Positions 1 to 64,000 of a DNA stretch of 64,000 nucleotides are shown here, piece after piece. Under the pieces are notes generated by a model that worked only from the letters and a program-made list of their open reading frames with translations, was not told the origin of the DNA and ran no database searches. The stretch is from NCBI RefSeq assembly GCF_032921865.1, contig NZ_CP136684.1, positions 4,502,501 through 4,566,500 on the forward strand, in the 5' to 3' direction. The DNA comes from Thalassospira lucentensis (GTDB taxonomy: Bacteria > Pseudomonadota > Alphaproteobacteria > Rhodospirillales > Thalassospiraceae). The first letter of the stretch is position 1. Each line of letters starts with the position of its first letter. The position numbers and the translations under genes are program-made.

Positions 1-1
1 C

Positions 2-106
2 GCGATGAACAGGGACCCGCGCTTTGCCCATTCGCCCAAGGGTGAAGTGCTGCGCGCCGGTAGCCGTCCGGTTGCCGATCCCACCTTCCCGCAGGCAGGA
101 GAATGA
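2..106 (+). CDS. cydA: Cytochrome bd quinol oxidase subunit I, C-terminal end (partial)
   Basis: The open frame runs from the left edge to TGA at 104-106 and encodes the last 34 residues of a longer protein, ending in a hydrophilic Pro/Gly-rich tail (..VADPTFPQAGE). Too little is present to identify it by domain. It is assigned by position: it directly precedes and overlaps a bd-oxidase subunit II gene, and subunits I and II of CydAB/CioAB are almost always encoded in that order. Subunit I would carry the quinol site and hemes b558, b595 and d in the inner membrane, but none of those residues are in the window. Confidence 0.7.
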   Translation, partial: AMNRDPRFAHSPKGEVLRAGSRPVADPTFPQAGE

Positions 107-108
107 TC

Positions 109-1101
109 ATGGATTATCAACTGATCTGGGCCCTGCTGATTGCGGTTGCCGTTTTTGCCTATGTCACGCTTGATGGCTTTGATCTTGGCATCGGCATTCT
201 GTTTCCCTTTATCAAGGACCCTGCCAAACGCGGCAGGATGATGAATACGGTTGCCCCTGTGTGGGATGGCAATGAAACCTGGCTGGTGCTGGGCGGTGGC
301 GGGCTTTATGCCGCCTTCCCGCTGGCCTATTCATTGCTGATGACCGCGTTTTACATTCCGGTTTTCACCATGCTTCTGGCCCTTGTGTTTCGCGGGGTCG
401 CGTTCGAATTCCGGTTCAAAAGCCGCGATCACCAAAAACACTGGGACTTTGCCTTTTCCGCCGGGTCGATCATTGCCGCCGCGATGCAGGGTGCGATGCT
501 GGGCGCCTTTATTGAAGGGATTGTGGTTGAAAATGCCAAATTCGTTGGCGGCCCGTTTGACTGGCTAAGCCCGTTTTCGGTGTTCTGCGCATCCGCCGTT
601 GTGGTCGGCTATGCCCTGCTTGGCACTGGCTGGCTGATCATGAAGATGGAAGGCAATTTTCAGGGACGTTTGCGTGGCCTTGCCAAGCCTGCGGTCATCT
701 GGATGGCGGCCAATCTTGGTGTGGTGTCGCTGATGACAAGCTATATCCACCCGGCTTATGCGGCGCGCTGGTTTGATATGCCAAACCTGTTTTTCCTGGC
801 CCCGATCCCGATTGTCACGGCCGGTCTGCTTTTCTGGCTCTGGCATGCGGTAAAGCACCGCGAAAAGACGGTATTTGGCATTACACTTGGAATTTTCTTC
901 CTGTGTTATGCCGGGTTCGGCATCACGCTTTATCCCAATATCGTCCCGCCGATGATTGATTTCAGGACCGCCGCCGCACCGGATAACAGCCTGTCCTTCA
1001 TGCTGGTCGGTGCTGCCATCCTGATCCCGATCATCCTGGCCTATACCGCCTATGCCTATTGGGTATTCCGGGGCAAGGTCGGGGATGAAGGATATCACTG
1101 A
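109..1101 (+). CDS. cydB: Cytochrome bd-type (cyanide-insensitive CioB class) quinol oxidase subunit II
   Basis: Integral membrane subunit of the bd-type terminal oxidase that passes electrons from quinol to O2 without pumping protons. The protein (about 330 aa) is almost entirely hydrophobic helices and carries the family's N-terminal signature, with YVTLDGFDLG in the first helix, then the NTVAPVWDGNETWLVLGGG block and a FRGVAFEFRFK segment. The length fits the short CioB/CydB class. Two starts are possible, ATG at 103 (overlapping the upstream TGA) and ATG at 109. AGGAGA at 97-102 lies 6 nt before 109 and none before 103, so 109 is preferred. It is translationally linked upstream to the cydA tail and downstream to a tiny DUF2474 gene by a TGATG overlap, so the three form one operon. 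Confidence 0.95.
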   Translation: MDYQLIWALLIAVAVFAYVTLDGFDLGIGILFPFIKDPAKRGRMMNTVAPVWDGNETWLVLGGGGLYAAFPLAYSLLMTAFYIPVFTMLLALVFRGVAFEFRFKSRDHQKHWDFAFSAGSIIAAAMQGAMLGAFIEGIVVENAKFVGGPFDWLSPFSVFCASAVVVGYALLGTGWLIMKMEGNFQGRLRGLAKPAVIWMAANLGVVSLMTSYIHPAYAARWFDMPNLFFLAPIPIVTAGLLFWLWHAVKHREKTVFGITLGIFFLCYAGFGITLYPNIVPPMIDFRTAAAPDNSLSFMLVGAAILIPIILAYTAYAYWVFRGKVGDEGYH

Positions 1102-1226
1102 TGTCCTTAGCACCATCCCCAAAAATCCGGCGTGTTCTTTGGTTTATCGGGCTCTATGCCGGGGGCATCCTTGTGATCGGGGCCTTGTCGCTTTTGCTGC
1201 GCAGCCTGATCACCGGGATTTCCTGA
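1101..1226 (+). CDS. Small DUF2474-type subunit of the bd oxidase (41 aa, CydX-like)
   Basis: A 41-codon gene whose ATG shares its A with the TGA of cydB (TGATG). The product starts MSLAPSPKIRRVLWFIGLYA and continues as one hydrophobic helix (about residues 13-36) with a short basic N-terminus. This fits the single-span DUF2474 proteins that follow cioB in many Proteobacteria, which are thought to play the role of CydX/CydH in assembling or stabilising the oxidase. What is seen: size, one membrane span, overlap with cydB, and a terminator about 60 nt downstream. The functional role is from family context, not from a motif. Confidence 0.8.
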   Translation: MSLAPSPKIRRVLWFIGLYAGGILVIGALSLLLRSLITGIS

Positions 1227-1288
1227 AAGGACCCGGTCACAAATACCGGATGTAACCGTCTACCTGCTGACACTTGTCAGCAACTCCG

Positions 1289-1328
1289 GCCCGGCAGAAA
1301 GGTCCCCCACCCCTGCCGGGCTTTTTTA
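1289..1328 (+). terminator. Intrinsic terminator after the bd oxidase operon
   Basis: CCCGGCAG (from 1290) pairs with CTGCCGGG (1313-1320) and is followed by C and six Ts (1322-1327). It lies 60 nt after the DUF2474 stop and just before the stop of the convergent cupin gene. Confidence 0.85.
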
Positions 1329-1342
1329 TTCGGGTCTACTGA

Positions 1343-1741
1343 TCATTGGCCCAGATAATCGCTGTCCTCGACCTTTTCCAGCCAGTCGACCAGCGATCCG
1401 TTGACGGATTCCGCAATTGCGATATGGGTCATCGCGGTTTTATCGGTCGCCCCATGCCAATGCTTTTCCCCCGGTTCGAACCAGACGATATCGCCGGGGC
1501 GGATTTCTTCGCGGGGCCCGCCTTCACGCTGCGCCCAGCCAAGGCCGCTTGTGATGATCACGGTCTGGCCTAGCGGATGGGTGTGCCATGCGGTGCGGGC
1601 ACCCGGTTCAAACGTTACGATGGCACCGCCGACGCGCGCCGGATCGGTGGTTTGAAACGGACTGTCGATCCGGACCGTACCGGTAAAGTAATCCAGCGAT
1701 CCCTTGGTCGATGCCTTTGATGCGTTGCGTTGGATGTTCAT
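1343..1741 (-). CDS. Small Mn/Fe cupin of the hydroxynitrile-lyase-like family
   Basis: A 132-aa single-domain cupin. Both cupin motifs are visible: [14 protein letters not shown] around residues 48-60 and [17 protein letters not shown] around 82-98. The metal ligands fall at H53, H55, Q59 and H94, with further conserved H96 and H106. From memory this is the ligand set and numbering of the Mn-cupin hydroxynitrile lyase of Granulicella tundricola, and relatives are often annotated as (R)-mandelonitrile lyase-like cupins. The natural substrate of such proteins is generally unknown. It ends 12 nt past the oxidase terminator and lies downstream of, and in the same direction as, the aminotransferase at 1774-2991 (32-nt gap), so the two may be co-transcribed. 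It could equally be a generic detoxification or sugar-binding cupin. Confidence 0.8.
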
Positions 1742-1773
1742 GGTGATCCTTCGGCTGTGTTTCGCAATACGCC

Positions 1774-2991
1774 TTACTGATTGTGCACCCGCCGGATCAG
1801 CAAGGCCAGACGTTCGATGCCATCGCGAATGCGATCGGCCTTTTCCGTCGCGAAGCTGAGGCGCGCTGTATTACGGCCCGTGTGGTCACAGAAAAAGGCC
1901 TGACCGGGGACGAAGGCGACCTTGGCGTCGTGCAGGGCCTGTTCCAGCAACTGGCGACTATCGATATTTTCCGGCAGGGTCAGCCAGATGAACATCCCGC
2001 CTTCGGGTCTTGTATAGGACACGGTTTCGGGCATGAATTCGTCAAGGGCGGCCAGCATCGTATCGCGTTTGGCGCGATAGGCATCGCGGGTGGTATCCAG
2101 ATGCCCCGGAAACAGTTTGCGTGCCGCACGCAGGGCGACTTCCTGATTGATGGTCGACACATGCAGATCGCCGGCCTGCTTCATCAGAACCAACCGTTCG
2201 ATCACCGGACGCGGCGCACAGACCCACCCGATCCTAAGGGCTGGCACCAGCGTTTTGGAAAATGTGCCAAGCTGAATGACGGTTCCGGCCTGCGGATCGC
2301 CGTTGGTTTCATCAAGGGCAAGCAACGATGGCAAAACATCGCCTTCGTAGGACAGCTTGCAATAGGCCGCGTCTTCAAGAATGACCGCACCATATTTACG
2401 CGCAACTTCAAGCACCGCAAGACGCCGATCAAGACTATAGGACCGCCCGGTCGGGTTCTGAAAATCCGGCGCCAGATAGGCAATGCGCACACCACGTTCA
2501 AAGACAGCTTCGAGTTCGGCAATCACCGGGCCATCCTCATCCATATTCATCCCGACATAGGTCGGACGACGCATGGAAAAGGCCTGCATCGCGCCAAGGT
2601 AGCTTGGTTTTTCCACGACGATTTCACGCCCTGGTTCCAGTAGCAGACGGGCAAGCATATCAAGCCCCTGCTGCGCGCCACAGGTAATCAGGATGTTATC
2701 AATCCCGCGCACCGCCCCGCTGGCGGCCAGATCATCGGCAATCCATTGACGAAGCGCGGGCAGGCCTTCGCTGATGGAATATTGCAGGCTTTTGCGACCG
2801 GCAACCTCGTCGGTCGTCAGATCGCCATAGATGGCATTGAAATCGGCCAGCGGGAAAAGCGATGGATCAGGCACGCCCCCGGCAAAGGAAATGATTTCCG
2901 GCCGGTCGGCCACTTTAAGCAAATCACGGATTTCGGAAGCGGTAAGCGCACGGGCATCACGAACGATCAGGTCATTCCATTGGACAGTCAT
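1774..2991 (-). CDS. PLP-dependent aminotransferase of the LysN/2-aminoadipate (MocR-type AAT) group
   Basis: A fold-type I aminotransferase (class I/II), 405 aa, without the N-terminal GntR helix-turn-helix found in MocR fusions. Visible elements are the [11 protein letters not shown]-terminal segment of the LysN-like group, QNPTG near residues 178-182, the ED pair at 206-207 that contacts the PLP pyridine, and GTFSKT with the Schiff-base lysine at K246. Such enzymes transaminate 2-aminoadipate, aromatic or branched amino acids; the exact substrate cannot be read here. It is divergent from the M20-astA-astD-astB operon, sharing a 230-bp AT-rich spacer with strong inverted repeats. It could therefore take part in arginine or ornithine nitrogen removal, since no standard astC is nearby. 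That link is inference. Confidence 0.85.
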
Positions 2992-3002
2992 GGGGCTTCT
3001 CT

Positions 3003-3048
3003 TTAGGTCAGTGTTGTTGCCATTATTTGGTAAGAAAGACTGACCTAA
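3003..3048. promoter_or_regulatory. Perfect 10-bp inverted repeat in the ast divergent promoter region
   Basis: TTAGGTCAGT (3003-3012) is matched by ACTGACCTAA (3039-3048) with 26 nt between. It starts 11 bp before the ATG of the minus-strand aminotransferase, so it could be a two-site operator or a hairpin in that gene's 5' UTR overlapping the ribosome-binding region. The regulator is unknown. Confidence 0.55.
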
Positions 3049-3073
3049 ATCAAGTTTATTTTTCTAAGGATGT

Positions 3074-3092
3074 TAATTTTGAAATAAAATTA
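3074..3092. promoter_or_regulatory. AT-rich palindrome between divergent ast-region genes
   Basis: TAATTTT (3074-3080) and AAAATTA (3086-3092) form a perfect inverted repeat around GAAAT. It lies in the low-GC spacer between the aminotransferase and the M20-ast operon, where both promoters must be. Its form is compatible with a dimeric helix-turn-helix regulator such as the Lrp/AsnC protein at 10820-11281, but nothing proves that pairing. Confidence 0.4.
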
Positions 3093-3222
3093 CCTTTGCG
3101 CTTTTTACTCGCCCGCATGTAATTCCGTTTCCATCCCCCGATCCCGCACCACCTGCCGGGCGTTTTTTGGCACCATAAACCCAATAATCAATCAACAATG
3201 TCAAAACGTCCCAAAGGTTATC

Positions 3223-4464
3223 ATGACCGAATATGCAAAGTTTCAGCCCTGGCTCGACTGGCTTGATCAGCGTTTCGACAAAACGCTTGATCGCCTGAAA
3301 TCGTGGTCGGCGATCAATAGTGGCACGGGCAATATCAACGGTCTTGACCGGATGCGTGACGCCATTCTGGATGCCTTTGCCGAACTTGACGCCACAACCT
3401 CCGTCATCGACCTGCCCGATGGCGAAGCAGTCGCCGCGGACGGCAGCATCGCGCCCGTGTGCTATGGCAAGCTTTTGCATTTTTCCAAACGGCCACAGGC
3501 CCCGGTTCGGGTTTTGCTGTGCATTCATTATGACACGGTCTTTGCCATCGACAGTGCCTTTCAAACCCCGCGCCTGATCGATGAAAACACCTTGAATGGG
3601 CCGGGTGTTGCCGATGCCAAAGGCGGCATCCTGACGATCCTCAATGCCTTAAGCGCACTGGAACGAAGCCCGTTTGCGGGTGGCATCGGCTGGGACGTGA
3701 TCCTGAACCCGGATGAAGAAACCGGCTCCATCGGATCAGCCCCGTTTCTGGCAGAGCGCGCCCGTACCGCCGATTTCGGCATGTTGTATGAACCGGCACT
3801 GGAAGACGGCACCCTTGCCGGGGCACGCAAGGGATCAGGCAACTTTTCCGTCCGGATCAAGGGGCGCGCCGCCCACGCGGGGCGCGAATTCCATTCCGGG
3901 CGCAGTGCGATGGTCGCGGCCAGTGACTGCGTCATGCGCCTTGATCAGCTTAACGGCAAGGTTGGCGAGGCCACATTCAATATTGGCAAGATCGATGGCG
4001 GCGGGCCGGTCAATGTCGTGCCCGATAGCGCCGTGGTACGCTTTAACGTTCGGGTTTCAAACCATGACGAACGCCATCAGGCAGAAAATGAAATTGCCGA
4101 TGTCATTGCCGCGATCAATCAGCGTGACGGCATCACGGCCGAACTGCATGGCCAGTTTGGCCGCGCGCCAAAACCAATGGCTGGCAGGACCAGGGCGCTT
4201 TTTGAATGGGTGCGCGAGCTCGGTCATGACCTTGATCTGGACATCTCATGGAAGGCAACGGGGGGCTGTTGCGATGGCAACAATCTGGCCGAGGCCGGAT
4301 TACCCAATATCGATACCCTTGGGGTACGCGGTGGCCTGATCCATTCCGATCAGGAATTTGTGAAGCTCGACAGTTTGATCGAACGGGCAAAGCTTTCGGC
4401 CCTGATCCTGATGAAAGCCGGTTCAGGCGATCTACCCGACGCATTGAAAAAGACGGAGATATAA
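3223..4464 (+). CDS. M20-family zinc hydrolase (carboxypeptidase G2/ArgE-like), candidate succinylglutamate desuccinylase substitute
   Basis: A 413-aa M20 metallopeptidase. The di-zinc motif is complete: H102-x-D104 in HYDTV, D131 in VADAKGG, E165-E166 in NPDEETGS (catalytic base and ligand), E190 in YEPAL and H374 in GLIHSDQEF; the dimerisation lid domain lies at about 205-315. It is closest in style to carboxypeptidase G2-like proteins, which hydrolyse N-acyl-glutamates. It is the first gene of an operon with astA (4-nt gap), astD and astB. The AST pathway needs a hydrolase that splits N-succinylglutamate into succinate and glutamate. The usual AstE is a different (M14) family and is not in this cluster, so this protein is a good candidate for that step. 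An aminoacylase or peptidase role cannot be excluded. Confidence 0.85.
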   Translation: MTEYAKFQPWLDWLDQRFDKTLDRLKSWSAINSGTGNINGLDRMRDAILDAFAELDATTSVIDLPDGEAVAADGSIAPVCYGKLLHFSKRPQAPVRVLLCIHYDTVFAIDSAFQTPRLIDENTLNGPGVADAKGGILTILNALSALERSPFAGGIGWDVILNPDEETGSIGSAPFLAERARTADFGMLYEPALEDGTLAGARKGSGNFSVRIKGRAAHAGREFHSGRSAMVAASDCVMRLDQLNGKVGEATFNIGKIDGGGPVNVVPDSAVVRFNVRVSNHDERHQAENEIADVIAAINQRDGITAELHGQFGRAPKPMAGRTRALFEWVRELGHDLDLDISWKATGGCCDGNNLAEAGLPNIDTLGVRGGLIHSDQEFVKLDSLIERAKLSALILMKAGSGDLPDALKKTEI

Positions 4465-4468
4465 AATC

Positions 4469-5488
4469 ATGATGCGTGTCCGCCCCGCCCGTATGAGCGA
4501 CCTTGACCGGCTGGTTGATCTGGCATCCTCGGCCAGCAAGGGTCTGACCACCCTTCCGGCCAATCGTGACGTGCTTGAAGCCCGCATCACTGAAAGCATC
4601 GAGGCCTTCGGGGCAGATATCGACGGCCCCGGTGGTGAAAGCTATTTCATGGTTCTCGAAGATACCGCCAATGGCAAGGTCGCAGGCACCTGCGCGATCT
4701 ATGCCGGGGTCGGGTTATCAAAGGCCTTCTATAACTACAAAATCCTGAAACTGACGCAATATTCGCATGAACTGAATGTCACGGTGACGTCACGCCTGCT
4801 GACCCTTGTGAACGATTATCAGGGTGCTACCGAGGTGGGCACACTTTACCTTGACCCGGACTATCGCAAGGACGGCAACGGGCAGCTTCTGGCGCGGTCG
4901 AGATACCTGTTGATGGGGTGCTTCAAGGAACGGTTTTCGAAAATGGTCATGGCCGAAATGCGCGGCTGGCAGGATGAAAACGGCAAATCACCGCTATGGG
5001 AAGCCTTGGGATCGCATTTCTTCAATATCCCGTTCCCCGATGCCGATTACATTTCGGGGATTGGCAATAACCAGTTCATTGCCGACCTGATGCCGAAATA
5101 TCCGATCTATATCGAAATGCTGCCCAAGGCAGCACAGGATGTGATCGGCAAAACCCATGATGAAACGCGCCCGGCACTGAACCTTTTGAAAAAGGAAGGT
5201 TTCCGGTTTTCAAATGCGGTCGATATTTTTGATGGCGGACCCTGCGTTGATGTCCGGCTTGATGACATCCGCACCATCCGTCATTCCAAAATCGCTACCA
5301 TCCGCAAAATTGTTGATCGCAGCCCGTCTATGGAACGCCACCTTGCCTGCACGCTGGAACTTCGCGGCTATCAGGCAAGCTGGCTTTATATGACGGTCGT
5401 GAATGGTACGCATGTCGATCTGGATCGTGACCAGGCCGAAATTCTTGGGCTGCACGCTGGCGATCAGATCCGTTTTGTCACCGATTAA
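4469..5488 (+). CDS. astA: Arginine N-succinyltransferase
   Basis: Transfers succinyl from succinyl-CoA to L-arginine, the first step of the ammonia-producing AST route of arginine breakdown in the cytoplasm. The 339-aa length matches AstA, and typical AstA blocks are visible: the N-terminal MRVRPARMSDLDRLVDLA, ESYFMVLED, GTLYLDPDYRKDGNG with the acyl-CoA-binding GNAT-like loop (about 125-145), and the FNIPFPDADYISG region. The start is one of two adjacent ATGs (4469 or 4472) after GGAG at 4456-4459. It follows the M20 hydrolase by 4 nt and precedes astD by 18 nt, so it sits in the middle of an operon. A single subunit is present, unlike the AruF/AruG pair of Pseudomonas. Confidence 0.95.
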   Translation: MMRVRPARMSDLDRLVDLASSASKGLTTLPANRDVLEARITESIEAFGADIDGPGGESYFMVLEDTANGKVAGTCAIYAGVGLSKAFYNYKILKLTQYSHELNVTVTSRLLTLVNDYQGATEVGTLYLDPDYRKDGNGQLLARSRYLLMGCFKERFSKMVMAEMRGWQDENGKSPLWEALGSHFFNIPFPDADYISGIGNNQFIADLMPKYPIYIEMLPKAAQDVIGKTHDETRPALNLLKKEGFRFSNAVDIFDGGPCVDVRLDDIRTIRHSKIATIRKIVDRSPSMERHLACTLELRGYQASWLYMTVVNGTHVDLDRDQAEILGLHAGDQIRFVTD

Positions 5489-5506
5489 ACCGCAGGAGCA
5501 GGCATC

Positions 5507-6991
5507 ATGATGACCCAGAAATCAAATCCCGCCCTGTTCATCAATGGCACATGGCAAACCGGCAATGGCAAAGCGTTTCACGCCGAGAACCCGGCCAATG
5601 GCAATATCATCTGGCAGGGTAATTCCGCCAGCCCCGATGATGTTATCGCTGCGATCATAGCGGCACGAAATGCCTTTCCGGCATGGGCAAAACGCGACCT
5701 GAATGAACGGATCGAAATCCTTGAACGGTTTGCCGGGTTGCTCAATGATCACAAGGACACACTGGCACGCACCATCAGCCTTGATGCCGGAAAGCCGCAT
5801 TGGGAGGCCCTGACCGAAATCGGCGCAATGGCTGGCAAGATCGCGATTTCGATCAAGGCCTATCATGATCGCACCGGCACCCGCCACGGCGATGCGCCGG
5901 GCGGCGGACAGGCGATCTTGCGCCATAAACCCCATGGGGTGGTTGCGGTCTTTGGTCCCTATAACTTTCCCGGCCACCTGCCGAACGGCCATATCGTCCC
6001 GGCCCTTCTGGCGGGCAATTGCGTGGTGTTCAAGCCATCCGAACTGACCCCGCTCGTCGCCGGGGAAACCGTAAAGCTTTGGCAACAGGCCGGATTGCCC
6101 GACGGAGTTTTGAATCTTGTGCAGGGCGAACGCGATACCGGTATTGCCTTGGCGCAGCATCCTGGTATTGACGGACTGTTCTTTACCGGCAGTGTTCCGA
6201 CCGGACGCCATTTGCATCATGCCTTTGCCGGGCAGATGGACAAAATCCTGGCCCTGGAGCTTGGCGGGAATAATCCGCTTGTGATATGGGACGCCGCCGA
6301 TCTCGATGCCGTCGCCCATCATACCGTCATGTCGGCCTTTATCACGGCGGGGCAGCGTTGCACCTGTGCGCGCCGCCTGATCGTGCCATCCGGCGCAAGG
6401 GGCGATGCAATGATCACCGCGATCAATGATTATTGCGACAGGCTGATCGTTGGCGCACCGGATGATGATCCCGAACCCTTTATGGGGCCTGTGATTTCCA
6501 ACCGGGCGGCCGATGGCCTTATCGCGGCACAGGCGAAACTTGTTGCCGATGGGGCCAAAATCATCCGCGAAATGACGCGTCCCGATCCTGCCCGCCCGTT
6601 CCTGACACCAGGTCTGATTGACGTGACCGATGTAAAGGATCGCGCGGACGAGGAACTGTTTGGCCCGCTCCTGCAAATCATCCGGGTCGATCACTTTGAC
6701 GATGCGATCCGTGAAGCCAACAATACCCGTTTTGGCCTTGCCGCCGGGTTGCTGTGCGATGACGCCAGACTTTGGCAACGCTTCATCCATGAAAGCCGCG
6801 CCGGGATCGTCAACTGGAACAAGCAACTGACCGGCGCATCAAGTGCCGCCCCGTTTGGCGGCATTGGTGAAAGTGGCAACCACCGCCCATCCGCCTATTA
6901 CGCTGCCGATTATTGCGCATGGCCGGTCGCAACCCTTCAGACCGACAAACTGGTCGCCCCCGATGCCGCCCCCAAAGGAGTACGCCCATGA
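5507..6991 (+). CDS. astD: N-succinylglutamate 5-semialdehyde dehydrogenase
   Basis: NAD(P)-dependent oxidation of succinylglutamate semialdehyde to succinylglutamate, the fourth AST step. The 494-aa protein is a full-length aldehyde dehydrogenase. Visible are the cofactor-binding [19 protein letters not shown] block (about 144-162), ELGGNNPL with general base E251, and the catalytic cysteine C285 in GQRCTCARR. The [19 protein letters not shown] stretch is characteristic of AstD within the family. The start follows GCAGGAG 8-10 nt upstream; ATG at 5507 and 5510 are both possible. It overlaps the next gene, astB, by ATGA at 6988-6991, so the two are translationally coupled. Confidence 0.95.
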
Positions 6992-8343
6992 CCCGATACG
7001 CCATCGAAGCCAATTTTGACGGTCTGGTCGGCCCGACGCATAATTATGCCGGGTTAAGCTTTGGCAATGTCGCATCAACCAGCAACGCCAGCACCCTTTC
7101 CAACCCGAAAGCCGCAGCCCTTCAGGGCCTGACCAAGATGAAGGCCCTGCATGACATGGGCTTTGTGCAGGGCGTGCTGCCGCCTCATGAACGCCCGCAT
7201 ATAAAGACTCTGCGCGATGTTTTCGGCTTTGGCGGATCGGATGGCGATGTTCTGGCCTCGGCCTGGAAAACCAATCCGAACCTTGTTCTCGCGGCATCAT
7301 CGGCATCCCCGATGTGGACGGCCAACGCCGCAACCGTTTCGCCCAGCGGTGATACCGATGATGGCAAGGTGCATTTCACCCCGGCCAATCTGTGCGCGAT
7401 GTTCCACCGATCCATCGAACATCCGGTGACGGGTCGTGCACTTGCCGCGACATTCGCCAATCCCGATCATTTTACCCATCATCCCGCCCTGCCCGGCACG
7501 GATCATATGGGGGACGAGGGCGCGGCCAACCATACCCGTTTTTGTGGCGAACATGGTTTGCATGGGGTCGAATTTTTCGTTTATGGCCGTCACGCTTTTG
7601 ATCCGGGTAAAACCCGGCCAAACCGTTATCCGGCGCGCCAGACGTTCGAAGCCAGCAGCGCGATAGCACGCCATCATGGCCTATCGGAAAACGGTGTCGT
7701 CTATGCGCAGCAGAACCCGGACCTGATTGATGCCGGGGTCTTTCATAATGACGTGATTTCGGTCGGCAATGCCAATGTGCTGTTCCATTACGAGGACGCC
7801 TTTGTCGACACGCCCGCCGTCATCAACGACATCCGGCGCAAGATGGACGGCATTGCCGATTTCACCAGCATTGAAGTGCCCAAAAGTGCGGTGCCGCTTT
7901 CCGACGTGATCAAAAGCTACCTGTTCAATTCACAGCTTTTGCGCCTACCGGAAAATGGTCAGATGATGCTGATCCTGCCGACCGAAGCCGAAGAAACCAT
8001 ATCGGTCCGCGATTACCTTTATGACCTGATCGGCAAGGGCAATACGCCAATCAGACAGATCAAGTTTTTCGACCTGCGCCAAAGCATGCGCAATGGCGGT
8101 GGCCCTGCCTGCTTGCGGCTGCGCGTCGCCCTGACCGAGGAAGAACTTGCCGCCACTAACCAACAAAGCCTGATTGACGATCAACGCTTTGCCGAACTGA
8201 CAGGCTGGGTCGAAAAACATTATCGCGACCGGCTAAGCGCTGATGATTTCCGCGATCCAACGCTTCTGAACGAAGTCCGGACAGCGCTTGATGAGCTGAC
8301 GCAACTTCTTGACCTTGGCCCGATTTACGATTTCCAGCGATAG
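6988..8343 (+). CDS. astB: N-succinylarginine dihydrolase
   Basis: Hydrolyses N2-succinylarginine to succinylornithine, CO2 and two NH3, the second AST step. A longer in-frame reading exists from 6913, but ATG 6988 is chosen because AAAGGAG lies 7 nt upstream, it forms an ATGA overlap with astD, and it gives the family N-terminus ([17 protein letters not shown]). The resulting 451 aa matches AstB. The guanidino-modifying (pentein) fold is indicated by blocks such as [24 protein letters not shown] and HNDVISVGN, where the catalytic His/Asp/Cys set of AstB normally lies; a late [13 protein letters not shown] segment carries the C-terminal cysteine. It is the last gene of the operon and is followed by a hairpin shared with the convergent lipoprotein gene. 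Confidence 0.95.
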
Positions 8344-8345
8344 AA

Positions 8346-8385
8346 GAAATAGCGAAGGTGCAGGCGAGTGCGCTTTCGCTATTTC
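8346..8385. terminator. Hairpin between convergent astB and lipoprotein genes
   Basis: GAAATAGCGAA (8346-8356) pairs perfectly with TTCGCTATTTC (8375-8385). It starts 2 nt after the astB stop and overlaps the stop codon of the minus-strand gene. The symmetric position suggests a bidirectional terminator, although no long T run follows on either side. Confidence 0.55.
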
Positions 8386-9116
8386 AATTCGCCCAGTGTT
8401 ACGACCATTTCCTGCTCGTTTTCGCGGCCTTCGCTGCCCGATACCCCGGCCCTGAAAACCAGAAGATCAATGCCGCCTTCTGCTTCCGACTTCACCTCTA
8501 CGGTGAATTTGACGGTGACTTCGATCACTGAGCTGCTCAGATCACCGACAGTAGGATCATTGGCGATCCGAAAACTCGGCGGCAAAAATACTACCCCCGC
8601 AAGACCATCGCCAACACCCAGCATGCTGCTGACAATTGCATCGGCAACCGGATGTTGTTCAAGCGCGGCAGTTACATCTTTGCGGGTTGCCGTTTGGCAT
8701 ATCTCGACTAGATCACCATCGGTAAGCCTTGCCGCATCATCTGCCTGCAAGGTTATTTTGTAAATTCGACTGGCAACGGTACTCCGTTCCCCCGAGAGAT
8801 TTGCCGAAACCGGTACAAAGCTAAATGCCCCACCGGCTTCGCCACCGACGGTGGATGATTTGGCTGTCGCCAGTGTTACTTTTGCATTTAATGGCCTGCG
8901 TCCATGCCACGGCAAATCGTCCGCCTGACAGATATCTGCAATTCTTAAAATGTTTTCGGCAATCTGCAACGACACCCGCAATTCTTTAAGCACATCCGAA
9001 ACAGCTTTCTGTTCCATTGTGTTTTTGACAACCGGAACAGAAAGCTGGCCGATAGGGGCTCCCGCCGTGCAACCAGAAAGAAAGGCGACCATCCCCAGGA
9101 TCAAAAATTTTCTCAT
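8379..9116 (-). CDS. Predicted lipoprotein of unknown function, possible Trypco2-like domains
   Basis: The start is taken at 9116 (GAGGGG just upstream), giving 245 aa that begin MRKFLILGMVAFLSGC, a signal peptide with lipobox LSGC and acylated C16; the +2 residue is Thr, compatible with outer-membrane sorting. A TTG start 7 codons earlier is less likely. After the lipobox comes a short amphipathic helix (VSDVLKELRVSLQIAENI), then a beta-rich stretch with LNAKVTLATAK and SRIYKITLQ. A second similar unit near the C-terminus contains EVTVKFTVEVKSEAEGG. The helix plus 'expanded-Gly, beta, Ile-x-Leu-x-Leu' layout resembles the small trypsin-co-occurring (Trypco2) domain, but I cannot confirm homology. 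It is convergent with astB and shows no evident link to arginine catabolism. Confidence 0.65.
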   Translation of the reverse strand: MRKFLILGMVAFLSGCTAGAPIGQLSVPVVKNTMEQKAVSDVLKELRVSLQIAENILRIADICQADDLPWHGRRPLNAKVTLATAKSSTVGGEAGGAFSFVPVSANLSGERSTVASRIYKITLQADDAARLTDGDLVEICQTATRKDVTAALEQHPVADAIVSSMLGVGDGLAGVVFLPPSFRIANDPTVGDLSSSVIEVTVKFTVEVKSEAEGGIDLLVFRAGVSGSEGRENEQEMVVTLGELK

Positions 9117-9306
9117 CTTCCCCTCGTCAACCCTCAACTCTTGATTGTTTTTATCATAAAATCAGATGGCGAAGACAAACCGTTTTCTGAAATCAGCATT
9201 CTTCACCGTCGGGAAGTGCTGCTTCGAAATTTAATACCGGACCAACCATGGCAGAATAACCGGAATAACAAGCTTCACGCCCCACACAAAGTCCGGGAGA
9301 CTCGCC

Positions 9307-10719
9307 ATGTCGACCCTCTATGATACCGAACTCCTTAAAAGATCGGATGCGGCCAATATCCTGCATCCGGCATCCGTGGTTGCCGATGTGTCAAACAACG
9401 GCCCGGCCCGCATTTTTGTCGATGGCAAGGGCGCGTTCATTACCGATACCGACGGCAACAGGATGCTGGACGGGGTTGGCGGACTTTGGTGCATGAATAT
9501 CGGCTATGGCCGGACCGAGATCGGCGATGCGATGAAGGCCGCATCCGATCAGATGGGCTATTTTCATACCTTTGCCGGGGCATCCAACCCGGCCCAGATC
9601 GAACTGGCCGAAAAGCTGGTGGCAAAAATGCCCGATCACATCACCAAGGTGTTCTTTGGCAGTTCCGGGTCGGATGCCAACGATACATTGATGAAGATCG
9701 TCTGGTATTATAACGGGCTTCGCGGCAAACCGGAAAAACGCAAGATCATCGCCCGCAAACAGGCCTATCACGGCACCACCATTGCCACCGCCAGCCTGAC
9801 CGGGCTTGCATCATTTCATCGCAATTTCGGCCTGCCGATCCCTGAAGTCAAACACACGTCGCTTCCGCATTATTACCGCGAAGCCAAACCGGGCGAGAGC
9901 GAGGAACAGTTTTCGGCCCGGCTGGCAAACGAGCTTGAAGACCTGATCATCGCCGAAGGCCCGGAAACGGTCGGTGCCTTCATTACCGAACCGATCATGG
10001 GCGCTGGTGGTGTCATCACCCCGCCAAAGGGCTATTTCAAAGCCGTTCAGGCGGTTCTGAAAAAGCACGATATCCTGTTCATCTGTGACGAGGTTGTTTG
10101 CGGTTATGGCCGCACCGGACATTGGTTTGGTCATCAGCTTTATGACATTCGCCCCGATATGATCGCCACCGCCAAGGGCCTGACCAGCGGCTATTTCCCG
10201 ATGTCGGCAGCCTTTATCAGCGATGATATCTGGAAAGTCCTGCGTGACGGGTCGGCAACACTCGGCGCATTTGCCCATGGCTTCACCTATTCCGGCCATC
10301 CGGTCGGGGCGGCCGTGGCACTGGCGAACCTTGCAATCATCGAAGGTGAAAATCTGGTCGCGAATTCGGCGAAAACCGGAGCCTATCTGCATGCGCGGCT
10401 TAACGACACCTTTGGCCATCATGCCCATATCGGCGAAGTGCGCGGTGTCGGCCTGCTGGGTGCCTTGCAACTGATGGCGGACCGCGACACCAGAACCGGG
10501 TTCGATCTGAAACACAAGATCGCCGCGCGCTGTGCGGCGGCGATTGGTAATCATGGTGTAATTGTCCGCCCGCTTCCAACCGCAGACAGCCTGGCATTTT
10601 CCCCGCCCCTGACGCTAAGCCGGGACGAAGCCGACCAAATGGTCGATGCGATCAAAAAGGGCATTGATCAGGTGATGGGCGAACTGAGTACCGATGAACG
10701 CAAGGGCATTGCGGCCTGA
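9307..10719 (+). CDS. Class III (omega-type) PLP aminotransferase
   Basis: A 470-aa class III aminotransferase. Visible are [14 protein letters not shown] at about 56-69, [13 protein letters not shown] (119-131) that binds the PLP phosphate, the KQAYHGTT block at 151-158, D261 in [12 protein letters not shown], and the Schiff-base lysine K290 in TAKGLTSGY. The 460-470 aa length and the SSGSDANDT signature place it with the SpuC/beta-alanine:pyruvate/putrescine omega-aminotransferases rather than the roughly 406-aa AstC/ArgD group. Its place between the ast operon and an Lrp regulator suggests work on ornithine, putrescine or succinylornithine, but the substrate is not readable from sequence. 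GGGAG precedes the ATG, and a strong terminator follows, so it is probably monocistronic. Confidence 0.9.
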
Positions 10720-10748
10720 TTTTCGCCCCCCCAAATCCTACCCCACTT

Positions 10749-10781
10749 GCCCGACCGGAATACTGGTCGGGCCGTTTTTTT
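10749..10781 (+). terminator. Intrinsic terminator after the class III aminotransferase
   Basis: GCCCGACC (10749-10756) pairs with GGTCGGGC (10765-10772), followed by CG and seven Ts. It lies 30 nt after the stop codon. Confidence 0.9.
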
Positions 10782-10819
10782 ATGTGTAAGGTGGCGCAAA
10801 CAAGATAACGGCGACCCCG

Positions 10820-11281
10820 ATGATCAAGATCGACGAGATCAACCTTAAAATCCTGCGCGCCCTTCAGGCCAATGCAAAGCTGACCAATCTCGCCCTTTCA
10901 AAGCTGGTGGGACTAAGCCCGAGCCCGTGCCTTGACCGGGTCAAAAAGCTTGAAAAGGAAGCGGTGGTCAAACGCTATCGCGCGGTACTTGATATCGAAA
11001 AAATCTGCCCGCATGTCCGGGTCTTTGCCGAAGTCACCTTAACCGGCAAGACCGCCGCCGATTACAAACGCTTTGCCGATGCGGCCAAAACCATCCCCGA
11101 AGTCGTTGCCGCCTACCGGATTTCAGGACCGTATGATTATATGCTGTGCCTCGTTTGTCGCGATGTGCAGCATTATCATTCCCTGTCCGAAGACATGATC
11201 CACGGCAATCTTGGCATCACCAAATTCATCGGCCATGTCGCTTTGGCCCAGACCAAGGCATTCAAAGGCTATCCGGTTTGA
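10820..11281 (+). CDS. Lrp/AsnC-family transcriptional regulator
   Basis: A 153-aa regulator with the usual two parts: an N-terminal winged helix-turn-helix (about residues 5-55, MIKIDEINLKILRALQANAK then recognition helix around SPSPCLDRVKKL) and a C-terminal RAM/ACT-like ligand-binding domain (about 68-140, with the VAAYRISGPYDYML strand). Such proteins form dimers to hexadecamers and sense amino acids. It lies 100 nt downstream of the class III aminotransferase but beyond its terminator, so it has its own promoter. By location it may control the aminotransferase and the ast operon, whose spacer has two clear inverted repeats. That control is inference. Confidence 0.9.
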   Translation: MIKIDEINLKILRALQANAKLTNLALSKLVGLSPSPCLDRVKKLEKEAVVKRYRAVLDIEKICPHVRVFAEVTLTGKTAADYKRFADAAKTIPEVVAAYRISGPYDYMLCLVCRDVQHYHSLSEDMIHGNLGITKFIGHVALAQTKAFKGYPV

Positions 11282-11320
11282 CGTCCGGGCTTCATCGACC
11301 ACAAAGAAAACACCCAAAGA

Positions 11321-11349
11321 ACATATTTCCTTTGTACTAGAAAATATGT
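11321..11349. promoter_or_regulatory. Imperfect palindrome in the AT-rich region upstream of cysD
   Basis: ACATATTTC (11321-11329) faces GAAAATATGT (11340-11349), a near-palindrome separated by about ten bases. It lies 40 nt after the Lrp gene and 130 nt before cysD. It could be an operator for the cys operon or a weak terminator for the Lrp gene; there is no T run. Confidence 0.3.
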
Positions 11350-11439
11350 GGTTATCTTTTTTGTGTGATTTGGATAGATCGCGCTTGCATCAAAGCCGTT
11401 TCCATATTACCCATCAAAGCAACGTGAAATATATTTATA

Positions 11440-11456
11440 AACACAAATTTTGTGTT
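11440..11456. promoter_or_regulatory. Perfect palindrome immediately upstream of cysD
   Basis: AACACAAA-T-TTTGTGTT, a 17-bp perfect palindrome ending 21 nt before the cysD ATG. It lies in the only AT-rich stretch ahead of the sulfate-activation operon and overlaps where the transcription start or ribosome-binding region would be. It looks like an operator for a dimeric repressor; I cannot name the regulator. Confidence 0.45.
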
Positions 11457-11477
11457 GATTGATCGGCAGGAACGAGA

Positions 11478-12383
11478 ATGCAGCCTAATCTGACCCATCT
11501 CCGCCAGCTTGAGGCCGAGAGTATTCACATTATCCGCGAAGTTGCGGCGTCGTTCGAACGGCCGGTGATGCTTTATTCCATCGGCAAGGATTCGTCGGTT
11601 TTGCTGCATCTGGCGCGCAAGGCATTTTACCCGGCCCCGCCGCCCTTCCCGTTGATGCATGTCGATACCACGTGGAAATTCCGCGAAATGATCGAATTTC
11701 GCGACAAGGTGGCGGCGGAATATGGCTTTGAGCTGATTGTTCACATCAATCAGGAAGGTGTGGAACAGGGCATTGGTCCCTTCACCCATGGATCGAGCCT
11801 GCATACCGACGTCATGAAAACCCAATCGCTGAAACAGGCGCTGAACAAATACAAGTTCGATGCAGCCTTTGGCGGTGCGCGCCGGGATGAGGAAAAAGCA
11901 CGCGCGAAAGAACGCGTATTTTCGTTCCGCACCGAAACCCATCGCTGGGATCCGAAAAACCAGCGCCCGGAACTTTGGGATATATACAACGCACGGATCA
12001 ACAAGGGCGAAAGCATTCGCGCCTTCCCGATATCGAACTGGACCGAGCTTGATATCTGGCAATATATCTATCTCGAACAGATCCCGATTGTGCCGCTGTA
12101 TTATTCGGCCAAACGCCCGGTTGTTGAACGTGACGGCATGCTGATCATGGTTGATGACGACCGCATGCCGCTTAATCCGGGTGAAAAACCGGAAATGAAA
12201 TCGGTGCGTTTCAGAACGCTTGGCTGCTATCCGCTGACCGGTGCGGTTAAGTCCGAAGCCGCCACCCTGCCCGACATTATCCAGGAAATGCTGCTGACCC
12301 GTTCAAGCGAACGTCAGGGGCGCATGATCGACCATGATCAGGCCGGTTCAATGGAAAAGAAAAAGCAGGAAGGCTACTTCTGA
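11478..12383 (+). CDS. cysD: Sulfate adenylyltransferase, small (ATP-PPi lyase) subunit
   Basis: Forms adenosine 5'-phosphosulfate (APS) from sulfate and ATP together with the GTPase subunit CysN, the entry step of assimilatory sulfate reduction in the cytoplasm. The 301-aa length is typical. The PP-loop motif of ATP pyrophosphatases is [15 protein letters not shown] (about 35-49), and CysD signatures [21 protein letters not shown] (about residues 131-151) and [10 protein letters not shown] are present. The start follows GCAGGAACGAGA. Its TGA overlaps the ATG of cysNC (TGATG at 12381-12385), so the two subunits are co-translated. Confidence 0.97.
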
Positions 12384-14302
12384 TGTCACACAAATCCGAT
12401 CTGATTGCCGATGACATTCTCGGCTACCTGAAAGCCCAGGAAGAAAAAAGCCTGCTGCGTTTCATCACGTGTGGCAGCGTTGATGATGGCAAATCGACCC
12501 TGATTGGCCGTCTGCTTTGGGATTCCAAACTGATCTTCGAGGATCAGCTTGCGGCCCTTGAATCTGATAGCCGCAAGGTCGGCACCCAGAATGGCGAAAT
12601 TGATTTCGCCCTGCTGCTTGACGGGCTTCAGGCCGAACGCGAACAGGGCATCACGATTGATGTCGCCTATCGGTTCTTCTCGACCGACAAGCGCAAATTC
12701 ATCGTCGCCGATACCCCCGGCCACGAACAATATACCCGTAACATGGCAACCGGCGCCTCAACCGCCGATGTCGCCGTGATCCTGATTGATGCCCGCAAAG
12801 GCATCCTGACACAGACACGCCGCCACAGCTTCATCACGTCGTTGCTGGGGATCAAGCATGTGGTGCTGGCAGTGAACAAGATGGACCTGATCGACTATGA
12901 TCAGGCCAAGTTCGACACCATTGTTGCGGACTATAAAGAATTCGCCAAAGACCTTGGCTATAGCTCGATCACGCCAATCCCGTTATCGGCCCTTCGCGGC
13001 GATAACATGATCGAAGCCAGCCCGAACACCCCGTGGTACGAAGGCCCGACGCTGCTCGCGCATCTTGAAACCGTTCAGGTCGAACAGGATGCGATTGAAA
13101 AGCCGTTCCGTCTTCCGGTTCAGTGGGTCAACCGCCCGAACCTTGATTTCCGTGGCTTTTCCGGCACCATCGCGTCGGGCATTATCAAGCCGGGCGATCC
13201 GATTGCCGTCACCGCATCGGGTCAGACCAGCAAGGTCAAGGAAATCGTCACCTTTGACGGCAACCTTGATCAGGCCTTTGCCGGTCAGGCCGTCACCCTG
13301 ACGCTTGAAGATGAAATCGACATTTCGCGCGGCGATGTTCTGGCCCGCCCGGATGAACGCCCGGAATTTGCCGACCAGTTCGAAGCCCGTATCATCTGGA
13401 TGCACGAAGATCATCTTCTGCCCGGCCGCCCCTATATCATCAAGATGGGTGCACAGGTCACCAACGCGCAGATCAGCGACCTGAAATACAAGGTCAATGT
13501 CAACACGCTGGAACATATTGCCGGCAAGACGCTGGAACTGAACGAAGTCGGCATTGCCAATATCGCAACCGACAAGGCACTGGCCTTTGATCCCTATGAT
13601 GACAACCGCCATTCGGGCCGGTTCATCATCATCGACCGTTATTCCAACGCCACCGTTGGCGCAGGCATGGTCAACCATTCGCTTCGCCGTGCGACCAACG
13701 TCAAATGGCAGGAAATGGACATCAACAAAAAGTCGCGTGCCTATCAGAAAGGTCAGCAATCGGCCGTTCTGTGGTTCACGGGTCTTTCGGGTGCCGGTAA
13801 ATCGACCATCGCCAACCTGGTCGAGAAAAAACTGCATGCCATGGGCAAGCACACCTACACCCTTGATGGCGACAATGTCCGTCACGGATTGAACAAGGAC
13901 CTTGGCTTTACCGATGCCGACCGGGTGGAAAACATCCGCCGCGTCGGTGAAACCGCCAAGCTGTTTGTCGATGCCGGGATCATCACGCTGGTATCCTTCA
14001 TCTCGCCGTTCAAAAGCGAACGCCAGTTTGCGCGTAACCTTGTCGAAGATGGCGAGTTCATCGAGGTCTTTATCGACACCCCGATTGAAGTCTGCGAACA
14101 GCGCGACGTGAAAGGCCTTTATAAAAAGGCCCGCGAAGGCAAGATCGCCAACTTCACCGGGATCGACAGCCCCTATGAAGCACCGGAAAACGCCGAGATC
14201 ACGGTCAATACATCCGATCAGACCGCCGAACAGGCAGCAGAGGTCATCGTTGCCAAGCTCGAAGAGTTCGGTGTTCTGGGTGCGTGGTATCCGGAAATCT
14301 GA
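12383..14302 (+). CDS. cysNC: Bifunctional sulfate adenylyltransferase large subunit / adenylylsulfate kinase (CysN-CysC fusion)
   Basis: A 639-aa fusion. Residues 1-440 are the CysN GTPase, an EF-Tu-like domain with P-loop GSVDDGKST (31-39), [11 protein letters not shown] and NKMDL, followed by beta-barrel domains. Residues from about 455 are APS kinase CysC with its own P-loop GLSGAGKST, the [10 protein letters not shown] block and the FISPFKSER lid. The product drives APS formation with GTP and then phosphorylates APS to PAPS. The fusion is common in Alphaproteobacteria and Mycobacteria and channels APS between active sites. No reductase genes (cysH, cysIJ) are nearby. A strong terminator follows 25 nt after the stop. 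Confidence 0.97.
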
Positions 14303-14327
14303 TCATCTGACGTCCATAATTCAAATG

Positions 14328-14362
14328 CAAAACCCGATGCTCCTGACATCGGGTTTTGTTTT
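14328..14362 (+). terminator. Intrinsic terminator after cysNC
   Basis: CAAAACCCGATG (14328-14339) pairs perfectly with CATCGGGTTTTG (14347-14358) and is followed by TTTT. Confidence 0.9.
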
Positions 14363-14409
14363 GGCGCAATGACTTGGACCGTTCCTGACATTTCCTGGAT
14401 TGATGATGC

Positions 14410-14439
14410 TTGACTCCTGTTTCATCCTGACCACATAAA
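14410..14439 (+). promoter_or_regulatory. Candidate sigma-70-type promoter of the imuA operon
   Basis: TTGACT at 14410-14415 is a near-consensus -35 box; CATAAA at 14434-14439 lies 18 nt downstream as a plausible -10. The LexA box starts 3 nt further on, where it would block the transcription start. Confidence 0.5.
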
Positions 14440-14441
14440 AA

Positions 14442-14456
14442 GAACAAATCAGGAAC
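14442..14456 (+). promoter_or_regulatory. LexA box (alphaproteobacterial type) upstream of imuA
   Basis: GAAC-AAATCAG-GAAC, a direct repeat with exactly 7 nt spacing. The established alphaproteobacterial LexA site is GTTC-N7-GTTC, read here on the other strand. It ends 7 nt before the imuA ATG, so LexA binding would occlude transcription or its start. The same box, with six of seven spacer bases identical, recurs at 63965-63979. Confidence 0.88.
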
Positions 14457-14463
14457 AAATATC

Positions 14464-15219
14464 ATGTCGGACAGACGTCTTCATCTTGCCCGTGCCGCGT
14501 TGCAACGGGCCGAAAAACAGTGGAAGGGACAGGTCACCTGTCTGCCCGGCGGTGCGGACAGGGTTATTCGCCGTGCCTTTGGCGGGGTCGATCTTGCACA
14601 TCACATCAGCATAGGCGGAATTGCCCCGGTTGGCCTGCATGAAATCATCTGCGGCCATGATGATACCGGCGCATCTGTTCTGGCATGGTATCTGGCGCGG
14701 CTTTCCATCGGGGATCAAACAGGCAAAAGCCTGTTCTGGATCCGGCAAAGGCGCGCGATTGATCAGGGCGGGCTTTACCCGCTTGCGCTGCCAGAGACGG
14801 ACATGCCGGTCATGATGGCGGTTGACCAGCAGGCCACCGCCCTTTGGACCTGCGAGGAAGCGGCAAAATCCGGACAGATCGCCAGCATCATAGTCGAAAC
14901 CACGGATTATGACCTGACAGCAGCACGCCGCCTGCAACTGGCCTGCGAAGCCGGGCACACCCGCCTGATTGCGATCCGACATATGCGGTCCGATGGCAAA
15001 ACCATCGCATCCAGTGCGCATACACGCTGGCGGATAACACCGGATGCACCGGCACATTCAACAACAGGCAACCGACACATACTCAGCCTGATCGGGGGAC
15101 GCGGGGTTCGACCGGGCAGTTGGAGAATGCAAATTGATGCAACAACGTTTTCTTTATCTGTGGCTGACGCATTGGAAAACAGACTGCCACCGGATCGATA
15201 TGCCGAAAACCGGGGATGA
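14464..15219 (+). CDS. imuA: SOS-induced mutagenesis protein ImuA (RecA-like mutasome component)
   Basis: First gene of the imuA-imuB-dnaE2 cassette that performs error-prone translesion synthesis after DNA damage. The 251-aa product has a RecA-like core: GLHEIICGHDDTGASVLAWY (about 58-77) sits where RecA has its Walker A loop, but the GxxxxGK[ST] lysine is replaced (..DTGASV), so classic ATP binding is doubtful; SIIVETTDYD (about 140-149) resembles the Walker B strand. Loss of the ATPase motif is a known tendency in ImuA proteins. It is preceded by a LexA box and overlaps imuB by 83 bp in another frame, so the two are tightly coupled. Confidence 0.9.
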   Translation: MSDRRLHLARAALQRAEKQWKGQVTCLPGGADRVIRRAFGGVDLAHHISIGGIAPVGLHEIICGHDDTGASVLAWYLARLSIGDQTGKSLFWIRQRRAIDQGGLYPLALPETDMPVMMAVDQQATALWTCEEAAKSGQIASIIVETTDYDLTAARRLQLACEAGHTRLIAIRHMRSDGKTIASSAHTRWRITPDAPAHSTTGNRHILSLIGGRGVRPGSWRMQIDATTFSLSVADALENRLPPDRYAENRG

Positions 15220-16735
15220 CAGCCCCAAACCGGAACCGGTCGTGATAACACGCGCCGATCACAAGGGCGTTCTTGTCTGCGGCAGTGACAAGGCAGCACA
15301 ATCACGCGGACTTGCACCGGGCATGCGCCTTGCCGAAGCACGCAGCATATACCCGGCTTTGCGCGACCTTCCCGAACAGCCCGATCTTTATGAACGCCAT
15401 CTGGCCCGCTTGATCCGGGCGATGGACCGATACAGCCCGTGGGTTGCCCGCGACCGGTTCCTGCAGGAAGCCGGTCAGGACGGCCCCATGGATGGGGGCG
15501 ATGCCGGATTGTGGCTTGAAATTACCGGCGGCAGTCATCTTTTTGGCGGGGAAAGCGCCCTTCTGGAATTGGTTCTGCGCGATGTGAAATCACGCGGCTA
15601 TGACTGCCGTGCCGCCATTTCCGATACGGCAGGTGCGGCATGGGGGGCGGCACGATGCCACCCTGCCCCGGCTGAACAACGGATTTTAAGCCTGCCACGC
15701 GATCACGATATTGCCGCCGGTTTTCCGATCTCCGCCCTACGTCTGCCCGAACAGACACGGGTCACCCTGTTTCGGCTGGGGCTGAAACATCTGGGCGACA
15801 TCACCCCGATGCCGCGCGCCAATATCACCACACGTCTGGGGCAGGAAGTTTTGCAACGGCTGGACCAGTTTTATGGTCGCCTGCCCGAACATCTGAATTT
15901 CAATCTGCCAGATCGGCCATGGCTGATCCGGCGCAGCTTTGGCGAACCGCTGGGCGATGCGGCCAATCTGGCAATTGCCGTTGAAAGCATGATCACGGAA
16001 CTATGTGATAATCTGGCGCAGGAAAATCTTGGCCTGCGTCGGATCATCCTGCGCTGTGTGCGGGTTGATGGGCATACCCATACCATCACACTTGGCACCG
16101 GAAGCCCGTGCCAGTCCGCCCCGCATGTCTTGCGATTGCTGTCTGAAAAAATGCCCGGTGTCGATACCGGTTTTGGCATCGAACAGGTGATTGTCTATGC
16201 CCCGTGGGTCGAACATGTGGCCTTTCGCCAGTCGCGCCTTGATCAGCAACAGGAAGAAACCACCGACCAGATTGCCCTTGCCCAGTTGATCGACCGAATT
16301 TCCCATCATCTGGGTCCCCGCGACATGCTGTTTCATCCCGGCCACCACGCAAGCCATTTGCCTGAACGGGCTTCTGTGCGACAGGCCGTTAACGCCCGGA
16401 CATATCCGGCCAGACGCACCGACATGACATTACCCAAACGCCCGGTGCGCCTGATCGACCCACCCGAACCGGTCGAAATCCTTGCGCGCGACACCAATGG
16501 CACGCCAAGCCGCCTGCGCTGGCGCAAAATGGCGGTCGATATCATCCATGCCGAGGGACCCGAACGGATTTGTCCGGAATGGTGGCAATGCCTTGATCAG
16601 GATGAATATGCCCTATCCCCGAAAACGCGGGATTATTTCCGCATCCGTGATCAGGCAGGCCGGTTGTTATGGGCCTTTCGGACCGGCACAACCGGGCAGG
16701 ATATCTGGTCCATCCATGGATTATTCGGGGACTGA
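15137..16735 (+). CDS. imuB: ImuB, Y-family polymerase-like mutasome adaptor
   Basis: A Y-family DNA polymerase homologue that is catalytically inactive in characterised species and links the beta clamp, ImuA and DnaE2. The 532-aa product begins MQQRFLYLWLTHWKTD, where active Y-family enzymes have a DxDxFF/Y motif; the later region GLWLEITGGSHLFGG lacks the usual D-E catalytic pair. The helix-hairpin-helix and little-finger regions follow (about 190-370), and the C-terminal tail is typical of ImuB. ATG 15137 is chosen over TTG 15134. The coding region overlaps the end of imuA by 83 bp, and dnaE2 begins 1 nt after its stop. A beta-clamp binding motif is expected around residues 340-360 but I do not point to one with confidence. 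Confidence 0.9.
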   Translation: MQQRFLYLWLTHWKTDCHRIDMPKTGDDSPKPEPVVITRADHKGVLVCGSDKAAQSRGLAPGMRLAEARSIYPALRDLPEQPDLYERHLARLIRAMDRYSPWVARDRFLQEAGQDGPMDGGDAGLWLEITGGSHLFGGESALLELVLRDVKSRGYDCRAAISDTAGAAWGAARCHPAPAEQRILSLPRDHDIAAGFPISALRLPEQTRVTLFRLGLKHLGDITPMPRANITTRLGQEVLQRLDQFYGRLPEHLNFNLPDRPWLIRRSFGEPLGDAANLAIAVESMITELCDNLAQENLGLRRIILRCVRVDGHTHTITLGTGSPCQSAPHVLRLLSEKMPGVDTGFGIEQVIVYAPWVEHVAFRQSRLDQQQEETTDQIALAQLIDRISHHLGPRDMLFHPGHHASHLPERASVRQAVNARTYPARRTDMTLPKRPVRLIDPPEPVEILARDTNGTPSRLRWRKMAVDIIHAEGPERICPEWWQCLDQDEYALSPKTRDYFRIRDQAGRLLWAFRTGTTGQDIWSIHGLFGD

Positions 16736-16736
16736 C

Positions 16737-19700
16737 ATGACCGATTTCCCCCTTCAGCAATCGGCACCTGCCTATGCCGAATTACAGGTCAGCAGCAATT
16801 TTTCCTTCCTGCGCGGTGCCTCCCACGCCGAAGAACTGGTTCTTATGGCCGCGACCAAAGGATTGCATGCCATTGCGATAACCGACTGTAACACCTTGGC
16901 CGGGGTCGTGCGTGGCCACACGGCACATCAGCCCCACAGGGACCGGCTGAATTATATTGTCGGCTGTCGGCTTGATCCCGTCGATGGTCCGTCGCTGTTA
17001 TGTTACCCGACGAAACGCACCGCCTATGCCAGGTTATGCCGGTTACTGACCCTTGGCAAACGCCGTGCGCCAAAGGGCGAATGCGAAATTTATCTGGCGG
17101 ATATCATAAGTCACGCCGACGGATTGCTCTTTATCGCGGTTCCGCCACAGGTCCCCGATGACACCTTTCGCACGCAGTTGATCGCCCTTAAACGCCACTT
17201 ATCAGGCCGTTTGTGGCTTGCCATCGGGCGGTTCATGGACGGGTTTGATAGCGAACGGCTGGCCTTTACCGAGGCGGTCGAGGCAGAACTTGCCATCCCC
17301 GCAGTTGTCACCAATGACGTTCATATGCATGTCCGGTCGCGCAAACCGTTGCAGGATGTCCTGACCTGCATCCGCCATCATTGCCGGATCGAGGATGCCG
17401 GATATCGGCTGTTTCCCAATGGTGAACGCCATATCAAAAGCCCGCAGGACATGGCGAAACTTTTCCCGACCCATCCCGAATGGCTGGCCCGTACGATTGA
17501 AATCGCCGATCAATGCCGGTTTTCCCTATCCGAATTACGCTATGAATATCCCGATGAAAATGACGGATCGGGCGAAGGCACACAGGAACGCCTGACCCGC
17601 CTGACATGGGAAGGTGCTCATAAACGCTATCCCGACGGCATCCCCGACAAGGTCCGGGGCTTGATCGAAGCAGAACTTAAACTGATCGACGAACTCGGCT
17701 ATGCCCCCTATTTCCTGACCGTGCATGACATTGTCGCCTTTGCCAGATCACAAAACATTCTGTGTCAGGGACGCGGATCGGCGGCCAATTCATCGGTCTG
17801 TTTCTGCCTGCATGTCACATCGGTCGACCCGGCCAAGGTGGAACTTTTGTTTTCGCGCTTCATCAGCAACGCGCGGAACGAGCCACCCGACATCGATGTT
17901 GATTTTGAACATGAACGTCGCGAAGAGGTGATCCAGCATATCTATCAACGTTATGGCCGAGACCGCGCCGGATTGACCGCAACCGTAATTTCATACCGGT
18001 CGCGAAGTGCGATCCGCGATGTTGGCAAGGTGTTCGGCCTGCCCGAAGATACCATTGTCAAACTGACCAAAACCATCTGGGGCTCGGGCAGCAAGGGGGC
18101 CCATGATGAAATGATGCGCCAGTCGGGCATTCATCCCGATGAACCGCGTCTGAAAGCCGTTCTTGATCTGGCCGGCGAACTGACCGGGTTCCCGCGTCAT
18201 CTGTCGCAGCATGTTGGCGGCTTTGTCATCACCCGTGGCCCATTATGCGAATTGTCCCCGATTGCCAATGCCGCGATGGAGGACCGCACCACCATCGAAT
18301 GGGACAAGGACGATATCGATGCGCTGGGTATCCTTAAGGTCGATGTGCTTGCCCTTGGAATGCTAAGCTGCATTCGCAAGGCATTCGATGAATTGCGAAA
18401 CCACAAGAATATCGATCATGATCTGGCAAGCCTGCCCAAGGAAGACGGGCGGGTTTACGACATGCTGGAAAAAGCCGACAGCATCGGCACGTTTCAGGTC
18501 GAATCCCGCGCACAAATGAGCATGCTGCCGCGATTAAAACCACGCAGCATCTATGACCTGACCATTCAGGTTGCCATTGTCCGCCCCGGCCCGATCCAGG
18601 GCGGCATGGTTCACCCCTTCCTGCAACGGCGCATGGGCCGCGAAAAGGTCGATTACCCGTCAAAGGAACTCGAAGCCGTCCTGAAACGCACCTGTGGCGT
18701 GCCGCTGTTTCAGGAACAGGCCATGCAGATCGCCATTGTCGCCGCCGGTTATACCGGCGGTGAAGCCGATGAATTGCGCCGTGCCATGGCAACCTTTCGC
18801 CGCACGGGCACGATTGGCGCGCATCGCGACAAATTCATCAATGGCATGCTGAAAAACGGATATGATGCCGAGTTTGCCGAACGCTGCTTCAAACAGATCG
18901 AAGGCTTCGCCGATTACGGTTTCCCCGAAAGCCATGCGGCCAGTTTTGCCATCCTTGCCTATGCGTCATCATGGCTTAAATGCCATCATCCCGATGTGTT
19001 TTTATGCGCCCTTCTGAACGCACAACCAATGGGGTTTTATGCCCCGGCGCAACTGGTTGCGGATGCCAAAAATCATGGTGTCCGGGTGCTGGAAATCGAT
19101 ATCAATCACAGCTTCTGGGACAACCATCTGGAACGGGAACTGGGCCGCGCCAGCGGTCATCTTTCCGTCCGGCTGGGCTTTCGCCAGATCAAGGGGTTCG
19201 GGCAGTTCGATGCCCTATCCCTGATATCAAACCGCCCGGTCGGCGGGTTTCAGGATATCTTTCTGATGGCACGCCAGACCGGGTTATCGCCCGCCGCCCT
19301 TGAAAAACTGGCTGAGGCCGATGCGTTTGGCTCCCTTGGCCTGTCCCGGCGCGAAGCATTGTGGGCGGTCCGCCGGTTTGGCAAGGGGCGCAAGGCCCCG
19401 GCGGCCCTGCCCCTGTTTGAAGCAGCCCAGAATTTCAACCACAATATGGGCGTTTCCGCCGAATTCGGGCCCGAGGCCCCGGTCAATCTGCCAATCATGG
19501 GACCAGGCGAAGAAATCATCGAGGATTACGCAAGCCTGCGGCTGTCGCTTAAGGGGCACCCGGTATCGATGCTGCGCGATGCCCTGTCCGCAGCCGGGGT
19601 TTGCAAATCGACCGATCTGGTCAATTTCAAGAATAACGAACGGATCAACCATGCCGGTCTTGCCATTGTTCGCCAGCGCCCCGGCACCTCGTCCGGCGTG

Positions 19701-20078
19701 GTTTTCATAACGCTTGAGGATGAAACGGGCATCACCAATCTTGTGGTTTGGAGCAAGGTGATGGAACAGTTCCGCCGCGAGGTCATGACCGCAACCGTCC
19801 TTGGCGTATCAGGCAAGCTTCAGCGTGAAGACGGTGTCACCCACATCATCGCTGATAAACTTGTCGATCTGTCAGGAATGCTGCAAAGCCTGACGGATAA
19901 CACCCGCATTGCGCGCGCCAATAACACCCATCCCCGCAATCTGCGCTGGGCCACACCCGCCGCAGGACCATCCGATCAAACCGGCCCCCTTGCCCAAAAC
20001 CTTGAACAGCTTGAACAACGTCACGGCAAACAGCAAAACACATCACGCCTTAAGGTCGATAGCCACGATTTCCACTAA
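16737..20078 (+). CDS. dnaE2: Error-prone DNA polymerase III alpha subunit DnaE2 (ImuC)
   Basis: The polymerase of the inducible mutagenesis cassette. The start is ATG 16737, 1 nt after the imuB stop, giving 1113 aa, close to other DnaE2 proteins and shorter than replicative DnaE. Domains in order are the N-terminal PHP domain (about 10-230; AELQVSSNFSFLRGASHAEE, then TNDVHMHV), the C-family polymerase palm with PDIDVDFEH near residue 384, the fingers with SRAQMSMLPRLKPR and RPGPIQGGMVHP, helix-hairpin-helix segments around 780-850, and a C-terminal OB domain (GVVFITLEDETGITNLVVW, about 985-1003). It is co-regulated with imuA/imuB by LexA and followed by a strong terminator. Confidence 0.97.
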   Translation: MTDFPLQQSAPAYAELQVSSNFSFLRGASHAEELVLMAATKGLHAIAITDCNTLAGVVRGHTAHQPHRDRLNYIVGCRLDPVDGPSLLCYPTKRTAYARLCRLLTLGKRRAPKGECEIYLADIISHADGLLFIAVPPQVPDDTFRTQLIALKRHLSGRLWLAIGRFMDGFDSERLAFTEAVEAELAIPAVVTNDVHMHVRSRKPLQDVLTCIRHHCRIEDAGYRLFPNGERHIKSPQDMAKLFPTHPEWLARTIEIADQCRFSLSELRYEYPDENDGSGEGTQERLTRLTWEGAHKRYPDGIPDKVRGLIEAELKLIDELGYAPYFLTVHDIVAFARSQNILCQGRGSAANSSVCFCLHVTSVDPAKVELLFSRFISNARNEPPDIDVDFEHERREEVIQHIYQRYGRDRAGLTATVISYRSRSAIRDVGKVFGLPEDTIVKLTKTIWGSGSKGAHDEMMRQSGIHPDEPRLKAVLDLAGELTGFPRHLSQHVGGFVITRGPLCELSPIANAAMEDRTTIEWDKDDIDALGILKVDVLALGMLSCIRKAFDELRNHKNIDHDLASLPKEDGRVYDMLEKADSIGTFQVESRAQMSMLPRLKPRSIYDLTIQVAIVRPGPIQGGMVHPFLQRRMGREKVDYPSKELEAVLKRTCGVPLFQEQAMQIAIVAAGYTGGEADELRRAMATFRRTGTIGAHRDKFINGMLKNGYDAEFAERCFKQIEGFADYGFPESHAASFAILAYASSWLKCHHPDVFLCALLNAQPMGFYAPAQLVADAKNHGVRVLEIDINHSFWDNHLERELGRASGHLSVRLGFRQIKGFGQFDALSLISNRPVGGFQDIFLMARQTGLSPAALEKLAEADAFGSLGLSRREALWAVRRFGKGRKAPAALPLFEAAQNFNHNMGVSAEFGPEAPVNLPIMGPGEEIIEDYASLRLSLKGHPVSMLRDALSAAGVCKSTDLVNFKNNERINHAGLAIVRQRPGTSSGVVFITLEDETGITNLVVWSKVMEQFRREVMTATVLGVSGKLQREDGVTHIIADKLVDLSGMLQSLTDNTRIARANNTHPRNLRWATPAAGPSDQTGPLAQNLEQLEQRHGKQQNTSRLKVDSHDFH

Positions 20079-20089
20079 TCCCTCAAACG

Positions 20090-20121
20090 AAAACACCCCG
20101 GCATTTGCACCGGGGTGTTTT
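20090..20121. terminator. Bidirectional terminator between dnaE2 and the M14 peptidase operon
   Basis: AAAACACCCCGG (20090-20101) pairs with CCGGGGTGTTTT (20110-20121). A and T runs are part of the stem on both sides, so it can serve both convergent transcription units. Confidence 0.85.
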
Positions 20122-20142
20122 GCAAAAGACCGACATGACCGA

Positions 20143-21906
20143 TCAATCTTTATCAAGGTTCTGCCATGCATCATAGGCGGCAACAACCGTTGCCATCTGC
20201 GCGGTATGGGCCGCGATGAAGGCATCGCCATAGATCGTTTCATCGGGATATTCGGTAATCAGGGTCAATGGCACGTCATGACGATCATCAACCGAAATCA
20301 TGCACGGAAAACCATTGATGATCCGAAAACCGGTTTCACCGGCATGAATGCGATAAAGATCAATCTGTGCCGCGTTGAATGCCAGAAGCCCCGGAATGGC
20401 GGCAAGTTTTCGGGTAACCTGATCGATAAAGTTTTCCGCCCGTTCCGACCATTCATCATGATGGCGCATGATCAGGAAGAACCCCTTTGGCAGGGTCCAC
20501 ATGCCAAACCCGCGCGGAACATATCCCGAAAGAGGCCGGGTCCATTCATGACATGGATAGCCATGCAGATTGACATGCAGGCTTGCCCCGCTGATGGCAC
20601 GCGCCCGCACCCGGATTTCCTTTTCATAAAGGCCATCACCGCTGCGATATTCCATGTCATCGCCAAGCGCTGTATAGCGCGCCGCGTGATGCATATGGGT
20701 CGGATTATCAACAATCAGGCGCTGATGAAGGGCATAACCATCCGGGTTTTCCAGCGGTGAAATCGTGAAATGCGCCCCATCGCGTTTTGCCAGCTCCAAC
20801 GCCCCGCGAAGCGCGCCCGCAACACCTGAAATCTCGTTGGGATGCTGCCCGCCACTGATCATGACCGGCAAATCCGTACCCTTGTGATAGCGCGCATTCA
20901 GAATGCGCCCGGACCGCGACGTCGCGTGGAATTCTTCGCCTTTGATCCCGTCAAGCTCGGCGCGGATTTGCGCAACCGTCAACGGGCGGGTGGCGCAATC
21001 AATCTGTTGCATCTCACCCGCTGTCTCGTCCTTTGACAGGGGGCGCAATTCAACCGTGACACGGGTCTCGCCATCCCCATCACCAGCACTGGACACCTGA
21101 CGGATTTCCGGGACAATCTGCCCCGGCTGCAATCCGCGATCGCCCAGCGGACGACCTGATTTGACCTGAAAATATTCCAGCAGCGAGAAATAGAAATCCT
21201 CATGCAGGGCTTCATGCAGGCTCAGAACCTCGTGGCCATGGGCGATCTTCTGATCATGCCCGGGCAGCTCGACCGAGATATTCAGTTCTTCGAAATAGGG
21301 TTCCTGATCGCCCCAGTCATGATCGGCAATGGCCGACATGGTCCGGGCAAAAAGGGCCTCATATTCGGTTTCAATCCGTTCATCGCGGACAATCTGACCA
21401 TCGGCATCGGTAATCCGCACCCACCCGGTCGGCGACAGATGGGTTTCATCAACTACATCCTGATGCACACGGTTTGGCGCAAAGACTTCATGACGGGTTT
21501 CAACCCCATCTGATCCGCGCAGGATCACATCATAGGTGCAATCACAACGATCCGATGCCTCGAACGTGATCGAGGCTGGCGCAACCAGGGCCGCCAAGGG
21601 ATAGGTTTCAAGCAGGAAGCGATTATCCGCCGCATTTTCATGACGCGGATAACGCACCGTGATATCGGCAACGCCCGATTTTGCCAGATCAATATCTTCA
21701 AGAAAGAAATGCAAAAGAGGCTTATAGGCACTGCGAATGCGGGCCTTGATCCCCTGCTGGGCCAACTTTTCCTCGGCCGCGGCACGGGTTTGGGCATCGT
21801 TAAACAGCCATGCCTCGATAAGCTGCCCGGGGCGGGCAGCCTTGACGATTTCATCGATCAGGTTTGGAAGGGTCGGCGCAAAGGTGGTGGCGAAAATCTG
21901 TCTCAT
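20143..21906 (-). CDS. M14-family zinc carboxypeptidase linked to a peptide transporter
   Basis: A 587-aa protein whose C-terminal part (about 335-560) is an M14 zinc carboxypeptidase domain: ISGGQHPNE gives the zinc ligands H355 and E358, NPDG at 387-390 is the substrate-binding motif, and HVNLHGYPCHEW supplies the third zinc histidine. The first 330 residues are not a recognisable peptidase and may be a substrate-specific module. No signal peptide is visible, so it should be cytoplasmic. It is the last gene of the peptide ABC operon, overlapping the upstream permease by ATGA (21903-21906). This suggests that peptides or amino-acid conjugates are imported and then trimmed by this enzyme. It is unrelated in length and layout to AstE. 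Confidence 0.85.
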   Translation of the reverse strand: MRQIFATTFAPTLPNLIDEIVKAARPGQLIEAWLFNDAQTRAAAEEKLAQQGIKARIRSAYKPLLHFFLEDIDLAKSGVADITVRYPRHENAADNRFLLETYPLAALVAPASITFEASDRCDCTYDVILRGSDGVETRHEVFAPNRVHQDVVDETHLSPTGWVRITDADGQIVRDERIETEYEALFARTMSAIADHDWGDQEPYFEELNISVELPGHDQKIAHGHEVLSLHEALHEDFYFSLLEYFQVKSGRPLGDRGLQPGQIVPEIRQVSSAGDGDGETRVTVELRPLSKDETAGEMQQIDCATRPLTVAQIRAELDGIKGEEFHATSRSGRILNARYHKGTDLPVMISGGQHPNEISGVAGALRGALELAKRDGAHFTISPLENPDGYALHQRLIVDNPTHMHHAARYTALGDDMEYRSGDGLYEKEIRVRARAISGASLHVNLHGYPCHEWTRPLSGYVPRGFGMWTLPKGFFLIMRHHDEWSERAENFIDQVTRKLAAIPGLLAFNAAQIDLYRIHAGETGFRIINGFPCMISVDDRHDVPLTLITEYPDETIYGDAFIAAHTAQMATVVAAYDAWQNLDKD

Positions 21907-22757
21907 TTGGACGTCCTGCCTGTGGGATCAAGGCTATCGCGCAACCAGTCGCCCAGAAGGTTCAGGCCAAGCACGGTCAGAAGAATGGCAAGTCCGGGGA
22001 AAACCGATACCCACCAGGCATTCTGCAAATAGGTCCGCCCATCCGCCAGCATCCCGCCCCAGCTTGGGATCAGGGGATCAACCCCCAGCCCAAGGAAGGT
22101 CAGGCTGCTTTCAAGCAGGATGTTGGTCGCAACATTAAGCGTCATCAGTACGATGACCGGCCCGATCAGGTTCGGCAGAAGATGACGGAACAGGATATGA
22201 ATATCGCGCACGCCAATCGCCTTGGCCGACTGGATGAATTCCCGATCCCGCAATGACAGAACCGATCCCCGCACCAGACGGGCATATTGCACCCATTGCG
22301 CAATGATCAGCAGAATGATCATGTTGGTCAGTCCACCGCCGATAATCGCGATAAAGGTAATCGCCAGCAAAATGAACGGCAATGCCAGCTGCACATCGGC
22401 AAAGCGCATCACGATCATGTCCCAGAAACCGCGATAATATCCCGATATCAGGCCCATGATCACACCAATGACAACCGCCCCGGCAACGGAAAGCAAACCC
22501 ACCTGAAGCGATATTTTGCCCCCCGATACCACACGCGCCAGAACATCACGCCCCAGCGGATCGGTGCCAAAGATATGATCGGCATTGGTAAACGGCGCAA
22601 TAAGGCGGGCCGAAAGATCAATCTTGTCCGCCCCACCGGGAAACAGCAGATCGGAAAACACGACCAGAAAACAGATGCCACCGGTCAGAACAGCACCCAG
22701 AACGAATTCAAGATTTTTAAAGCGCGCAAACCGCGCCTTGGTTGCAGTGGTCGCCAT
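21903..22757 (-). CDS. Peptide/nickel-type ABC transporter permease (DppC-like)
   Basis: Inner-membrane permease of an oligopeptide importer. The start is ATG 22757, 4 nt after the stop of the DppB-like gene, giving 284 aa; the upstream extension has no support. It shows the N-terminal membrane segment followed by the long periplasmic loop typical of DppC (FPGGADKIDLS..., DHIFGTDPLGRDVLARV) and the cytoplasmic EAA loop (AKAIGVRDIHILFRHLLPN, about 191-209) that docks on the ATPase. About six transmembrane helices are predicted. It overlaps the M14 peptidase gene by 4 bp. Confidence 0.93.
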   Translation of the reverse strand: MATTATKARFARFKNLEFVLGAVLTGGICFLVVFSDLLFPGGADKIDLSARLIAPFTNADHIFGTDPLGRDVLARVVSGGKISLQVGLLSVAGAVVIGVIMGLISGYYRGFWDMIVMRFADVQLALPFILLAITFIAIIGGGLTNMIILLIIAQWVQYARLVRGSVLSLRDREFIQSAKAIGVRDIHILFRHLLPNLIGPVIVLMTLNVATNILLESSLTFLGLGVDPLIPSWGGMLADGRTYLQNAWWVSVFPGLAILLTVLGLNLLGDWLRDSLDPTGRTSK

Positions 22758-22761
22758 GGGG

Positions 22762-23685
22762 TTACTCCGTCCGGATACGTGGATCAATCAGGCCATAGGC
22801 AATGTCGACAAGCAGGTTCACCCCGACAATCATGATCGACAGAACCGTAATCACGGCCTGCAGAACCGGATAATCACGTGCACCAACGGCATCAAAAGCC
22901 AGCGTGCCCATTCCCGGCCAGTTAAACACCAGTTCGACAACAACAATCCCGCCCAGAAGATTGCCGAACTGCAAACCGAAATAGGTCACAAGCGGGATCG
23001 CACAATTGCGAAGCGCGTGTTTATAAAGAACGACCTTCTCGCTAAGCCCCTTGGCGCGTGCGACCATAATGTATTGCGACTGAAGGGTTTCCAGCATCGA
23101 GGTCCGCACAAGCCGCACATTGGTTGCGGTCAGGATCACCCCCATGGTGATCGCCGGCATGATGAAGTTTTCAATCCCCGTCATGCCACTTGGCGGCAGG
23201 AGCCGGAAAGTAATCGACAGCAACAGCACCAGCATGATCGCCAGCCAGAAATTCGGGAATGACAACCCGACCAGCGACAGGATGCGAATGACCTGATCGG
23301 GCCATTTGCCACGCGAAATGGCCGCCTTGATCCCCAGCGGGATCGAAATCACGATGGATACGAACATCGATGCAAACGCCAGCATCAGGGTCGCGGGCAA
23401 CGCATTGCCAATCAGGGCGGAAACCTGCGTTCCACCAAGGAAGGACCGACCGAAATCAAGGCTGAAAAGCCCCAGCATGAAATCGGCATACTGAACAAAA
23501 AATGGCTGGTTCAAACCAAGGGATTCACGAATACGTGCAAGGTCTTCCTCGGTGATGCTGCCGGCCCCCTGGCTTAACATCAGCGCCGGGTCACCCGTCA
23601 GGCGGATGGCAAACGAGACAATCAATGTCACCGCGACGACCACGAAAATCGCCTGCAAAAGGCGTTTGATCAGAAAACCAGCCAA
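22762..23685 (-). CDS. Peptide/nickel-type ABC transporter permease (DppB-like)
   Basis: A 307-aa permease with the DppB hallmarks: an N-terminal helix starting MAGFLIKRLLQAIFVVVAV, a loop ending in LGLNQPFFVQYADFM, and the conserved EAA-type loop ARAKGLSEKVVLYKHALRN (about 207-225). Six membrane helices fit the BPD_transp_1 family. It lies between the binding protein (separated by a strong hairpin) and the DppC-like gene (4-nt spacing). With the fused ATPase and the binding protein it completes a Dpp/Opp-type importer. Confidence 0.93.
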   Translation of the reverse strand: MAGFLIKRLLQAIFVVVAVTLIVSFAIRLTGDPALMLSQGAGSITEEDLARIRESLGLNQPFFVQYADFMLGLFSLDFGRSFLGGTQVSALIGNALPATLMLAFASMFVSIVISIPLGIKAAISRGKWPDQVIRILSLVGLSFPNFWLAIMLVLLLSITFRLLPPSGMTGIENFIMPAITMGVILTATNVRLVRTSMLETLQSQYIMVARAKGLSEKVVLYKHALRNCAIPLVTYFGLQFGNLLGGIVVVELVFNWPGMGTLAFDAVGARDYPVLQAVITVLSIMIVGVNLLVDIAYGLIDPRIRTE

Positions 23686-23713
23686 AACACTTGTCCTTTA
23701 AAGAAATAGGCAT

Positions 23714-23746
23714 GAAAGCCGCCCGGCATCTGTCCGGGCGGCTTTC
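23714..23746 (-). ncRNA. Intercistronic hairpin between binding-protein and permease genes
   Basis: GAAAGCCGCCCGG (23714-23726) pairs perfectly over 13 bp with CCGGGCGGCTTTC (23734-23746). On the minus-strand transcript it has no following T run, so it is better read as an mRNA-stabilising or attenuating hairpin that keeps binding-protein levels above permease levels than as a full terminator. Confidence 0.6.
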
Positions 23747-23754
23747 GCTTCACA

Positions 23755-25287
23755 TCAGTCGACAGTCACTTCCGTCAGGCGCAGACGGCTGTCGGGAACC
23801 GGGGTGAAATTCTTGACGCGCTTGGAAACCCCAAAGATCGCATTAAGGTTATAAAGCGGCATTTCCAGCGCACGATCGGCCGTGTAATGCGCAATCGACT
23901 GCAGGATTTCTTCACGTTTGGCACGATCGGTAATCGCACGCTGGGATTCCAGCAGCTTGTCGAGTTCCGGGTCGCTGTCATACGGGTTCCACTTTTCGCC
24001 CGTGTGATACATGGAATAAGCGGTGTTATCATAATCAAGCGTCCAGCCACCCCACGACTGCTGGAACATCGCGCCGGTTTTACCCGCCGGAATGATGTCG
24101 TTAAGCAGAACGTTGGTTTCATATGGCTTGATCGTCGCATTCAGGCCAATCACCTGAAGGTAGCTGGCAACGGCCTGGACAACTTCGTTAAAGGTTGCGT
24201 CATTGCCGCGAATGTCGATCTGGATTTTCGTGCCCGGTGCAACACCGGCTTCTTTCAGAAGCGCCTGTGCCTTGGCCGGATCATACGGCAACGGTTTCAT
24301 CGACGGGTCATTGCCAAACGACAATTCACCCTGGAAACTTGCAATCGGCGATGCCTGACCACCAAGGATCGAGTCAATGATCGCCTGACGATCCACACCG
24401 TAAATCATCGCCTTACGGACTTTTTCATCCGCCGTGATGCCGTTGCCGGTGTTAAAGCGAAGCGCATAAACCGTCGGGCTTACGGTGGTGACGATATCGA
24501 TATTTTCGTCTTCCTGAATGGTCGGGATCATGCCGATCGGAATGGTCGGCGGAATGACAAGGTCAACGTTCCCGGCCTGAAGTTCCGCAACCGCGGTCGA
24601 CGGTTCACTGATGAAGCGATACTTGATGGTCGAAAGTTTCGGCGCACCGCCCCAATGATCAGCATAGGCTTCAAGCGTCAGACCAACTTTCGGCTCATAG
24701 GAAACCATTTTGAACGGACCGGTGCCGATCGGATGGGCGTTAAAATAATCTTCGCCTTTTTCCGCGATATATTTCGGCGGAACAATCATCGCACCATAAC
24801 CGGCAAGCTTGGTCAGAAGCACCGGATCCGGCTGGATCAGATGCATGTCGACGGTGTTTTCGTCAATAACTTCGACCGATTTGATCGCAGCATAGTTTGA
24901 CCGCTGCGGTCCCTTTTTGCCTTCATCACCCATCAGGCGATCAAAGGTGAATTTGACCGCTTCGGCATTGAACGGTTCGCCATTCTGGAAAGTCACGCCT
25001 TCGCGCAGATGGAAACGGATGCGCGTGCCGCCATCAAATTCTTCCCATGATGACGCAAGCCCCGGAACCAGTTTGGCATCCGGCCCGCGATAGGTCAGAC
25101 CGTCATAAATATTGGTCGCAACCGACGACCAGTTGACCAGAAACGTATCAACCGGGTCCCAGCTACCGGGGTCCTGTGGTGATGAAATGGTCAAGGTGCC
25201 TTCGGCATATGCCGGCGCAGTTGCCATCAGGCCGCCCGCAAAGGCAAGAGCCATCAGCGCACTGCGCATTCCCTGTTTTTTCGTCAT
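23755..25287 (-). CDS. Periplasmic peptide-binding protein (SBP family 5, DppA-like)
   Basis: The start ATG 25287 has GGAG 10 nt upstream and gives 510 aa beginning with a Sec signal peptide (MTKKQGMRSALMALAFAGG... ending APAYA), cleaved after about residue 28. The mature protein shows family-5 features: TLTISSPQDPGSWDP at the N-terminus, WEEFDGGTRIRFHLREGVTFQNGEPF, and a C-terminal ALEMPLYNLNAIF segment. It delivers peptides, or possibly other small ligands such as opines or glutathione-like conjugates, to the DppBC-like permeases. The downstream hairpin suggests higher expression than its neighbours. The ligand cannot be read from sequence. Confidence 0.92.
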   Translation of the reverse strand: MTKKQGMRSALMALAFAGGLMATAPAYAEGTLTISSPQDPGSWDPVDTFLVNWSSVATNIYDGLTYRGPDAKLVPGLASSWEEFDGGTRIRFHLREGVTFQNGEPFNAEAVKFTFDRLMGDEGKKGPQRSNYAAIKSVEVIDENTVDMHLIQPDPVLLTKLAGYGAMIVPPKYIAEKGEDYFNAHPIGTGPFKMVSYEPKVGLTLEAYADHWGGAPKLSTIKYRFISEPSTAVAELQAGNVDLVIPPTIPIGMIPTIQEDENIDIVTTVSPTVYALRFNTGNGITADEKVRKAMIYGVDRQAIIDSILGGQASPIASFQGELSFGNDPSMKPLPYDPAKAQALLKEAGVAPGTKIQIDIRGNDATFNEVVQAVASYLQVIGLNATIKPYETNVLLNDIIPAGKTGAMFQQSWGGWTLDYDNTAYSMYHTGEKWNPYDSDPELDKLLESQRAITDRAKREEILQSIAHYTADRALEMPLYNLNAIFGVSKRVKNFTPVPDSRLRLTEVTVD

Positions 25288-25353
25288 GTTATTTTTTCTC
25301 CGTTGTTGGTGGCTTGGCGCGAGGAGAGACAAGGCTTGCGACCCAAGGGCCGC

Positions 25354-27186
25354 TTAACGTGCGTCGGCCACAAAGTGACCGGGCGCAATTTCACGATGGG
25401 CAAGAATGGCCGGTTCATCACCGACCCGGCGGATCGGGCTTGGAATTTCACCATCCATCAGGATGCGGTCGCGCACGATTGTGGGGTCGGCGACCGGCAC
25501 GGCACTCAGAAGCCGCTGGGTATAGGGATGGGTTGGCGTTTCAAGAACCTGCTGGCGCGATCCAAGTTCGGCAACCTGACCAAGGTAAAGCACGGCGACC
25601 CGGTGGCTCATTTTTTCGACCACCGCCATGTCATGGCTGATGAACAGATAGGCAAGCCCGTGTTCTTCCTGAAGTTCCATGAACAGATTGATGATCTGTG
25701 CCTGGATCGACACATCAAGCGCCGAAAGCGCTTCGTCGGCGATGATCAGCTTGGGATTGGATGCCAGTGCGCGCGCGATACAGATACGCTGGCGCTGACC
25801 GCCGGAAAATTCATGCGGATAACGATTGGCATGGGCCGATGTCAGGCCGACCCGTTCCAGCAACTGGTCAACGCGTGCGGCAATCTGTTTTTCGCCCTCA
25901 ATCAGGCGGTGCGTGCGGATCGGCTCGGCAATCGAAAACCCGATTTTCTTGCGCGGATCAAGGGACGCAAACGGATCCTGAAAGATATACTGGATTTCCT
26001 GACGCAGGCGCTGCTGTTCGCCTTTACCCATTGCACTAAATGCGCGGCCTTCGAAACTGATATTGCCCGCCGTTGCCTTCTGCAATTGCTGGATCGTTCG
26101 GCCGATGGTCGATTTGCCCGATCCGGACTCTCCGACAAGGGCAAGCGTTTCACCACGATAAATATCAAAACTGACATTCTCGACAGCGTGAACCCGGTGG
26201 GACACCCCGCCAAACAGGCCTTTTTTGATATCAAAGCGCGTCACCAGATCACGCACTGACAATAACGGGGCCTCGTCGTAACGTGCTGTGTTCTGGATAT
26301 GCTCCGTCCCGACCAGGCGCGGCGTATCGCCATCCATCATCGTCACCGGGAACCGTTTGGGGAATGCTTCGCCCGTCATGCTGCCCAGTTTGGGCACCGC
26401 GGACAACAGGGTTTGGGTATAGGGATGGGCAGGATTGGCAAAAATATCGGCAACCGTACCTTCTTCAACCTTTTTGCCCTTCCACATGACGACAACATCA
26501 TCGGCAACTTCGGCAACGACCCCCATGTCATGGGTGATGAAAATCACTGCCATGCCAAGTTCCTGTTGCAGGTCGCGGATAATGGTCAAAATTTGCGCCT
26601 GAATGGTCACGTCAAGGGCCGTTGTCGGTTCATCCGCAATCAGGACTTTGGGCCGACAGGCAAGCGCCATGGCAATCATGACGCGCTGGCGCATCCCGCC
26701 CGAAAGCTGATGGGGATACCGCCCCAGAAGTTCCTGCGCATCGGGCAGCCGCACCATATCAAGCAACCGTTTGCTTTCAACAAGCGCATCGGGCTTCGAC
26801 ATGCCTTCATGCAGCATCAGGGATTCCGCAATCTGATCACCGATGGTGAAAACCGGGTTCAGCGACGTCATCGGCTCCTGAAAAATCATCGCGATGTCTT
26901 TACCGCGAATGCGGCGCATCTGTTTTTGCGACAGTGCCAGCAGATCTTCATCGCGATCTTTTGACGTAAACCGGATACGCCCCGATGCATAGGATGCGCC
27001 CATCATATCGGCCAGACGCATGATCGACATCGATGTCACCGACTTGCCCGATCCGGACTCCCCGACAATTGCCAATGTCCTTCCGGGTTTCACGGCAAAA
27101 CTCAGATTTTCGATGACCCGGCTGTCGCCGAACTCAACGGACAAATCTTCGACGGACAGGATCGGAACAGAAACAGAATCAGTCAC
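25354..27186 (-). CDS. Fused double ATPase of a peptide ABC importer (DppD-DppF type)
   Basis: A 610-aa fusion of two ABC ATPase domains, as in GsiA/YliA. Each half has Walker A GESGSGKS (42-49 and about 349-356), a signature (LSGGMRQR and FSGGQRQR) and Walker B ([11 protein letters not shown] and [11 protein letters not shown]). The second Walker B has Ala where Pro is usual, which is common in this family. After each ATPase domain lies the oligopeptide-transporter C-terminal extension ([12 protein letters not shown] and [12 protein letters not shown]). It is the first gene of the operon, ahead of binding protein, permeases and M14 peptidase, and its promoter region holds three palindromes. 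It powers import at the inner face of the cytoplasmic membrane. Confidence 0.95.
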
Positions 27187-27400
27187 GCAAACATCCTCGG
27201 CAATGTAAGGCGGATGCGCGGGTGGCGCGCACCGGTCAAACCGGTGTCAGTGCTGCAAGACGTGATTGGCGCCAGATCGGGTTTCTCGTCCGGCACGGTG
27301 GGGGCCGTGGCCTTCTGACGATGCGTAACGGAAAGTTGTAACGCGGTCCCTCTTAACGACGATTGCCAACAACCCTGATACCGAATTCATGGTTTTTTAT

Positions 27401-27412
27401 TTTGTATACAAA
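27401..27412. promoter_or_regulatory. TTTGTATACAAA palindrome (GntR-type operator candidate)
   Basis: A perfect 12-bp palindrome containing TTGTATACAA, a form typical of operators bound by GntR-family (FadR/VanR-type) dimers. It lies 215 bp upstream of the transporter ATPase gene. The assignment to GntR is by motif resemblance only; no GntR gene is in the window. Confidence 0.5.
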
Positions 27413-27427
27413 CCTCATCATTTATTC

Positions 27428-27438
27428 GACAAATTGTC
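27428..27438. promoter_or_regulatory. GACAA-A-TTGTC palindrome
   Basis: An 11-bp perfect palindrome 2 bp before the long 27441-27468 palindrome, apparently part of the same operator cluster. Being short, it could be a chance occurrence. Confidence 0.3.
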
Positions 27439-27440
27439 AA

Positions 27441-27468
27441 CGAATTGAATTTAACTAAATTCAATTCG
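27441..27468. promoter_or_regulatory. 28-bp perfect palindrome upstream of the peptide-transporter operon
   Basis: CGAATTGAATTTA (27441-27453) and TAAATTCAATTCG (27456-27468) are exact inverted copies around AC. At this length chance is unlikely. No coding sequence ends here, so a terminator role is not needed, and an operator or cruciform-type regulatory site is more likely. Confidence 0.55.
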
Positions 27469-27813
27469 GTTTGAATGCCCTGTCGCCGCATAATCCACCG
27501 CACAGCCCGGACGCATTAAAGGTTTGTTTCAAAACCATAATTTCGCAACGCAGCATTTCCCTCCATGTCACGGGTAATCCAACACACCCTGCAACCCAAA
27601 GACGAACGCATCACGACACTTTCGTAACACGCCCAAAAACTCCTCATGACCCGACCTCAAACCACCCTTCCCTTTGCCAAACCGGACCAGTTTTTCGGTC
27701 ATCCCTTAAGCCCCGCAAAATTGGCTCCCTTCATTTTGCCAAAACGGCTCTTTATGACGCACCAATAATATCCCAGACTGCATTCTCCCTCGCCTCGCAA
27801 CAAAGGTCATCAG

Positions 27814-28527
27814 ATGCCATCCGAATATAAAAACGAATTTGGTCAGCCGGTCGGCCGCCCGGTTGAAAACTGGAAAGAATGCCCGATGCCACCACGCAGC
27901 GACATGGTCGGTCGCCATGTCATTGTCACCCCGGTCAATGTAAAACGCGACGCCAGACAACTGTTTGACGCCAACCGCGAAGCCATGGACGGATCGCGCT
28001 TTACCTATCTTTTCACCGACGCATTCACCGATTTTGACACTTATCAGGCGTGGCTTGAAAGCATGGCCGCCACCAGCGACCCGATGCTTCATACCATCAT
28101 AGACAAGGCATCGAACAAGGCCGTTGGCATTGCCGCCTTCATGCGGATTGATACCAAATTTGGCGGCATTGAAATCGGCAATATCAACTATTCCCCGGCC
28201 CTGTCGCAAACCATCGGCGGCACAGAGGCGATGTATCTGATGATGAAACGCGCCTTTGACGAACTTGGATACCGCCGGTACGAATGGAAATGCGACGATC
28301 AGAACGCCCCGTCACGCGCCGCTGCCCTGCGATACGGCTTCACCTACGAAGGCACCTTCCGCAACCACATGGTCTATAAGGGGCGCAACCGCGATACCGC
28401 GTGGTTTTCGATCACCGATCTTGAATGGCCAGCGGTAAGGGCCGCGTTCGAAGCATGGCTTGCCCCTGGCAACTTTGATGAAACCGGCAAACAACGCAAT
28501 AGTCTGCAAAGCTTCCGCAAGGTATAA
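27814..28527 (+). CDS. GNAT-family N-acetyltransferase (RimJ/RimL type)
   Basis: A 237-aa protein with the N-terminal RimJ/RimL-like layout (GRHVIVTPVNVKRDARQLFDA at about 31-51), the KAVGIAAFMRID strand, and the acetyl-CoA-binding region near MYLMMKRAFDELGYRRYEWKCDDQN. It ends the core with the ALRYGFTYEGTFRNHMVYKGRNRDTAWFS signature of this subgroup. Members acetylate ribosomal protein N-termini or small amines; the substrate here is unknown. AAGG precedes the start by about 8 nt. It stands alone between the transporter operon and the Bax-like gene. Confidence 0.9.
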   Translation: MPSEYKNEFGQPVGRPVENWKECPMPPRSDMVGRHVIVTPVNVKRDARQLFDANREAMDGSRFTYLFTDAFTDFDTYQAWLESMAATSDPMLHTIIDKASNKAVGIAAFMRIDTKFGGIEIGNINYSPALSQTIGGTEAMYLMMKRAFDELGYRRYEWKCDDQNAPSRAAALRYGFTYEGTFRNHMVYKGRNRDTAWFSITDLEWPAVRAAFEAWLAPGNFDETGKQRNSLQSFRKV

Positions 28528-28589
28528 TCACACGCAGGGAACACAAGCAACGCGCGCATTCATGATCGCGCATAGCGGGAGGTTATGCC

Positions 28590-29531
28590 ATGCCGTCCTT
28601 TTCCGTTTGCCTGCAAAAAAGCCTGAAACACCTGATAACAAGCATCTTTCTGGTCGGCGCGGCACAAATTGCACGCGCCGATATTACCCTGCCGATGCCC
28701 GCCCCGGACCAGATCAATCGGATCGAGCTTGACGGTTACGAGCAGCTTGAAGAGCTTTACGAAAGCCTCGATTACACCCAGCAAAGCTGGCAGGAAGGCA
28801 AACGTGAAGTCCCGCGCCTGTTCCTGCAAACCATCCCCGAAAGATGGCGCAGCGAGATTAGCGATCAGGTCACCGTTGCCACCAAAAAACGGATTTTCTT
28901 CCGCACATTAGGGCCGCTTGCCCTGCTCGCGAACGAGGAAATCGAATTTCAGCGCGTCGCACTGGAAAAGGCCATTGCCGATGGTGACAATACCGTAATT
29001 ACGGAACTTGCCACCCAGTACAGGGTCGATGGCGCCCCGGGGGACAGCACAACCATCGCCGAACTGCGCGAACGGATCAATCCGGTGCCGCCGTCACTTG
29101 TTCTGGCGCAGATGGCAATTGAAAGTGGCTGGGCCACATCGCGCTTTGCCGCCCTTGGCAATGCCCTGTTCGGCCAATGGACCTATGATGGCGAAGGCAT
29201 CACCCCCGAACAGCAACGCACACATCTGGGCGATTATAAAATCGCCTCCTTCCGAACCCCGTTCGGATCGGTGCGCGCCTATCTGCTGAACCTTAACACC
29301 CATAATGCCTATGCCGATCTGCGTGACATGCGCGCAAGCGACATCGCGGCGGATCGACAGTCAACCGGTATGGAACTGGCCGAAGCCCTGATCCGCTATT
29401 CCGAACGCGGGGAAGAATATGTCAAGGAAGTCCAGGCCGTCATCAGGCAGAACGGCTTGCAGGAAGTCGACAATGCCGTCCTTGAAGGACAATATTATCA
29501 CCTGATCCCGATCGGTGCGACGGCACAATAG
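28590..29531 (+). CDS. Bax-like glucosaminidase (peptidoglycan hydrolase)
   Basis: A 313-aa exported protein. An N-terminal signal peptide (about 1-30, ending IARA before DITLP) is followed by a linker and a glucosaminidase (GH73-like) domain at about 130-290. The domain is marked by SLVLAQMAIESGWATSRFA, which carries the likely catalytic Glu, and NALFGQWTYDGEG, the hallmark of E. coli Bax relatives. It would cleave N-acetylglucosaminyl bonds of peptidoglycan in the periplasm. GGGAGG lies upstream of the ATG. It is convergent with nasS and has no operon partner. Confidence 0.88.
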   Translation: MPSFSVCLQKSLKHLITSIFLVGAAQIARADITLPMPAPDQINRIELDGYEQLEELYESLDYTQQSWQEGKREVPRLFLQTIPERWRSEISDQVTVATKKRIFFRTLGPLALLANEEIEFQRVALEKAIADGDNTVITELATQYRVDGAPGDSTTIAELRERINPVPPSLVLAQMAIESGWATSRFAALGNALFGQWTYDGEGITPEQQRTHLGDYKIASFRTPFGSVRAYLLNLNTHNAYADLRDMRASDIAADRQSTGMELAEALIRYSERGEEYVKEVQAVIRQNGLQEVDNAVLEGQYYHLIPIGATAQ

Positions 29532-29564
29532 GTTCGCATTCACAAGCCGACAGCCGGTGCCGGG

Positions 29565-30761
29565 CTATTCCCCGACACCGGCAAAGCTGCGCATGTCGAA
29601 TATGCTGTTATCCAGAAACGCATCCGGGCCGACAAACGCCCGGTCCGCGGCATCATTCACGCCCTCAACCCGCCAGTCATCATGCGGAAGCGCAACATCA
29701 AGCCCCTTGACCGCACGGCGATAAAGGTCGGGTCGGTATATGTCGGATATAAGCGTATTGAAATCGACGGTGGCATCCACCTGTCCCCACCGCTGCATCT
29801 GCGTGCCGACCCACGCCCCCTGCGACAGCCACGGGAACGTCGCGGTATAGCGATAAAACACATGGCGATCGGGTGCCTCAATCGGATTGTCCCCGGGTTT
29901 CAGAACCGGTCGGCCAAGCAACGATGCCCGCAGAATATCAAACGATGCGCCGACATGGTTTTCACCAGACAGCAATTGCGCCAGTTCGGTGCGATTTTCC
30001 GGCTGATCGGCCCATTCCGCCGACCGGACAAGCGCACGCACCAGTGCATCCACCGTATCGGGATTGGACTGCACCCAGTCTTCGCGCACGCCAAGAACCT
30101 TTTCCGGGCTGCGCGCCCAGATATCTTCCTTAAGCGCGACAATCACCCCGTCCCCATGGAACACCGCCCGCTGGTTCCACGGCTCCCCCACGCAATAGCC
30201 ATCAACCCAGCCATTGCGCAGACTGTCAAACATCCGTGGTGGCGCAATCACGCCAATATTGACGTCCTTATCGGGATCGATACCGCCCGCCGCCATCCAG
30301 TAACGCAGTTCGTAATTATGGCTTGAATACGGGAATACGGTCGCAAAGGACATGATCGGACGACCGGCCGCCCGGTCCTCGTCGATCACTTTTTTAAGTG
30401 CCCGTGCCGAAAGCCCGCGCGGCCCGTGCATCGCCGCCGGATCCGCTTCAAGCATCCGCTGATAAAGCCGGGTTGAAACCGTAATCGCGTTCCCGCCGCG
30501 CCCCAGCGCCATCGGCACCGCAATGCGCTGCGACGGCATCCCGCCAAGCCCAAGCCGCGCTGCCAGCGGAATACCCGCCAGAAGATGCGCCGCGTCATAA
30601 ACCCCATAAGACAGCTTGTCGCGAATGGCCGCCCAGGACATTTCCCGGATCAGGGTCAGGTCGATATTTTCTTCCTCGGCAAAGCCCTTGGCACGCGCCA
30701 CGACAGGCAGGGCACAATCCACAAGTGGCACAAAGCCAAGTCGAACCTGTTTAAGGGACAT
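29565..30761 (-). CDS. nasS: Nitrate/nitrite sensor NasS (NrtA/CmpA-like, cytoplasmic)
   Basis: A 398-aa NrtA-like binding protein without any signal peptide (starts MSLKQVRLGFVPLVDCALPV), which separates the cytoplasmic sensor NasS from transporter-linked NrtA. In Paracoccus, Azotobacter and Bradyrhizobium, NasS binds and holds the ANTAR protein NasT until nitrate or nitrite releases it. Blocks typical of the family are ANAITVS-like GGNAITVSTRLYQ, MRFDSLRNGWVDGYCVGEPWNQ-like residues near 180-200, and RWGQVDATVDFNTLI near the C-terminus. It starts 3 nt after the nasT stop, so the two partners are co-expressed. Its target is probably the nirB leader at 33385-33519. Confidence 0.93.
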   Translation of the reverse strand: MSLKQVRLGFVPLVDCALPVVARAKGFAEEENIDLTLIREMSWAAIRDKLSYGVYDAAHLLAGIPLAARLGLGGMPSQRIAVPMALGRGGNAITVSTRLYQRMLEADPAAMHGPRGLSARALKKVIDEDRAAGRPIMSFATVFPYSSHNYELRYWMAAGGIDPDKDVNIGVIAPPRMFDSLRNGWVDGYCVGEPWNQRAVFHGDGVIVALKEDIWARSPEKVLGVREDWVQSNPDTVDALVRALVRSAEWADQPENRTELAQLLSGENHVGASFDILRASLLGRPVLKPGDNPIEAPDRHVFYRYTATFPWLSQGAWVGTQMQRWGQVDATVDFNTLISDIYRPDLYRRAVKGLDVALPHDDWRVEGVNDAADRAFVGPDAFLDNSIFDMRSFAGVGE

Positions 30762-30764
30762 GCA

Positions 30765-31352
30765 TTAGAACTCCAACTGAAAGGCCGTGATCACGCTTTG
30801 CGCGATTTCAGAAATTTTGCGGTTCTGTTTCATGGCGTTTTTGCGCAGCAGGTTATAGGCCTCATCCTCGCTCAGCCCCTTTTCCTGCATCAGAAGTCCT
30901 TTTGCCCGATCAATCAACTTGCGATCATTAAGCTTGGCCTTGGCTTCGTCCCGTTCCCGGCGCAACTGGTCAAACGCGTTGAAACGCGAAATGGCCATTT
31001 CGACGATGGGCCGAATACGATCCTGACGCAAGCCATCAACGACATAGGCACTGACCCCGGCCTCAACCGCCTCGCGGATCGTGTTGCTGTCACTTTGATC
31101 GACAAACATCGCAATCGGGCGCGCAATAACACGCGATACCTGAAACATCTGTTCCAGCGTATCACGGTCCGGGTTTTCAAGATCAATGATGATGATGTCG
31201 GGGGCCAACGCCTGAATGCGTTCGACCAGATTGTATGACGTGCCGATGCGGCTGACGCGGGTATAGCCACTTTCGACAAGGCCGCGCTCGACTATGGCGG
31301 CACGGTCCGGGTTTTCGTCGATCACCAGAATGCTGAAGTCTTCAAGCTTCAT
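30765..31352 (-). CDS. nasT: ANTAR-domain antitermination regulator NasT
   Basis: A 195-aa two-domain regulator: an N-terminal receiver-like domain (about 5-120; FSILVIDENPDRAA, IIIIDLENPDRDTLEQM) and a C-terminal ANTAR RNA-binding domain (about 130-190; LIDRAKGLLMQEKGLSEDEAYNLLRKNAM). When released from NasS it binds tandem hairpins with hexanucleotide loops in leader mRNAs and prevents termination. The window holds such a pair in front of nirB. It is first in the nasT-nasS pair, 118 bp downstream of narK on the same strand. Confidence 0.95.
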   Translation of the reverse strand: MKLEDFSILVIDENPDRAAIVERGLVESGYTRVSRIGTSYNLVERIQALAPDIIIIDLENPDRDTLEQMFQVSRVIARPIAMFVDQSDSNTIREAVEAGVSAYVVDGLRQDRIRPIVEMAISRFNAFDQLRRERDEAKAKLNDRKLIDRAKGLLMQEKGLSEDEAYNLLRKNAMKQNRKISEIAQSVITAFQLEF

Positions 31353-31430
31353 TTAGAACCTTTTCCCTGACGATCAAGGTCTCTCTCCTGTCTGTTCTTT
31401 TTCGCCCGAACCTTGATGGCCCGGTGAGAA

Positions 31431-31458
31431 CCGGGATGCGGCACCTGCCGCATCCCGG
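31431..31458 (-). terminator. Strong hairpin downstream of narK
   Basis: CCGGGATGCGGCA (31431-31443) pairs over 13 bp with TGCCGCATCCCGG (31446-31458). It begins 13 nt after the narK stop on the minus strand. No T run follows, so it may be an mRNA 3' stabiliser or a partial terminator before nasT. Confidence 0.6.
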
Positions 31459-31470
31459 AAAGATCGTGTG

Positions 31471-32835
31471 TTACTCTGCCGGAACCGCCTGCGCACCGGA
31501 TGGCAGCGCATCGCGTTCCTGCATGGCTTTTTCGAAACGTTCCTTTTCCTCGGCCACGGTCTTTTCCGAGAAACGAACCGCAAGCGCTGCAAAGGAACAG
31601 ATAATCACGGCAATGCCAAGATACATCAGGCCCTGCTGATAGGTCAGCGCTTCGGATTTGAACAGGAAGCCCGCGGCAACCGCCCCGGCATTCCCGCCCG
31701 CACCAACAATACCGGCAACCGAGCCAAGCGCCTTGCGGTTAACAAACGGAACAATCCCGAATGTCGCACCTTCGGACATCTGCACGAAAAGCGAGAAGAC
31801 CACCATCATCGAAACCGCGATGACCAACGCATCCATCATCGAAAACGCAACAAGTGCAACACCTTCGATGAACAGCGCCAGGAACAGGAACTTGACCCGT
31901 CCCGAAAGCCCGCCCTTGGCGGCAAACTTGTCGGAAAATACCCCGCCCAGCGTACGGGCAAAGATGTTCATCAGGCCAAACAGACCGGCAATCAGACCGG
32001 CTGTCTGAAGGCTAAGCTCAAACCGGTCAAAGAAATAGATCGCGGCAATGTTGTTGATCGTAAGCTCGACACCGAAACACGCCCCGTAAACCAGAAACAG
32101 CGCCCAGACCCGGTAATCCTTGGCCGCGGCCAGCATGCCCTTGGTCGCACCGGCATGATCGTCTTCCGGTGACAGGGCACCGCTTTTGCGCATGTCGGCA
32201 TAGTTGCCATCCGGCGCATCGGTGGTGAAGAACCAGTAAAGTGCCGCAACCACCAGCATGATCACACCCGGAAAGACCATCGCCAGACGCCAGCCCATGG
32301 TTTCCGAAACGCCAAAGCCAAGCACCATGGCAAGGATCAGCGGCATGACCATCTGTGTCACACCACCGCCAAGGTTACCCCAGCCCGCCGTAGTCGCATT
32401 TGCGGTACCGACAACGTTCGGCGCAAACATGGTCGAGGTATGATACTGCGTGATCACGAACGATGCCCCGATCGAACCGATGGCAAGACGCGCCAGCAGG
32501 AATGTTTCATAGCTGTCGGCAAGCCCGATCAGCATGACCGGCAAAGACCCCAGAACCAGCAACGCCGTATAGGTCTTGCGCGGGCCGATTTTATCGCAAA
32601 GCGGCCCGATCAGAAGGCGCACAAGAACGGTAATCGCGACAGACGCGATGATGGTATTGCCGATTTCACCCTTGGTCAGGCCAAGATCATCGCGCACAAG
32701 CGGCATCAGCGGCGCAATGCCGAACCAGCCAAAGAAACACAGGAAGAACGCAAGCCAGGTCAGGTGGAAAGTCCGCATCTGGACAGTCTTGAGACTGAAG
32801 AGATTGATCCGCGGAGCCTTGTTTTTGATTTCCAT
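31471..32835 (-). CDS. narK: NarK/NasA-type nitrate/nitrite MFS transporter
   Basis: A major-facilitator carrier that brings nitrate into the cytoplasm for assimilation. ATG 32835 is chosen because it gives the family N-terminus (MEIKNKAPRINLFSLKTVQMR); the 47 upstream in-frame residues lack support. The 454-aa product has about 12 transmembrane helices, a nitrate signature-like AGWGNLGGGVTQMVMP in helix 5 (about 150-165) and GNAGAVAAGFLFK in helix 11. No nrtABC-type ABC nitrate importer is in the window, so this is the likely uptake route. It diverges from nirB across a 720-bp region with a sigma-54-like promoter for each side. Confidence 0.94.
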   Translation of the reverse strand: MEIKNKAPRINLFSLKTVQMRTFHLTWLAFFLCFFGWFGIAPLMPLVRDDLGLTKGEIGNTIIASVAITVLVRLLIGPLCDKIGPRKTYTALLVLGSLPVMLIGLADSYETFLLARLAIGSIGASFVITQYHTSTMFAPNVVGTANATTAGWGNLGGGVTQMVMPLILAMVLGFGVSETMGWRLAMVFPGVIMLVVAALYWFFTTDAPDGNYADMRKSGALSPEDDHAGATKGMLAAAKDYRVWALFLVYGACFGVELTINNIAAIYFFDRFELSLQTAGLIAGLFGLMNIFARTLGGVFSDKFAAKGGLSGRVKFLFLALFIEGVALVAFSMMDALVIAVSMMVVFSLFVQMSEGATFGIVPFVNRKALGSVAGIVGAGGNAGAVAAGFLFKSEALTYQQGLMYLGIAVIICSFAALAVRFSEKTVAEEKERFEKAMQERDALPSGAQAVPAE

Positions 32836-33034
32836 AACAATGAAGCCCTTCGTTTGGGTCACTCCGAACCGGTTTCCCGGTTGTCGCGACCGACGGTTAT
32901 TTCCCCAAGGGCCGCACGCTTCATCAGATGGATTCCGCTGGCGGCCCGTCATTCGTTTCGACTGCGGCTGCGCCATCGTTGCGCGCCAAAATCAAACGTC
33001 TGATCGCCCGCCATTGGACGAAGAACTGTAAGTC

Positions 33035-33048
33035 ACCCGTCATTGGGC
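33035..33048 (-). ncRNA. Possible ANTAR-type hairpin in the narK leader
   Basis: On the minus-strand transcript, GCCC-AATGAC-GGGT forms a 4-bp stem (one G-U) with a hexaloop that has A at position 1 and G at position 4, as in NasT targets. It is about 25 nt into the predicted narK leader. A clear second hexaloop and a T-tract terminator were not found, so this is weaker than the nirB leader. Confidence 0.3.
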
Positions 33049-33084
33049 CTGCTTCCGTCGAAGCGGCTCACACGAAACAAGTTG

Positions 33085-33100
33085 TGCAAACCGCGCGCCA
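33085..33100 (-). promoter_or_regulatory. Sigma-54-like promoter for narK
   Basis: On the minus strand, TGGCGC-GCGGT-TTGCA matches the -24/-12 consensus TGGCAC-N5-TTGCA with one mismatch. It implies a start near 33072 and a leader of about 235 nt before narK. Confidence 0.6.
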
Positions 33101-33351
33101 ATTTTTTCGCAACGCGGAAATTTTCAAATAATTCCCTGAAATTCAATACAATTTATCCACCGCAACTGCACAGACGAAAAACTCACCCCGCCTGAAAGCA
33201 GCATACTTGCACATTTTTTAATCTCATCATTTTGCGTGTGGTTATTTTTTAAACAATCACAGGTTTCATGCAATTTTTGCTTATCCCGCAGACATCAAAA
33301 ATCTTATTTTAAATCAGTATTTTGCAAGTTTTTCGGCGCAATCTGCAGTTC

Positions 33352-33367
33352 TGGCACGCAACTTGTA
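33352..33367 (+). promoter_or_regulatory. Sigma-54-like promoter for nirB-nirD-nasA
   Basis: TGGCAC-GCAAC-TTGTA (33352-33367) matches the -24/-12 consensus except T for C in the -12 element. It implies a transcript start near 33377, 8 nt before the first leader hairpin. NtrC control of nitrate assimilation is well established; I did not find convincing NtrC sites by eye. Confidence 0.6.
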
Positions 33368-33384
33368 TAGTAAGGGGCAAGAGC

Positions 33385-33402
33385 GCGGGCAAGGTCGCCT
33401 GC
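33385..33402 (+). ncRNA. ANTAR target hairpin P1 in the nirB leader
   Basis: GCGGGC-AAGGTC-GCCTGC forms a 6-bp stem (one G-U pair) with the hexaloop AAGGTC, having A1 and G4 as required for ANTAR-protein recognition. Confidence 0.7.
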
Positions 33403-33454
33403 TGCCGCGGCAGAAATGCCAAACCCCTATATAGAATCCAATGGCGGGTTCACC

Positions 33455-33470
33455 CGGATAACGACGTCCG
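33455..33470 (+). ncRNA. ANTAR target hairpin P2 in the nirB leader
   Basis: CGGAT-AACGAC-GTCCG forms a 5-bp stem (T-G closing pair) with the hexaloop AACGAC, again A1 and G4. Its 3' arm (33466-33470) is shared with the 5' arm of the following terminator, so P2 and the terminator exclude each other. Confidence 0.7.
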
Positions 33471-33519
33471 TTGCGAGATTGCCTTTTTGACAGGCAGTGC
33501 GCACCGGGCGTTTTTTTTT
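33465..33519 (+). terminator. Regulated leader terminator upstream of nirB
   Basis: CGTCCGTTGCG (33465-33475) pairs with CGCACCGGGCG (33500-33510) over 11 positions with one mismatch and one G-U, and nine Ts follow at 33511-33519. It stands 36 nt before the nirB ATG inside the leader, so it must be overcome for expression. Overlap with P2 gives a NasT-dependent antitermination switch. Confidence 0.75.
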
Positions 33520-33555
33520 GCCAATTCGCTTCCCGCGATCAGGAGCCAGAGACAA

Positions 33556-36024
33556 ATGAACCACGTCCCTGCAGCACTTACCAAGAAACCCCGCCTTGTC
33601 GTCATCGGCAACGGCATGGCCGGCATGCGCACCGTCGAGGAAATCCTCGGTCGCGCCCCTGACAAATACGAAATCACCGTTTTCGGGGCCGAGCCACGCG
33701 TGAACTATAACCGCATCATGCTATCCCCGCTTCTGTCGGGCGAAAAGGAATTCGACGATATCGTCATCAACACCGCCGAATGGTATCAGGAAAACCGCAT
33801 CCATCTGTTTTCCGGCGATCCGGTGATTGAAATCGACCGCACCCGCAAGGTCGTCATCTCCAGAAGCGGCACCGAAACCGCCTATGACCAGCTTCTGCTG
33901 GCCACCGGTTCCGACCCGATCATGATCCCGGTCCCCGGCCACAAGCTTTCGGGCGTTGTCACCTTCCGCGATGTCGATGATGTCGATACCATGCTGAAAA
34001 CCGCGGCGAATGGCGGCCCTGCTGTCGTCATCGGTGGCGGTCTTCTGGGTCTTGAGGCCGCCGTCGGCCTGCAGGCGCGTGGCATGTCGGTCACGGTCCT
34101 GCATCTGGCGGGCCATGTGATGGAACGCCAGCTTGATCCGTCGGCCGGTTACCTTCTCGCGCAGGAACTTGGCCGTCGGGGCATCAATGTCATTACCGAG
34201 GCCGACACCGCCGAAATCGTCGGCACCGATTGCGTAACCGGCGTCCGGCTTAAGGACGGGCGCATGATCCCGGCTGATCTGGTGGTCATGGCTGTTGGCA
34301 TCCGCCCCAACGGGCGCCTTGCCGCAGACGCGGGACTGACCGTCGAACGCGGCATTGTCGTTGACGATGTCATGACCACCAGTGATCCGGATATCTTTGC
34401 CGTTGGCGAATGCGTGCAGCATCGCGGCCAGTGCTATGGCCTTGTTGCACCGCTGTTTGAAATGGCAAAATCCTGTGCCGATCATCTGGCCGAAATCGCA
34501 ACCAATGGCTATGCCGGTTCGGTCACCTCGACCAAACTGAAAGTCACCGGGGTCGATGTTTTTTCCGCCGGTGATTTTTCCGGCGGTGGCGAAACCGAAG
34601 AAATCGTCTTCCGCGATGCCGGACGCGGCGTTTACAAACGCATCGTTCTGGAAGACGGCAGGATCAAGGGTGCCGTCCTTTATGGCGATACATCCGATGG
34701 CGGCTGGTATTTCCAGCTGATGAAAGATGCTCAGGACGTGACCGAGCTTCGCGATACCCTTGCCTTTGGCCAAGCCTTTGCCGGAGGATCCGCCGGAAAC
34801 CCTCTTGATGCCGTTGCCGCCCTGCCAGACGACGCAGAGATTTGTGGCTGCAACGGCATTTGCAAGGGAACCATCGTTTCCGCCATCACCGAAAAGGGCC
34901 TGACAACGCTTGACGAAGTCAAAGGCCACACCAAGGCATCCGCATCCTGTGGTTCATGCAGCGGCCTTGTCGAAAACCTTCTGGCGGCAACCCTTGGCGG
35001 TGATTATCAGGCGGCTGCGGTCAAACCGATCTGCACCTGTACCGATCATGACCATGACAATGTCCGTCGCCTGATCAAGGCCAAGGAACTGAAATCCATG
35101 CCTGCCGTCATGCAGGAACTGGAATGGAAATCATCGGACGGCTGCCATGTCTGCCGCCCGGCGCTGAACTATTACCTGCTCGCCGCATGGCCGGGTGAAT
35201 ATGCCGATCATGGTGCGTCGCGCTTCATTAATGAACGCGTCCATGCCAACATTCAGAAAGACGGCACCTATTCGGTGGTGCCGCGCATGTGGGGTGGCCT
35301 GACCAACCCGCGCGAATTGCGCGCCATTGCCGATGTCGCCGACAAATTCAATATCCCGACCGTTAAGGTCACCGGCGGGCAGCGCATTGACCTTCTGGGT
35401 GTAAAAAAAGAAGACCTGCCTGCCGTCTGGGCCGATCTGAATGCGGCCGGGATGGTTTCGGGGCACGCCTATGGCAAGTCCCTTCGCACGGTCAAAAGCT
35501 GTGTCGGACAGGAATGGTGCCGCTTTGGCACCCAGATGTCGATGAGCATGGCCGTCGACCTTGAAAAAATGACCTGGGGTTCGTGGATGCCCCACAAATT
35601 CAAGATGGCAGTATCAGGTTGTCCGCGTAACTGCGCCGAAGCCACGATCAAGGATTTTGGCGTTGTCGCAACCGATGGCGGCTGGGACCTTCATGTCGGC
35701 GGCAATGGCGGCATTCATGTCCGTGCGACCGAACTTCTGTGCAAGGTCACAACCGATCAGGAAGTAAAAGAATATTGCGGTGCCTTCATCCAGCTTTACC
35801 GCGAAGAAGCCCGCTATCTGGAACGCACCGCACCGTGGATCGAACGTGTTGGCCTGAAACATGTTCAGGAACGTGTGGTCGATGATGCCAAAAATCGCGC
35901 CGCCCTGTTTGAACGTTTCATGGAAAGCCAGAAAACGGCGCAGGTCGATCCGTGGGCCGAACGCGCCAGCCAGGGCGTGGATGCGCACGAATTCAAATCC
36001 CTTTCCCTGATCGCAGCGGAGTAA
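33556..36024 (+). CDS. nirB: Assimilatory nitrite reductase [NAD(P)H], large subunit
   Basis: Reduces nitrite to ammonium with six electrons in the cytoplasm. ATG 33556 (AGGAG at 33541-33545) gives 822 aa, normal for NirB; upstream in-frame sequence is the regulatory leader. In order: an FAD/NAD-binding pyridine-nucleotide reductase domain (about 10-320; VVIGNGMAGMRTVEEI and GGGLLGLEAAVGLQ), two BFD-like [2Fe-2S] regions (CGCNGICKG...SCGSC at about 433-475, then CTCTDHDHDNV), and the siroheme-[4Fe-4S] reductase domain (from about 540) with cysteines in SCVGQEWC (about 649-655) and CPRNC (about 689-693). It is followed by nirD with a 5-nt gap. Confidence 0.97.
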   Translation: MNHVPAALTKKPRLVVIGNGMAGMRTVEEILGRAPDKYEITVFGAEPRVNYNRIMLSPLLSGEKEFDDIVINTAEWYQENRIHLFSGDPVIEIDRTRKVVISRSGTETAYDQLLLATGSDPIMIPVPGHKLSGVVTFRDVDDVDTMLKTAANGGPAVVIGGGLLGLEAAVGLQARGMSVTVLHLAGHVMERQLDPSAGYLLAQELGRRGINVITEADTAEIVGTDCVTGVRLKDGRMIPADLVVMAVGIRPNGRLAADAGLTVERGIVVDDVMTTSDPDIFAVGECVQHRGQCYGLVAPLFEMAKSCADHLAEIATNGYAGSVTSTKLKVTGVDVFSAGDFSGGGETEEIVFRDAGRGVYKRIVLEDGRIKGAVLYGDTSDGGWYFQLMKDAQDVTELRDTLAFGQAFAGGSAGNPLDAVAALPDDAEICGCNGICKGTIVSAITEKGLTTLDEVKGHTKASASCGSCSGLVENLLAATLGGDYQAAAVKPICTCTDHDHDNVRRLIKAKELKSMPAVMQELEWKSSDGCHVCRPALNYYLLAAWPGEYADHGASRFINERVHANIQKDGTYSVVPRMWGGLTNPRELRAIADVADKFNIPTVKVTGGQRIDLLGVKKEDLPAVWADLNAAGMVSGHAYGKSLRTVKSCVGQEWCRFGTQMSMSMAVDLEKMTWGSWMPHKFKMAVSGCPRNCAEATIKDFGVVATDGGWDLHVGGNGGIHVRATELLCKVTTDQEVKEYCGAFIQLYREEARYLERTAPWIERVGLKHVQERVVDDAKNRAALFERFMESQKTAQVDPWAERASQGVDAHEFKSLSLIAAE

Positions 36025-36029
36025 CGGCA

Positions 36030-36380
36030 ATGACGGATATCGTAAACTGGGTAAATGTCGGACCGGTCGCCAATATCCCGCTTCAGGGGGCCCGCACCTT
36101 TCAGACCGAAACTGATCGCATCGCGATTTTCAGAACCCTTGATGATCAGGTCTATGCCCTTCTGGATCGCTGCCCGCACAAGGACGGGCCGCTGGCACAG
36201 GGGATCGTGCATGGTCATTTCGTCACCTGCCCGCTGCATAACATGGTCTTTTCGCTTGAAACCGGCGAGGCACAGGGCCCCGATGACGGCTGTGCGGCCA
36301 AGGTGGAACTGCGCGTCATTGACGGCACGGTTCATATCGGCCTGACGGCGGAACAAATCGGTCTGCGCCATGCGGGGTGA
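36030..36380 (+). CDS. nirD: Assimilatory nitrite reductase, small (Rieske-type) subunit
   Basis: The 116-aa small subunit of NirBD. ATG 36030 lies 5 nt after the nirB stop; the longer in-frame reading from 35952 lies inside nirB. Unlike many NirD proteins that have lost the cluster, the Rieske ligands are all present: C48-x-H50 (RCPHKDGPLAQG) and C67-x2-H70 (TCPLHNMVF), so a [2Fe-2S] cluster is expected. It overlaps nasA by 11 bp, which supports co-translation. Confidence 0.93.
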   Translation: MTDIVNWVNVGPVANIPLQGARTFQTETDRIAIFRTLDDQVYALLDRCPHKDGPLAQGIVHGHFVTCPLHNMVFSLETGEAQGPDDGCAAKVELRVIDGTVHIGLTAEQIGLRHAG

Positions 36381-39105
36381 GGTTAAAACCACCTGTCCTT
36401 ATTGCGGTGTTGGCTGCGGCCTGATCGTCTCCCCCACCCGGGACGGCTGGGCGGTCGGGGGCGACCCCGATCACCCGGCCAACCGGGGCCGGTTATGCTC
36501 AAAGGGTGCCGCCCTGATCGATACGATCACCGCCGAGATGAAGCGCGATTTCCGCCTGCTGAAACCCGAAATCGACGGCAAAACCGTCGACTGGCCGACA
36601 GCAACACAGGAAACCGCGGATCGCCTGCGCGCGACCATTCAGAAACACGGCCCGAAATCGGTGGCGTTCTATGTTTCCGGTCAGTTATTGACCGAGGACT
36701 ATTATATCGCCAACAAGCTGATCAAGGGCTTCATCGGGTCGCCGCATATCGATACCAATTCCCGGCTTTGCATGGCATCAACCGTGGTCGGGCATAAACG
36801 TGCCTTTGGTGCCGATGTTGTACCGGGATGTTACGAAGACCTGGAAATTGCCGATCTGGTCGTTCTGACCGGATCGAACCTGGCATGGTGCCATCCGGTC
36901 CTGAACCAGCGTTTGCGCGCAGCCAGGGAAAAGCACGGCACCAAAATCGTCGTGATCGATCCGCGCAAAACCGCAAGCTGCGACATCGCCGATCTGCACC
37001 TGCCAATCAAACCGGGCAGCGACGTTGCCCTGTTTAACGGCCTGCTGGCATGGCTTGACCAGAACGGTCATTGCGACCTTCAATATGTCGCCCGCCATGT
37101 CAGCGGCTATGAAACCGCCATCGCCGAGGCGCGCGCGGACTGCCCCGATATCGAGAGTACAGCAAAAAAATGCGGCCTCGATTATCCTTCCGAGATCAGC
37201 GCGTACGCCGATCATGACGGCTCGGGTCTGGGGAAACTGGAAACGTTCTTTAACTGGTTTGCCGCCTTTGACCGCACGGTCACCGTGTTTTCGCAAGGTG
37301 TCAACCAGTCCAGCAGCGGCTCTGACAAGGTCAATGCGATCATCAATACCCATCTGGCGACCGGACGGGTCGGCAAACCGGGTTCAAGCCCGTTTTCCGT
37401 CACAGGCCAGCCAAACGCCATGGGCGGACGCGAGGTCGGCGGCCTTGCCAACCAGCTTGCCGCCCATATGGACCCGAACGATGTTAACGACGTTGACCGG
37501 GTCCGCCGGTTCTGGAAATCCGATATTCTGGAACCGGGCGAGGGATACAAGGCGGTTGATATGTTCCGCGCCATCGAACGCGGTGAAATCAAGGCCGTCT
37601 GGGTCATGGCAACCAACCCTGCCGTCAGCCTGCCCGATGCGGACCGCGTCCGTCTTGCCCTGTCGCGCTGCCCGCTTGTCATCGTGTCCGACACGGTGAA
37701 CGATACCGACACGCTGCGTTATGCCCATATCAAACTTCCCGCTGCCGGGTGGGCCGAAAAATCCGGCACGGTCACCAATTCCGAACGCCGCATTTCCCGC
37801 CAACGCCCGTTCCGCGAACTACAGGGTGACGCCAAACCCGACTGGTGGATCATGACGCAGGTCGCACGCGCCATGGGATATGGCAAGGCGTTCAAATACC
37901 GCGATCCTGCCGATATTTTCGCCGAACATGCCGCCCTGTCGGAATTTGAAAATGACGGCATGCGCGCCTTTGATATCGGCCAGTGGCACAAGGCAAAGAA
38001 ATCGACCTATGACGCCATGGAACCCTTCCAATGGCCCGCATCGCGCAAACATCAACCCGCTGGCGGAGCCGAACGCCTGTATGGCAATGGCATTTTCACC
38101 ACCTCAAACGGGCGGGCCCGTATGCTGGCGGTCGCGCATAAACTGCCCATGTCGCAACCCGGCAAGGAATTCCCGCTGATCGCCAATAGCGGCCGGTATC
38201 GCGACCAATGGCACACCATGACCCGTACTGGCACCGCCGCGCGCCTTTCGGCCCATCGGCCCGAACCGCTGCTCGAAGTCAATATCCTTGATGCCAAGCG
38301 TTACAAGCTGACCGATGGCGGCCTTGCCCGGATCAGAAGCAAACGCGGCACCGCATTGATGCGCGTGTCTGTATCAGACGCCCAGATGCCCGGCGAAGTC
38401 TTCATGCCGATGCACTGGAACGATGTTTATTCATCGGCGGGCGGTATCGGGCGTTTGCCAACCGCCCATGTTGATCCCTATTCCGGACAACCGGAAACCA
38501 AACATATCCCGGTTTCCATCGAACCGTTTGAACCGCTGTGGCAGGGATTGCTGTTTTCCAACACGCCGGTTGATCTTTCAGACCTGCCCTATTGGGTGGC
38601 GGCAACCGGCCCCGGCTGCATGATTTATGAAATCGCCGGTGACAGACCCTGCCTGTTCAAATCCATGCTGCCGATGGCGACGAACAATATTGGTGATGAA
38701 AACGCCATCGAACACATCATTGAATATAACGACGGCAAAAAAGGCGTTCATCGCTATGCCCGCCTGAATGGCGACCGCATCACGGGTGCACTTTTTGTCG
38801 GCCCGGATCGCCCAACCCTTGGCCGGGACTGGATATCGGCACTGCTTGGCAATGATGCGATCAGCGGCCCGGAACGCAATGCCCTGCTTGCCGGGCGTAT
38901 GCCCGATGCCGGGGCCATCAATGATCGTTTGATCTGTTCGTGCTTCTCGGTCGGGCTGGCGGCCATCACACGCGCCATCCATGACCAGAATGCGGTCAGC
39001 ACCGCCGATATCGGTCGCCTGTTGCAAGCCGGAACCGGATGCGGCTCCTGCCTGCCCGAACTCAAGGAGATTCTTGATGACGCATTACCGCGCGCCGCAG
39101 AATAA
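36370..39105 (+). CDS. nasA: Assimilatory nitrate reductase, catalytic subunit
   Basis: A cytoplasmic molybdenum bis-MGD enzyme that reduces nitrate to nitrite for nitrogen assimilation. The 911-aa protein begins with the [4Fe-4S] motif C9-x2-C12-x3-C16...C43 (TTCPYCGVGCG, GRLCSKGA), followed by the molybdopterin oxidoreductase body and dinucleotide-binding domain (about 610-720; NSGRYRDQWHTMTRTGTA). A C-terminal extension (about 760-911) ends in a BFD-like [2Fe-2S] domain (ICSCFSVGLAAI, GTGCGSCLPELKEIL), which marks the NasA type with built-in electron-transfer domain. No Tat signal is present. It starts within the 3' end of nirD, and the siroheme gene starts within its own 3' end. Confidence 0.96.
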   Translation: MRGEVKTTCPYCGVGCGLIVSPTRDGWAVGGDPDHPANRGRLCSKGAALIDTITAEMKRDFRLLKPEIDGKTVDWPTATQETADRLRATIQKHGPKSVAFYVSGQLLTEDYYIANKLIKGFIGSPHIDTNSRLCMASTVVGHKRAFGADVVPGCYEDLEIADLVVLTGSNLAWCHPVLNQRLRAAREKHGTKIVVIDPRKTASCDIADLHLPIKPGSDVALFNGLLAWLDQNGHCDLQYVARHVSGYETAIAEARADCPDIESTAKKCGLDYPSEISAYADHDGSGLGKLETFFNWFAAFDRTVTVFSQGVNQSSSGSDKVNAIINTHLATGRVGKPGSSPFSVTGQPNAMGGREVGGLANQLAAHMDPNDVNDVDRVRRFWKSDILEPGEGYKAVDMFRAIERGEIKAVWVMATNPAVSLPDADRVRLALSRCPLVIVSDTVNDTDTLRYAHIKLPAAGWAEKSGTVTNSERRISRQRPFRELQGDAKPDWWIMTQVARAMGYGKAFKYRDPADIFAEHAALSEFENDGMRAFDIGQWHKAKKSTYDAMEPFQWPASRKHQPAGGAERLYGNGIFTTSNGRARMLAVAHKLPMSQPGKEFPLIANSGRYRDQWHTMTRTGTAARLSAHRPEPLLEVNILDAKRYKLTDGGLARIRSKRGTALMRVSVSDAQMPGEVFMPMHWNDVYSSAGGIGRLPTAHVDPYSGQPETKHIPVSIEPFEPLWQGLLFSNTPVDLSDLPYWVAATGPGCMIYEIAGDRPCLFKSMLPMATNNIGDENAIEHIIEYNDGKKGVHRYARLNGDRITGALFVGPDRPTLGRDWISALLGNDAISGPERNALLAGRMPDAGAINDRLICSCFSVGLAAITRAIHDQNAVSTADIGRLLQAGTGCGSCLPELKEILDDALPRAAE

Positions 39106-40096
39106 GCAGCAGTATAAACCGGCCAAACCCGAAAACCTGTATGGCCCTGAAACGGAAAACCGGGAAACCTTCCCCTTCTTTCCGGCCTTCGTCCATGTCA
39201 CCGGCAAAAAGGTCGTCGTGCTGGGCGGGGGTGAGGTCGCGGCGGGCAAACTCCTCCTTTTGCTGCGCAGTCAGGCCGATATTACCGTCATCGCCCCGGA
39301 ACTGTGCACCGACATCGCAACGATGGTCGATACCGGCGCGATCCGTTGGGAAGCAGCCCCGTTTGTCGATACCATGCTAAATGGCGCGGTGATGATCTTT
39401 GACGCCGCCGATGACATGCACATGACCCGCCGGGTCAAGATCGCGGCCAAACGGCGCAACATCCTTTTGAATGTCGTCGACAAGACCGAACATTGCGATT
39501 TCATCGTCCCTGCAATCCTTGACCGGGCACCGGTGATGGTCACGATCTCGACGGGCGGCTGCGCCCCGGCACTGGCCCGCATCATCCGCCAACGCCTTGA
39601 AACCACCCTGCCCGCCTCGATGTCACAATTGGCAAGCCTCGCCCGCAGCGCACGCCGTCGCGTTGCCGCCCACCTGCCCGACAATGTCGCAAGACAGCGG
39701 TTCTGGACACATTTTTTCCAGAACGGTTTGCAGGACACCCACCTGACGCAAAGCACCCCGCAGGACCTTGACGCCGCCCTGACCCGCTTCGTCCCCGAAG
39801 GCAGTTCCGCCACCGTTCCGGGCGGCCAGATCCTGCATGCTGATGTCACGGCCGACAATGCCTTTGACCTTGCCCATGGCATTGCACGCGCGATTGAAAC
39901 ATCCGACATCATCTTCCACATGCCCGGCATAGCACCCGACATTCTGGGCCTCGCCCGCCGCGACGCCACCGTGATCGAACTCGAAAGCACCGGCGATGAT
40001 GGAAACATCGATGACGACGCCCGCGAACGCCTGAAACACCAGGCCGCCTTTTTCGCCCGGCAAGGCAGCAATATCACCTGCCTGTATCGAAACTAA
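39077..40096 (+). CDS. Siroheme synthase-like protein: precorrin-2 dehydrogenase (CysG N-terminal/SirC type) with truncated methyltransferase remnant
   Basis: Supplies siroheme for NirB. ATG 39077 follows AAGGAG by about 7 nt and overlaps the end of nasA; the product is 339 aa. After a polar 30-residue N-tail, residues about 35-240 match the CysG-A/Met8 domain: NAD-binding VVVLGGGEVAAGK (46-58), FDAADD with the catalytic Asp (108-113), and VTISTGGCAPALARIIR (155-171). Residues 249-339 resemble the first 90 residues of the SUMT methyltransferase domain (RAIETSDIIFHMPGIAPDILGLARRDA compares with [23 protein letters not shown] in E. coli CysG), but the GAGPGD loop is lost and the protein ends just before GGDPF. 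It should therefore oxidise and chelate but not methylate. A separate uroporphyrinogen methyltransferase must exist elsewhere. Confidence 0.9.
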   Translation: MTHYRAPQNKQQYKPAKPENLYGPETENRETFPFFPAFVHVTGKKVVVLGGGEVAAGKLLLLLRSQADITVIAPELCTDIATMVDTGAIRWEAAPFVDTMLNGAVMIFDAADDMHMTRRVKIAAKRRNILLNVVDKTEHCDFIVPAILDRAPVMVTISTGGCAPALARIIRQRLETTLPASMSQLASLARSARRRVAAHLPDNVARQRFWTHFFQNGLQDTHLTQSTPQDLDAALTRFVPEGSSATVPGGQILHADVTADNAFDLAHGIARAIETSDIIFHMPGIAPDILGLARRDATVIELESTGDDGNIDDDARERLKHQAAFFARQGSNITCLYRN

Positions 40097-41289
40097 CGCT
40101 TCAAAAACCGGGCCAGTCCGTCCATCGCCTTGTGAATGCGGTCTTCCGATACCGCGTAACAGGCACGGATATGGCCTGCCCCCTCTGGCCCGAATGCCTC
40201 GCCGGGCGCAAGGCCGATGCCCTCGGACAGCAAAAGATCCTTGGCAAAGGAAAGCGTATCCTCAACCCCATCAACCCGGAAAAACGCATAGAATGCGCCG
40301 TCTGCTTCGGGCAGGTGGATGCGGTTCATGTCGCGCAACCGTTCGATGATTGCTGCACGTGCACGGCTATATCTGGCGCGCGAGCCCGCAACAAATTCCT
40401 CGCCTTCCTCAAGCGCTACAATCCCCGCCTGCTGAATGAACCCCGCCGGGCAGGACACATTGAATTCCATCAGCTTTTCAAGTTCACTGCCAACCCCCTT
40501 GGGTGCAGTGATCCAACCCAACCGCCAGCCGGTCATCGCCCAGCTTTTGGAAAAGCTGTTGATCACCATGATCCGCGTATCGTCGCTGACATAGGGCACA
40601 AATGACGGGGCCACGTCCGATCCGTCATAGATCAGGCGCGCATAAACCTCATCCGCGATCAACCAAATGCCTCGTTCAGTGGCAAATTCGACCAGCTTTT
40701 TCTGGTCCTCCGCGGGCATGACCCAACCGGTCGGATTATTCGGCGAATTGATCAGTATGGCGCGCGTATCGGGCGCACAGGCGGCAATGAATTCATCAAT
40801 ATCAAGCTGCCAGCCATCATTCCCGGACCGCAACGGCACGGTTGTCACCTGCGCACCCAGAACCTTTGGCATGGCAACAATGTTGGGCCAGATTGGGGCT
40901 GTGGTCACCATCCTGTCGCCCGCCTTCAGGATCGACTGCATCGCAATCATCAGGGCATTTAGCCCCGATACCGTCACGGTGATGTTTTGACGATCAAGTG
41001 CCGTGCCATAAAGACGATTGCCATAAACCGCCAGCGCATCGCGAAGCGGCGTGATCCCCCGGTTGGGCTGATAAAAAGTATCGCCCGCCTCAAGGGCCGA
41101 AATCGCCGCCTTGCGAATGAATTCCGGGGTCGGCTGATCGGGTTCGCCAAACCATAGCGGCACGATATTTTCGCGTCCCATACCCAGATGGGCAACCTCG
41201 CGGATCAGCGACGCGCCAATGTCACGCACGTCATGTCGAATGCCGTTTGCAGCAAACGGGGAAACAGGCTGGGCATCTGAAACGGACAT
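40093..41289 (-). CDS. PLP-dependent class I/II aminotransferase (aspartate-aminotransferase-like)
   Basis: A 398-aa fold-type I aminotransferase. Visible are NPTG at 185-188 (SPNNPTGWV), the DEVYARLIYDG block at about 213-223 with the Asp that contacts the PLP ring, and the Schiff-base lysine K248 in NSFSKSWAMTGWRLGW, which also carries the phosphate-binding Arg. The set fits the Ibeta/Igamma group that includes aspartate, aromatic and arginine:pyruvate aminotransferases. The stop codons of this gene and of the siroheme gene overlap head-on (40093-40096), so there is no room for a separate terminator. The substrate is not determinable here. Confidence 0.88.
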   Translation of the reverse strand: MSVSDAQPVSPFAANGIRHDVRDIGASLIREVAHLGMGRENIVPLWFGEPDQPTPEFIRKAAISALEAGDTFYQPNRGITPLRDALAVYGNRLYGTALDRQNITVTVSGLNALMIAMQSILKAGDRMVTTAPIWPNIVAMPKVLGAQVTTVPLRSGNDGWQLDIDEFIAACAPDTRAILINSPNNPTGWVMPAEDQKKLVEFATERGIWLIADEVYARLIYDGSDVAPSFVPYVSDDTRIMVINSFSKSWAMTGWRLGWITAPKGVGSELEKLMEFNVSCPAGFIQQAGIVALEEGEEFVAGSRARYSRARAAIIERLRDMNRIHLPEADGAFYAFFRVDGVEDTLSFAKDLLLSEGIGLAPGEAFGPEGAGHIRACYAVSEDRIHKAMDGLARFLKR

Positions 41290-41457
41290 CTGGAGCGCAC
41301 CGATAAGAGATCAAAGGTTTTCCAACCGATAGCCAATCCCGTTTTCAACGCCCCGTCAATCGGACAATTTTCAACCGGCATCATCACACGTGCATGATTT
41401 CCCCAAAGACCGTGATAGGATTATGATGTGCCTGCAATGATTTAACCGGAAACCAAA

Positions 41458-42093
41458 ATGTTTGATGCCCGCCTGCGCCCCCTGATCGACAAACCGCTCA
41501 ATGCCGTCGCCCGCCAGCTATCGGGAAGCGGCATTACGCCCAACATGGTCACCGGCCTTGGTTTTGTCCTTGGTCTTCTGGCTGCAGCCGCACTCGCCTT
41601 CCGGCTTGATCACATCGCGCTTGGCCTGATTATACTCAGCCGCATCATGGATGGTCTTGACGGCGCCGTTGCCCGCCATACCCAGCCCCGGTCCCGCCAT
41701 GCCGGATCAAAATCACAGGAAAGCGACCTTGGCGGCTATTACGATATTGTCGCCGATTTCCTGTTTTATGCCGGTATCATTCTGGCCTTTGCCATCGGAC
41801 GGCCGGAACACGCCCTTATGGCGGCATTTCTGATTTTCTGTTTTGTCGGCACCGGATCAAGCTTTCTGGCCTATGCGATCATCGCGGCCAAAACCGGCCG
41901 CAACCATGAAAAACAGGGCAAGAAAAGCTTCTATTACCTGACCGGCATTACAGAAGGCAGCGAAACCATCCTGATTCTTGTGCTAATATGCGTTTTCCCG
42001 CAATGGTTTAATCAGATTGCCGGGATTTTCGGGGCGTTATGTCTACTGACGACGGCGGGCCGCGTAATGCAGGCACGTCGGGACTTCGGATAA
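41458..42093 (+). CDS. CDP-alcohol phosphatidyltransferase family membrane protein
   Basis: A 211-aa inner-membrane protein with about six helices. The catalytic signature D-x2-D-G-x2-A-R ... G-x3-D-x3-D is present (D65, D68-G69, A72-R73, then G92, D96, D100), so metal-dependent transfer of a phosphoalcohol from a CDP-alcohol to an acceptor is expected. The segment between R73 and G92 is 18 residues and very polar (HTQPRSRHAGSKSQESDL), where the family usually has 8. This shifts one half of the active site and suggests an unusual acceptor or donor. It follows no clear operon partner; the next gene starts 108 nt downstream. Confidence 0.85.
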   Translation: MFDARLRPLIDKPLNAVARQLSGSGITPNMVTGLGFVLGLLAAAALAFRLDHIALGLIILSRIMDGLDGAVARHTQPRSRHAGSKSQESDLGGYYDIVADFLFYAGIILAFAIGRPEHALMAAFLIFCFVGTGSSFLAYAIIAAKTGRNHEKQGKKSFYYLTGITEGSETILILVLICVFPQWFNQIAGIFGALCLLTTAGRVMQARRDFG

Positions 42094-42200
42094 GGCAAAC
42101 ATCCGCGTTGGGGAAACTTGAAGTCGTGATCGGCGCGCGCCATATCAAACAGTCTGATAACACAAACAATAATCTTCTTTTTCAACCGGTTCGGCAAAAT

Positions 42201-43343
42201 ATGAACAAGCACGAAGATCGCGCATCAAGACCGGTAAAGAAGCCCGGATTGTCCATCCGTTTTTGTGCCATCGTCGCGGCTGCGATGATGCTGTTTGGCT
42301 GTGGGGAAAGCGGCCCGATCAAAATCGGTTTCATTGCCGGTATTTCCGGTGACGGTGCCGATACCGGAATTGCGGCACTTCATGCGCTTGAACTTGCCGT
42401 GGAACAGGTGAACCAGCAAGGCGGCATTCACGGTCGCAAACTTGAAATCATCGCACGCGATGATCAGAAAAATCCCGAAACGGCAAAGGCAGCGGTTCGC
42501 GAATTCAAGGAACTTGGCGTGACCGCCATTATCGGACCAATCATAAGCTCGGTCGGCATGGCAATGCTGCCGGTGGTCAACGAACTTGATATCGTGACCA
42601 TTTCACCGACCGCCTCCGCTGCAGAATTCACCGGCCTTCGCGATAACTTTTTCCGCATGAATTCAACCACGCGGGAAAATGCCGATGCCTACGCCAGACG
42701 TAACATCGACAAGGGGCGCATGCGCATTTCCCTTGCCCTGGACGGTGAAAACGAAGCCTTCACCGAAAGCTGGTACCGTGAATTCCTGCTGACCTTTGAC
42801 AAGCTCGGCGGTCGGGTTCTCTCGAAAGTCTGGTTCAACACCGCCGATACCACCAAACCGGATGTCGCCCGGCAACTTCTGGCCGATAATCCCGATACGA
42901 TCATCTTTGTTGCCAACGGTGTCGACAGTGCCGAACTGGCAAAGGAAATCCGCAAAACAGATCAAGATATCCCACTTTCGACCGCCGAATGGGCCGGCAC
43001 CGAACAATTGATCACCCTTGGCGGGGACGCTGTCGAAGGCATGGAACTGCTGCAAACCTATGATCGTTATGCCACCAATCCGCGCTATCAGAAATTTGTC
43101 GCCGATTACCGTCAGAAATTCAATGAACAGCCTGGCTATACAAGTGTCCTGGCCTATGACGCAATGACGGTCCTGACCGCCGCCATGGAAACCCGGGCCC
43201 CCGATCAACCGCTTTCGGATGCGCTTGTGACCCTGCCACCGCAACAGGGCCTGCATCAGGAATTGATGTTTGATCAGTTCGGTGACGGAAAACGCAATGC
43301 CTACTTCGTGAAAATCAAAAACGGGCAGTTCATTCTGGAATAA
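42201..43343 (+). CDS. Branched-chain-amino-acid-type ABC substrate-binding lipoprotein (orphan)
   Basis: ATG 42201 gives 380 aa; the preceding 54 in-frame codons overlap the upstream gene and are not needed. The N-terminus has a basic region, a hydrophobic helix and lipobox LFGC with C34, so the protein should be lipid-anchored. The mature part is a LivJ/LivK-type periplasmic binding fold: KIGFIAGISGDGADTGIAALHALELAVEQVN, then GVTAIIGPIISSVGMA and VTISPTASAAEF. No permease or ATPase genes are nearby, so it may serve a distant transporter or act as a sensor input. A strong terminator follows immediately. Confidence 0.88.
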   Translation: MNKHEDRASRPVKKPGLSIRFCAIVAAAMMLFGCGESGPIKIGFIAGISGDGADTGIAALHALELAVEQVNQQGGIHGRKLEIIARDDQKNPETAKAAVREFKELGVTAIIGPIISSVGMAMLPVVNELDIVTISPTASAAEFTGLRDNFFRMNSTTRENADAYARRNIDKGRMRISLALDGENEAFTESWYREFLLTFDKLGGRVLSKVWFNTADTTKPDVARQLLADNPDTIIFVANGVDSAELAKEIRKTDQDIPLSTAEWAGTEQLITLGGDAVEGMELLQTYDRYATNPRYQKFVADYRQKFNEQPGYTSVLAYDAMTVLTAAMETRAPDQPLSDALVTLPPQQGLHQELMFDQFGDGKRNAYFVKIKNGQFILE

Positions 43344-43344
43344 A

Positions 43345-43370
43345 AAAAGCCCCGACGGATCGGGGCTTTT
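43345..43370. terminator. Intrinsic terminator between convergent genes
   Basis: AAAAGCCCCGA (43345-43355) pairs perfectly with TCGGGGCTTTT (43360-43370). A run on one side and T run on the other make it usable in both directions; it starts 2 nt after the binding-protein stop. Confidence 0.92.
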
Positions 43371-43390
43371 CGTTGGTCCGGAGTGACAGA

Positions 43391-43738
43391 TCAGTGATCT
43401 GACTCTTCGACAAAATTCTCGGCAAGGCCGGTATTGTATTCCATGCCCTCGCGGGTCAGGACGATGCTGGCCGGATACCCTTCACGCACCAGTCCCTTGC
43501 GGGCCAGGGCAACCCAGACCGCCGGGTTGGCAAAGCCGCTGGCATCACGCGCGGCAACCACGAACTTGCCAACATGGACATGATCACCATGCGCATGCGG
43601 AATGCGCAAAAGGGTCGCATCACCGGTGGCCTCGTCAATCGAACCCGAATTCGGGTCCTTGGCGATAATCTGCGCCAGCACAAGCGTGCGCAGCTGCAGG
43701 TTATTGAGCTTCAGCGGATTTTTGCGTTCTACCGGCAT
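43391..43738 (-). CDS. Small conserved-looking protein of unknown function, His-rich
   Basis: A 115-aa soluble protein that I do not recognise. It begins with a basic amphipathic stretch (MPVERKNPLKLNNLQLRTLVLAQIIAKD) and has a central RIPHAHGDHVHVGKFVVAARD segment, with four His and one Asp in nine residues, which could bind metal. The C-terminal half (FANPAVWVALARKGLVREGY) could form a small winged-helix unit. There is no signal peptide. It is transcribed toward the strong shared terminator. Codon use looks like that of its neighbours, so it is likely a real gene. Confidence 0.65.
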   Translation of the reverse strand: MPVERKNPLKLNNLQLRTLVLAQIIAKDPNSGSIDEATGDATLLRIPHAHGDHVHVGKFVVAARDASGFANPAVWVALARKGLVREGYPASIVLTREGMEYNTGLAENFVEESDH

Positions 43739-43816
43739 GATGTCGTCCTGATGGTTTCAAACTGTTGGCCCACATATCTGCGAGTGCGCGCAAATATTCA
43801 AGCCCTGATTTGTATA

Positions 43817-44071
43817 TTACCCATCACCTGCCAGCATTTTGCGCAATTTCCGGTCGCGCTTCAAATGCCATTCGCGGCTCATCGCCTCGCCAAAGGTGCG
43901 GAACCGTTCGACATAAACAAGGTCCCATTGCCGCCCGCGCGTCGTCTTGGCTCCCTTGCCGCTATTGTGCGTGGCAAGCCGGGCCTCGACATCGGTTGAC
44001 CAGCCGACATAGGTGCGCGGGCGGGGAACCTCCCGCTCGCGCAACACATAGACAAAGGTGAATGACGCCAT
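43817..44071 (-). CDS. GIY-YIG nuclease-domain protein (UPF0213-like)
   Basis: Start taken at ATG 44071, giving 84 aa beginning MASFTFVYVLRERE. The GIY-YIG core is visible as VYVL...TYVGWSTDVEARLATHN, with the conserved Arg in EARL and a downstream Glu (GEAMSREWHLK) that usually binds the catalytic metal. The small single-domain form is common and its cellular role is poorly known, although some members cut or trim DNA ends. It has no operon partner; the convergent/tandem neighbours are an unknown small protein and an SDR protein. Confidence 0.88.
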   Translation of the reverse strand: MASFTFVYVLREREVPRPRTYVGWSTDVEARLATHNSGKGAKTTRGRQWDLVYVERFRTFGEAMSREWHLKRDRKLRKMLAGDG

Positions 44072-44151
44072 GCTAGCACCACCCTTTGCGCCGGGCATTT
44101 GGTGATATGCTGGATTTCGTTGCAGACCGCCCTGTAGCGTAAGACGACATA

Positions 44152-44934
44152 TCAGCCCATGGTGGAGTTGAAGGCCCCACCATCAAGCAGAATGTTTTGA
44201 CCGACCATGAATTTTGCGTGTTCGCTGCACATGAAGGCACAGGTCGCCCCGAAATCAATCGGATCACCAAAACGCCCGGTCGGAAGACCCGCCTGCGTTT
44301 TGGCGCGCGCCTCGTCAAGGCTGATATCCTCGTTCTTGGCCCGATTGGTCATCAATGCATTGATACGATCCGTATCATGCTGCCCCGGCAGCAGGTTATT
44401 CATGATCACGCCATCCTTGGCCACCTGGCGTGCGGTCCCGGCCACAAAGCCGGTCAACCCGGCCCGTGCGGCATTCGAAAGCCCCAGATGCGGGATCGGC
44501 GATTTGACCGAACCCGACGTGATATTGACGATCCGGCCCCATTTGCGCGAAATCATGCCCGGCAAAACCGCGGTCGCCAGCAGAATCGGGGTCAGCATGT
44601 TGGACTGAACCGCCGCCTCCCATTCCTTCTGTCCCCAGTCGGACCAGACACCGGGCGGCGGACCACCGGCATTATTGACCAGAATATCGGGCATGCCTTC
44701 GGCCGCCAGAACCTTGTTGCGACCCTCTTCGGTGGTGATGTCACACGCAACCGTGGTGACTTTCACACCAAACGTATCGCGGATATATTCCGCCGTTTCG
44801 TTTAACGGCCCTTCGGAACGCGCATTCAGCGTCAGATCAACACCCGCTTCCGCCAGCTTGATCGCGCAACCACGCCCAAGTCCCTTTGATGACGCGCAGA
44901 CAATCGCCTTGCGGCCCTTGATTCCCAGATCCAA
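44152..44934 (-). CDS. SDR-family oxidoreductase lacking a clear YxxxK motif
   Basis: A 260-aa short-chain dehydrogenase/reductase. The Rossmann cofactor motif appears as CASSKGLGRGCA (a TGxxxGxG variant, about 13-24), VNNAGGPPPG is the NAG block (about 85-94), and NITSGSVKSP provides the catalytic Ser region. Where canonical members have Y-x3-K, this protein reads HLGLSNAARAGL, so the catalytic Tyr and possibly Lys are replaced. Such divergent, FabG-like SDRs exist in many Alphaproteobacteria and are annotated as oxidoreductases, but their chemistry is uncertain. It is followed downstream on the same strand by the GIY-YIG gene. Confidence 0.85.
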   Translation of the reverse strand: MDLGIKGRKAIVCASSKGLGRGCAIKLAEAGVDLTLNARSEGPLNETAEYIRDTFGVKVTTVACDITTEEGRNKVLAAEGMPDILVNNAGGPPPGVWSDWGQKEWEAAVQSNMLTPILLATAVLPGMISRKWGRIVNITSGSVKSPIPHLGLSNAARAGLTGFVAGTARQVAKDGVIMNNLLPGQHDTDRINALMTNRAKNEDISLDEARAKTQAGLPTGRFGDPIDFGATCAFMCSEHAKFMVGQNILLDGGAFNSTMG

Positions 44935-45273
44935 TGGATCCTCCCATTCTGGAGTTCTTGCAATGGCAGGAATTTAGACCGGCCTGCCAAGCGGGTCAAA
45001 CCCCGTTCCAGTCCTTTCAGAATGATCGTTCAAAATGGACCGAAATAACGTCCCAAATCCCGGAGACAGGCAAGCTGCGAACGGCGGACCTTCCTACTGC
45101 AAATGATTGGAACCGTTCCAGAAAAGTAACCCGAAGATATATGGCTTCATTGAAAGTTACCCGGAGTTGATATAAACAGAAGACTGAACGCATAAAATAA
45201 AAAGCATAAAACTAATCAATAAGATGGGATAATCACCGGGTGCGTTCACCGGGACAGTCGGGCAAAACGTACA
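44935..45273. other. Intergenic region upstream of the inverse autotransporter
   Basis: This 339-bp spacer separates divergent genes. The right half (45120-45230) is AT-rich with runs such as AAAATAAAAAG and contains GATAAT (45227-45232) as a possible -10 element for the autotransporter gene. No RNA gene, repeat or ORF with support was seen. Confidence 0.4.
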
Positions 45274-46893
45274 ATGAAATCCGTTAATCTTCATGGTCTT
45301 TTGACCGCGTGGCTTGCATTACTGGTGGTTGATGGCACCAGCAATGCAGTAATCGCGCAAGATCAGGACGTGCCGAAATGGGGTTCGCATATTGACTTTG
45401 AAGGCAAGGCCGGGACCGAGCGCAGCCTTGGCGAAGGTGACATGTTCATCCCTCTTCTTCAAAACAATGACAGCATGTTATTTGCCAATTTTCGAGCACG
45501 CTTTGATGACGACAACGGCCGCGAAGGCAACTTTGGCCTTGGCATCCGCCACATGCATGAAAGCGGCTGGAATCTGGGTGGTATTGCCTATTTCGATCGG
45601 CGCGAAAGTGAATGGGGAAACTACTTCAATCAGGTAACCCTCGGTGCCGAGGCGCTTTCAACCGACTGGGATTTTCGTACCAATGCCTATGTGCCGCAGG
45701 GCAGTCGTGTTCGCAATGTGGACGCCTTGAACGAGGTCAGCCTGTCGGGCACAACCATCAGCTTCCTTGGCGGCGAAGAACGCAGCATGGCTGGCTTTGA
45801 TGGCGAAATCGGTTGGCGTCTACCGGTCTATGAACCAGAAGAACCCCAGCAAATCAGACTGTTCGCCGGTGGATATCATTTCTTTGCCGACGAGGTCGCG
45901 GACATAACCGGTCCGCGACTGCGGGCTGAAATGGCATTCGACGAGGTCCCCTGGCTTTGGGACGGATCACGCTTTTCCATCGGCAGCGAATGGCAACATG
46001 ACAATCCGCGCGGTTCACAAGGTTTCGTGACGGCACGCCTTCGCATTCCGTTGCAATTCTTTGGTTCAGGCCGCAAACGCCTGACACCGATGGAACGCCG
46101 TATGACCGAACCGGTGATCCGCGATATCGATATTGTCAGCCAGTCCGGTGCCTTCGGCCCGGTTGAAACCGCAACCGGAACCGCCGATGGCCAGACATTG
46201 ACGGTTATTACCTCCTCATCGGTGGCCAACACAGCAGCACTGAATACTGCACTGGACACAGCAGGTGCCAACACGGTTATCATCGGTGGGACAATTGATG
46301 TAACGACCCAGGTAAATATGGTTGCCGGTCAAACGCTGGTCGGGTCCGGCAATATCACTGTCAAATCCCCTTCCGGTCGCGAAGCGATCCTGACTGTCTC
46401 TGGCGGCAAAATCGCGGCGACGGACCAAAATAGCCCCTATGCTCTGTTAATGAGAGACAATACCAAACTGATCGGAATGACCGTCAGCAATTCGGATAAC
46501 GGTGGGACTGGCATTTTTGCCGTTCGCGCTGACAACACAACCGGCGTCACAATCGAAAACAGTACGCTCACGGCCTTCGGTGCGACGGGGGGCGGCGTCG
46601 GCATTGATGCGCGTAATTCAACCAATCTGGTGGTTCGCAATAACACCATATCGCCATCATCAAATACCGCTGGTGCGGTCGGAATTATCATTTCAAATTC
46701 CACCAACCCCACCATTGCCAACAACACGTTTTCGTTTTCAACAGGCACCCTTAAAACTGTTATTTCTTCTAGTGGCGCAGGAACAACAAGCTTCAACGCT
46801 GCCTCTACCGGGAACACGACAAATGATGGCAGTTGCAACCTTTCTGGTGCAACGACAGGCTCTGTGGGCTTTAGCACCATCAACTGCCAATAG
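45274..46893 (+). CDS. Inverse autotransporter (intimin/invasin-like beta domain) with beta-helix passenger
   Basis: A 539-aa predicted outer-membrane surface protein. A signal peptide (about 1-28) is followed by a region (about 35-275) with the inverse-autotransporter barrel pattern: WGSHIDFEGKAGTERSLGEGD, LFANFRARFDDDNGREGNFGLGIRHM, GWNLGGIAYFDRRES and SIGSEWQHDNPRG. Unlike classical autotransporters the barrel is N-terminal. From about 290 the exported passenger contains right-handed beta-helix rungs (TGVTIENSTLTAFG, TNLVVRNNTISPSS, TNPTIANNTFSFST), capped by a Cys pair near the end (CNLSG...TINCQ). A role in adhesion or polysaccharide interaction is likely but not shown. It has no bacterial Ig-like repeats, unlike intimin. 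Confidence 0.8.
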   Translation: MKSVNLHGLLTAWLALLVVDGTSNAVIAQDQDVPKWGSHIDFEGKAGTERSLGEGDMFIPLLQNNDSMLFANFRARFDDDNGREGNFGLGIRHMHESGWNLGGIAYFDRRESEWGNYFNQVTLGAEALSTDWDFRTNAYVPQGSRVRNVDALNEVSLSGTTISFLGGEERSMAGFDGEIGWRLPVYEPEEPQQIRLFAGGYHFFADEVADITGPRLRAEMAFDEVPWLWDGSRFSIGSEWQHDNPRGSQGFVTARLRIPLQFFGSGRKRLTPMERRMTEPVIRDIDIVSQSGAFGPVETATGTADGQTLTVITSSSVANTAALNTALDTAGANTVIIGGTIDVTTQVNMVAGQTLVGSGNITVKSPSGREAILTVSGGKIAATDQNSPYALLMRDNTKLIGMTVSNSDNGGTGIFAVRADNTTGVTIENSTLTAFGATGGGVGIDARNSTNLVVRNNTISPSSNTAGAVGIIISNSTNPTIANNTFSFSTGTLKTVISSSGAGTTSFNAASTGNTTNDGSCNLSGATTGSVGFSTINCQ

Positions 46894-46929
46894 ATCAAAC
46901 GTTTGTTAATCGATTAAACGCAAAACGCT

Positions 46930-47589
46930 TTAACCAAACACCGCATCATGCGCCGCGACATAGGCCATGGCGGCCTTTGAAACGTCACTGGCCGCCATAC
47001 CGGGTTTATAGATGCCGGACCCAAGCCCAAAACCGTCACAACCGGCCTTGGCATAGGTCGCAAAATCATCCGGCCCGACCCCGCCAACCGCATAGACGGG
47101 CATGTCTTTTGGCAATACGGCGCGCATTGCCTTGATGCCCTCCGCACCGATGATGCTGGCCGGAAAGATTTTAAGCCCGCTTGCACCGGCCCGGATCGCG
47201 GCAAAACATTCGCTCGGTGTCAGAACACCGGGCCATGATCCCATGCCAAGTTCCCTGGTTTTGGTGATGACCGCACTATCACAATTGGGCGACACGATGA
47301 ACTCGCCCCGTGCCGCCTTGACCCGTTCGACGTCATCCTCGGTCAAGACCGTACCGGCACCAATCAGGGCCGCATCACCAACTTCGGCCTTCATCGCTAC
47401 AATGCTTTCAAGCGGTTCTGGCGAATTCAGCGGCACTTCGATCATCGTGATCCCGGCATCGACAAGGGCACGCGCCATTGATGCCGCCTCGTCGGGTTTC
47501 ACGCCGCGCAGGATGGCAATCAACCGGCGATGCGACACGGGGGTTGCCGCGTCCGTGATCTGCGAATTGACCGAAGTCGGATATGCCAT
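46930..47589 (-). CDS. dgoA: 2-dehydro-3-deoxy-6-phosphogalactonate (KDPGal) aldolase
   Basis: Class I aldolase that splits KDPGal into pyruvate and glyceraldehyde 3-phosphate (De Ley-Doudoroff pathway). The 219-aa length and motifs fit the KDPG/KDPGal family: LIAILRGV (23-30), catalytic E51 in IEVPLNSP, LIGAGTVL (75-82), SPNCD (100-104), Schiff-base lysine K140 in LKIFPAS, VGGVGPDD and GLGSGIY. KDPGal rather than KDPG is assigned because dgoK lies directly upstream (32 nt) and because of the short family form with PLNSP. Genes for galactonate dehydratase or transport are not in the window. Confidence 0.92.
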   Translation of the reverse strand: MAYPTSVNSQITDAATPVSHRRLIAILRGVKPDEAASMARALVDAGITMIEVPLNSPEPLESIVAMKAEVGDAALIGAGTVLTEDDVERVKAARGEFIVSPNCDSAVITKTRELGMGSWPGVLTPSECFAAIRAGASGLKIFPASIIGAEGIKAMRAVLPKDMPVYAVGGVGPDDFATYAKAGCDGFGLGSGIYKPGMAASDVSKAAMAYVAAHDAVFG

Positions 47590-47621
47590 TTTACACCTGC
47601 AAAACCTGAAAAAAGATACTG

Positions 47622-48611
47622 TTACGATATGTTTATTACGCGATAGGCATTTGCCAGACCAGCGATCGTGATCGCCTCGCCATCCACCGCATCGGCATCA
47701 AACCCATGGGCGGCCAGTGCCTTGCGATATAGTCCCGCCAGTTTGCCATCGCCGATCAATGCAATCTGGGCAATCTGGCTATCCCTGCCAAGGTCACGAA
47801 CCACATCGGCAATTTCCGATCCGATGACCGCACCGGAAAGGACGGAAGCCCCCGGCTGGCTTGCGGCATCGGCATTGCCGACCAATCCGCCGGCACGCAC
47901 GGTAAATAACCTGTGCAGGAAGCCGCTTGGCGCACTTGCCGCCTCGCGCACGGTTTGCTCGAACACGGCATCATCCCACCGGTCATCCATCGAATGCCGC
48001 AGGATCGATTGCTTTGACAGCAGGGCAAAGACCTCGCCCGTCATATAGGTTTTAAATCCGCGGATCGCACCGCCGGAAACCCGCGCCCATTTCGAATGGG
48101 TGCCGGGCAAACAGACCCAGCCATCAAATGCCGGGTGGGCCGCCATGAACCCGACAAGCTGGGTTTCCTCGCCGCGCATCACATCGGGATCATCAATCTG
48201 TTTAAGGCCCGGCAAGATCGCAACATCGATCCGCGGATCGGAAATATCGGGCCGAACAGCCCCCGATGCCAGTTCTTCGGGGCGCACCGGCACGGAACAA
48301 TAAGGCGCTTCAAGCCATCCCTGCTTTGCCCCGGCCATGCCGCAGATAACAACCTGGACCCGCACAGTCGCATCACGCGGCAACCACCGATCAATCAGGC
48401 CAATCAACACACCCTCGAAACTAAGCGCATCATCGGCGGCAATAGCATTCATGCCAAGCGGGCTTGAAGCCTGATCAAGGATGCTGTTGCCATCATCCAT
48501 CGCCCATGCGCGAACGTTCGACGTCCCCCAATCCACCGCAATCCATGCCGGATGTGCAGACTGCGATGACGGGGAATGCAAAGACGGAGATACGGCCACA
48601 TTGATCCTCAT
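47622..48611 (-). CDS. dgoK: 2-dehydro-3-deoxygalactonokinase
   Basis: Phosphorylates 2-keto-3-deoxygalactonate to KDPGal, which the next gene (dgoA) cleaves. The 329-aa protein has the N-terminal ASKHA-type phosphate motif WIAVDWGTSNVRAWAMDD, the VICGMAGAKQGWLEAPY block and the GTHSKWARV segment typical of DgoK. The start is ATG 48611, or possibly GTG 48599, which has AGGA 5 nt upstream. It forms a two-gene operon with dgoA. The divergent gene on the other side has a hairpin over its ribosome-binding site. Confidence 0.93.
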   Translation of the reverse strand: MRINVAVSPSLHSPSSQSAHPAWIAVDWGTSNVRAWAMDDGNSILDQASSPLGMNAIAADDALSFEGVLIGLIDRWLPRDATVRVQVVICGMAGAKQGWLEAPYCSVPVRPEELASGAVRPDISDPRIDVAILPGLKQIDDPDVMRGEETQLVGFMAAHPAFDGWVCLPGTHSKWARVSGGAIRGFKTYMTGEVFALLSKQSILRHSMDDRWDDAVFEQTVREAASAPSGFLHRLFTVRAGGLVGNADAASQPGASVLSGAVIGSEIADVVRDLGRDSQIAQIALIGDGKLAGLYRKALAAHGFDADAVDGEAITIAGLANAYRVINIS

Positions 48612-48767
48612 ATTATTGTTATCGGCGTTATATCCTCATACAATTTGAACAGAACCCGGTCAATCGTCATCCGGATCAATCCCCGAGAGGGTAACAGGAA
48701 ATCCACCGCACCTATCTCACCATCGGTTGCGCAGGAATTGAAGTCTCACACGCTTGTGAAATCATAA

Positions 48768-48793
48768 GGAGAGAAAATTATGTCATTCTCTCC
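48768..48793 (+). promoter_or_regulatory. Hairpin enclosing an RBS and ATG upstream of the DUF6152-like gene
   Basis: GGAGAGAA (48768-48775) pairs perfectly with TTCTCTCC (48786-48793); the 10-nt loop holds the ATG at 48780-48782. The 5' arm is itself a good Shine-Dalgarno, so folding would hide both RBS and start. The open frame from 48780 runs in phase into the downstream gene, 21 codons before its probable start. Confidence 0.55.
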
Positions 48794-48842
48794 GGGTTTG
48801 AGGGGCCTGCATATGCTCAATCCAGACAGGAGATACAGAAAC

Positions 48843-49232
48843 ATGCCCACTCGTATCTGCAAGGCTTTCATGCTTGCCGTGACGGTCATACTGATCACCC
48901 CGTCCCTGCCCGCCTTCGCCCATCACGGCTGGTCATGGGCCGAAAGCACCCAGATGACCCTTGAAGGCACAATCGAAAGCATTTCGATGAACCCGCCCCA
49001 TCCCTCGCTGACAGTCACCGACGCCGAAGGCACAGTCTGGCAGGTTGATCTGGGAAACCCCAATCAGACAGCACGATCAGGCTTCACCGGCGACACTGCG
49101 CAGCCCGGTGATGCGATTACCGTGATCGGAAACCGGAACAAGGACCCGGCAGAAGCACATATGAAAGCCGTCCGCATCATCATCGACGGCCAGAATTACG
49201 ATCTGTATCCCGAACGCATTCAGGGAAACTGA
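48843..49232 (+). CDS. Exported DUF6152-like small protein with N-terminal histidines after cleavage
   Basis: A 129-aa precursor from ATG 48843 (AGGAGA 9 nt upstream). It has a clean Sec signal peptide (MPTRICKAFMLAVTVILITP...AFA) with cleavage predicted before HHGWSWAE, so the mature protein would start with two histidines. The rest is a small beta-barrel-like domain with LEGTIESISMNPPHPSLTVTDAEGTVWQVDLGNP, typical of the DUF6152 family as I remember it. A longer reading from 48780 would place 21 polar residues before the signal peptide and is less likely. It is followed 3 nt later by a small membrane protein. A metal, perhaps copper, role is inference. Confidence 0.7.
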   Translation: MPTRICKAFMLAVTVILITPSLPAFAHHGWSWAESTQMTLEGTIESISMNPPHPSLTVTDAEGTVWQVDLGNPNQTARSGFTGDTAQPGDAITVIGNRNKDPAEAHMKAVRIIIDGQNYDLYPERIQGN

Positions 49233-49235
49233 CGT

Positions 49236-49709
49236 TTGCAGGAACTTGCGACCTGGCTGGAGGCAAGCACCCTTGCCACCGCATTACGTAGCCCGGGGCC
49301 GCTTTATATGCTGGTCAATGCCGCGCATATTCTCGGGCTTTCATTGCTGATCGGTGCAATCGTTCCGCTGGATTTGCGACTTGTCGGGATCATTCGCAGG
49401 CCCGATATCCGGGTAATCGGACCGTTCCTGTCGCGTGCGGCAGGATGCGGTTTTTTGCTTGTTCTTCTGACCGGTCCGGCACTCTGGTCGGTCAACGCGG
49501 TCGAGTATCTCGACAACACGGCTTTCCGATGGAAGATGCTGCTTGTCGCACTGGGTATCGCCACCATCGTAATACAGCATGTCGCACCTGGCTGGCGCCA
49601 TGCCATCACGACCGGCAGGATAACGCGCCCAACCCGTATCATGGCCGCATTATCGCTGCTGATCTGGCCCTCCGCCCTTCTCGCGGGGCGATGGATCGGG
49701 TTTCTCTGA
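49236..49709 (+). CDS. Small integral membrane protein (DUF6644/DUF2214-like)
   Basis: A 157-aa protein from TTG 49236, 3 nt after the upstream stop, with GGGA about 9 nt before. It has four or five hydrophobic helices (LYMLVNAAHILGLSLLIGAIVPLDLRL; GCGFLLVLLTGPALWSVNA; WKMLLVALGIATIVIQHV; IMAALSLLIWPSALLAG). The histidines in AAHILG and IQHVAPGW could ligate heme or metal within the membrane. Pairing with the exported DUF6152-like protein and the gap of only 3 nt argue for a functional pair. I do not assign an activity. Confidence 0.75.
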   Translation: MQELATWLEASTLATALRSPGPLYMLVNAAHILGLSLLIGAIVPLDLRLVGIIRRPDIRVIGPFLSRAAGCGFLLVLLTGPALWSVNAVEYLDNTAFRWKMLLVALGIATIVIQHVAPGWRHAITTGRITRPTRIMAALSLLIWPSALLAGRWIGFL

Positions 49710-50262
49710 CGATCGGGCTGCACGACCCCTTGGGCATGCTACCCTGGCCGGTTGGGCCCTTCATACGAAGCTCTTTGCCAATGTTACAGTCCTGCGTCGC
49801 AATTTTACTGTGTGATTGCCTCAAGGTTCCTGCCAACTGCCTTCCAATTCGCAATAGATTTTGAAATCTTTTTAATCGCTCGTTGTCGATCAAGGGCGAA
49901 TGAAGAGCAGGTTACCTGCCGCATGAAAAGAGGGAGACTTTGGGTGCAATTGATAGCCCGTGCCATGCACGAGACTGGCAACCCTCATACAGGGACCTGT
50001 CTTGCCCGTATCACCCCCCCTGTAATGGACAGTGCGGGTTATGCCGGGATGTGCCGACGGGACCGAATGCCATGCGATTTTCTTTCCTCCGGCTGCTTCC
50101 GTGACCAAAGCCCGAAACCGGCTGGCAATCGCGCAAGAAGCCCGATGAAAGTCGCAGCATCTTGTTTCCTTGCACCCGACAGAGGTCCATCATCCTATAA
50201 TTCCGCAAGGACCGACAAAGTCCTCTCTTCGTGGTACCGCTTAGACGCCGAGGTATCTGATC
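49710..50262. other. 553-bp intergenic region upstream of gbcA
   Basis: No gene is supported here: a plus-strand frame (49752-50279) runs through but its translation is cysteine/arginine-rich without any family pattern. The segment likely carries the promoter and a long leader for gbcA, and possibly regulator sites. A short hairpin AGGAC-N7-GTCCT (50202-50222 region) lies 40 nt before gbcA. I looked for a glycine riboswitch and saw no convincing aptamer. Confidence 0.45.
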
Positions 50263-51537
50263 ATGCGCTTTTCTTCTGACATACAAGATCTCGTGTCGCG
50301 CCGCGAAAAAGGCAAAAGCCTCGAAGCGCCATTTTATAACGCCCCGGAAATCCTCAAGCTTGATGTCGAGGCGATCTTCAATCAGCACTGGATTTTCGTT
50401 GCGGTCGAGCCGGAACTGCCCGAACCCGGTGATTGCATCACGGTCGAGGTTGGCCGCGCCTCCATCCTGCTTCTGCGCGGCGACGATATGGAAATCCGCG
50501 CCTTTCACAATGTGTGCCGCCACCGCGGGGCAAAGCTGATTGACGAACGGGCCACCACCATCGGCAATATCGTCTGCCGCTATCACGGCTGGACCTATAA
50601 CGAAGACGGCGACCTGATTCTGGCCGAACATATGGGTGCTGGCTTCGATAAAAGCTGTCACGGGCTAAAGGCCGTCCATATCCGTTCCATCGCCGGGCTG
50701 ATTTTCATCTGCCTTGCCGATGAAGCGCCCAAAGATATCGATGAAATGGCCCGCGTGATGACGCCCTATATCGCGCCGCACGACATCGCCAATTGCAAGG
50801 TTGCCTTCACCTCCGACCTGATCGAGGAAGGCAATTGGAAGCTGACGATGGAAAACAACCGCGAATGCTATCACTGCGAAGCCAACCATCCGCAATTGAC
50901 CGTACCGCTTTCCGAATTCGGTTTTGGCTTCTCCCCCGATGAAATGGACGAACGCCGGTCCGAAGACGTCAAGAAATATACCAACGCGGTTGAAAACGAC
51001 CATAAACGCTGGGAATCCTGCGGCCTGCCATCCGCAGAAGAAGATCACCTTTCCGATATCACCGGCTTCCGCACCATGCGCCTGCCCCTGATGTGGGAAG
51101 GAGAATCCCAGACGCTCGATACCAAGGTCGCCTCCAAAAAGCTGCTTGGCAAATTCACCGATCCGAAGCTTGGCGGGCTCAGCTTCTGGACGCATCCGAA
51201 TTCATGGCACCATTTCATGAGTGACCATATCGTCACCTTCTCGGTCCTGCCGCTGTCAGCCGACCGCACGCTGGTGCGCACAACCTGGCTGGTCCACAAG
51301 GATGCCATCGAAGGCGAAGACTACAATCTCGATAACCTGACCCAGGTCTGGAAAATGACAAACCAGCAGGACGCCGATCTGGTCCGTCTTGCCCAGCTTG
51401 GCAGTGAACAGCCATCCTACGAACCCGGCCCCTATTCAAGCTTTACCGAACCGCATGTCGAAGCCTTCTGTGACTGGTATATCGCACGGATGAAACAGCA
51501 TCTGGCCAAAGACAAATCCGGGGCGGCCACCAAATGA
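50263..51537 (+). CDS. gbcA: Glycine betaine monooxygenase, Rieske oxygenase component
   Basis: Oxidatively demethylates glycine betaine to dimethylglycine and formaldehyde, with GbcB passing electrons. The 424-aa protein has a Rieske motif C85-x-H87 (CRHRGAK) and C105-x2-H108 (CRYHGWTYN), and a mononuclear iron site with H204 and H209 (CYHCEANH). Assignment to betaine rather than carnitine or proline betaine rests on context: reductase, BCCT carrier, GbdR-like regulator, ETF, dimethylglycine dehydrogenase-type enzyme and FdhA follow. GAGG lies 9 nt before ATG 50263. It overlaps gbcB by 4 bp (ATGA). Confidence 0.92.
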   Translation: MRFSSDIQDLVSRREKGKSLEAPFYNAPEILKLDVEAIFNQHWIFVAVEPELPEPGDCITVEVGRASILLLRGDDMEIRAFHNVCRHRGAKLIDERATTIGNIVCRYHGWTYNEDGDLILAEHMGAGFDKSCHGLKAVHIRSIAGLIFICLADEAPKDIDEMARVMTPYIAPHDIANCKVAFTSDLIEEGNWKLTMENNRECYHCEANHPQLTVPLSEFGFGFSPDEMDERRSEDVKKYTNAVENDHKRWESCGLPSAEEDHLSDITGFRTMRLPLMWEGESQTLDTKVASKKLLGKFTDPKLGGLSFWTHPNSWHHFMSDHIVTFSVLPLSADRTLVRTTWLVHKDAIEGEDYNLDNLTQVWKMTNQQDADLVRLAQLGSEQPSYEPGPYSSFTEPHVEAFCDWYIARMKQHLAKDKSGAATK

Positions 51538-52667
51538 TGACGCAGACCAATCCACCGGCAACCGGCCAAGCCGCCCCGTCCGGGGACGATGAAAACTTTA
51601 CCGAGGCCACCCGCATCCCGCTTTGGGACCCGGAACAGGATGACGTTCTGGTCTGTCGGCAGGTACGGCAGGAAACCCATGACGTAAAGACATTCGTCTT
51701 TTCGGCCCGCGAACCGCGCGCGTTTCGCTTCTATCCGGGCCAGTACATGACGTTTGAATTGCCTGTCGAAGGCATGGTCACGCGCAGTTACACGATTTCG
51801 GGATCGGCCGCCCGCCCCTACCGGATCGAAATCACGGTCAAACGCGTACCGGGTGGCCCCGGTTCGAACTGGCTGCATGATTATATGCTGCCGGGCAAGG
51901 AGGTGAATGTTTCCGGCCCGTTCGGTGAATTCACCACCGACGCCACCGGCGAGGAAAAGCTTCTGTTCATTTCCGCTGGCAGCGGCATCACCCCGATGAT
52001 GTCGATGACCCGCACGGCCTGCGATCTGTCCGAACCGTCGGATCTGTGTTTCATCCACGCCGCACGCACCCCGGCCGACATCATTTTCCGCGATGAACTC
52101 TCGCTTCTCGCGGCCCAGAACCCGGGCCTGAAACTTGCCTTCACCTGCAGTACGGCCGCCGCCCATCATAGCTGGAGCGGCTATACCGGCCGCTTCAACA
52201 TCCAGATGCTGTCGCTCATGCTGCCCGATTTCAAGGACCGCAAGGTGTTTTGCTGCGGTCCTGCCCCCTTCATGGAAGGTGTCCGCAATATGCTGCGCGA
52301 TACCGGTTTCGACATGGAGAAATATTACGAGGAAAGCTTCGACTTCGGCGCGGAAACCGCCGGAACCTTTGAAGAGCCTGTCGCGGCCCCGGAAATAAGC
52401 GGCCAGACTTTCCGGGTGAGCTTCACCAAAACCGGCCATGTTGTCGAATGTGGTCCGGGCATGACGGTGCTGTCAGCAGCCCGCGAAGCGGGGATATTGC
52501 CAATGTCCTCCTGCCAGCGCGGCATCTGCGGCACCTGTAAGTCAAAACTGATTTCCGGTGAAGTCGATATGCAACACGGTGGCGGCATCCGCCAGCGCGA
52601 AATAGATCAGGGAAAAGTCCTGATTTGTTGTTCGACACCTTTGTCGGACATCGAGGTCGAACTCTAA
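51534..52667 (+). CDS. gbcB: Glycine betaine monooxygenase, ferredoxin reductase component
   Basis: A 377-aa flavin-dependent reductase feeding GbcA. The N-terminal half is a ferredoxin-NADP reductase module: RSYTISGSAARPY (FAD-binding R-x-Y-[ST]), LFISAGSGITPMMSM (NAD(P)H-binding GSGITP) and FCCGPAPFMEGV. The C-terminal 90 residues are a plant-type [2Fe-2S] ferredoxin with CQRGICGTCKSK and a final cysteine in LICCSTPL. The two-module layout matches GbcB and vanillate/carnitine oxygenase reductases. It overlaps the gbcA stop (ATGA at 51534-51537). Confidence 0.92.
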   Translation: MMTQTNPPATGQAAPSGDDENFTEATRIPLWDPEQDDVLVCRQVRQETHDVKTFVFSAREPRAFRFYPGQYMTFELPVEGMVTRSYTISGSAARPYRIEITVKRVPGGPGSNWLHDYMLPGKEVNVSGPFGEFTTDATGEEKLLFISAGSGITPMMSMTRTACDLSEPSDLCFIHAARTPADIIFRDELSLLAAQNPGLKLAFTCSTAAAHHSWSGYTGRFNIQMLSLMLPDFKDRKVFCCGPAPFMEGVRNMLRDTGFDMEKYYEESFDFGAETAGTFEEPVAAPEISGQTFRVSFTKTGHVVECGPGMTVLSAAREAGILPMSSCQRGICGTCKSKLISGEVDMQHGGGIRQREIDQGKVLICCSTPLSDIEVEL

Positions 52668-52821
52668 GACCTCTGCCTTACGCCCCGCACGTTAAGACAG
52701 TTCTGAACGAGCTCGCCTTTTGGCGTGCGTGGCACCTTTGATTCAAAATCACAAGAAGGGTCCAGCAAAAGGATCTCTCCTGACGGAATTTTTTCGCAGG
52801 TTCATAACAGGAGAATGCTTC

Positions 52822-54450
52822 ATGAGTGACGTAAAAACAGCGGCGGAAGAAACGCCGCCAGAAGGCCAAATAGATACAGACTACAATATTGGTCAGGACA
52901 ATATCGAAGGCAAACTGGGCCCCATCGGGTTCGATATCCATAACCCCGTCTTTGCCGTCTCCGCCCTGACCGTTATCGCGTTCGTTGCCTACACACTGCT
53001 GATGCCAGATCAGGCGAACTCTGTTTTCAGCCTGCTGTTCTCCGAAGTCACACAGGGCTTCGACTGGTTCTTCATCGGTGCCGCCGACATTTTCGTAATC
53101 CTCTGCCTTGTCGTCGTCGTCAGCCCCTATGGCAAGGTCCGGCTTGGTGGACGGGATGCAACACCCGATTTCAGCTATCTAAGCTGGTTCTCCATGCTGT
53201 TTGCGGCTGGCATGGGTATCGGGCTTATGTTCTATGGGGTCTCGGAACCGCTAAGCCATTTCTCGTCTTCTCTGGGCGGGACTGCCGTGGGGGCCGATGG
53301 CATTCGGACCGACTGGGCACCACTTGGTGCGGCGGCCACGCAGGAAGAAGCCATTCGTCTGGGTATGGCGGCCTCGATCTTCCACTGGGCCCTTCACCCT
53401 TGGGCGATTTATGCCATCGTGGCCCTTAGCCTTGCCCTGTTTAGCTATAACAAGGGTCTGCCGCTGACCATCCGTTCCGCCTTCTATCCGATCTTCGGTG
53501 AACGCGTCTGGGGATGGCCGGGGCATATCATTGATATTCTTGCTGTTTTTGCGACCCTTTTCGGTCTTGCCACCTCGCTTGGTCTTGGTGCGGTTCAGGC
53601 AAACTCCGGCTTTAACAAGCTGTTCGGAATGCCCATCGACACCACCTGGCAGGTGATCCTGATTGTCGGCATCACCTCCATCGCCCTGTTCTCGGTCGTT
53701 CGCGGCCTCGAAGCCGGGGTGAAGCTGCTCTCGGAAATCAATATGGGGATCGCCTTCCTGCTGTTCCTGTTCGTGCTTGTCGCGGGGCCGACCCTGCTTC
53801 TGGTGACCGATGTCTTTGACTTCCTTGGTGCGTATCTTCAATACCTTCCGGCACTTTCAAGCCCGGTCGGTCGTGACGATGTCAACTTCATGCAGGGCTG
53901 GACCTCGTTCTACTGGGCATGGTGGATTTCCTGGTCACCGTTTGTCGGCATGTTCATCGCCCGTGTCAGCCGTGGCCGTACCGTGCGTGAATTCATCATC
54001 AGTGTTCTGCTGATCCCGTCACTGGTCTGCGTTCTGTGGATGTCGATCTTTGGCGGCTCCGCCATCAGCCAGGTCGTTCGTGACGGCTATACCGCCGTTC
54101 AGGAAGCCGACCTTCCGGTGCAGCTTTTCACCATGCTTGATGCACTCCCGCTGGCATCGATCACGTCCTTCATCGGGATCGTGCTTGTGATTGTTTTCTT
54201 TGTCACGTCCTCGGATTCCGGGTCGCTGGTCATTGATACGATTGCAGCCGGTGGCAAGGTCGATGCACCAATGCCGCAACGCGTCTTCTGGTGCGTGTTC
54301 GAAGGTCTGGTCGCAATCGTCCTGCTGCTCTCGGCGGGTGGGTTGAAATCACTGCAATCGATGGTGATTTCAACAGGATTGCCGTTTACGATTGTTCTGC
54401 TTGTGATGTGCGTTGCCATCTGGCGCGGACTTGCCAGCGAACCGCGCTGA
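52822..54450 (+). CDS. BCCT-family betaine/choline/carnitine transporter
   Basis: A 542-aa carrier (start ATG 52822 with ACAGGAGA upstream; earlier in-frame starts lack an RBS). It has 12 predicted helices, a long polar N-tail and the BCCT signature tryptophans in GWTSFYWAWWISWSPFVGMFIARVSRGRT (residues about 365-393), plus FYGVSEPLSHF and FHWALHPWAIYA. BCCT proteins import quaternary amines with Na+ or protons. Next to gbcAB, glycine betaine is the probable substrate. It lies 154 nt after gbcB and ends at a strong terminator shared with the regulator. Confidence 0.95.
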   Translation: MSDVKTAAEETPPEGQIDTDYNIGQDNIEGKLGPIGFDIHNPVFAVSALTVIAFVAYTLLMPDQANSVFSLLFSEVTQGFDWFFIGAADIFVILCLVVVVSPYGKVRLGGRDATPDFSYLSWFSMLFAAGMGIGLMFYGVSEPLSHFSSSLGGTAVGADGIRTDWAPLGAAATQEEAIRLGMAASIFHWALHPWAIYAIVALSLALFSYNKGLPLTIRSAFYPIFGERVWGWPGHIIDILAVFATLFGLATSLGLGAVQANSGFNKLFGMPIDTTWQVILIVGITSIALFSVVRGLEAGVKLLSEINMGIAFLLFLFVLVAGPTLLLVTDVFDFLGAYLQYLPALSSPVGRDDVNFMQGWTSFYWAWWISWSPFVGMFIARVSRGRTVREFIISVLLIPSLVCVLWMSIFGGSAISQVVRDGYTAVQEADLPVQLFTMLDALPLASITSFIGIVLVIVFFVTSSDSGSLVIDTIAAGGKVDAPMPQRVFWCVFEGLVAIVLLLSAGGLKSLQSMVISTGLPFTIVLLVMCVAIWRGLASEPR

Positions 54451-54472
54451 TCACGGTCTTTGATCACTGAAA

Positions 54473-54508
54473 AACGCCGCCCGGAGGGATCATCTTCCGG
54501 GCGGCGTT
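54473..54508. terminator. Bidirectional terminator between BCCT carrier and regulator
   Basis: AACGCCGCCCGG (54473-54484) pairs over 12 bp with CCGGGCGGCGTT (54497-54508), with As before and Ts after the stem. Confidence 0.92.
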
Positions 54509-54538
54509 TTCATGTTAACTTCGATATGAAGGCGAAAG

Positions 54539-55612
54539 TTACGCCTCTTCCAGAACAGGCACCGGATCAGATACCGCATCGGATACCGGGCGACGCAATT
54601 CCTGTGGCGTGCAGCCATAGCGCCGCCGGAACATCCGGCTGAGATGCGAAGAATCACAAAATCCGCAATCCACCGCCACCTGTGCCACCGATTTCTGGCT
54701 TTTCTCCATCAGGTGATGGGCCATATCAAGCCGGATATTCAGGAACGCCACCTGTGGCGATGTATCAAGCGAAAGCCTGAAATGGCGTTCAATCTGGCGT
54801 TTGCTGTTACCCATCCGGCGCGCAATTTCCTGCACCGAAATTGGCGTGTCGATATTCTGCTGCATGATCAGCAAAGCCCGCTGCACGATCGGGTCCTGCG
54901 TCTTGAGGTCAAGCGGAATACCCGGCTGCGGTTTTTCCGCCTGCAATGCATCATCAATGATCATGATATGCAGGCTTTTGCTGGCCTGCGCGCGCCCGAC
55001 ATGCTTGTCCACCAGATAGGCCGCCAGATGCGCCGAACTGACCCCGCCCGAACAGGTCAGCCGATCCCGGTCGACGACAAAAATCTGATCGGCAACCGGA
55101 TCAAGTCCTTCGAACTGTTCGATGAAATCGGAATGATGGAACCAGCTAACGCAACAGCGATACCCGTCAAGCAACCCCGCCCGATGCAACAGGAACGCGC
55201 CTGTGCATATCCCGACAAGCGGAATACCGGCCTCCGCCGCCTCGTGCAAAAACTTGTGATAGGCCGAACCAAGATTGGGCGTTTCTTCCATAAGCCCGCC
55301 GACCACGACGATATAATTGAACCGCCTTGGGTCGCCCAGCCGTTCCTTGGGCTGAACGATAATGCCGCTGCTGGACGGCACCGGGTCCATGGTGTCGGAA
55401 ACAACCGTCCAGTTGCACAGGATCGGTCGGCTGCGATCCCCTTCATCCGCCGCCAGTCGCAGCACATCGACAAAATTGGCAAAGGCACACAGCGTAAACC
55501 GCTTCGCCAGAATGAACCCGACCGACAGACGCGGCTTTTCGTGGCCCGATTTGCCCGCACCAGTGACGTTCGCAAGACGCCCCGCATTAGCGTTCTGAGA
55601 TCCGGAATACAT
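54539..55612 (-). CDS. gbdR: GlxA/GbdR-like AraC-family regulator
   Basis: A regulator with an N-terminal DJ-1/PfpI-like (GATase1) domain (about 30-190; SVGFILAKRFTLCAFANFVDVLRLA, GICTGAFLLHRAGLL with the nucleophile-elbow Cys) and a C-terminal AraC helix-turn-helix pair (about 245-345; ISVQEIARRMGNSKRQIERHF and VAQVAVDCGFCDSSHLSRMFRRRYG). ATG 55612 has GGAGGG 9 nt upstream and gives 357 aa; ATG 55684 is a weaker alternative (381 aa). In Pseudomonas the GbdR protein of this type activates gbcAB and dgc genes with betaine or dimethylglycine. Its position inside the betaine cluster supports that role. Confidence 0.88.
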   Translation of the reverse strand: MYSGSQNANAGRLANVTGAGKSGHEKPRLSVGFILAKRFTLCAFANFVDVLRLAADEGDRSRPILCNWTVVSDTMDPVPSSSGIIVQPKERLGDPRRFNYIVVVGGLMEETPNLGSAYHKFLHEAAEAGIPLVGICTGAFLLHRAGLLDGYRCCVSWFHHSDFIEQFEGLDPVADQIFVVDRDRLTCSGGVSSAHLAAYLVDKHVGRAQASKSLHIMIIDDALQAEKPQPGIPLDLKTQDPIVQRALLIMQQNIDTPISVQEIARRMGNSKRQIERHFRLSLDTSPQVAFLNIRLDMAHHLMEKSQKSVAQVAVDCGFCDSSHLSRMFRRRYGCTPQELRRPVSDAVSDPVPVLEEA

Positions 55613-55696
55613 GGCCCTAGACCCTCCGATGCAGACAAGGTTGCTGTCTTTGTCGTAGCGATAATCCCGCTTTGACGCAAACATTCTATTTTCCGG

Positions 55697-55748
55697 CGCA
55701 AAAATTCACCAAGCTATTTTTTAACAATACCAATAATGCGTTTTTGCG
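55697..55748. promoter_or_regulatory. Inverted repeat between gbdR-like gene and etfB
   Basis: CGCAAAAA (55697-55704) is matched by TTTTTGCG (55741-55748) across 36 nt. Both lie in the only spacer between the divergent regulator and etfB-etfA-purU operon and could be operator half-sites. Confidence 0.35.
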
Positions 55749-55796
55749 GCGAAAGGATGAAATCCCCAAACCGTGATTTTATCAGGAAGGACGAAG

Positions 55797-56546
55797 ATGA
55801 AGGTTCTCGTACCTGTAAAGCGGGTTGTCGATTACAACGTCAAAATCCGCGTCAAGGCAGACGGCACTGGCGTTGATCTTGCCAATGTCAAAATGTCGAT
55901 GAACCCGTTCGACGAAATTGCCGTCGAAGAAGCCGTGCGCCTGAAAGAAGCCGGCAAGGCGAACGAAGTCGTCGCCGTTTCCATCGGCCCGGCACAGGCA
56001 CAGGAAACCCTGCGCACCGCCCTTGCCATGGGGGCGGATCGCGCCATCCTGATCACGGTCGATGGCCCCATCGAACCGCTATCTGTCGCAAAACTGCTCA
56101 AAGGCGTTGTCGCGGCTGAAAATCCAAACCTCGTCATTCTTGGCAAACAGGCGATTGACGATGATGCCAATCAGACCGGCCAGATGCTTTCCGCCCTGCT
56201 CGGCTGGTCGCAGGCAACCTTTGCCTCCGAACTTGACCTTGGTGATGCCACCGCCAAGGTCACCCGCGAAGTCGATGGCGGCCTGCAGGCCATCGAAGTC
56301 ACCCTGCCTGCCATTGTGACTGCCGATCTTCGCCTGAACGAACCGCGCTATGCGTCGCTTCCCAACATCATGAAGGCCAAGAAAAAGCCGCTCGAAACCA
56401 GAACGCCCGATGATTTCGGCGTTACCGTTTCCCCGCGTCTGCGCCTGATCAAGGTCGAAGAACCCGCTGGTCGCAAGGCCGGGATCAGGGTCGCGGGCGT
56501 GACCGATCTGATCGAAAAGCTCAAATCCGAAGCAGGCGTCATCTAA
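55797..56546 (+). CDS. etfB: Electron transfer flavoprotein, beta subunit
   Basis: A 249-aa ETF beta subunit (start ATG 55797, GGAAGGA upstream; a reading from 55773 adds 8 residues without support). It shows the family start [20 protein letters not shown] and the block [14 protein letters not shown], and binds AMP while closing the FAD pocket of the alpha subunit. In this context it accepts electrons from the dimethylglycine dehydrogenase-type flavoprotein and delivers them to ETF-quinone oxidoreductase. etfA follows by 17 nt. A separate general etfBA pair probably exists elsewhere. Confidence 0.95.
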
Positions 56547-56563
56547 ACCGGGCGGAGATAAAA

Positions 56564-57499
56564 ATGGCCATTCTTCTTTTTGCAGAACACGATAATCAAT
56601 CCCTGTCCGATCAGACCGCCAAGGCACTCAGCGCCGCATCCCTGATCGGTGGCGATATCGACATTCTGGTCGCCGGAAAAAATGCTTCTTCCGTCGCCGA
56701 TGCGGCGGCAAAACTTTCGGGTATTCGCAATGTGCTGCTTGCCGAAAGCGACACCCTTGAAAACCGCCTCGCCGAACCGACCGCCGCCCTGATCGTCAAT
56801 CTTTCAGGCGATTACGACACCATCCTCGCTCCGGCCACCACCACGGGCAAAAACGTGCTGCCCCGCGTGGCGGCCCTTCTCGATGTCATGCAGGTTTCCG
56901 ACGTGGTCGAAGTCGTATCACCCGATACGTTCAAACGCCCGATCTATGCTGGCAATGCGATTGAAACCGTGCAGACGACCGATGCGACAAAAATCCTGAC
57001 GATCCGCACCACAAGCTTTGCCGCCGCCAGTGGCGATAACGCCCCGGCCCCGATCCAGACCATCGATGCCGGATCAGACGGCACCGGTCTTTCGACCTTC
57101 CTTGAAAACATCCTGTCGAAAAATGATCGCCCGGAACTCGGCTCCGCCAAGATCATCGTATCGGGCGGCCGCGCCCTTGGTTCCGCCGAAAGGTTCCAGG
57201 AAGTCATGACACCGGTTGCCGATAAACTCGGTGCTGCCATCGGCGCATCGCGTGCCGCCGTTGATGCCGGATATGCATCGAATGATTTGCAGGTCGGCCA
57301 GACCGGCAAGGTGGTCGCCCCCGATCTTTACATCGCATGTGGCATTTCGGGCGCCATTCAGCACCTTGCGGGCATGAAGGATTCCAAAATCATCGTTGCG
57401 ATCAATACCGACGAAGATGCACCGATCTTCCAGGTCGCGGATTATGGCATTGTGGGTGATCTGTTCGACATTCTTCCCGAACTGGAGCGTCAGCTCTGA
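56564..57499 (+). CDS. etfA: Electron transfer flavoprotein, alpha subunit
   Basis: A 311-aa ETF alpha subunit. The N-terminal adenosine-binding-like domain (about 1-190) is followed by the C-terminal FAD domain with SGGRALGSAERFQEV, GASRAAVDAGYASNDLQVGQTGKVVAPDLYIACGISG and INTDEDAPIFQVADYGIVGD, the ETF-alpha signature. It pairs with etfB (17-nt spacing) and lies ahead of purU (37-nt spacing). Its electron donor is most likely the flavoprotein at 58458-61019. Confidence 0.96.
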   Translation: MAILLFAEHDNQSLSDQTAKALSAASLIGGDIDILVAGKNASSVADAAAKLSGIRNVLLAESDTLENRLAEPTAALIVNLSGDYDTILAPATTTGKNVLPRVAALLDVMQVSDVVEVVSPDTFKRPIYAGNAIETVQTTDATKILTIRTTSFAAASGDNAPAPIQTIDAGSDGTGLSTFLENILSKNDRPELGSAKIIVSGGRALGSAERFQEVMTPVADKLGAAIGASRAAVDAGYASNDLQVGQTGKVVAPDLYIACGISGAIQHLAGMKDSKIIVAINTDEDAPIFQVADYGIVGDLFDILPELERQL

Positions 57500-57536
57500 C
57501 ACGAACGTCACATCCCTTTGAAACGGAGCACATCCA

Positions 57537-58394
57537 GTGAGCGAACATTCCTATACCCTGCGTATCGCCTGTGACGACCAGCCGGGCATTGTCGCAACCG
57601 TCGCCTCTGCCCTGGCATCGCGCGGGGCCAATATCATTGAATCCAACCAGTTCTGGGACCGTCAAACCAACCAGTTCTTTTTGCGCATCGCCACCAGCAC
57701 ACCGGAAAATGTCAGCAAGGCCGAAATCGAACTGATGCTGAACCCGGCGGTTGACCGCTTCAATATGAAGCTCAAGATCGATGATCTGTCCCGCCGTCCC
57801 AAGATCATCATCATGGTCTCCAAATTCGATCACGCGATGCTGCATCTGCTTTATCAGATCAAGGTCGGCTGGCTCGATGCCGAAGTCGCCGCCATCGTCT
57901 CGAACCACGAAGATGCGCGCAAAATCGCCGATCAGGAAGGCATCCCCTTCCATTACTGGCCGGTGAACAAGGAAAACAAGATCGAACAGGAAGCCAAACT
58001 TGCCGATCTGATCAAGGAAACCAAATCCGAACTGGTCGTCCTTGCCCGCTATATGCAGGTGCTGACCAACGATCTTTCAAGCCAGTTTTATGGCATGATC
58101 ATCAATATTCACCACTCGTTCCTGCCGTCCTTCAAGGGTGCTAAACCCTATCATCAGGCTTATGAACGCGGGGTGAAACTGATCGGGGCAACCGCGCACT
58201 ATGTCACGCCGGACCTCGACGAAGGCCCGATCATCGAACAGGAAACCGAACGCGTCAGCCACGCCATGTCGGCCGATGATTTCGTCGCCACCGGGCGCGA
58301 TATCGAAGCCCGCGTTCTGGCCCGTGGCGTCAAATATCACCTCGAAGGCCGCGTGATGCTGAACAAAAACCGTACCGTGGTCTTCACCCAGTAA
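57537..58394 (+). CDS. purU: Formyltetrahydrofolate deformylase
   Basis: Hydrolyses 10-formyl-THF to formate and THF. The start is GTG 57537 with CGGAG about 8 nt upstream. The 285-aa protein has an N-terminal ACT domain (about 5-85; YTLRIACDDQPGIVATVASALA) and a formyltransferase-like domain with IINIHHSFLPSFKGAKPYHQAY (about residues 187-208) and TPDLDEGPIIEQE, which carry the catalytic Asn, His and Asp. In the betaine cluster it would return THF for the folate-dependent demethylases and avoid formyl-THF accumulation. It sits between etfA and the dimethylglycine dehydrogenase-type gene. Confidence 0.95.
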   Translation: MSEHSYTLRIACDDQPGIVATVASALASRGANIIESNQFWDRQTNQFFLRIATSTPENVSKAEIELMLNPAVDRFNMKLKIDDLSRRPKIIIMVSKFDHAMLHLLYQIKVGWLDAEVAAIVSNHEDARKIADQEGIPFHYWPVNKENKIEQEAKLADLIKETKSELVVLARYMQVLTNDLSSQFYGMIINIHHSFLPSFKGAKPYHQAYERGVKLIGATAHYVTPDLDEGPIIEQETERVSHAMSADDFVATGRDIEARVLARGVKYHLEGRVMLNKNRTVVFTQ

Positions 58395-58457
58395 TACCGC
58401 CAAAATTCCGCCTCCGCCGACACCAGATAACCATCGCAATAAGAAGGAAAGAGAGAA

Positions 58458-61019
58458 ATGGCCGCATTTCCGAACAGGGCAAAAGTCGTTATCGTCGGCG
58501 TCGGCGGTATTGTCGGTGCATCGGTATCGCACCATCTGATCGAAAATGGCTGGGACGATATTGTCGGCATCGACAAATCGGGCATCCCGACCGATATCGG
58601 CTCGACCGCGCATGCGTCCGATTTCTGCTTTGCGACAAGCCACGATCTGCTGTCCTGCTGGACGACGATGTATTCCATCGATTTCTACGAAAAGATGGGC
58701 CATTACGCCCGCATCGGCGGGATCGAGGTTGCCCGCGTCGGCGATGATGCCCGCATGGCGGAACTCAAACGCCGCGTTGATTCCGGCAAGGCGTTTGGCA
58801 CCAACGTCAAAATCATCAGCGCGTCCGAGGCCAAGGAAAAATTCCCCCTCCTCGAAGAAGACCAGATTCAGGGGGCCATGTGGGACCCGGATGCCGGCCT
58901 TGTCATCCCGCGCTCGCAAACCGTGGCCGGAAAGCTGATCGATCAGGGTGTCGCAAGCAACAAACTCAAAATCTTTGCCAACACCTCCGCCCTTGAACTG
59001 ATCACCGAAAATGGCCGCATCACCGGGGTCAAAACCGAACGCGGCACGATCCATGCCGATTATGTTGTCGTCTGTGCCGGTCTTTGGGGCCGTCTGATTG
59101 CTGAAATGGCGGGCGAAGACCTGCCGGTGATGCCGGTTGACCATCCGCTGACCTTCTTTGGGCCGTATAACGAATTTGCCGGAACCGGTGTTGAAATCGG
59201 CATGCCGCTTCTGCGCGATCAGGGCAATTCCGCCTATATGCGCGATACCGGCGATCCCAAAAGCACCGAGGGCGGCCAGATCGAATGGGGCTATTACTAC
59301 GAAGAAAACCCGCGTCTGGTCCATCCGCGCGAAATCCTTGAAAAGGATCAGGCACGCCTGTCCCCGTCCCAGCGCGACCTTGAACTCGAAGACGTCATCG
59401 AACCGCTTGAACGCGCCATGGAACTGACACCGATCCTGACCGAACTTGGCTTTAACGAAAGCCACTCCTTCAACGGCCTTCTGCAAACCTCGGCCGATGG
59501 CGGCCCGTCGATGGGCGAAAGCCAGAAGCTGCGTGGTCTTTGGTATGCGGTCGGCATCTGGATCAAGGACGGGCCCGGCATGGGCAAACTGATTGCCGAC
59601 TGGATGACCCATGGCCGCACCCATGTCGATCACCATGCGATTGATTTCGCCCGCTTCAATGAATTCCAGCTTGACGAGAAATACATTTACGACCGCTGCT
59701 GGGAAACCGCGAAAAAGATCTATAACCCGCCCGTCCACCCGCGCGAGCCATTTTCAAAAGCCCGCGGCATCCGCCGCTCCCCCTTCTATGAACGCGAAGT
59801 CGAACTTGGCGGCTATTTCATGGAACTGGGTGGTTGGGAACGCGCGCACGGTTATGCCGCCAACGAACATCTGCTTGAAAAATACGCCGACCGGGTGCCG
59901 GTGCGCGAAAATGAATGGGATACCCGCCATTTCTGGCGCGTTTCCAACGCCGAACAGCTCGCGATGAGTGACGATTGCGGCATCATCAACCTGTCGCACT
60001 TCCACATGACCGATATCGAAGGCCCCGATCATGTCGAACTGATGGAATGGCTCTGTGCCGCCAAAATCGGCGGGGATGCCAATATCGGCAAGGGTATCTA
60101 TACCCACATGCTCGATGACGAGGGCATGGTGCGTGCCGACTTCACCGTTTTCCGCATGGCGGACCGCTGCCGTCTGGTCAATGGGGCGGATGCCGGCCCG
60201 CGTGACCTGATCTATATGCGCCGCATGGCACAGGATAAGGGTTGGGACGTCACCATCACCGACGTCACCGAAAAATTCACAACCATCGGCATCTGGGGCC
60301 CGAACGCCCGTGAAAACCTTAAAAAGGTTGTCGCAGACCCTGACGAGCTCGATATCGAAAACTTCCCGTTTGCCGCCATCCGCCAGATCAGCATTGCGGG
60401 TAAAACCGTCACCGCGTTCCGTATTTCCTATGTCGGGGAACAGGGGTGGGAACTCCATATGCGCTACGAAGACGGTCTTGCCGTCTGGGATGCGCTGCGC
60501 GGCATTGGGGTGATGGCCGTGGGTGTTGAAACCTATGCCAACTCGCGCCGTCTGGAAAAATCACTGCGCCTGCAAAACGCCGACCTGCACACGCAATATA
60601 ACCTGATCGAAGCCGCCCTTGCCCGGCCAAAAGTCAAAGAGGCCGATTTCCGTGGCAAGGCAAAGCATGTCGAATATCGCGAACGCGACCATCAACCGGC
60701 CATGCTCTGCACCCTTGTCATGACCGACAATGTGGATGCCAACGGGGTGGCGCGCTATCCGGTCGGCAATCTGCCGGTCATGGACCCGGACACCGGCAAA
60801 ACCCTGATTGATGAACAGGGTCGTCGCTCCTACACGACCTCCATCGCATTCGGCCCCAGCATCGGCAAAAACATCGCACTCGCCTATCTGCCGTGGGATT
60901 ACTGCCAGGAAGGCCGCAAACTGACCGTGTCGTATTTTGACGAGATTTACCCGGTCGAGGTCGTCGGCATCGGCTACAAGCCGCTTTACGATCCGGAAAA
61001 CCTCAAACCGCGCAGCTAA
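58458..61019 (+). CDS. Dimethylglycine/sarcosine dehydrogenase-type flavoprotein (FAD-dependent oxidoreductase with GcvT domain)
   Basis: An 853-aa DMGDH-like protein. The N-terminal DAO/FAD domain (about 8-390) has VVIVGVGGIVGASVSHHLIE, and H52 in GSTAHASDF lies where DMGDH links FAD covalently to His. A middle FAO_M segment is followed by a GcvT-like aminomethyltransferase domain (about 430-840; ISYVGEQGWELHM and FRGKAKHVEYRERD), which binds THF and captures the C1 unit. It probably oxidises dimethylglycine or sarcosine, passing electrons to the ETF encoded upstream. RBS AAGGAAAG precedes ATG 58458. Which methylglycine it prefers cannot be told; no DgcAB or heterotetrameric SoxBDAG genes are in the window. 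Confidence 0.88.
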   Translation: MAAFPNRAKVVIVGVGGIVGASVSHHLIENGWDDIVGIDKSGIPTDIGSTAHASDFCFATSHDLLSCWTTMYSIDFYEKMGHYARIGGIEVARVGDDARMAELKRRVDSGKAFGTNVKIISASEAKEKFPLLEEDQIQGAMWDPDAGLVIPRSQTVAGKLIDQGVASNKLKIFANTSALELITENGRITGVKTERGTIHADYVVVCAGLWGRLIAEMAGEDLPVMPVDHPLTFFGPYNEFAGTGVEIGMPLLRDQGNSAYMRDTGDPKSTEGGQIEWGYYYEENPRLVHPREILEKDQARLSPSQRDLELEDVIEPLERAMELTPILTELGFNESHSFNGLLQTSADGGPSMGESQKLRGLWYAVGIWIKDGPGMGKLIADWMTHGRTHVDHHAIDFARFNEFQLDEKYIYDRCWETAKKIYNPPVHPREPFSKARGIRRSPFYEREVELGGYFMELGGWERAHGYAANEHLLEKYADRVPVRENEWDTRHFWRVSNAEQLAMSDDCGIINLSHFHMTDIEGPDHVELMEWLCAAKIGGDANIGKGIYTHMLDDEGMVRADFTVFRMADRCRLVNGADAGPRDLIYMRRMAQDKGWDVTITDVTEKFTTIGIWGPNARENLKKVVADPDELDIENFPFAAIRQISIAGKTVTAFRISYVGEQGWELHMRYEDGLAVWDALRGIGVMAVGVETYANSRRLEKSLRLQNADLHTQYNLIEAALARPKVKEADFRGKAKHVEYRERDHQPAMLCTLVMTDNVDANGVARYPVGNLPVMDPDTGKTLIDEQGRRSYTTSIAFGPSIGKNIALAYLPWDYCQEGRKLTVSYFDEIYPVEVVGIGYKPLYDPENLKPRS

Positions 61020-61043
61020 CGCCCCACACCGCGGATAAAAAAG

Positions 61044-61074
61044 AACGGGAGCCAATGCTGGCTCCCGTTTTTCG
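61044..61074. terminator. Bidirectional terminator between the flavoprotein and fdhA
   Basis: AACGGGAGCCA (61044-61054) pairs with TGGCTCCCGTT (61059-61069), followed by more Ts. It lies 25 nt after the flavoprotein stop and 31 nt from the fdhA stop on the other strand. Confidence 0.92.
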
Positions 61075-61099
61075 TTTCAACTTCAATCAAACCTCGCGA

Positions 61100-62290
61100 C
61101 TAGCTGGCCTTCGCCAGAACATCATGCGGATCAAGCACGAATTTCTTGGCCGCCCCCTGATCAAAGCTCTCATAGCCCTTCGCCGCATCATCAAGCGAGA
61201 TCACCTGCGCATTGACGATATCGGCAATCTTCAGGCGATCATGCAGGATCGCCTGCATCAGTTGACGGTTATATTTGATCACCGGCGTCTGCCCGGTATG
61301 GAACGACTGCGCCTTGGCCCAGCCCAACCCGAACCGAAGCGACAGACTGCCCTGCTTGGCCGCATCATCAACCGCACCGGGATCTTCGGTCACATAAAGC
61401 CCCGGAATGCCGATGGAACCGGCAGCCCGCGTGATCTCCATCATCTGGTTCAGGACAATCGCCGGCTGCTCGCCGCCCGTATGCCCGCGGGCTTCAAACC
61501 CGACCGCATCAATGGCGCTGTCCACTTCCGGGCTTCCAGTGATCTCGGCAATCATTTCGCCCAGACGATCACTTTGCGACAGATCGACCGCCTCAAAGCC
61601 CATCTTTGATGCATGTGCCAGACGTTCCTTGTTGAAATCACCGACCATCACGACGGCGGCCCCCAGGATACGCGCCGATGCAGCCGCCGCCATCCCGACC
61701 GGCCCGGCACCGGCAACATAAACGATGGACCCGACACCAACACCGGCCTGCACCGCACCGTGGAACCCGGTCGGCAGAATGTCGGACAGCATCGTCAGGT
61801 CACGGATTTTATCCATCGCCTGTTCACGGTCGGGGAATTTCAGAAGGTTGAAATCGGCATAGGGCACCATGACATAACGCGCCTGCCCGCCGATCCAGCC
61901 ACCCATATCGACATAACCATAGGCACCCCCGGCCCGCGCCGGGTTCACCGTCAGGCACACACCGGTATCCTGCGATTTGCAGCACCGGCACCGCCCGCAA
62001 GCAACATTGAACGGGACCGATACGATATCGCCGATCTCAAGCTGCTCGACGTCGCTACCCTTCTCGATGATCTCGCCGGTGATTTCATGCCCCAGAACCA
62101 GCCCCGGCTCCGCGGTCGTGCGGCCGCGCACCATATGCTGGTCCGATCCGCAAATGTTGGTACTGATCACTTTCAGAATGACGGCATGGTCAAGCTTCCG
62201 GCCATTGGGCGATGCCATCACCGGATCGGCAATATTCCTGACCTCGACCTTGCCGGGCCCGACATACACCACACCTCTGTTGCTGCTCAT
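61100..62290 (-). CDS. fdhA: Glutathione-independent formaldehyde dehydrogenase
   Basis: NAD-dependent zinc alcohol dehydrogenase family enzyme that oxidises formaldehyde to formate without glutathione. ATG 62290, preceded by GGAGGAGG, gives 396 aa; the 60 upstream residues are not supported. Catalytic zinc ligands fit C47 (ICGSDQH) and H68-E69 (LGHE), and the structural zinc site is C98, C101, C104 and C112 (CGRCRCCKSQDTGVC); numbering is one off from Pseudomonas putida FdhA. It removes formaldehyde made by GbcAB and the methylglycine dehydrogenases. It is convergent to the flavoprotein gene with its own promoter region at 62291-62580. Confidence 0.95.
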   Translation of the reverse strand: MSSNRGVVYVGPGKVEVRNIADPVMASPNGRKLDHAVILKVISTNICGSDQHMVRGRTTAEPGLVLGHEITGEIIEKGSDVEQLEIGDIVSVPFNVACGRCRCCKSQDTGVCLTVNPARAGGAYGYVDMGGWIGGQARYVMVPYADFNLLKFPDREQAMDKIRDLTMLSDILPTGFHGAVQAGVGVGSIVYVAGAGPVGMAAAASARILGAAVVMVGDFNKERLAHASKMGFEAVDLSQSDRLGEMIAEITGSPEVDSAIDAVGFEARGHTGGEQPAIVLNQMMEITRAAGSIGIPGLYVTEDPGAVDDAAKQGSLSLRFGLGWAKAQSFHTGQTPVIKYNRQLMQAILHDRLKIADIVNAQVISLDDAAKGYESFDQGAAKKFVLDPHDVLAKAS

Positions 62291-62583
62291 CTGCTTCCTC
62301 CTCCGATTATATGAAGCCGGAATTACTTCCCGACCTTCCATTCCAATCAGCAGGCTCCTGCCCGGAAAACGGAGGACAAAAACCATCCTATGATTGCAAT
62401 CACGAAGACTAGCAAAACCCGGAGGATATGGACTGAACGAATACGACGAATGGAGAGTACCATTGCGCATGGGAGGATGTGGTGGCGCGGCCCGGACTGA
62501 CGATTTTGATCAATTTCCCTTACCCTAATCCGAGCACCACATGGCAGGCATCAAGTCAGCGACGAAGATCGACACAGTTGGCG
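62291..62583. other. Intergenic region between fdhA and the unknown gene
   Basis: This spacer contains the fdhA promoter. TTTGATCAA-type segments occur twice, at about 62505-62514 and 62589-62598, the second inside the end of the next gene. No RNA gene or ORF with support was seen. The base composition falls toward the right end, where the AT-rich unknown gene starts. Confidence 0.4.
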
Positions 62584-63396
62584 TCAGTCACTTTGATCAA
62601 ATTCAATCTTAACTGTTTGCTCTGTCATCGCGTAGTGAACAAACTGTTTGCCGAGGTCTGTAAGCTCATATTCTTCAACATCATCAAACGCAGAAACAGC
62701 AGGCCTGGGGCCACTTCCCTTTGATCTTCGTTGAGGCCTTTTAGCTATGGAATTACCGTTGTAGTCGGTTTCGCGGTGTTGTCGAATTATACCGCCCGTG
62801 CTTAAGTCTCGAATTAATAGCTTAAACAGGTCCGCATCCGCAGAGTCTTCTCGAACATATCCTTTCCCGATACTTCTCCACATACCGCCACGTGTTATAC
62901 CACGCTGATTATAGATCGCTGCAATCACTTGAAAATGCATCAACGAGTACTTTTCCAGCCAATCCAAATACATTTTGATTACATCATCACTTGAGATGGA
63001 AGTTTGCGCCGCATTTGTCAGAATGTTCCGAATGAAAATCCTTTTATCGTTGCTCTCAGCACCTGACCAATCTCGGAATGCCTTCTTCAATAGCGACTGA
63101 TACTGCGGGCTTTCTACACGTTTGATCACCTCTTCGTCTTGCATATCAAGCCGAGCCATAATCTCGATGATCGTTTCCTCTTTTTCTTTTAACTCGTCAT
63201 GCAGCATCCTTATCCAATGGTCAAAGAAGCGATTTACCTGCTCTTGCTCATGTTCCGACCATGCACCAGCTACCGCCGACACCACCCCACCAACTAAGGG
63301 TACCGCTCCGCCAACAGCCTGTAACGCGCCTCTGGCTACTTTTGCTTTCTTGCCCCCACCCTTTGGCATCTCGGGCTTTTCGATGTCGTCAGCCAT
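62584..63396 (-). CDS. Unknown protein with glycine-zipper N-terminus and winged-helix-like C-terminus
   Basis: A 270-aa protein I do not recognise. Visible parts are a polar Lys/Gly-rich head (1-22), a glycine-rich hydrophobic stretch (23-45; GALQAVGGAVPLVGGVVSA) with G-x3-G spacing that could insert in membranes, a charged helical region (48-95), a helical middle with WSGAESNDKRIFIRNILTNAA (110-130), and a C-terminal part (about 150-258) that reads like a winged helix (YNQRGITRGGMWRSIG, LIRDLSTGGIIRQHRETD, EYELTDLGKQFVHYAM). There is no signal peptide. It is AT-richer than its neighbours (for example 22 G/C of 60 at 62941-63000), which suggests transfer. A defence or effector role is conceivable but unproved. 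Confidence 0.7.
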   Translation of the reverse strand: MADDIEKPEMPKGGGKKAKVARGALQAVGGAVPLVGGVVSAVAGAWSEHEQEQVNRFFDHWIRMLHDELKEKEETIIEIMARLDMQDEEVIKRVESPQYQSLLKKAFRDWSGAESNDKRIFIRNILTNAAQTSISSDDVIKMYLDWLEKYSLMHFQVIAAIYNQRGITRGGMWRSIGKGYVREDSADADLFKLLIRDLSTGGIIRQHRETDYNGNSIAKRPQRRSKGSGPRPAVSAFDDVEEYELTDLGKQFVHYAMTEQTVKIEFDQSD

Positions 63397-63881
63397 TTAC
63401 CTTCCCCACCACAACCCCATAGGTTGCATTACGCCAGCCAACATTCTGGCAAAAAGGTGAGAAGGCTACAATTACAATCGATGCCCGTGCTTGCCGTTCT
63501 GGCTCCTGAAGGTTGAAAAACCGATGGCCATTACTTCACTCAAAACCGGACTTCCCCGCCACGACTTAAGCCCGGACACACTTCGGGCGCACGACCCCAC
63601 TGGCCCACCATCGACGGGTCACAGATCACTGCTGACCGCTGCTGCCATCGCTGCCGCTCACGGCAGATTTAACGCTCCCTCTCCAACAAGACGCACCTCT
63701 CCCGTCAAGACAAATGACCGGGTTAGTCCCCTTAATCCTTGGACAGAATCCCGCCGTAATGGCTCCGCCATCTGCCGCCCCATATCCTGCGGAGCACCCC
63801 GCCGCACGGCCCGTGTCTCTGTCTCTGTCCGTCTCTTTGCCGCTGCATCCTGATCACCTCTTTCATCCGGCCCAAAACGCA
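63397..63881. other. ORF-poor region near the right edge
   Basis: About 485 bp without a supportable gene. Two overlapping frames (63491-63853 plus; 63658-63975 minus) translate into Arg/Ser/Pro-rich sequence without family patterns. A short pyrimidine-rich segment (63810-63840) repeats CTCTGT-like units. Nothing else was recognised. Confidence 0.45.
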
Positions 63882-63914
63882 AAAACCCGCGAGGCACAAG
63901 GCCTTGCGGGTTTT
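63882..63914. terminator. Intrinsic terminator near the right edge
   Basis: AAAACCCGC (63882-63890) pairs with GCGGGTTTT (63906-63914), with an inner AGGC/GCCT pairing. A and T runs are in the stem, so it could act on either strand. No gene ending at it was identified inside the window. Confidence 0.75.
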
Positions 63915-63935
63915 GGTCAGGGTGCATTTCTCCCG

Positions 63936-63979
63936 TTGACTTTTCTCTTATGCCACAAACAAAAGAACAAATCAAGAAC
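63936..63979 (+). promoter_or_regulatory. SOS promoter with LexA box at the right edge
   Basis: TTGACT (63936-63941) is a good -35 element, and GAAC-AAATCAA-GAAC (63965-63979) is a LexA box that differs from the imuA box by one spacer base. The spacing from -35 to LexA box (29 nt) is close to that of imuA (32 nt). An ATG occurs at 63993, but the gene it serves lies beyond the window and cannot be named. Confidence 0.7.
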
Positions 63980-64000
63980 TTTTTTGAAAAACATGGGGGA

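Follow-up and report, generated by a model that had tools for sequence, protein, structure and literature searches.

Two gene sets run apart from each other in the window, the 64-kb stretch of DNA of the marine bacterium Thalassospira lucentensis analysed here: nirB-nirD-nitrate reductase-cysG on the plus strand and narK-nasT-nasS on the minus strand. The interval between the narK and nirB start codons (32836-33555) holds the leaders of both. The gene for the nitrite reductase large subunit, nirB (33556..36024, plus strand), matched TIGR02374 at 966 bits, and nirD (36024..36380, plus strand) matched TIGR02378 at 84.2 bits, each above the cut-off of the model; over NirB residues 1-200, the nearest named loci were those of Thalassospira sp. 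MCCC 1A03138 (100% identity) and T. lucentensis MCCC 1A02072 (99%). The third open reading frame (36370..39105, plus strand) encodes a molybdopterin oxidoreductase (Pfam Molybdopterin, 228.6 bits, plus a BFD-like domain) that the NCBIfam NasC and Fdh-alpha models both matched below cut-off and that we took, from its gene neighbours, to be the assimilatory nitrate reductase. The fourth (38981..40096, plus strand) encodes a siroheme synthase of the CysG N-terminal type; its TIGR01470 match (201.6 bits) begins at residue 67, and the true start probably lies further inside this frame.

The regulators NasT and NasS, which a sequence-only reading of the window had placed 2-4 kb from the nirB leader, are encoded at a distance of 2.0-3.8 kb. 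The product of nasT (30765..31352, minus strand) is a response-regulator ANTAR protein (PF03861, ANTAR, 76.2 bits; PF00072, Response_reg, 40.9 bits) and gave the single ANTAR match in its own genome (4.73 Mb, 2 contigs). The solved sequence closest to it was 6wsh/6ww6 (E 1.6e-22), which is EutV (PMC8934654). Next to it, nasS (29565..30761, minus strand) encodes an NrtA-like, binding-protein-type nitrate/nitrite sensor (PF13379, NMT1_2, 259.9 bits), and a receiver-ANTAR protein adjoined by such a sensor is the gene arrangement of NasS-NasT systems. The first gene of the divergent set is a narK-type nitrate/nitrite transporter (31471..32835, minus strand), which scored 308.5 bits against TIGR00886, just below the cut-off of 311.7. 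Its open reading frame opens at 32976, and because several homologues aligned only from residue 48 onward, the true start is probably 32835; a start at 32976 would run through part of the narK leader.

The nirB leader and its terminator

Upstream of nirB we found a sigma54 (-24/-12) promoter-like element, TGGCACGCAACTTGT (33352..33366, plus strand), which is the sole exact match to TGGCACN5TTGY in the window. With one mismatch allowed, this pattern was no commoner than chance would have it (11 matches in the window versus 10.97 expected). Another sigma54-like element with one mismatch, TGGCACGGCACTTGA (40994-41008, minus strand), lies inside an aminotransferase gene and is probably there by chance. 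From the usual spacing of -24/-12 promoters, we infer that the 5' end of the nirB RNA lies near 33378, about 8 nt before the first hairpin of the leader.

That hairpin, P0 (gcgggc-AAGGTC-gcctgc, 33385..33402, plus strand; loop 33391-33396), has the lowest predicted energy among the leader's small hairpins (-11.1 kcal/mol). It is followed on the same strand by a spacer hairpin (ggca-gaaa-tgcc, 33409..33420; -5.9 kcal/mol, z -4.26), by P1 (gaatcc-AATGGC-gggttc, 33434..33451; -5.6 kcal/mol, z -2.83) and by the putative antiterminator hairpin P2 (cggat-AACGAC-gtccg, 33455..33470, loop 33460-33465; -4.4 kcal/mol, z -1.71). P0, P1 and P2 all carry A1/G4 hexaloops, so that the leader has three of them, rather than the 'exactly two' of the published dual-hexaloop criterion. 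The sequence-only reading had seen the switch as complete with two hairpins, those with the loops AAGGTC and AACGAC. Both are in the sequence, as are the other parts it named, but it missed the sigma54-type promoter and overlooked the P1 hexaloop, 3 nt from P2, and its pairing of P0 with P2 probably needs amending.

Several measures bear on how these hairpins might work together. The loop-closing pair is C:G in P0 and P1 and U-G in P2, so two of the three share the C:G closing pair that SELEX with NasR selected together with A1 and G4 (PMC7496416). The linker between P1 and P2 is 3 nt long and that between P0 and P2 is 52 nt, compared with 5-12 nt in the Enterococcus faecalis eut leaders, where induction suffered when the linker was cut to 3 nt (PMC3369931). 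More generally, linkers of 3 or 14 nt, or with 20 nt added, impair the action of EutV, and long linkers abolish its effect (PMC3369931, PMC8934654). P1 therefore comes nearer to this spacing rule than P0, even if 3 nt is still below the range, and is the likely partner of P2. The whole leader folded better than its shuffled versions (z -2.84, with 1 of 200 shuffles equally good). The predicted folds of 33375-33525 and 33378-33470 kept P0 and swapped P1 for another helix, which speaks against P1. At the gathering score, Rfam gave no matches in the 64-kb window. With a relaxed threshold, a full-length match to Atu_L1, a small RNA of Rhizobiales, appeared between the two promoters (33159-33328, minus strand) at 30 bits, compared with a gathering score of 60.

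Downstream of the hexaloops, an intrinsic terminator stem-loop (33464..33511, plus strand; -25.7 kcal/mol, z -4.58) leads into a tract of nine Ts (33511..33519, plus strand), as the sequence-only reading had described. Its 5' arm (33464-33475, ACGTCCGTTGCG) and 3' arm (33500-33511) are paired at 11 of 12 positions. The 5' arm begins at loop position 5 of P2 and takes in the entire 3' arm of P2, so the sharing of these two arms, also part of that reading, is borne out. P2 and the terminator thus exclude each other, both in sequence and in predicted energy. With the terminator predicted at -25.7 kcal/mol and P2 at -4.4 kcal/mol, the RNA by itself should favour termination, and keeping it in the other state would take a protein. 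A promoter and terminator scan of the window listed four terminators, and the one in the nirB leader was not among them, probably because the criteria of the scan are unsuited to a stem with internal mismatches.

Related leaders and their hexaloops

We searched for relatives with a covariance model, R1, built from P1 and P2 only on 12 sequences, whose E-values are rough. In its own genome the model gave one strong site, the nirB leader (61 bits, E 8e-12); the next match (G000:C2:392678, 20.6 bits) was antisense within an ABC-transporter gene and was rejected. At E <= 0.01, the model matched 41 of 317 genomes in the order (the 11 weakest gave no locus and were not inspected) and 10 of 398 in the phylum, of which three showed no leader; in the class it matched 8 of 385 genomes at E <= 0.001. 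A family elsewhere in the phylum, f222, gave matches in 4 of 99 genomes at E <= 0.05, and a search of 63 of the 80 NirB-related loci gave 22 matches at E <= 1. The matches L127, L129 and L130 (E 0.005 to 0.01) showed no leader of this kind in their surroundings and were set aside. Among the 29 genomes of the genus, NasT was present in 23 and the leader in the identical 23, and the remaining six had neither. Where NasT is missing, the entire nas cluster may be gone, so that this co-occurrence is as much that of the cluster as of the leader.

From 49 matches of the model, one was dropped for Ns (L099), and the 48 distinct ones were reduced to 24 leaders with distinct sequences in the 80 nt ahead of P1. 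This set leaves out matches below 20 bits (10 of the 22 from NirB-related loci) and the four f222 matches (L126, L128, L141 and L142). We found a hexaloop hairpin of the R1/G4 class (loops that begin with a purine, R1, and have G as their fourth base), with at least 5 pairs and at most one mismatch, within the 80 nt before P1 in 23 of the 24, compared with 4.75 on average and never more than 11 in 300 shuffles. When 6 or more pairs were required, such a hairpin was present in 18 of the 24 (shuffles: mean 2.4, maximum 7). In L122 the counted match is the spacer hairpin and P0 has only 4 pairs, as it does in L117, the one miss; P0 proper with at least 5 pairs is therefore present in 22 of the 24. 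R1/G4 was the only one of the four loop classes to be clearly enriched upstream of P1 (30 hairpins versus 5.6 expected); the other three came to 4, 14 and 7 versus 5.2, 11.9 and 12.6. In the place of the spacer hairpin, several long-spaced relatives have, on reading, hairpins of other sequence.

For the 24 chosen P0 hairpins, which include the 4-pair P0 of L122, G4 was a condition of selection. Among the features that were not selected, the first loop base is A in 22 hairpins and not G, as in the other 2, and the closing pair is C:G in 23. The stems of P0 showed 38 double-changed cells; shuffles gave 12.5 (sd 2.7) and slid controls no more than 14. Since the P0 hairpins were picked for pairing, the shuffle count of upstream hexaloops is a stricter test than this covariation. 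Pairs 3-6 of P1 also change on both sides among the 24 leaders. P0 and P1 are thus conserved, with base pairing backed by covariation, the point on which the sequence-only reading had said that its proposal could fail; P2 is nearly invariant in the relatives, gave little covariation evidence and is too conserved to judge. The closing pair is C:G in 22 leaders for P1 and in 8 for P2, with U-G in the remainder, and some hexaloops of the relatives have G at loop position 1. Loop-to-loop distances range from 25 to 51 for P0-P1 and from 19 to 25 for P1-P2 across the 24 leaders.

The conservation of P0 also bears on what it is for. Its stability and its place about 8 nt from the inferred 5' end would suit a hairpin that stabilises the RNA or helps promoter escape and is no NasT site, leaving P1 and P2 alone as the switch, and leaders that lack P0 exist (0 of 4 in f222). 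A stabiliser needs no R1/G4 loop, however, and yet only that class was clearly enriched; moreover, the C:G closing pair (23 of 24) and A1 (22 of 24) were kept while the stems and the other loop positions of P0 vary across the leaders. We consider a purely stabilising P0 quite unlikely.

The overlap between P2 and the terminator was likewise kept. A helix of at least 9 pairs running from the loop or 3' arm of P2 to a T-rich tail was found in 22 of the 24 leaders, compared with a mean of 1.03 and a maximum of 4 when the downstream sequence was shuffled. With at least 6 pairs and the same anchoring in P2, it was found in all 24 (shuffled downstream sequence: mean 8.9, maximum 14), and it begins at loop position 5 of P2 in 21. 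The terminator is strong on its own, as would be expected if it were a plain constitutive attenuator, or the end of an upstream transcript, free of NasT control. It lies, however, between the sigma54-like promoter and nirB; the nearest plus-strand open reading frames of at least 100 aa (ending at 33003 and 33031) are antisense over narK and unlikely to be genes; and the leader co-occurs with NasT and has its hexaloop-terminator overlap far more often than shuffled sequence does. Control without NasT is hardly credible on these data. We conclude that the window leader is almost certainly a NasT antitermination leader, which is a known kind. The hexaloops, the terminator overlap, the co-occurrence with NasT and the covariation of P0 and P1 all support the original assignment of an ANTAR (NasT) leader to nirB.

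The number of hexaloops varies. An automatic count over 91 sources (the window, L001-L080 and L131-L140) called three hexaloops in 39 sources and two in 30; 4 had a single one, 1 had four, and in 17 no leader was found. This count is approximate, with a wrong P2 in L016, L031, L037, L059 and L076, for example, and doubtful leaders such as L055, L057, L138 and L140. In the four f222 leaders, which stand outside the 24-leader set (E 0.0026 to 0.015), P0 was absent from all; three had two hexaloops, and one was detected in the fourth. Each f222 leader, with its terminator, is immediately upstream of a nasS-like gene, and in three of these loci a nasT-like gene comes next (33-39% identity). This position suggests that NasT controls its own synthesis there.

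Ten plasmid loci were inspected, some of them searched without annotation. A Niveispirillum locus has three hexaloops before nirB, whereas those of Methylocella and Sulfitobacter have two and that of Phyllobacterium has one. In Rhizobium rhizogenes the script found one hexaloop and reading added a second with 3 pairs, and in Sphingomonas it found two and reading a third, also of 3 pairs. Two Paracoccus leaders apparently have two on reading, without a run of five Ts. The Sinorhizobium meliloti and Acinetobacter plasmid loci gave nothing useful, perhaps because the position of the leader was guessed. Overall, the 5'-end and middle hexaloops are each present or absent among relatives, and P2 with its terminator is constant in the leaders found with the model. 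No single set of three is universal, because the f222, Burkholderiaceae, Rhizobium, Methylocella and Paracoccus leaders differ.

P0 and P2, the two hairpins of the sequence-only reading, might alone form the functional pair, joined by a structured linker, with P1 incidental. Several Ralstonia, Paraburkholderia and Caballeronia leaders, examined by script and by reading, have P0 and P2 hexaloops with none detected between them; the minimum-free-energy fold of 33378-33470 lacks P1; and P0 keeps a near-constant distance from the promoter, with a sigma54-like element (loose pattern) 34-45 nt upstream of its loop in 21 of the 24 leaders. A 52-nt linker, however, is far beyond the EutV rule. The double changes in pairs 3-6 of P1 also speak against it, as does the C:G pair that closes the P1 loop in 22 of the 24 (the R1 and G4 of P1 were conditions of the script, and the model itself was built on P1 and P2). 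We regard a P0-P2 pair as unlikely. The reading that we favour, and consider probable, is a nitrate-responsive NasT antitermination leader in which P2 is the antiterminator and P0 and P1 are the sites that recruit for it.

A model of NasT action and the narK leader

The order of the operon (nirB, nirD, a third gene, a siroheme gene) is like that of nirBD-PA1779-cobA in Pseudomonas aeruginosa, where we take PA1779 to be the nitrate reductase, and of the P. putida system that depends on NalA (NasT). Romeo 2012, going by its title, reportedly deals with this kind of control in Pseudomonas. A review calls the Pseudomonas nirBD leader sigma54-driven and NasT-dependent (PMC12830290), and in both respects the P. 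aeruginosa leader is like the one proposed here. In Klebsiella oxytoca, the nasF leader shares the A1/G4 hexaloops, the C:G closing pair, the terminator overlap and the nitrate signal (PMC3369936, PMC7496416), but it has two hairpins, and NasR is one protein with a NIT domain in place of NasS plus NasT. NasR binding takes about 1 uM when two hairpins are present and about 12 uM with a single one (PMC7496416). In Paracoccus denitrificans, nitrate makes NasS and NasT separate, after which NasT binds the nasA leader (PMC3795266), whose hairpin HI is needed in vivo (PMC3795266, PMC5424462); that leader differs in having two named hairpins, HI and HII. The eut leaders of Enterococcus faecalis share the hexaloops, the second of which overlaps the terminator, and are served by EutV, the solved sequence nearest to the window NasT, but they are phosphorylation-driven, with two hexaloops and linkers of 5-12 nt (PMC8934654). 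EutV dimers touch one hexaloop at a time, with the first hairpin recruiting and the second antiterminating (PMC8934654).

By analogy with these relatives, the binding of NasT, the nitrate signal, readthrough and a recruiting role of P0 can be fitted into one scheme. Nitrogen limitation, probably through NtrC and sigma54, would start transcription near 33378. When nitrate is lacking, NasS would hold NasT, the RNA would fold into the terminator (33464-33511) and the polymerase would stop at the U tract. Nitrate or nitrite would make NasS free NasT, whose dimers would then dock on the hexaloops as they emerge, beginning with P0 at the 5' end of the RNA and going on to P1 and P2, such that P0 and P1 would be two recruiting sites for P2. 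With P2 held, the 5' arm of the terminator would be occupied, and nirBD, the nitrate reductase gene and cysG would be transcribed.

The switch itself is known; what seems new is that it has three putative docking hairpins, versus the textbook two, as many related leaders do. We found no printed three-hexaloop leader in the open-licence literature, which left out the primary Pseudomonas NasT papers and the supplements of PMC3369931. In the available parts of the sources, the descriptions were of two hairpins only, except for an extra single hexaloop in the EutX RNA (PMC8934654). In many of the proteobacterial nitrate-assimilation leaders that we examined, a third, conserved docking site apparently escapes the two-hexaloop rule by which ANTAR targets are defined and searched for.

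The divergent narK leader (about 33080-32836, minus strand) has hexaloops as well. Before it lies a sigma54-like element with one mismatch, TGGCGCGCGGTTTGC (33086..33100, minus strand), and a similar one was found in 10 of the 12 sources scanned, the window included. The first hexaloop hairpin (gccc-AATGAC-gggt, 33035..33048, minus strand) has counterparts with changing stems; in 11 aligned sequences, chosen by the motif of the second hairpin, loop position 4 is G in all 11, and the loop begins with A in 6 of them and with G in 5. The second (tcgtcc-AATGGC-gggcga, 33004..33021, minus strand) is conserved, with small changes, in the window and in all 16 loci whose divergent narK has at least 71% identity, and is absent from L032, where narK has 37%. 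No U-tract follows the narK-leader hexaloops. Two further arrangements were tried and rejected. By eye, several loci seemed to allow a mutually exclusive long-range helix, but its duplex energies were mostly no better than with shuffled downstream sequence (z +0.15 in the window, mean z -0.99 over 11 loci, z < -2 only in L012 and L014), and sequestering of the narK ribosome site by sequence before the second hexaloop was seen by eye in some species only and was dropped.

A leader of this kind before narK-nasT-nasS suggests that NasT may feed back on the operon that encodes it. The narK gene of Bradyrhizobium, for which NasT hairpins are predicted, rises in a nasT mutant (PMC6759348). We tentatively propose, at somewhat below an even chance, that many NasT leaders of Alpha- and Betaproteobacteria are three-hexaloop switches, in which the 5' hexaloop would load NasT at once, the second would hand it on and the third would block the terminator, and that NasT also acts on the narK-nasT-nasS mRNA that encodes it, by way of hexaloops with no intrinsic terminator. 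With at least two NasT dimers engaged, the three-hexaloop switches might respond to nitrate more steeply or faster than the two-hexaloop prototypes do. The relatives, with two or three hexaloops and long or short spacing, form a natural series for testing whether ANTAR dimers are handed over, as proposed, from recruiting hairpins to the antiterminator.

Outside Thalassospira, the loci L012, L013, L014 and L017 have a further R1/G4 hexaloop directly after the conserved one of the narK leader, and arrays of three hexaloops may therefore also occur in their narK leaders.
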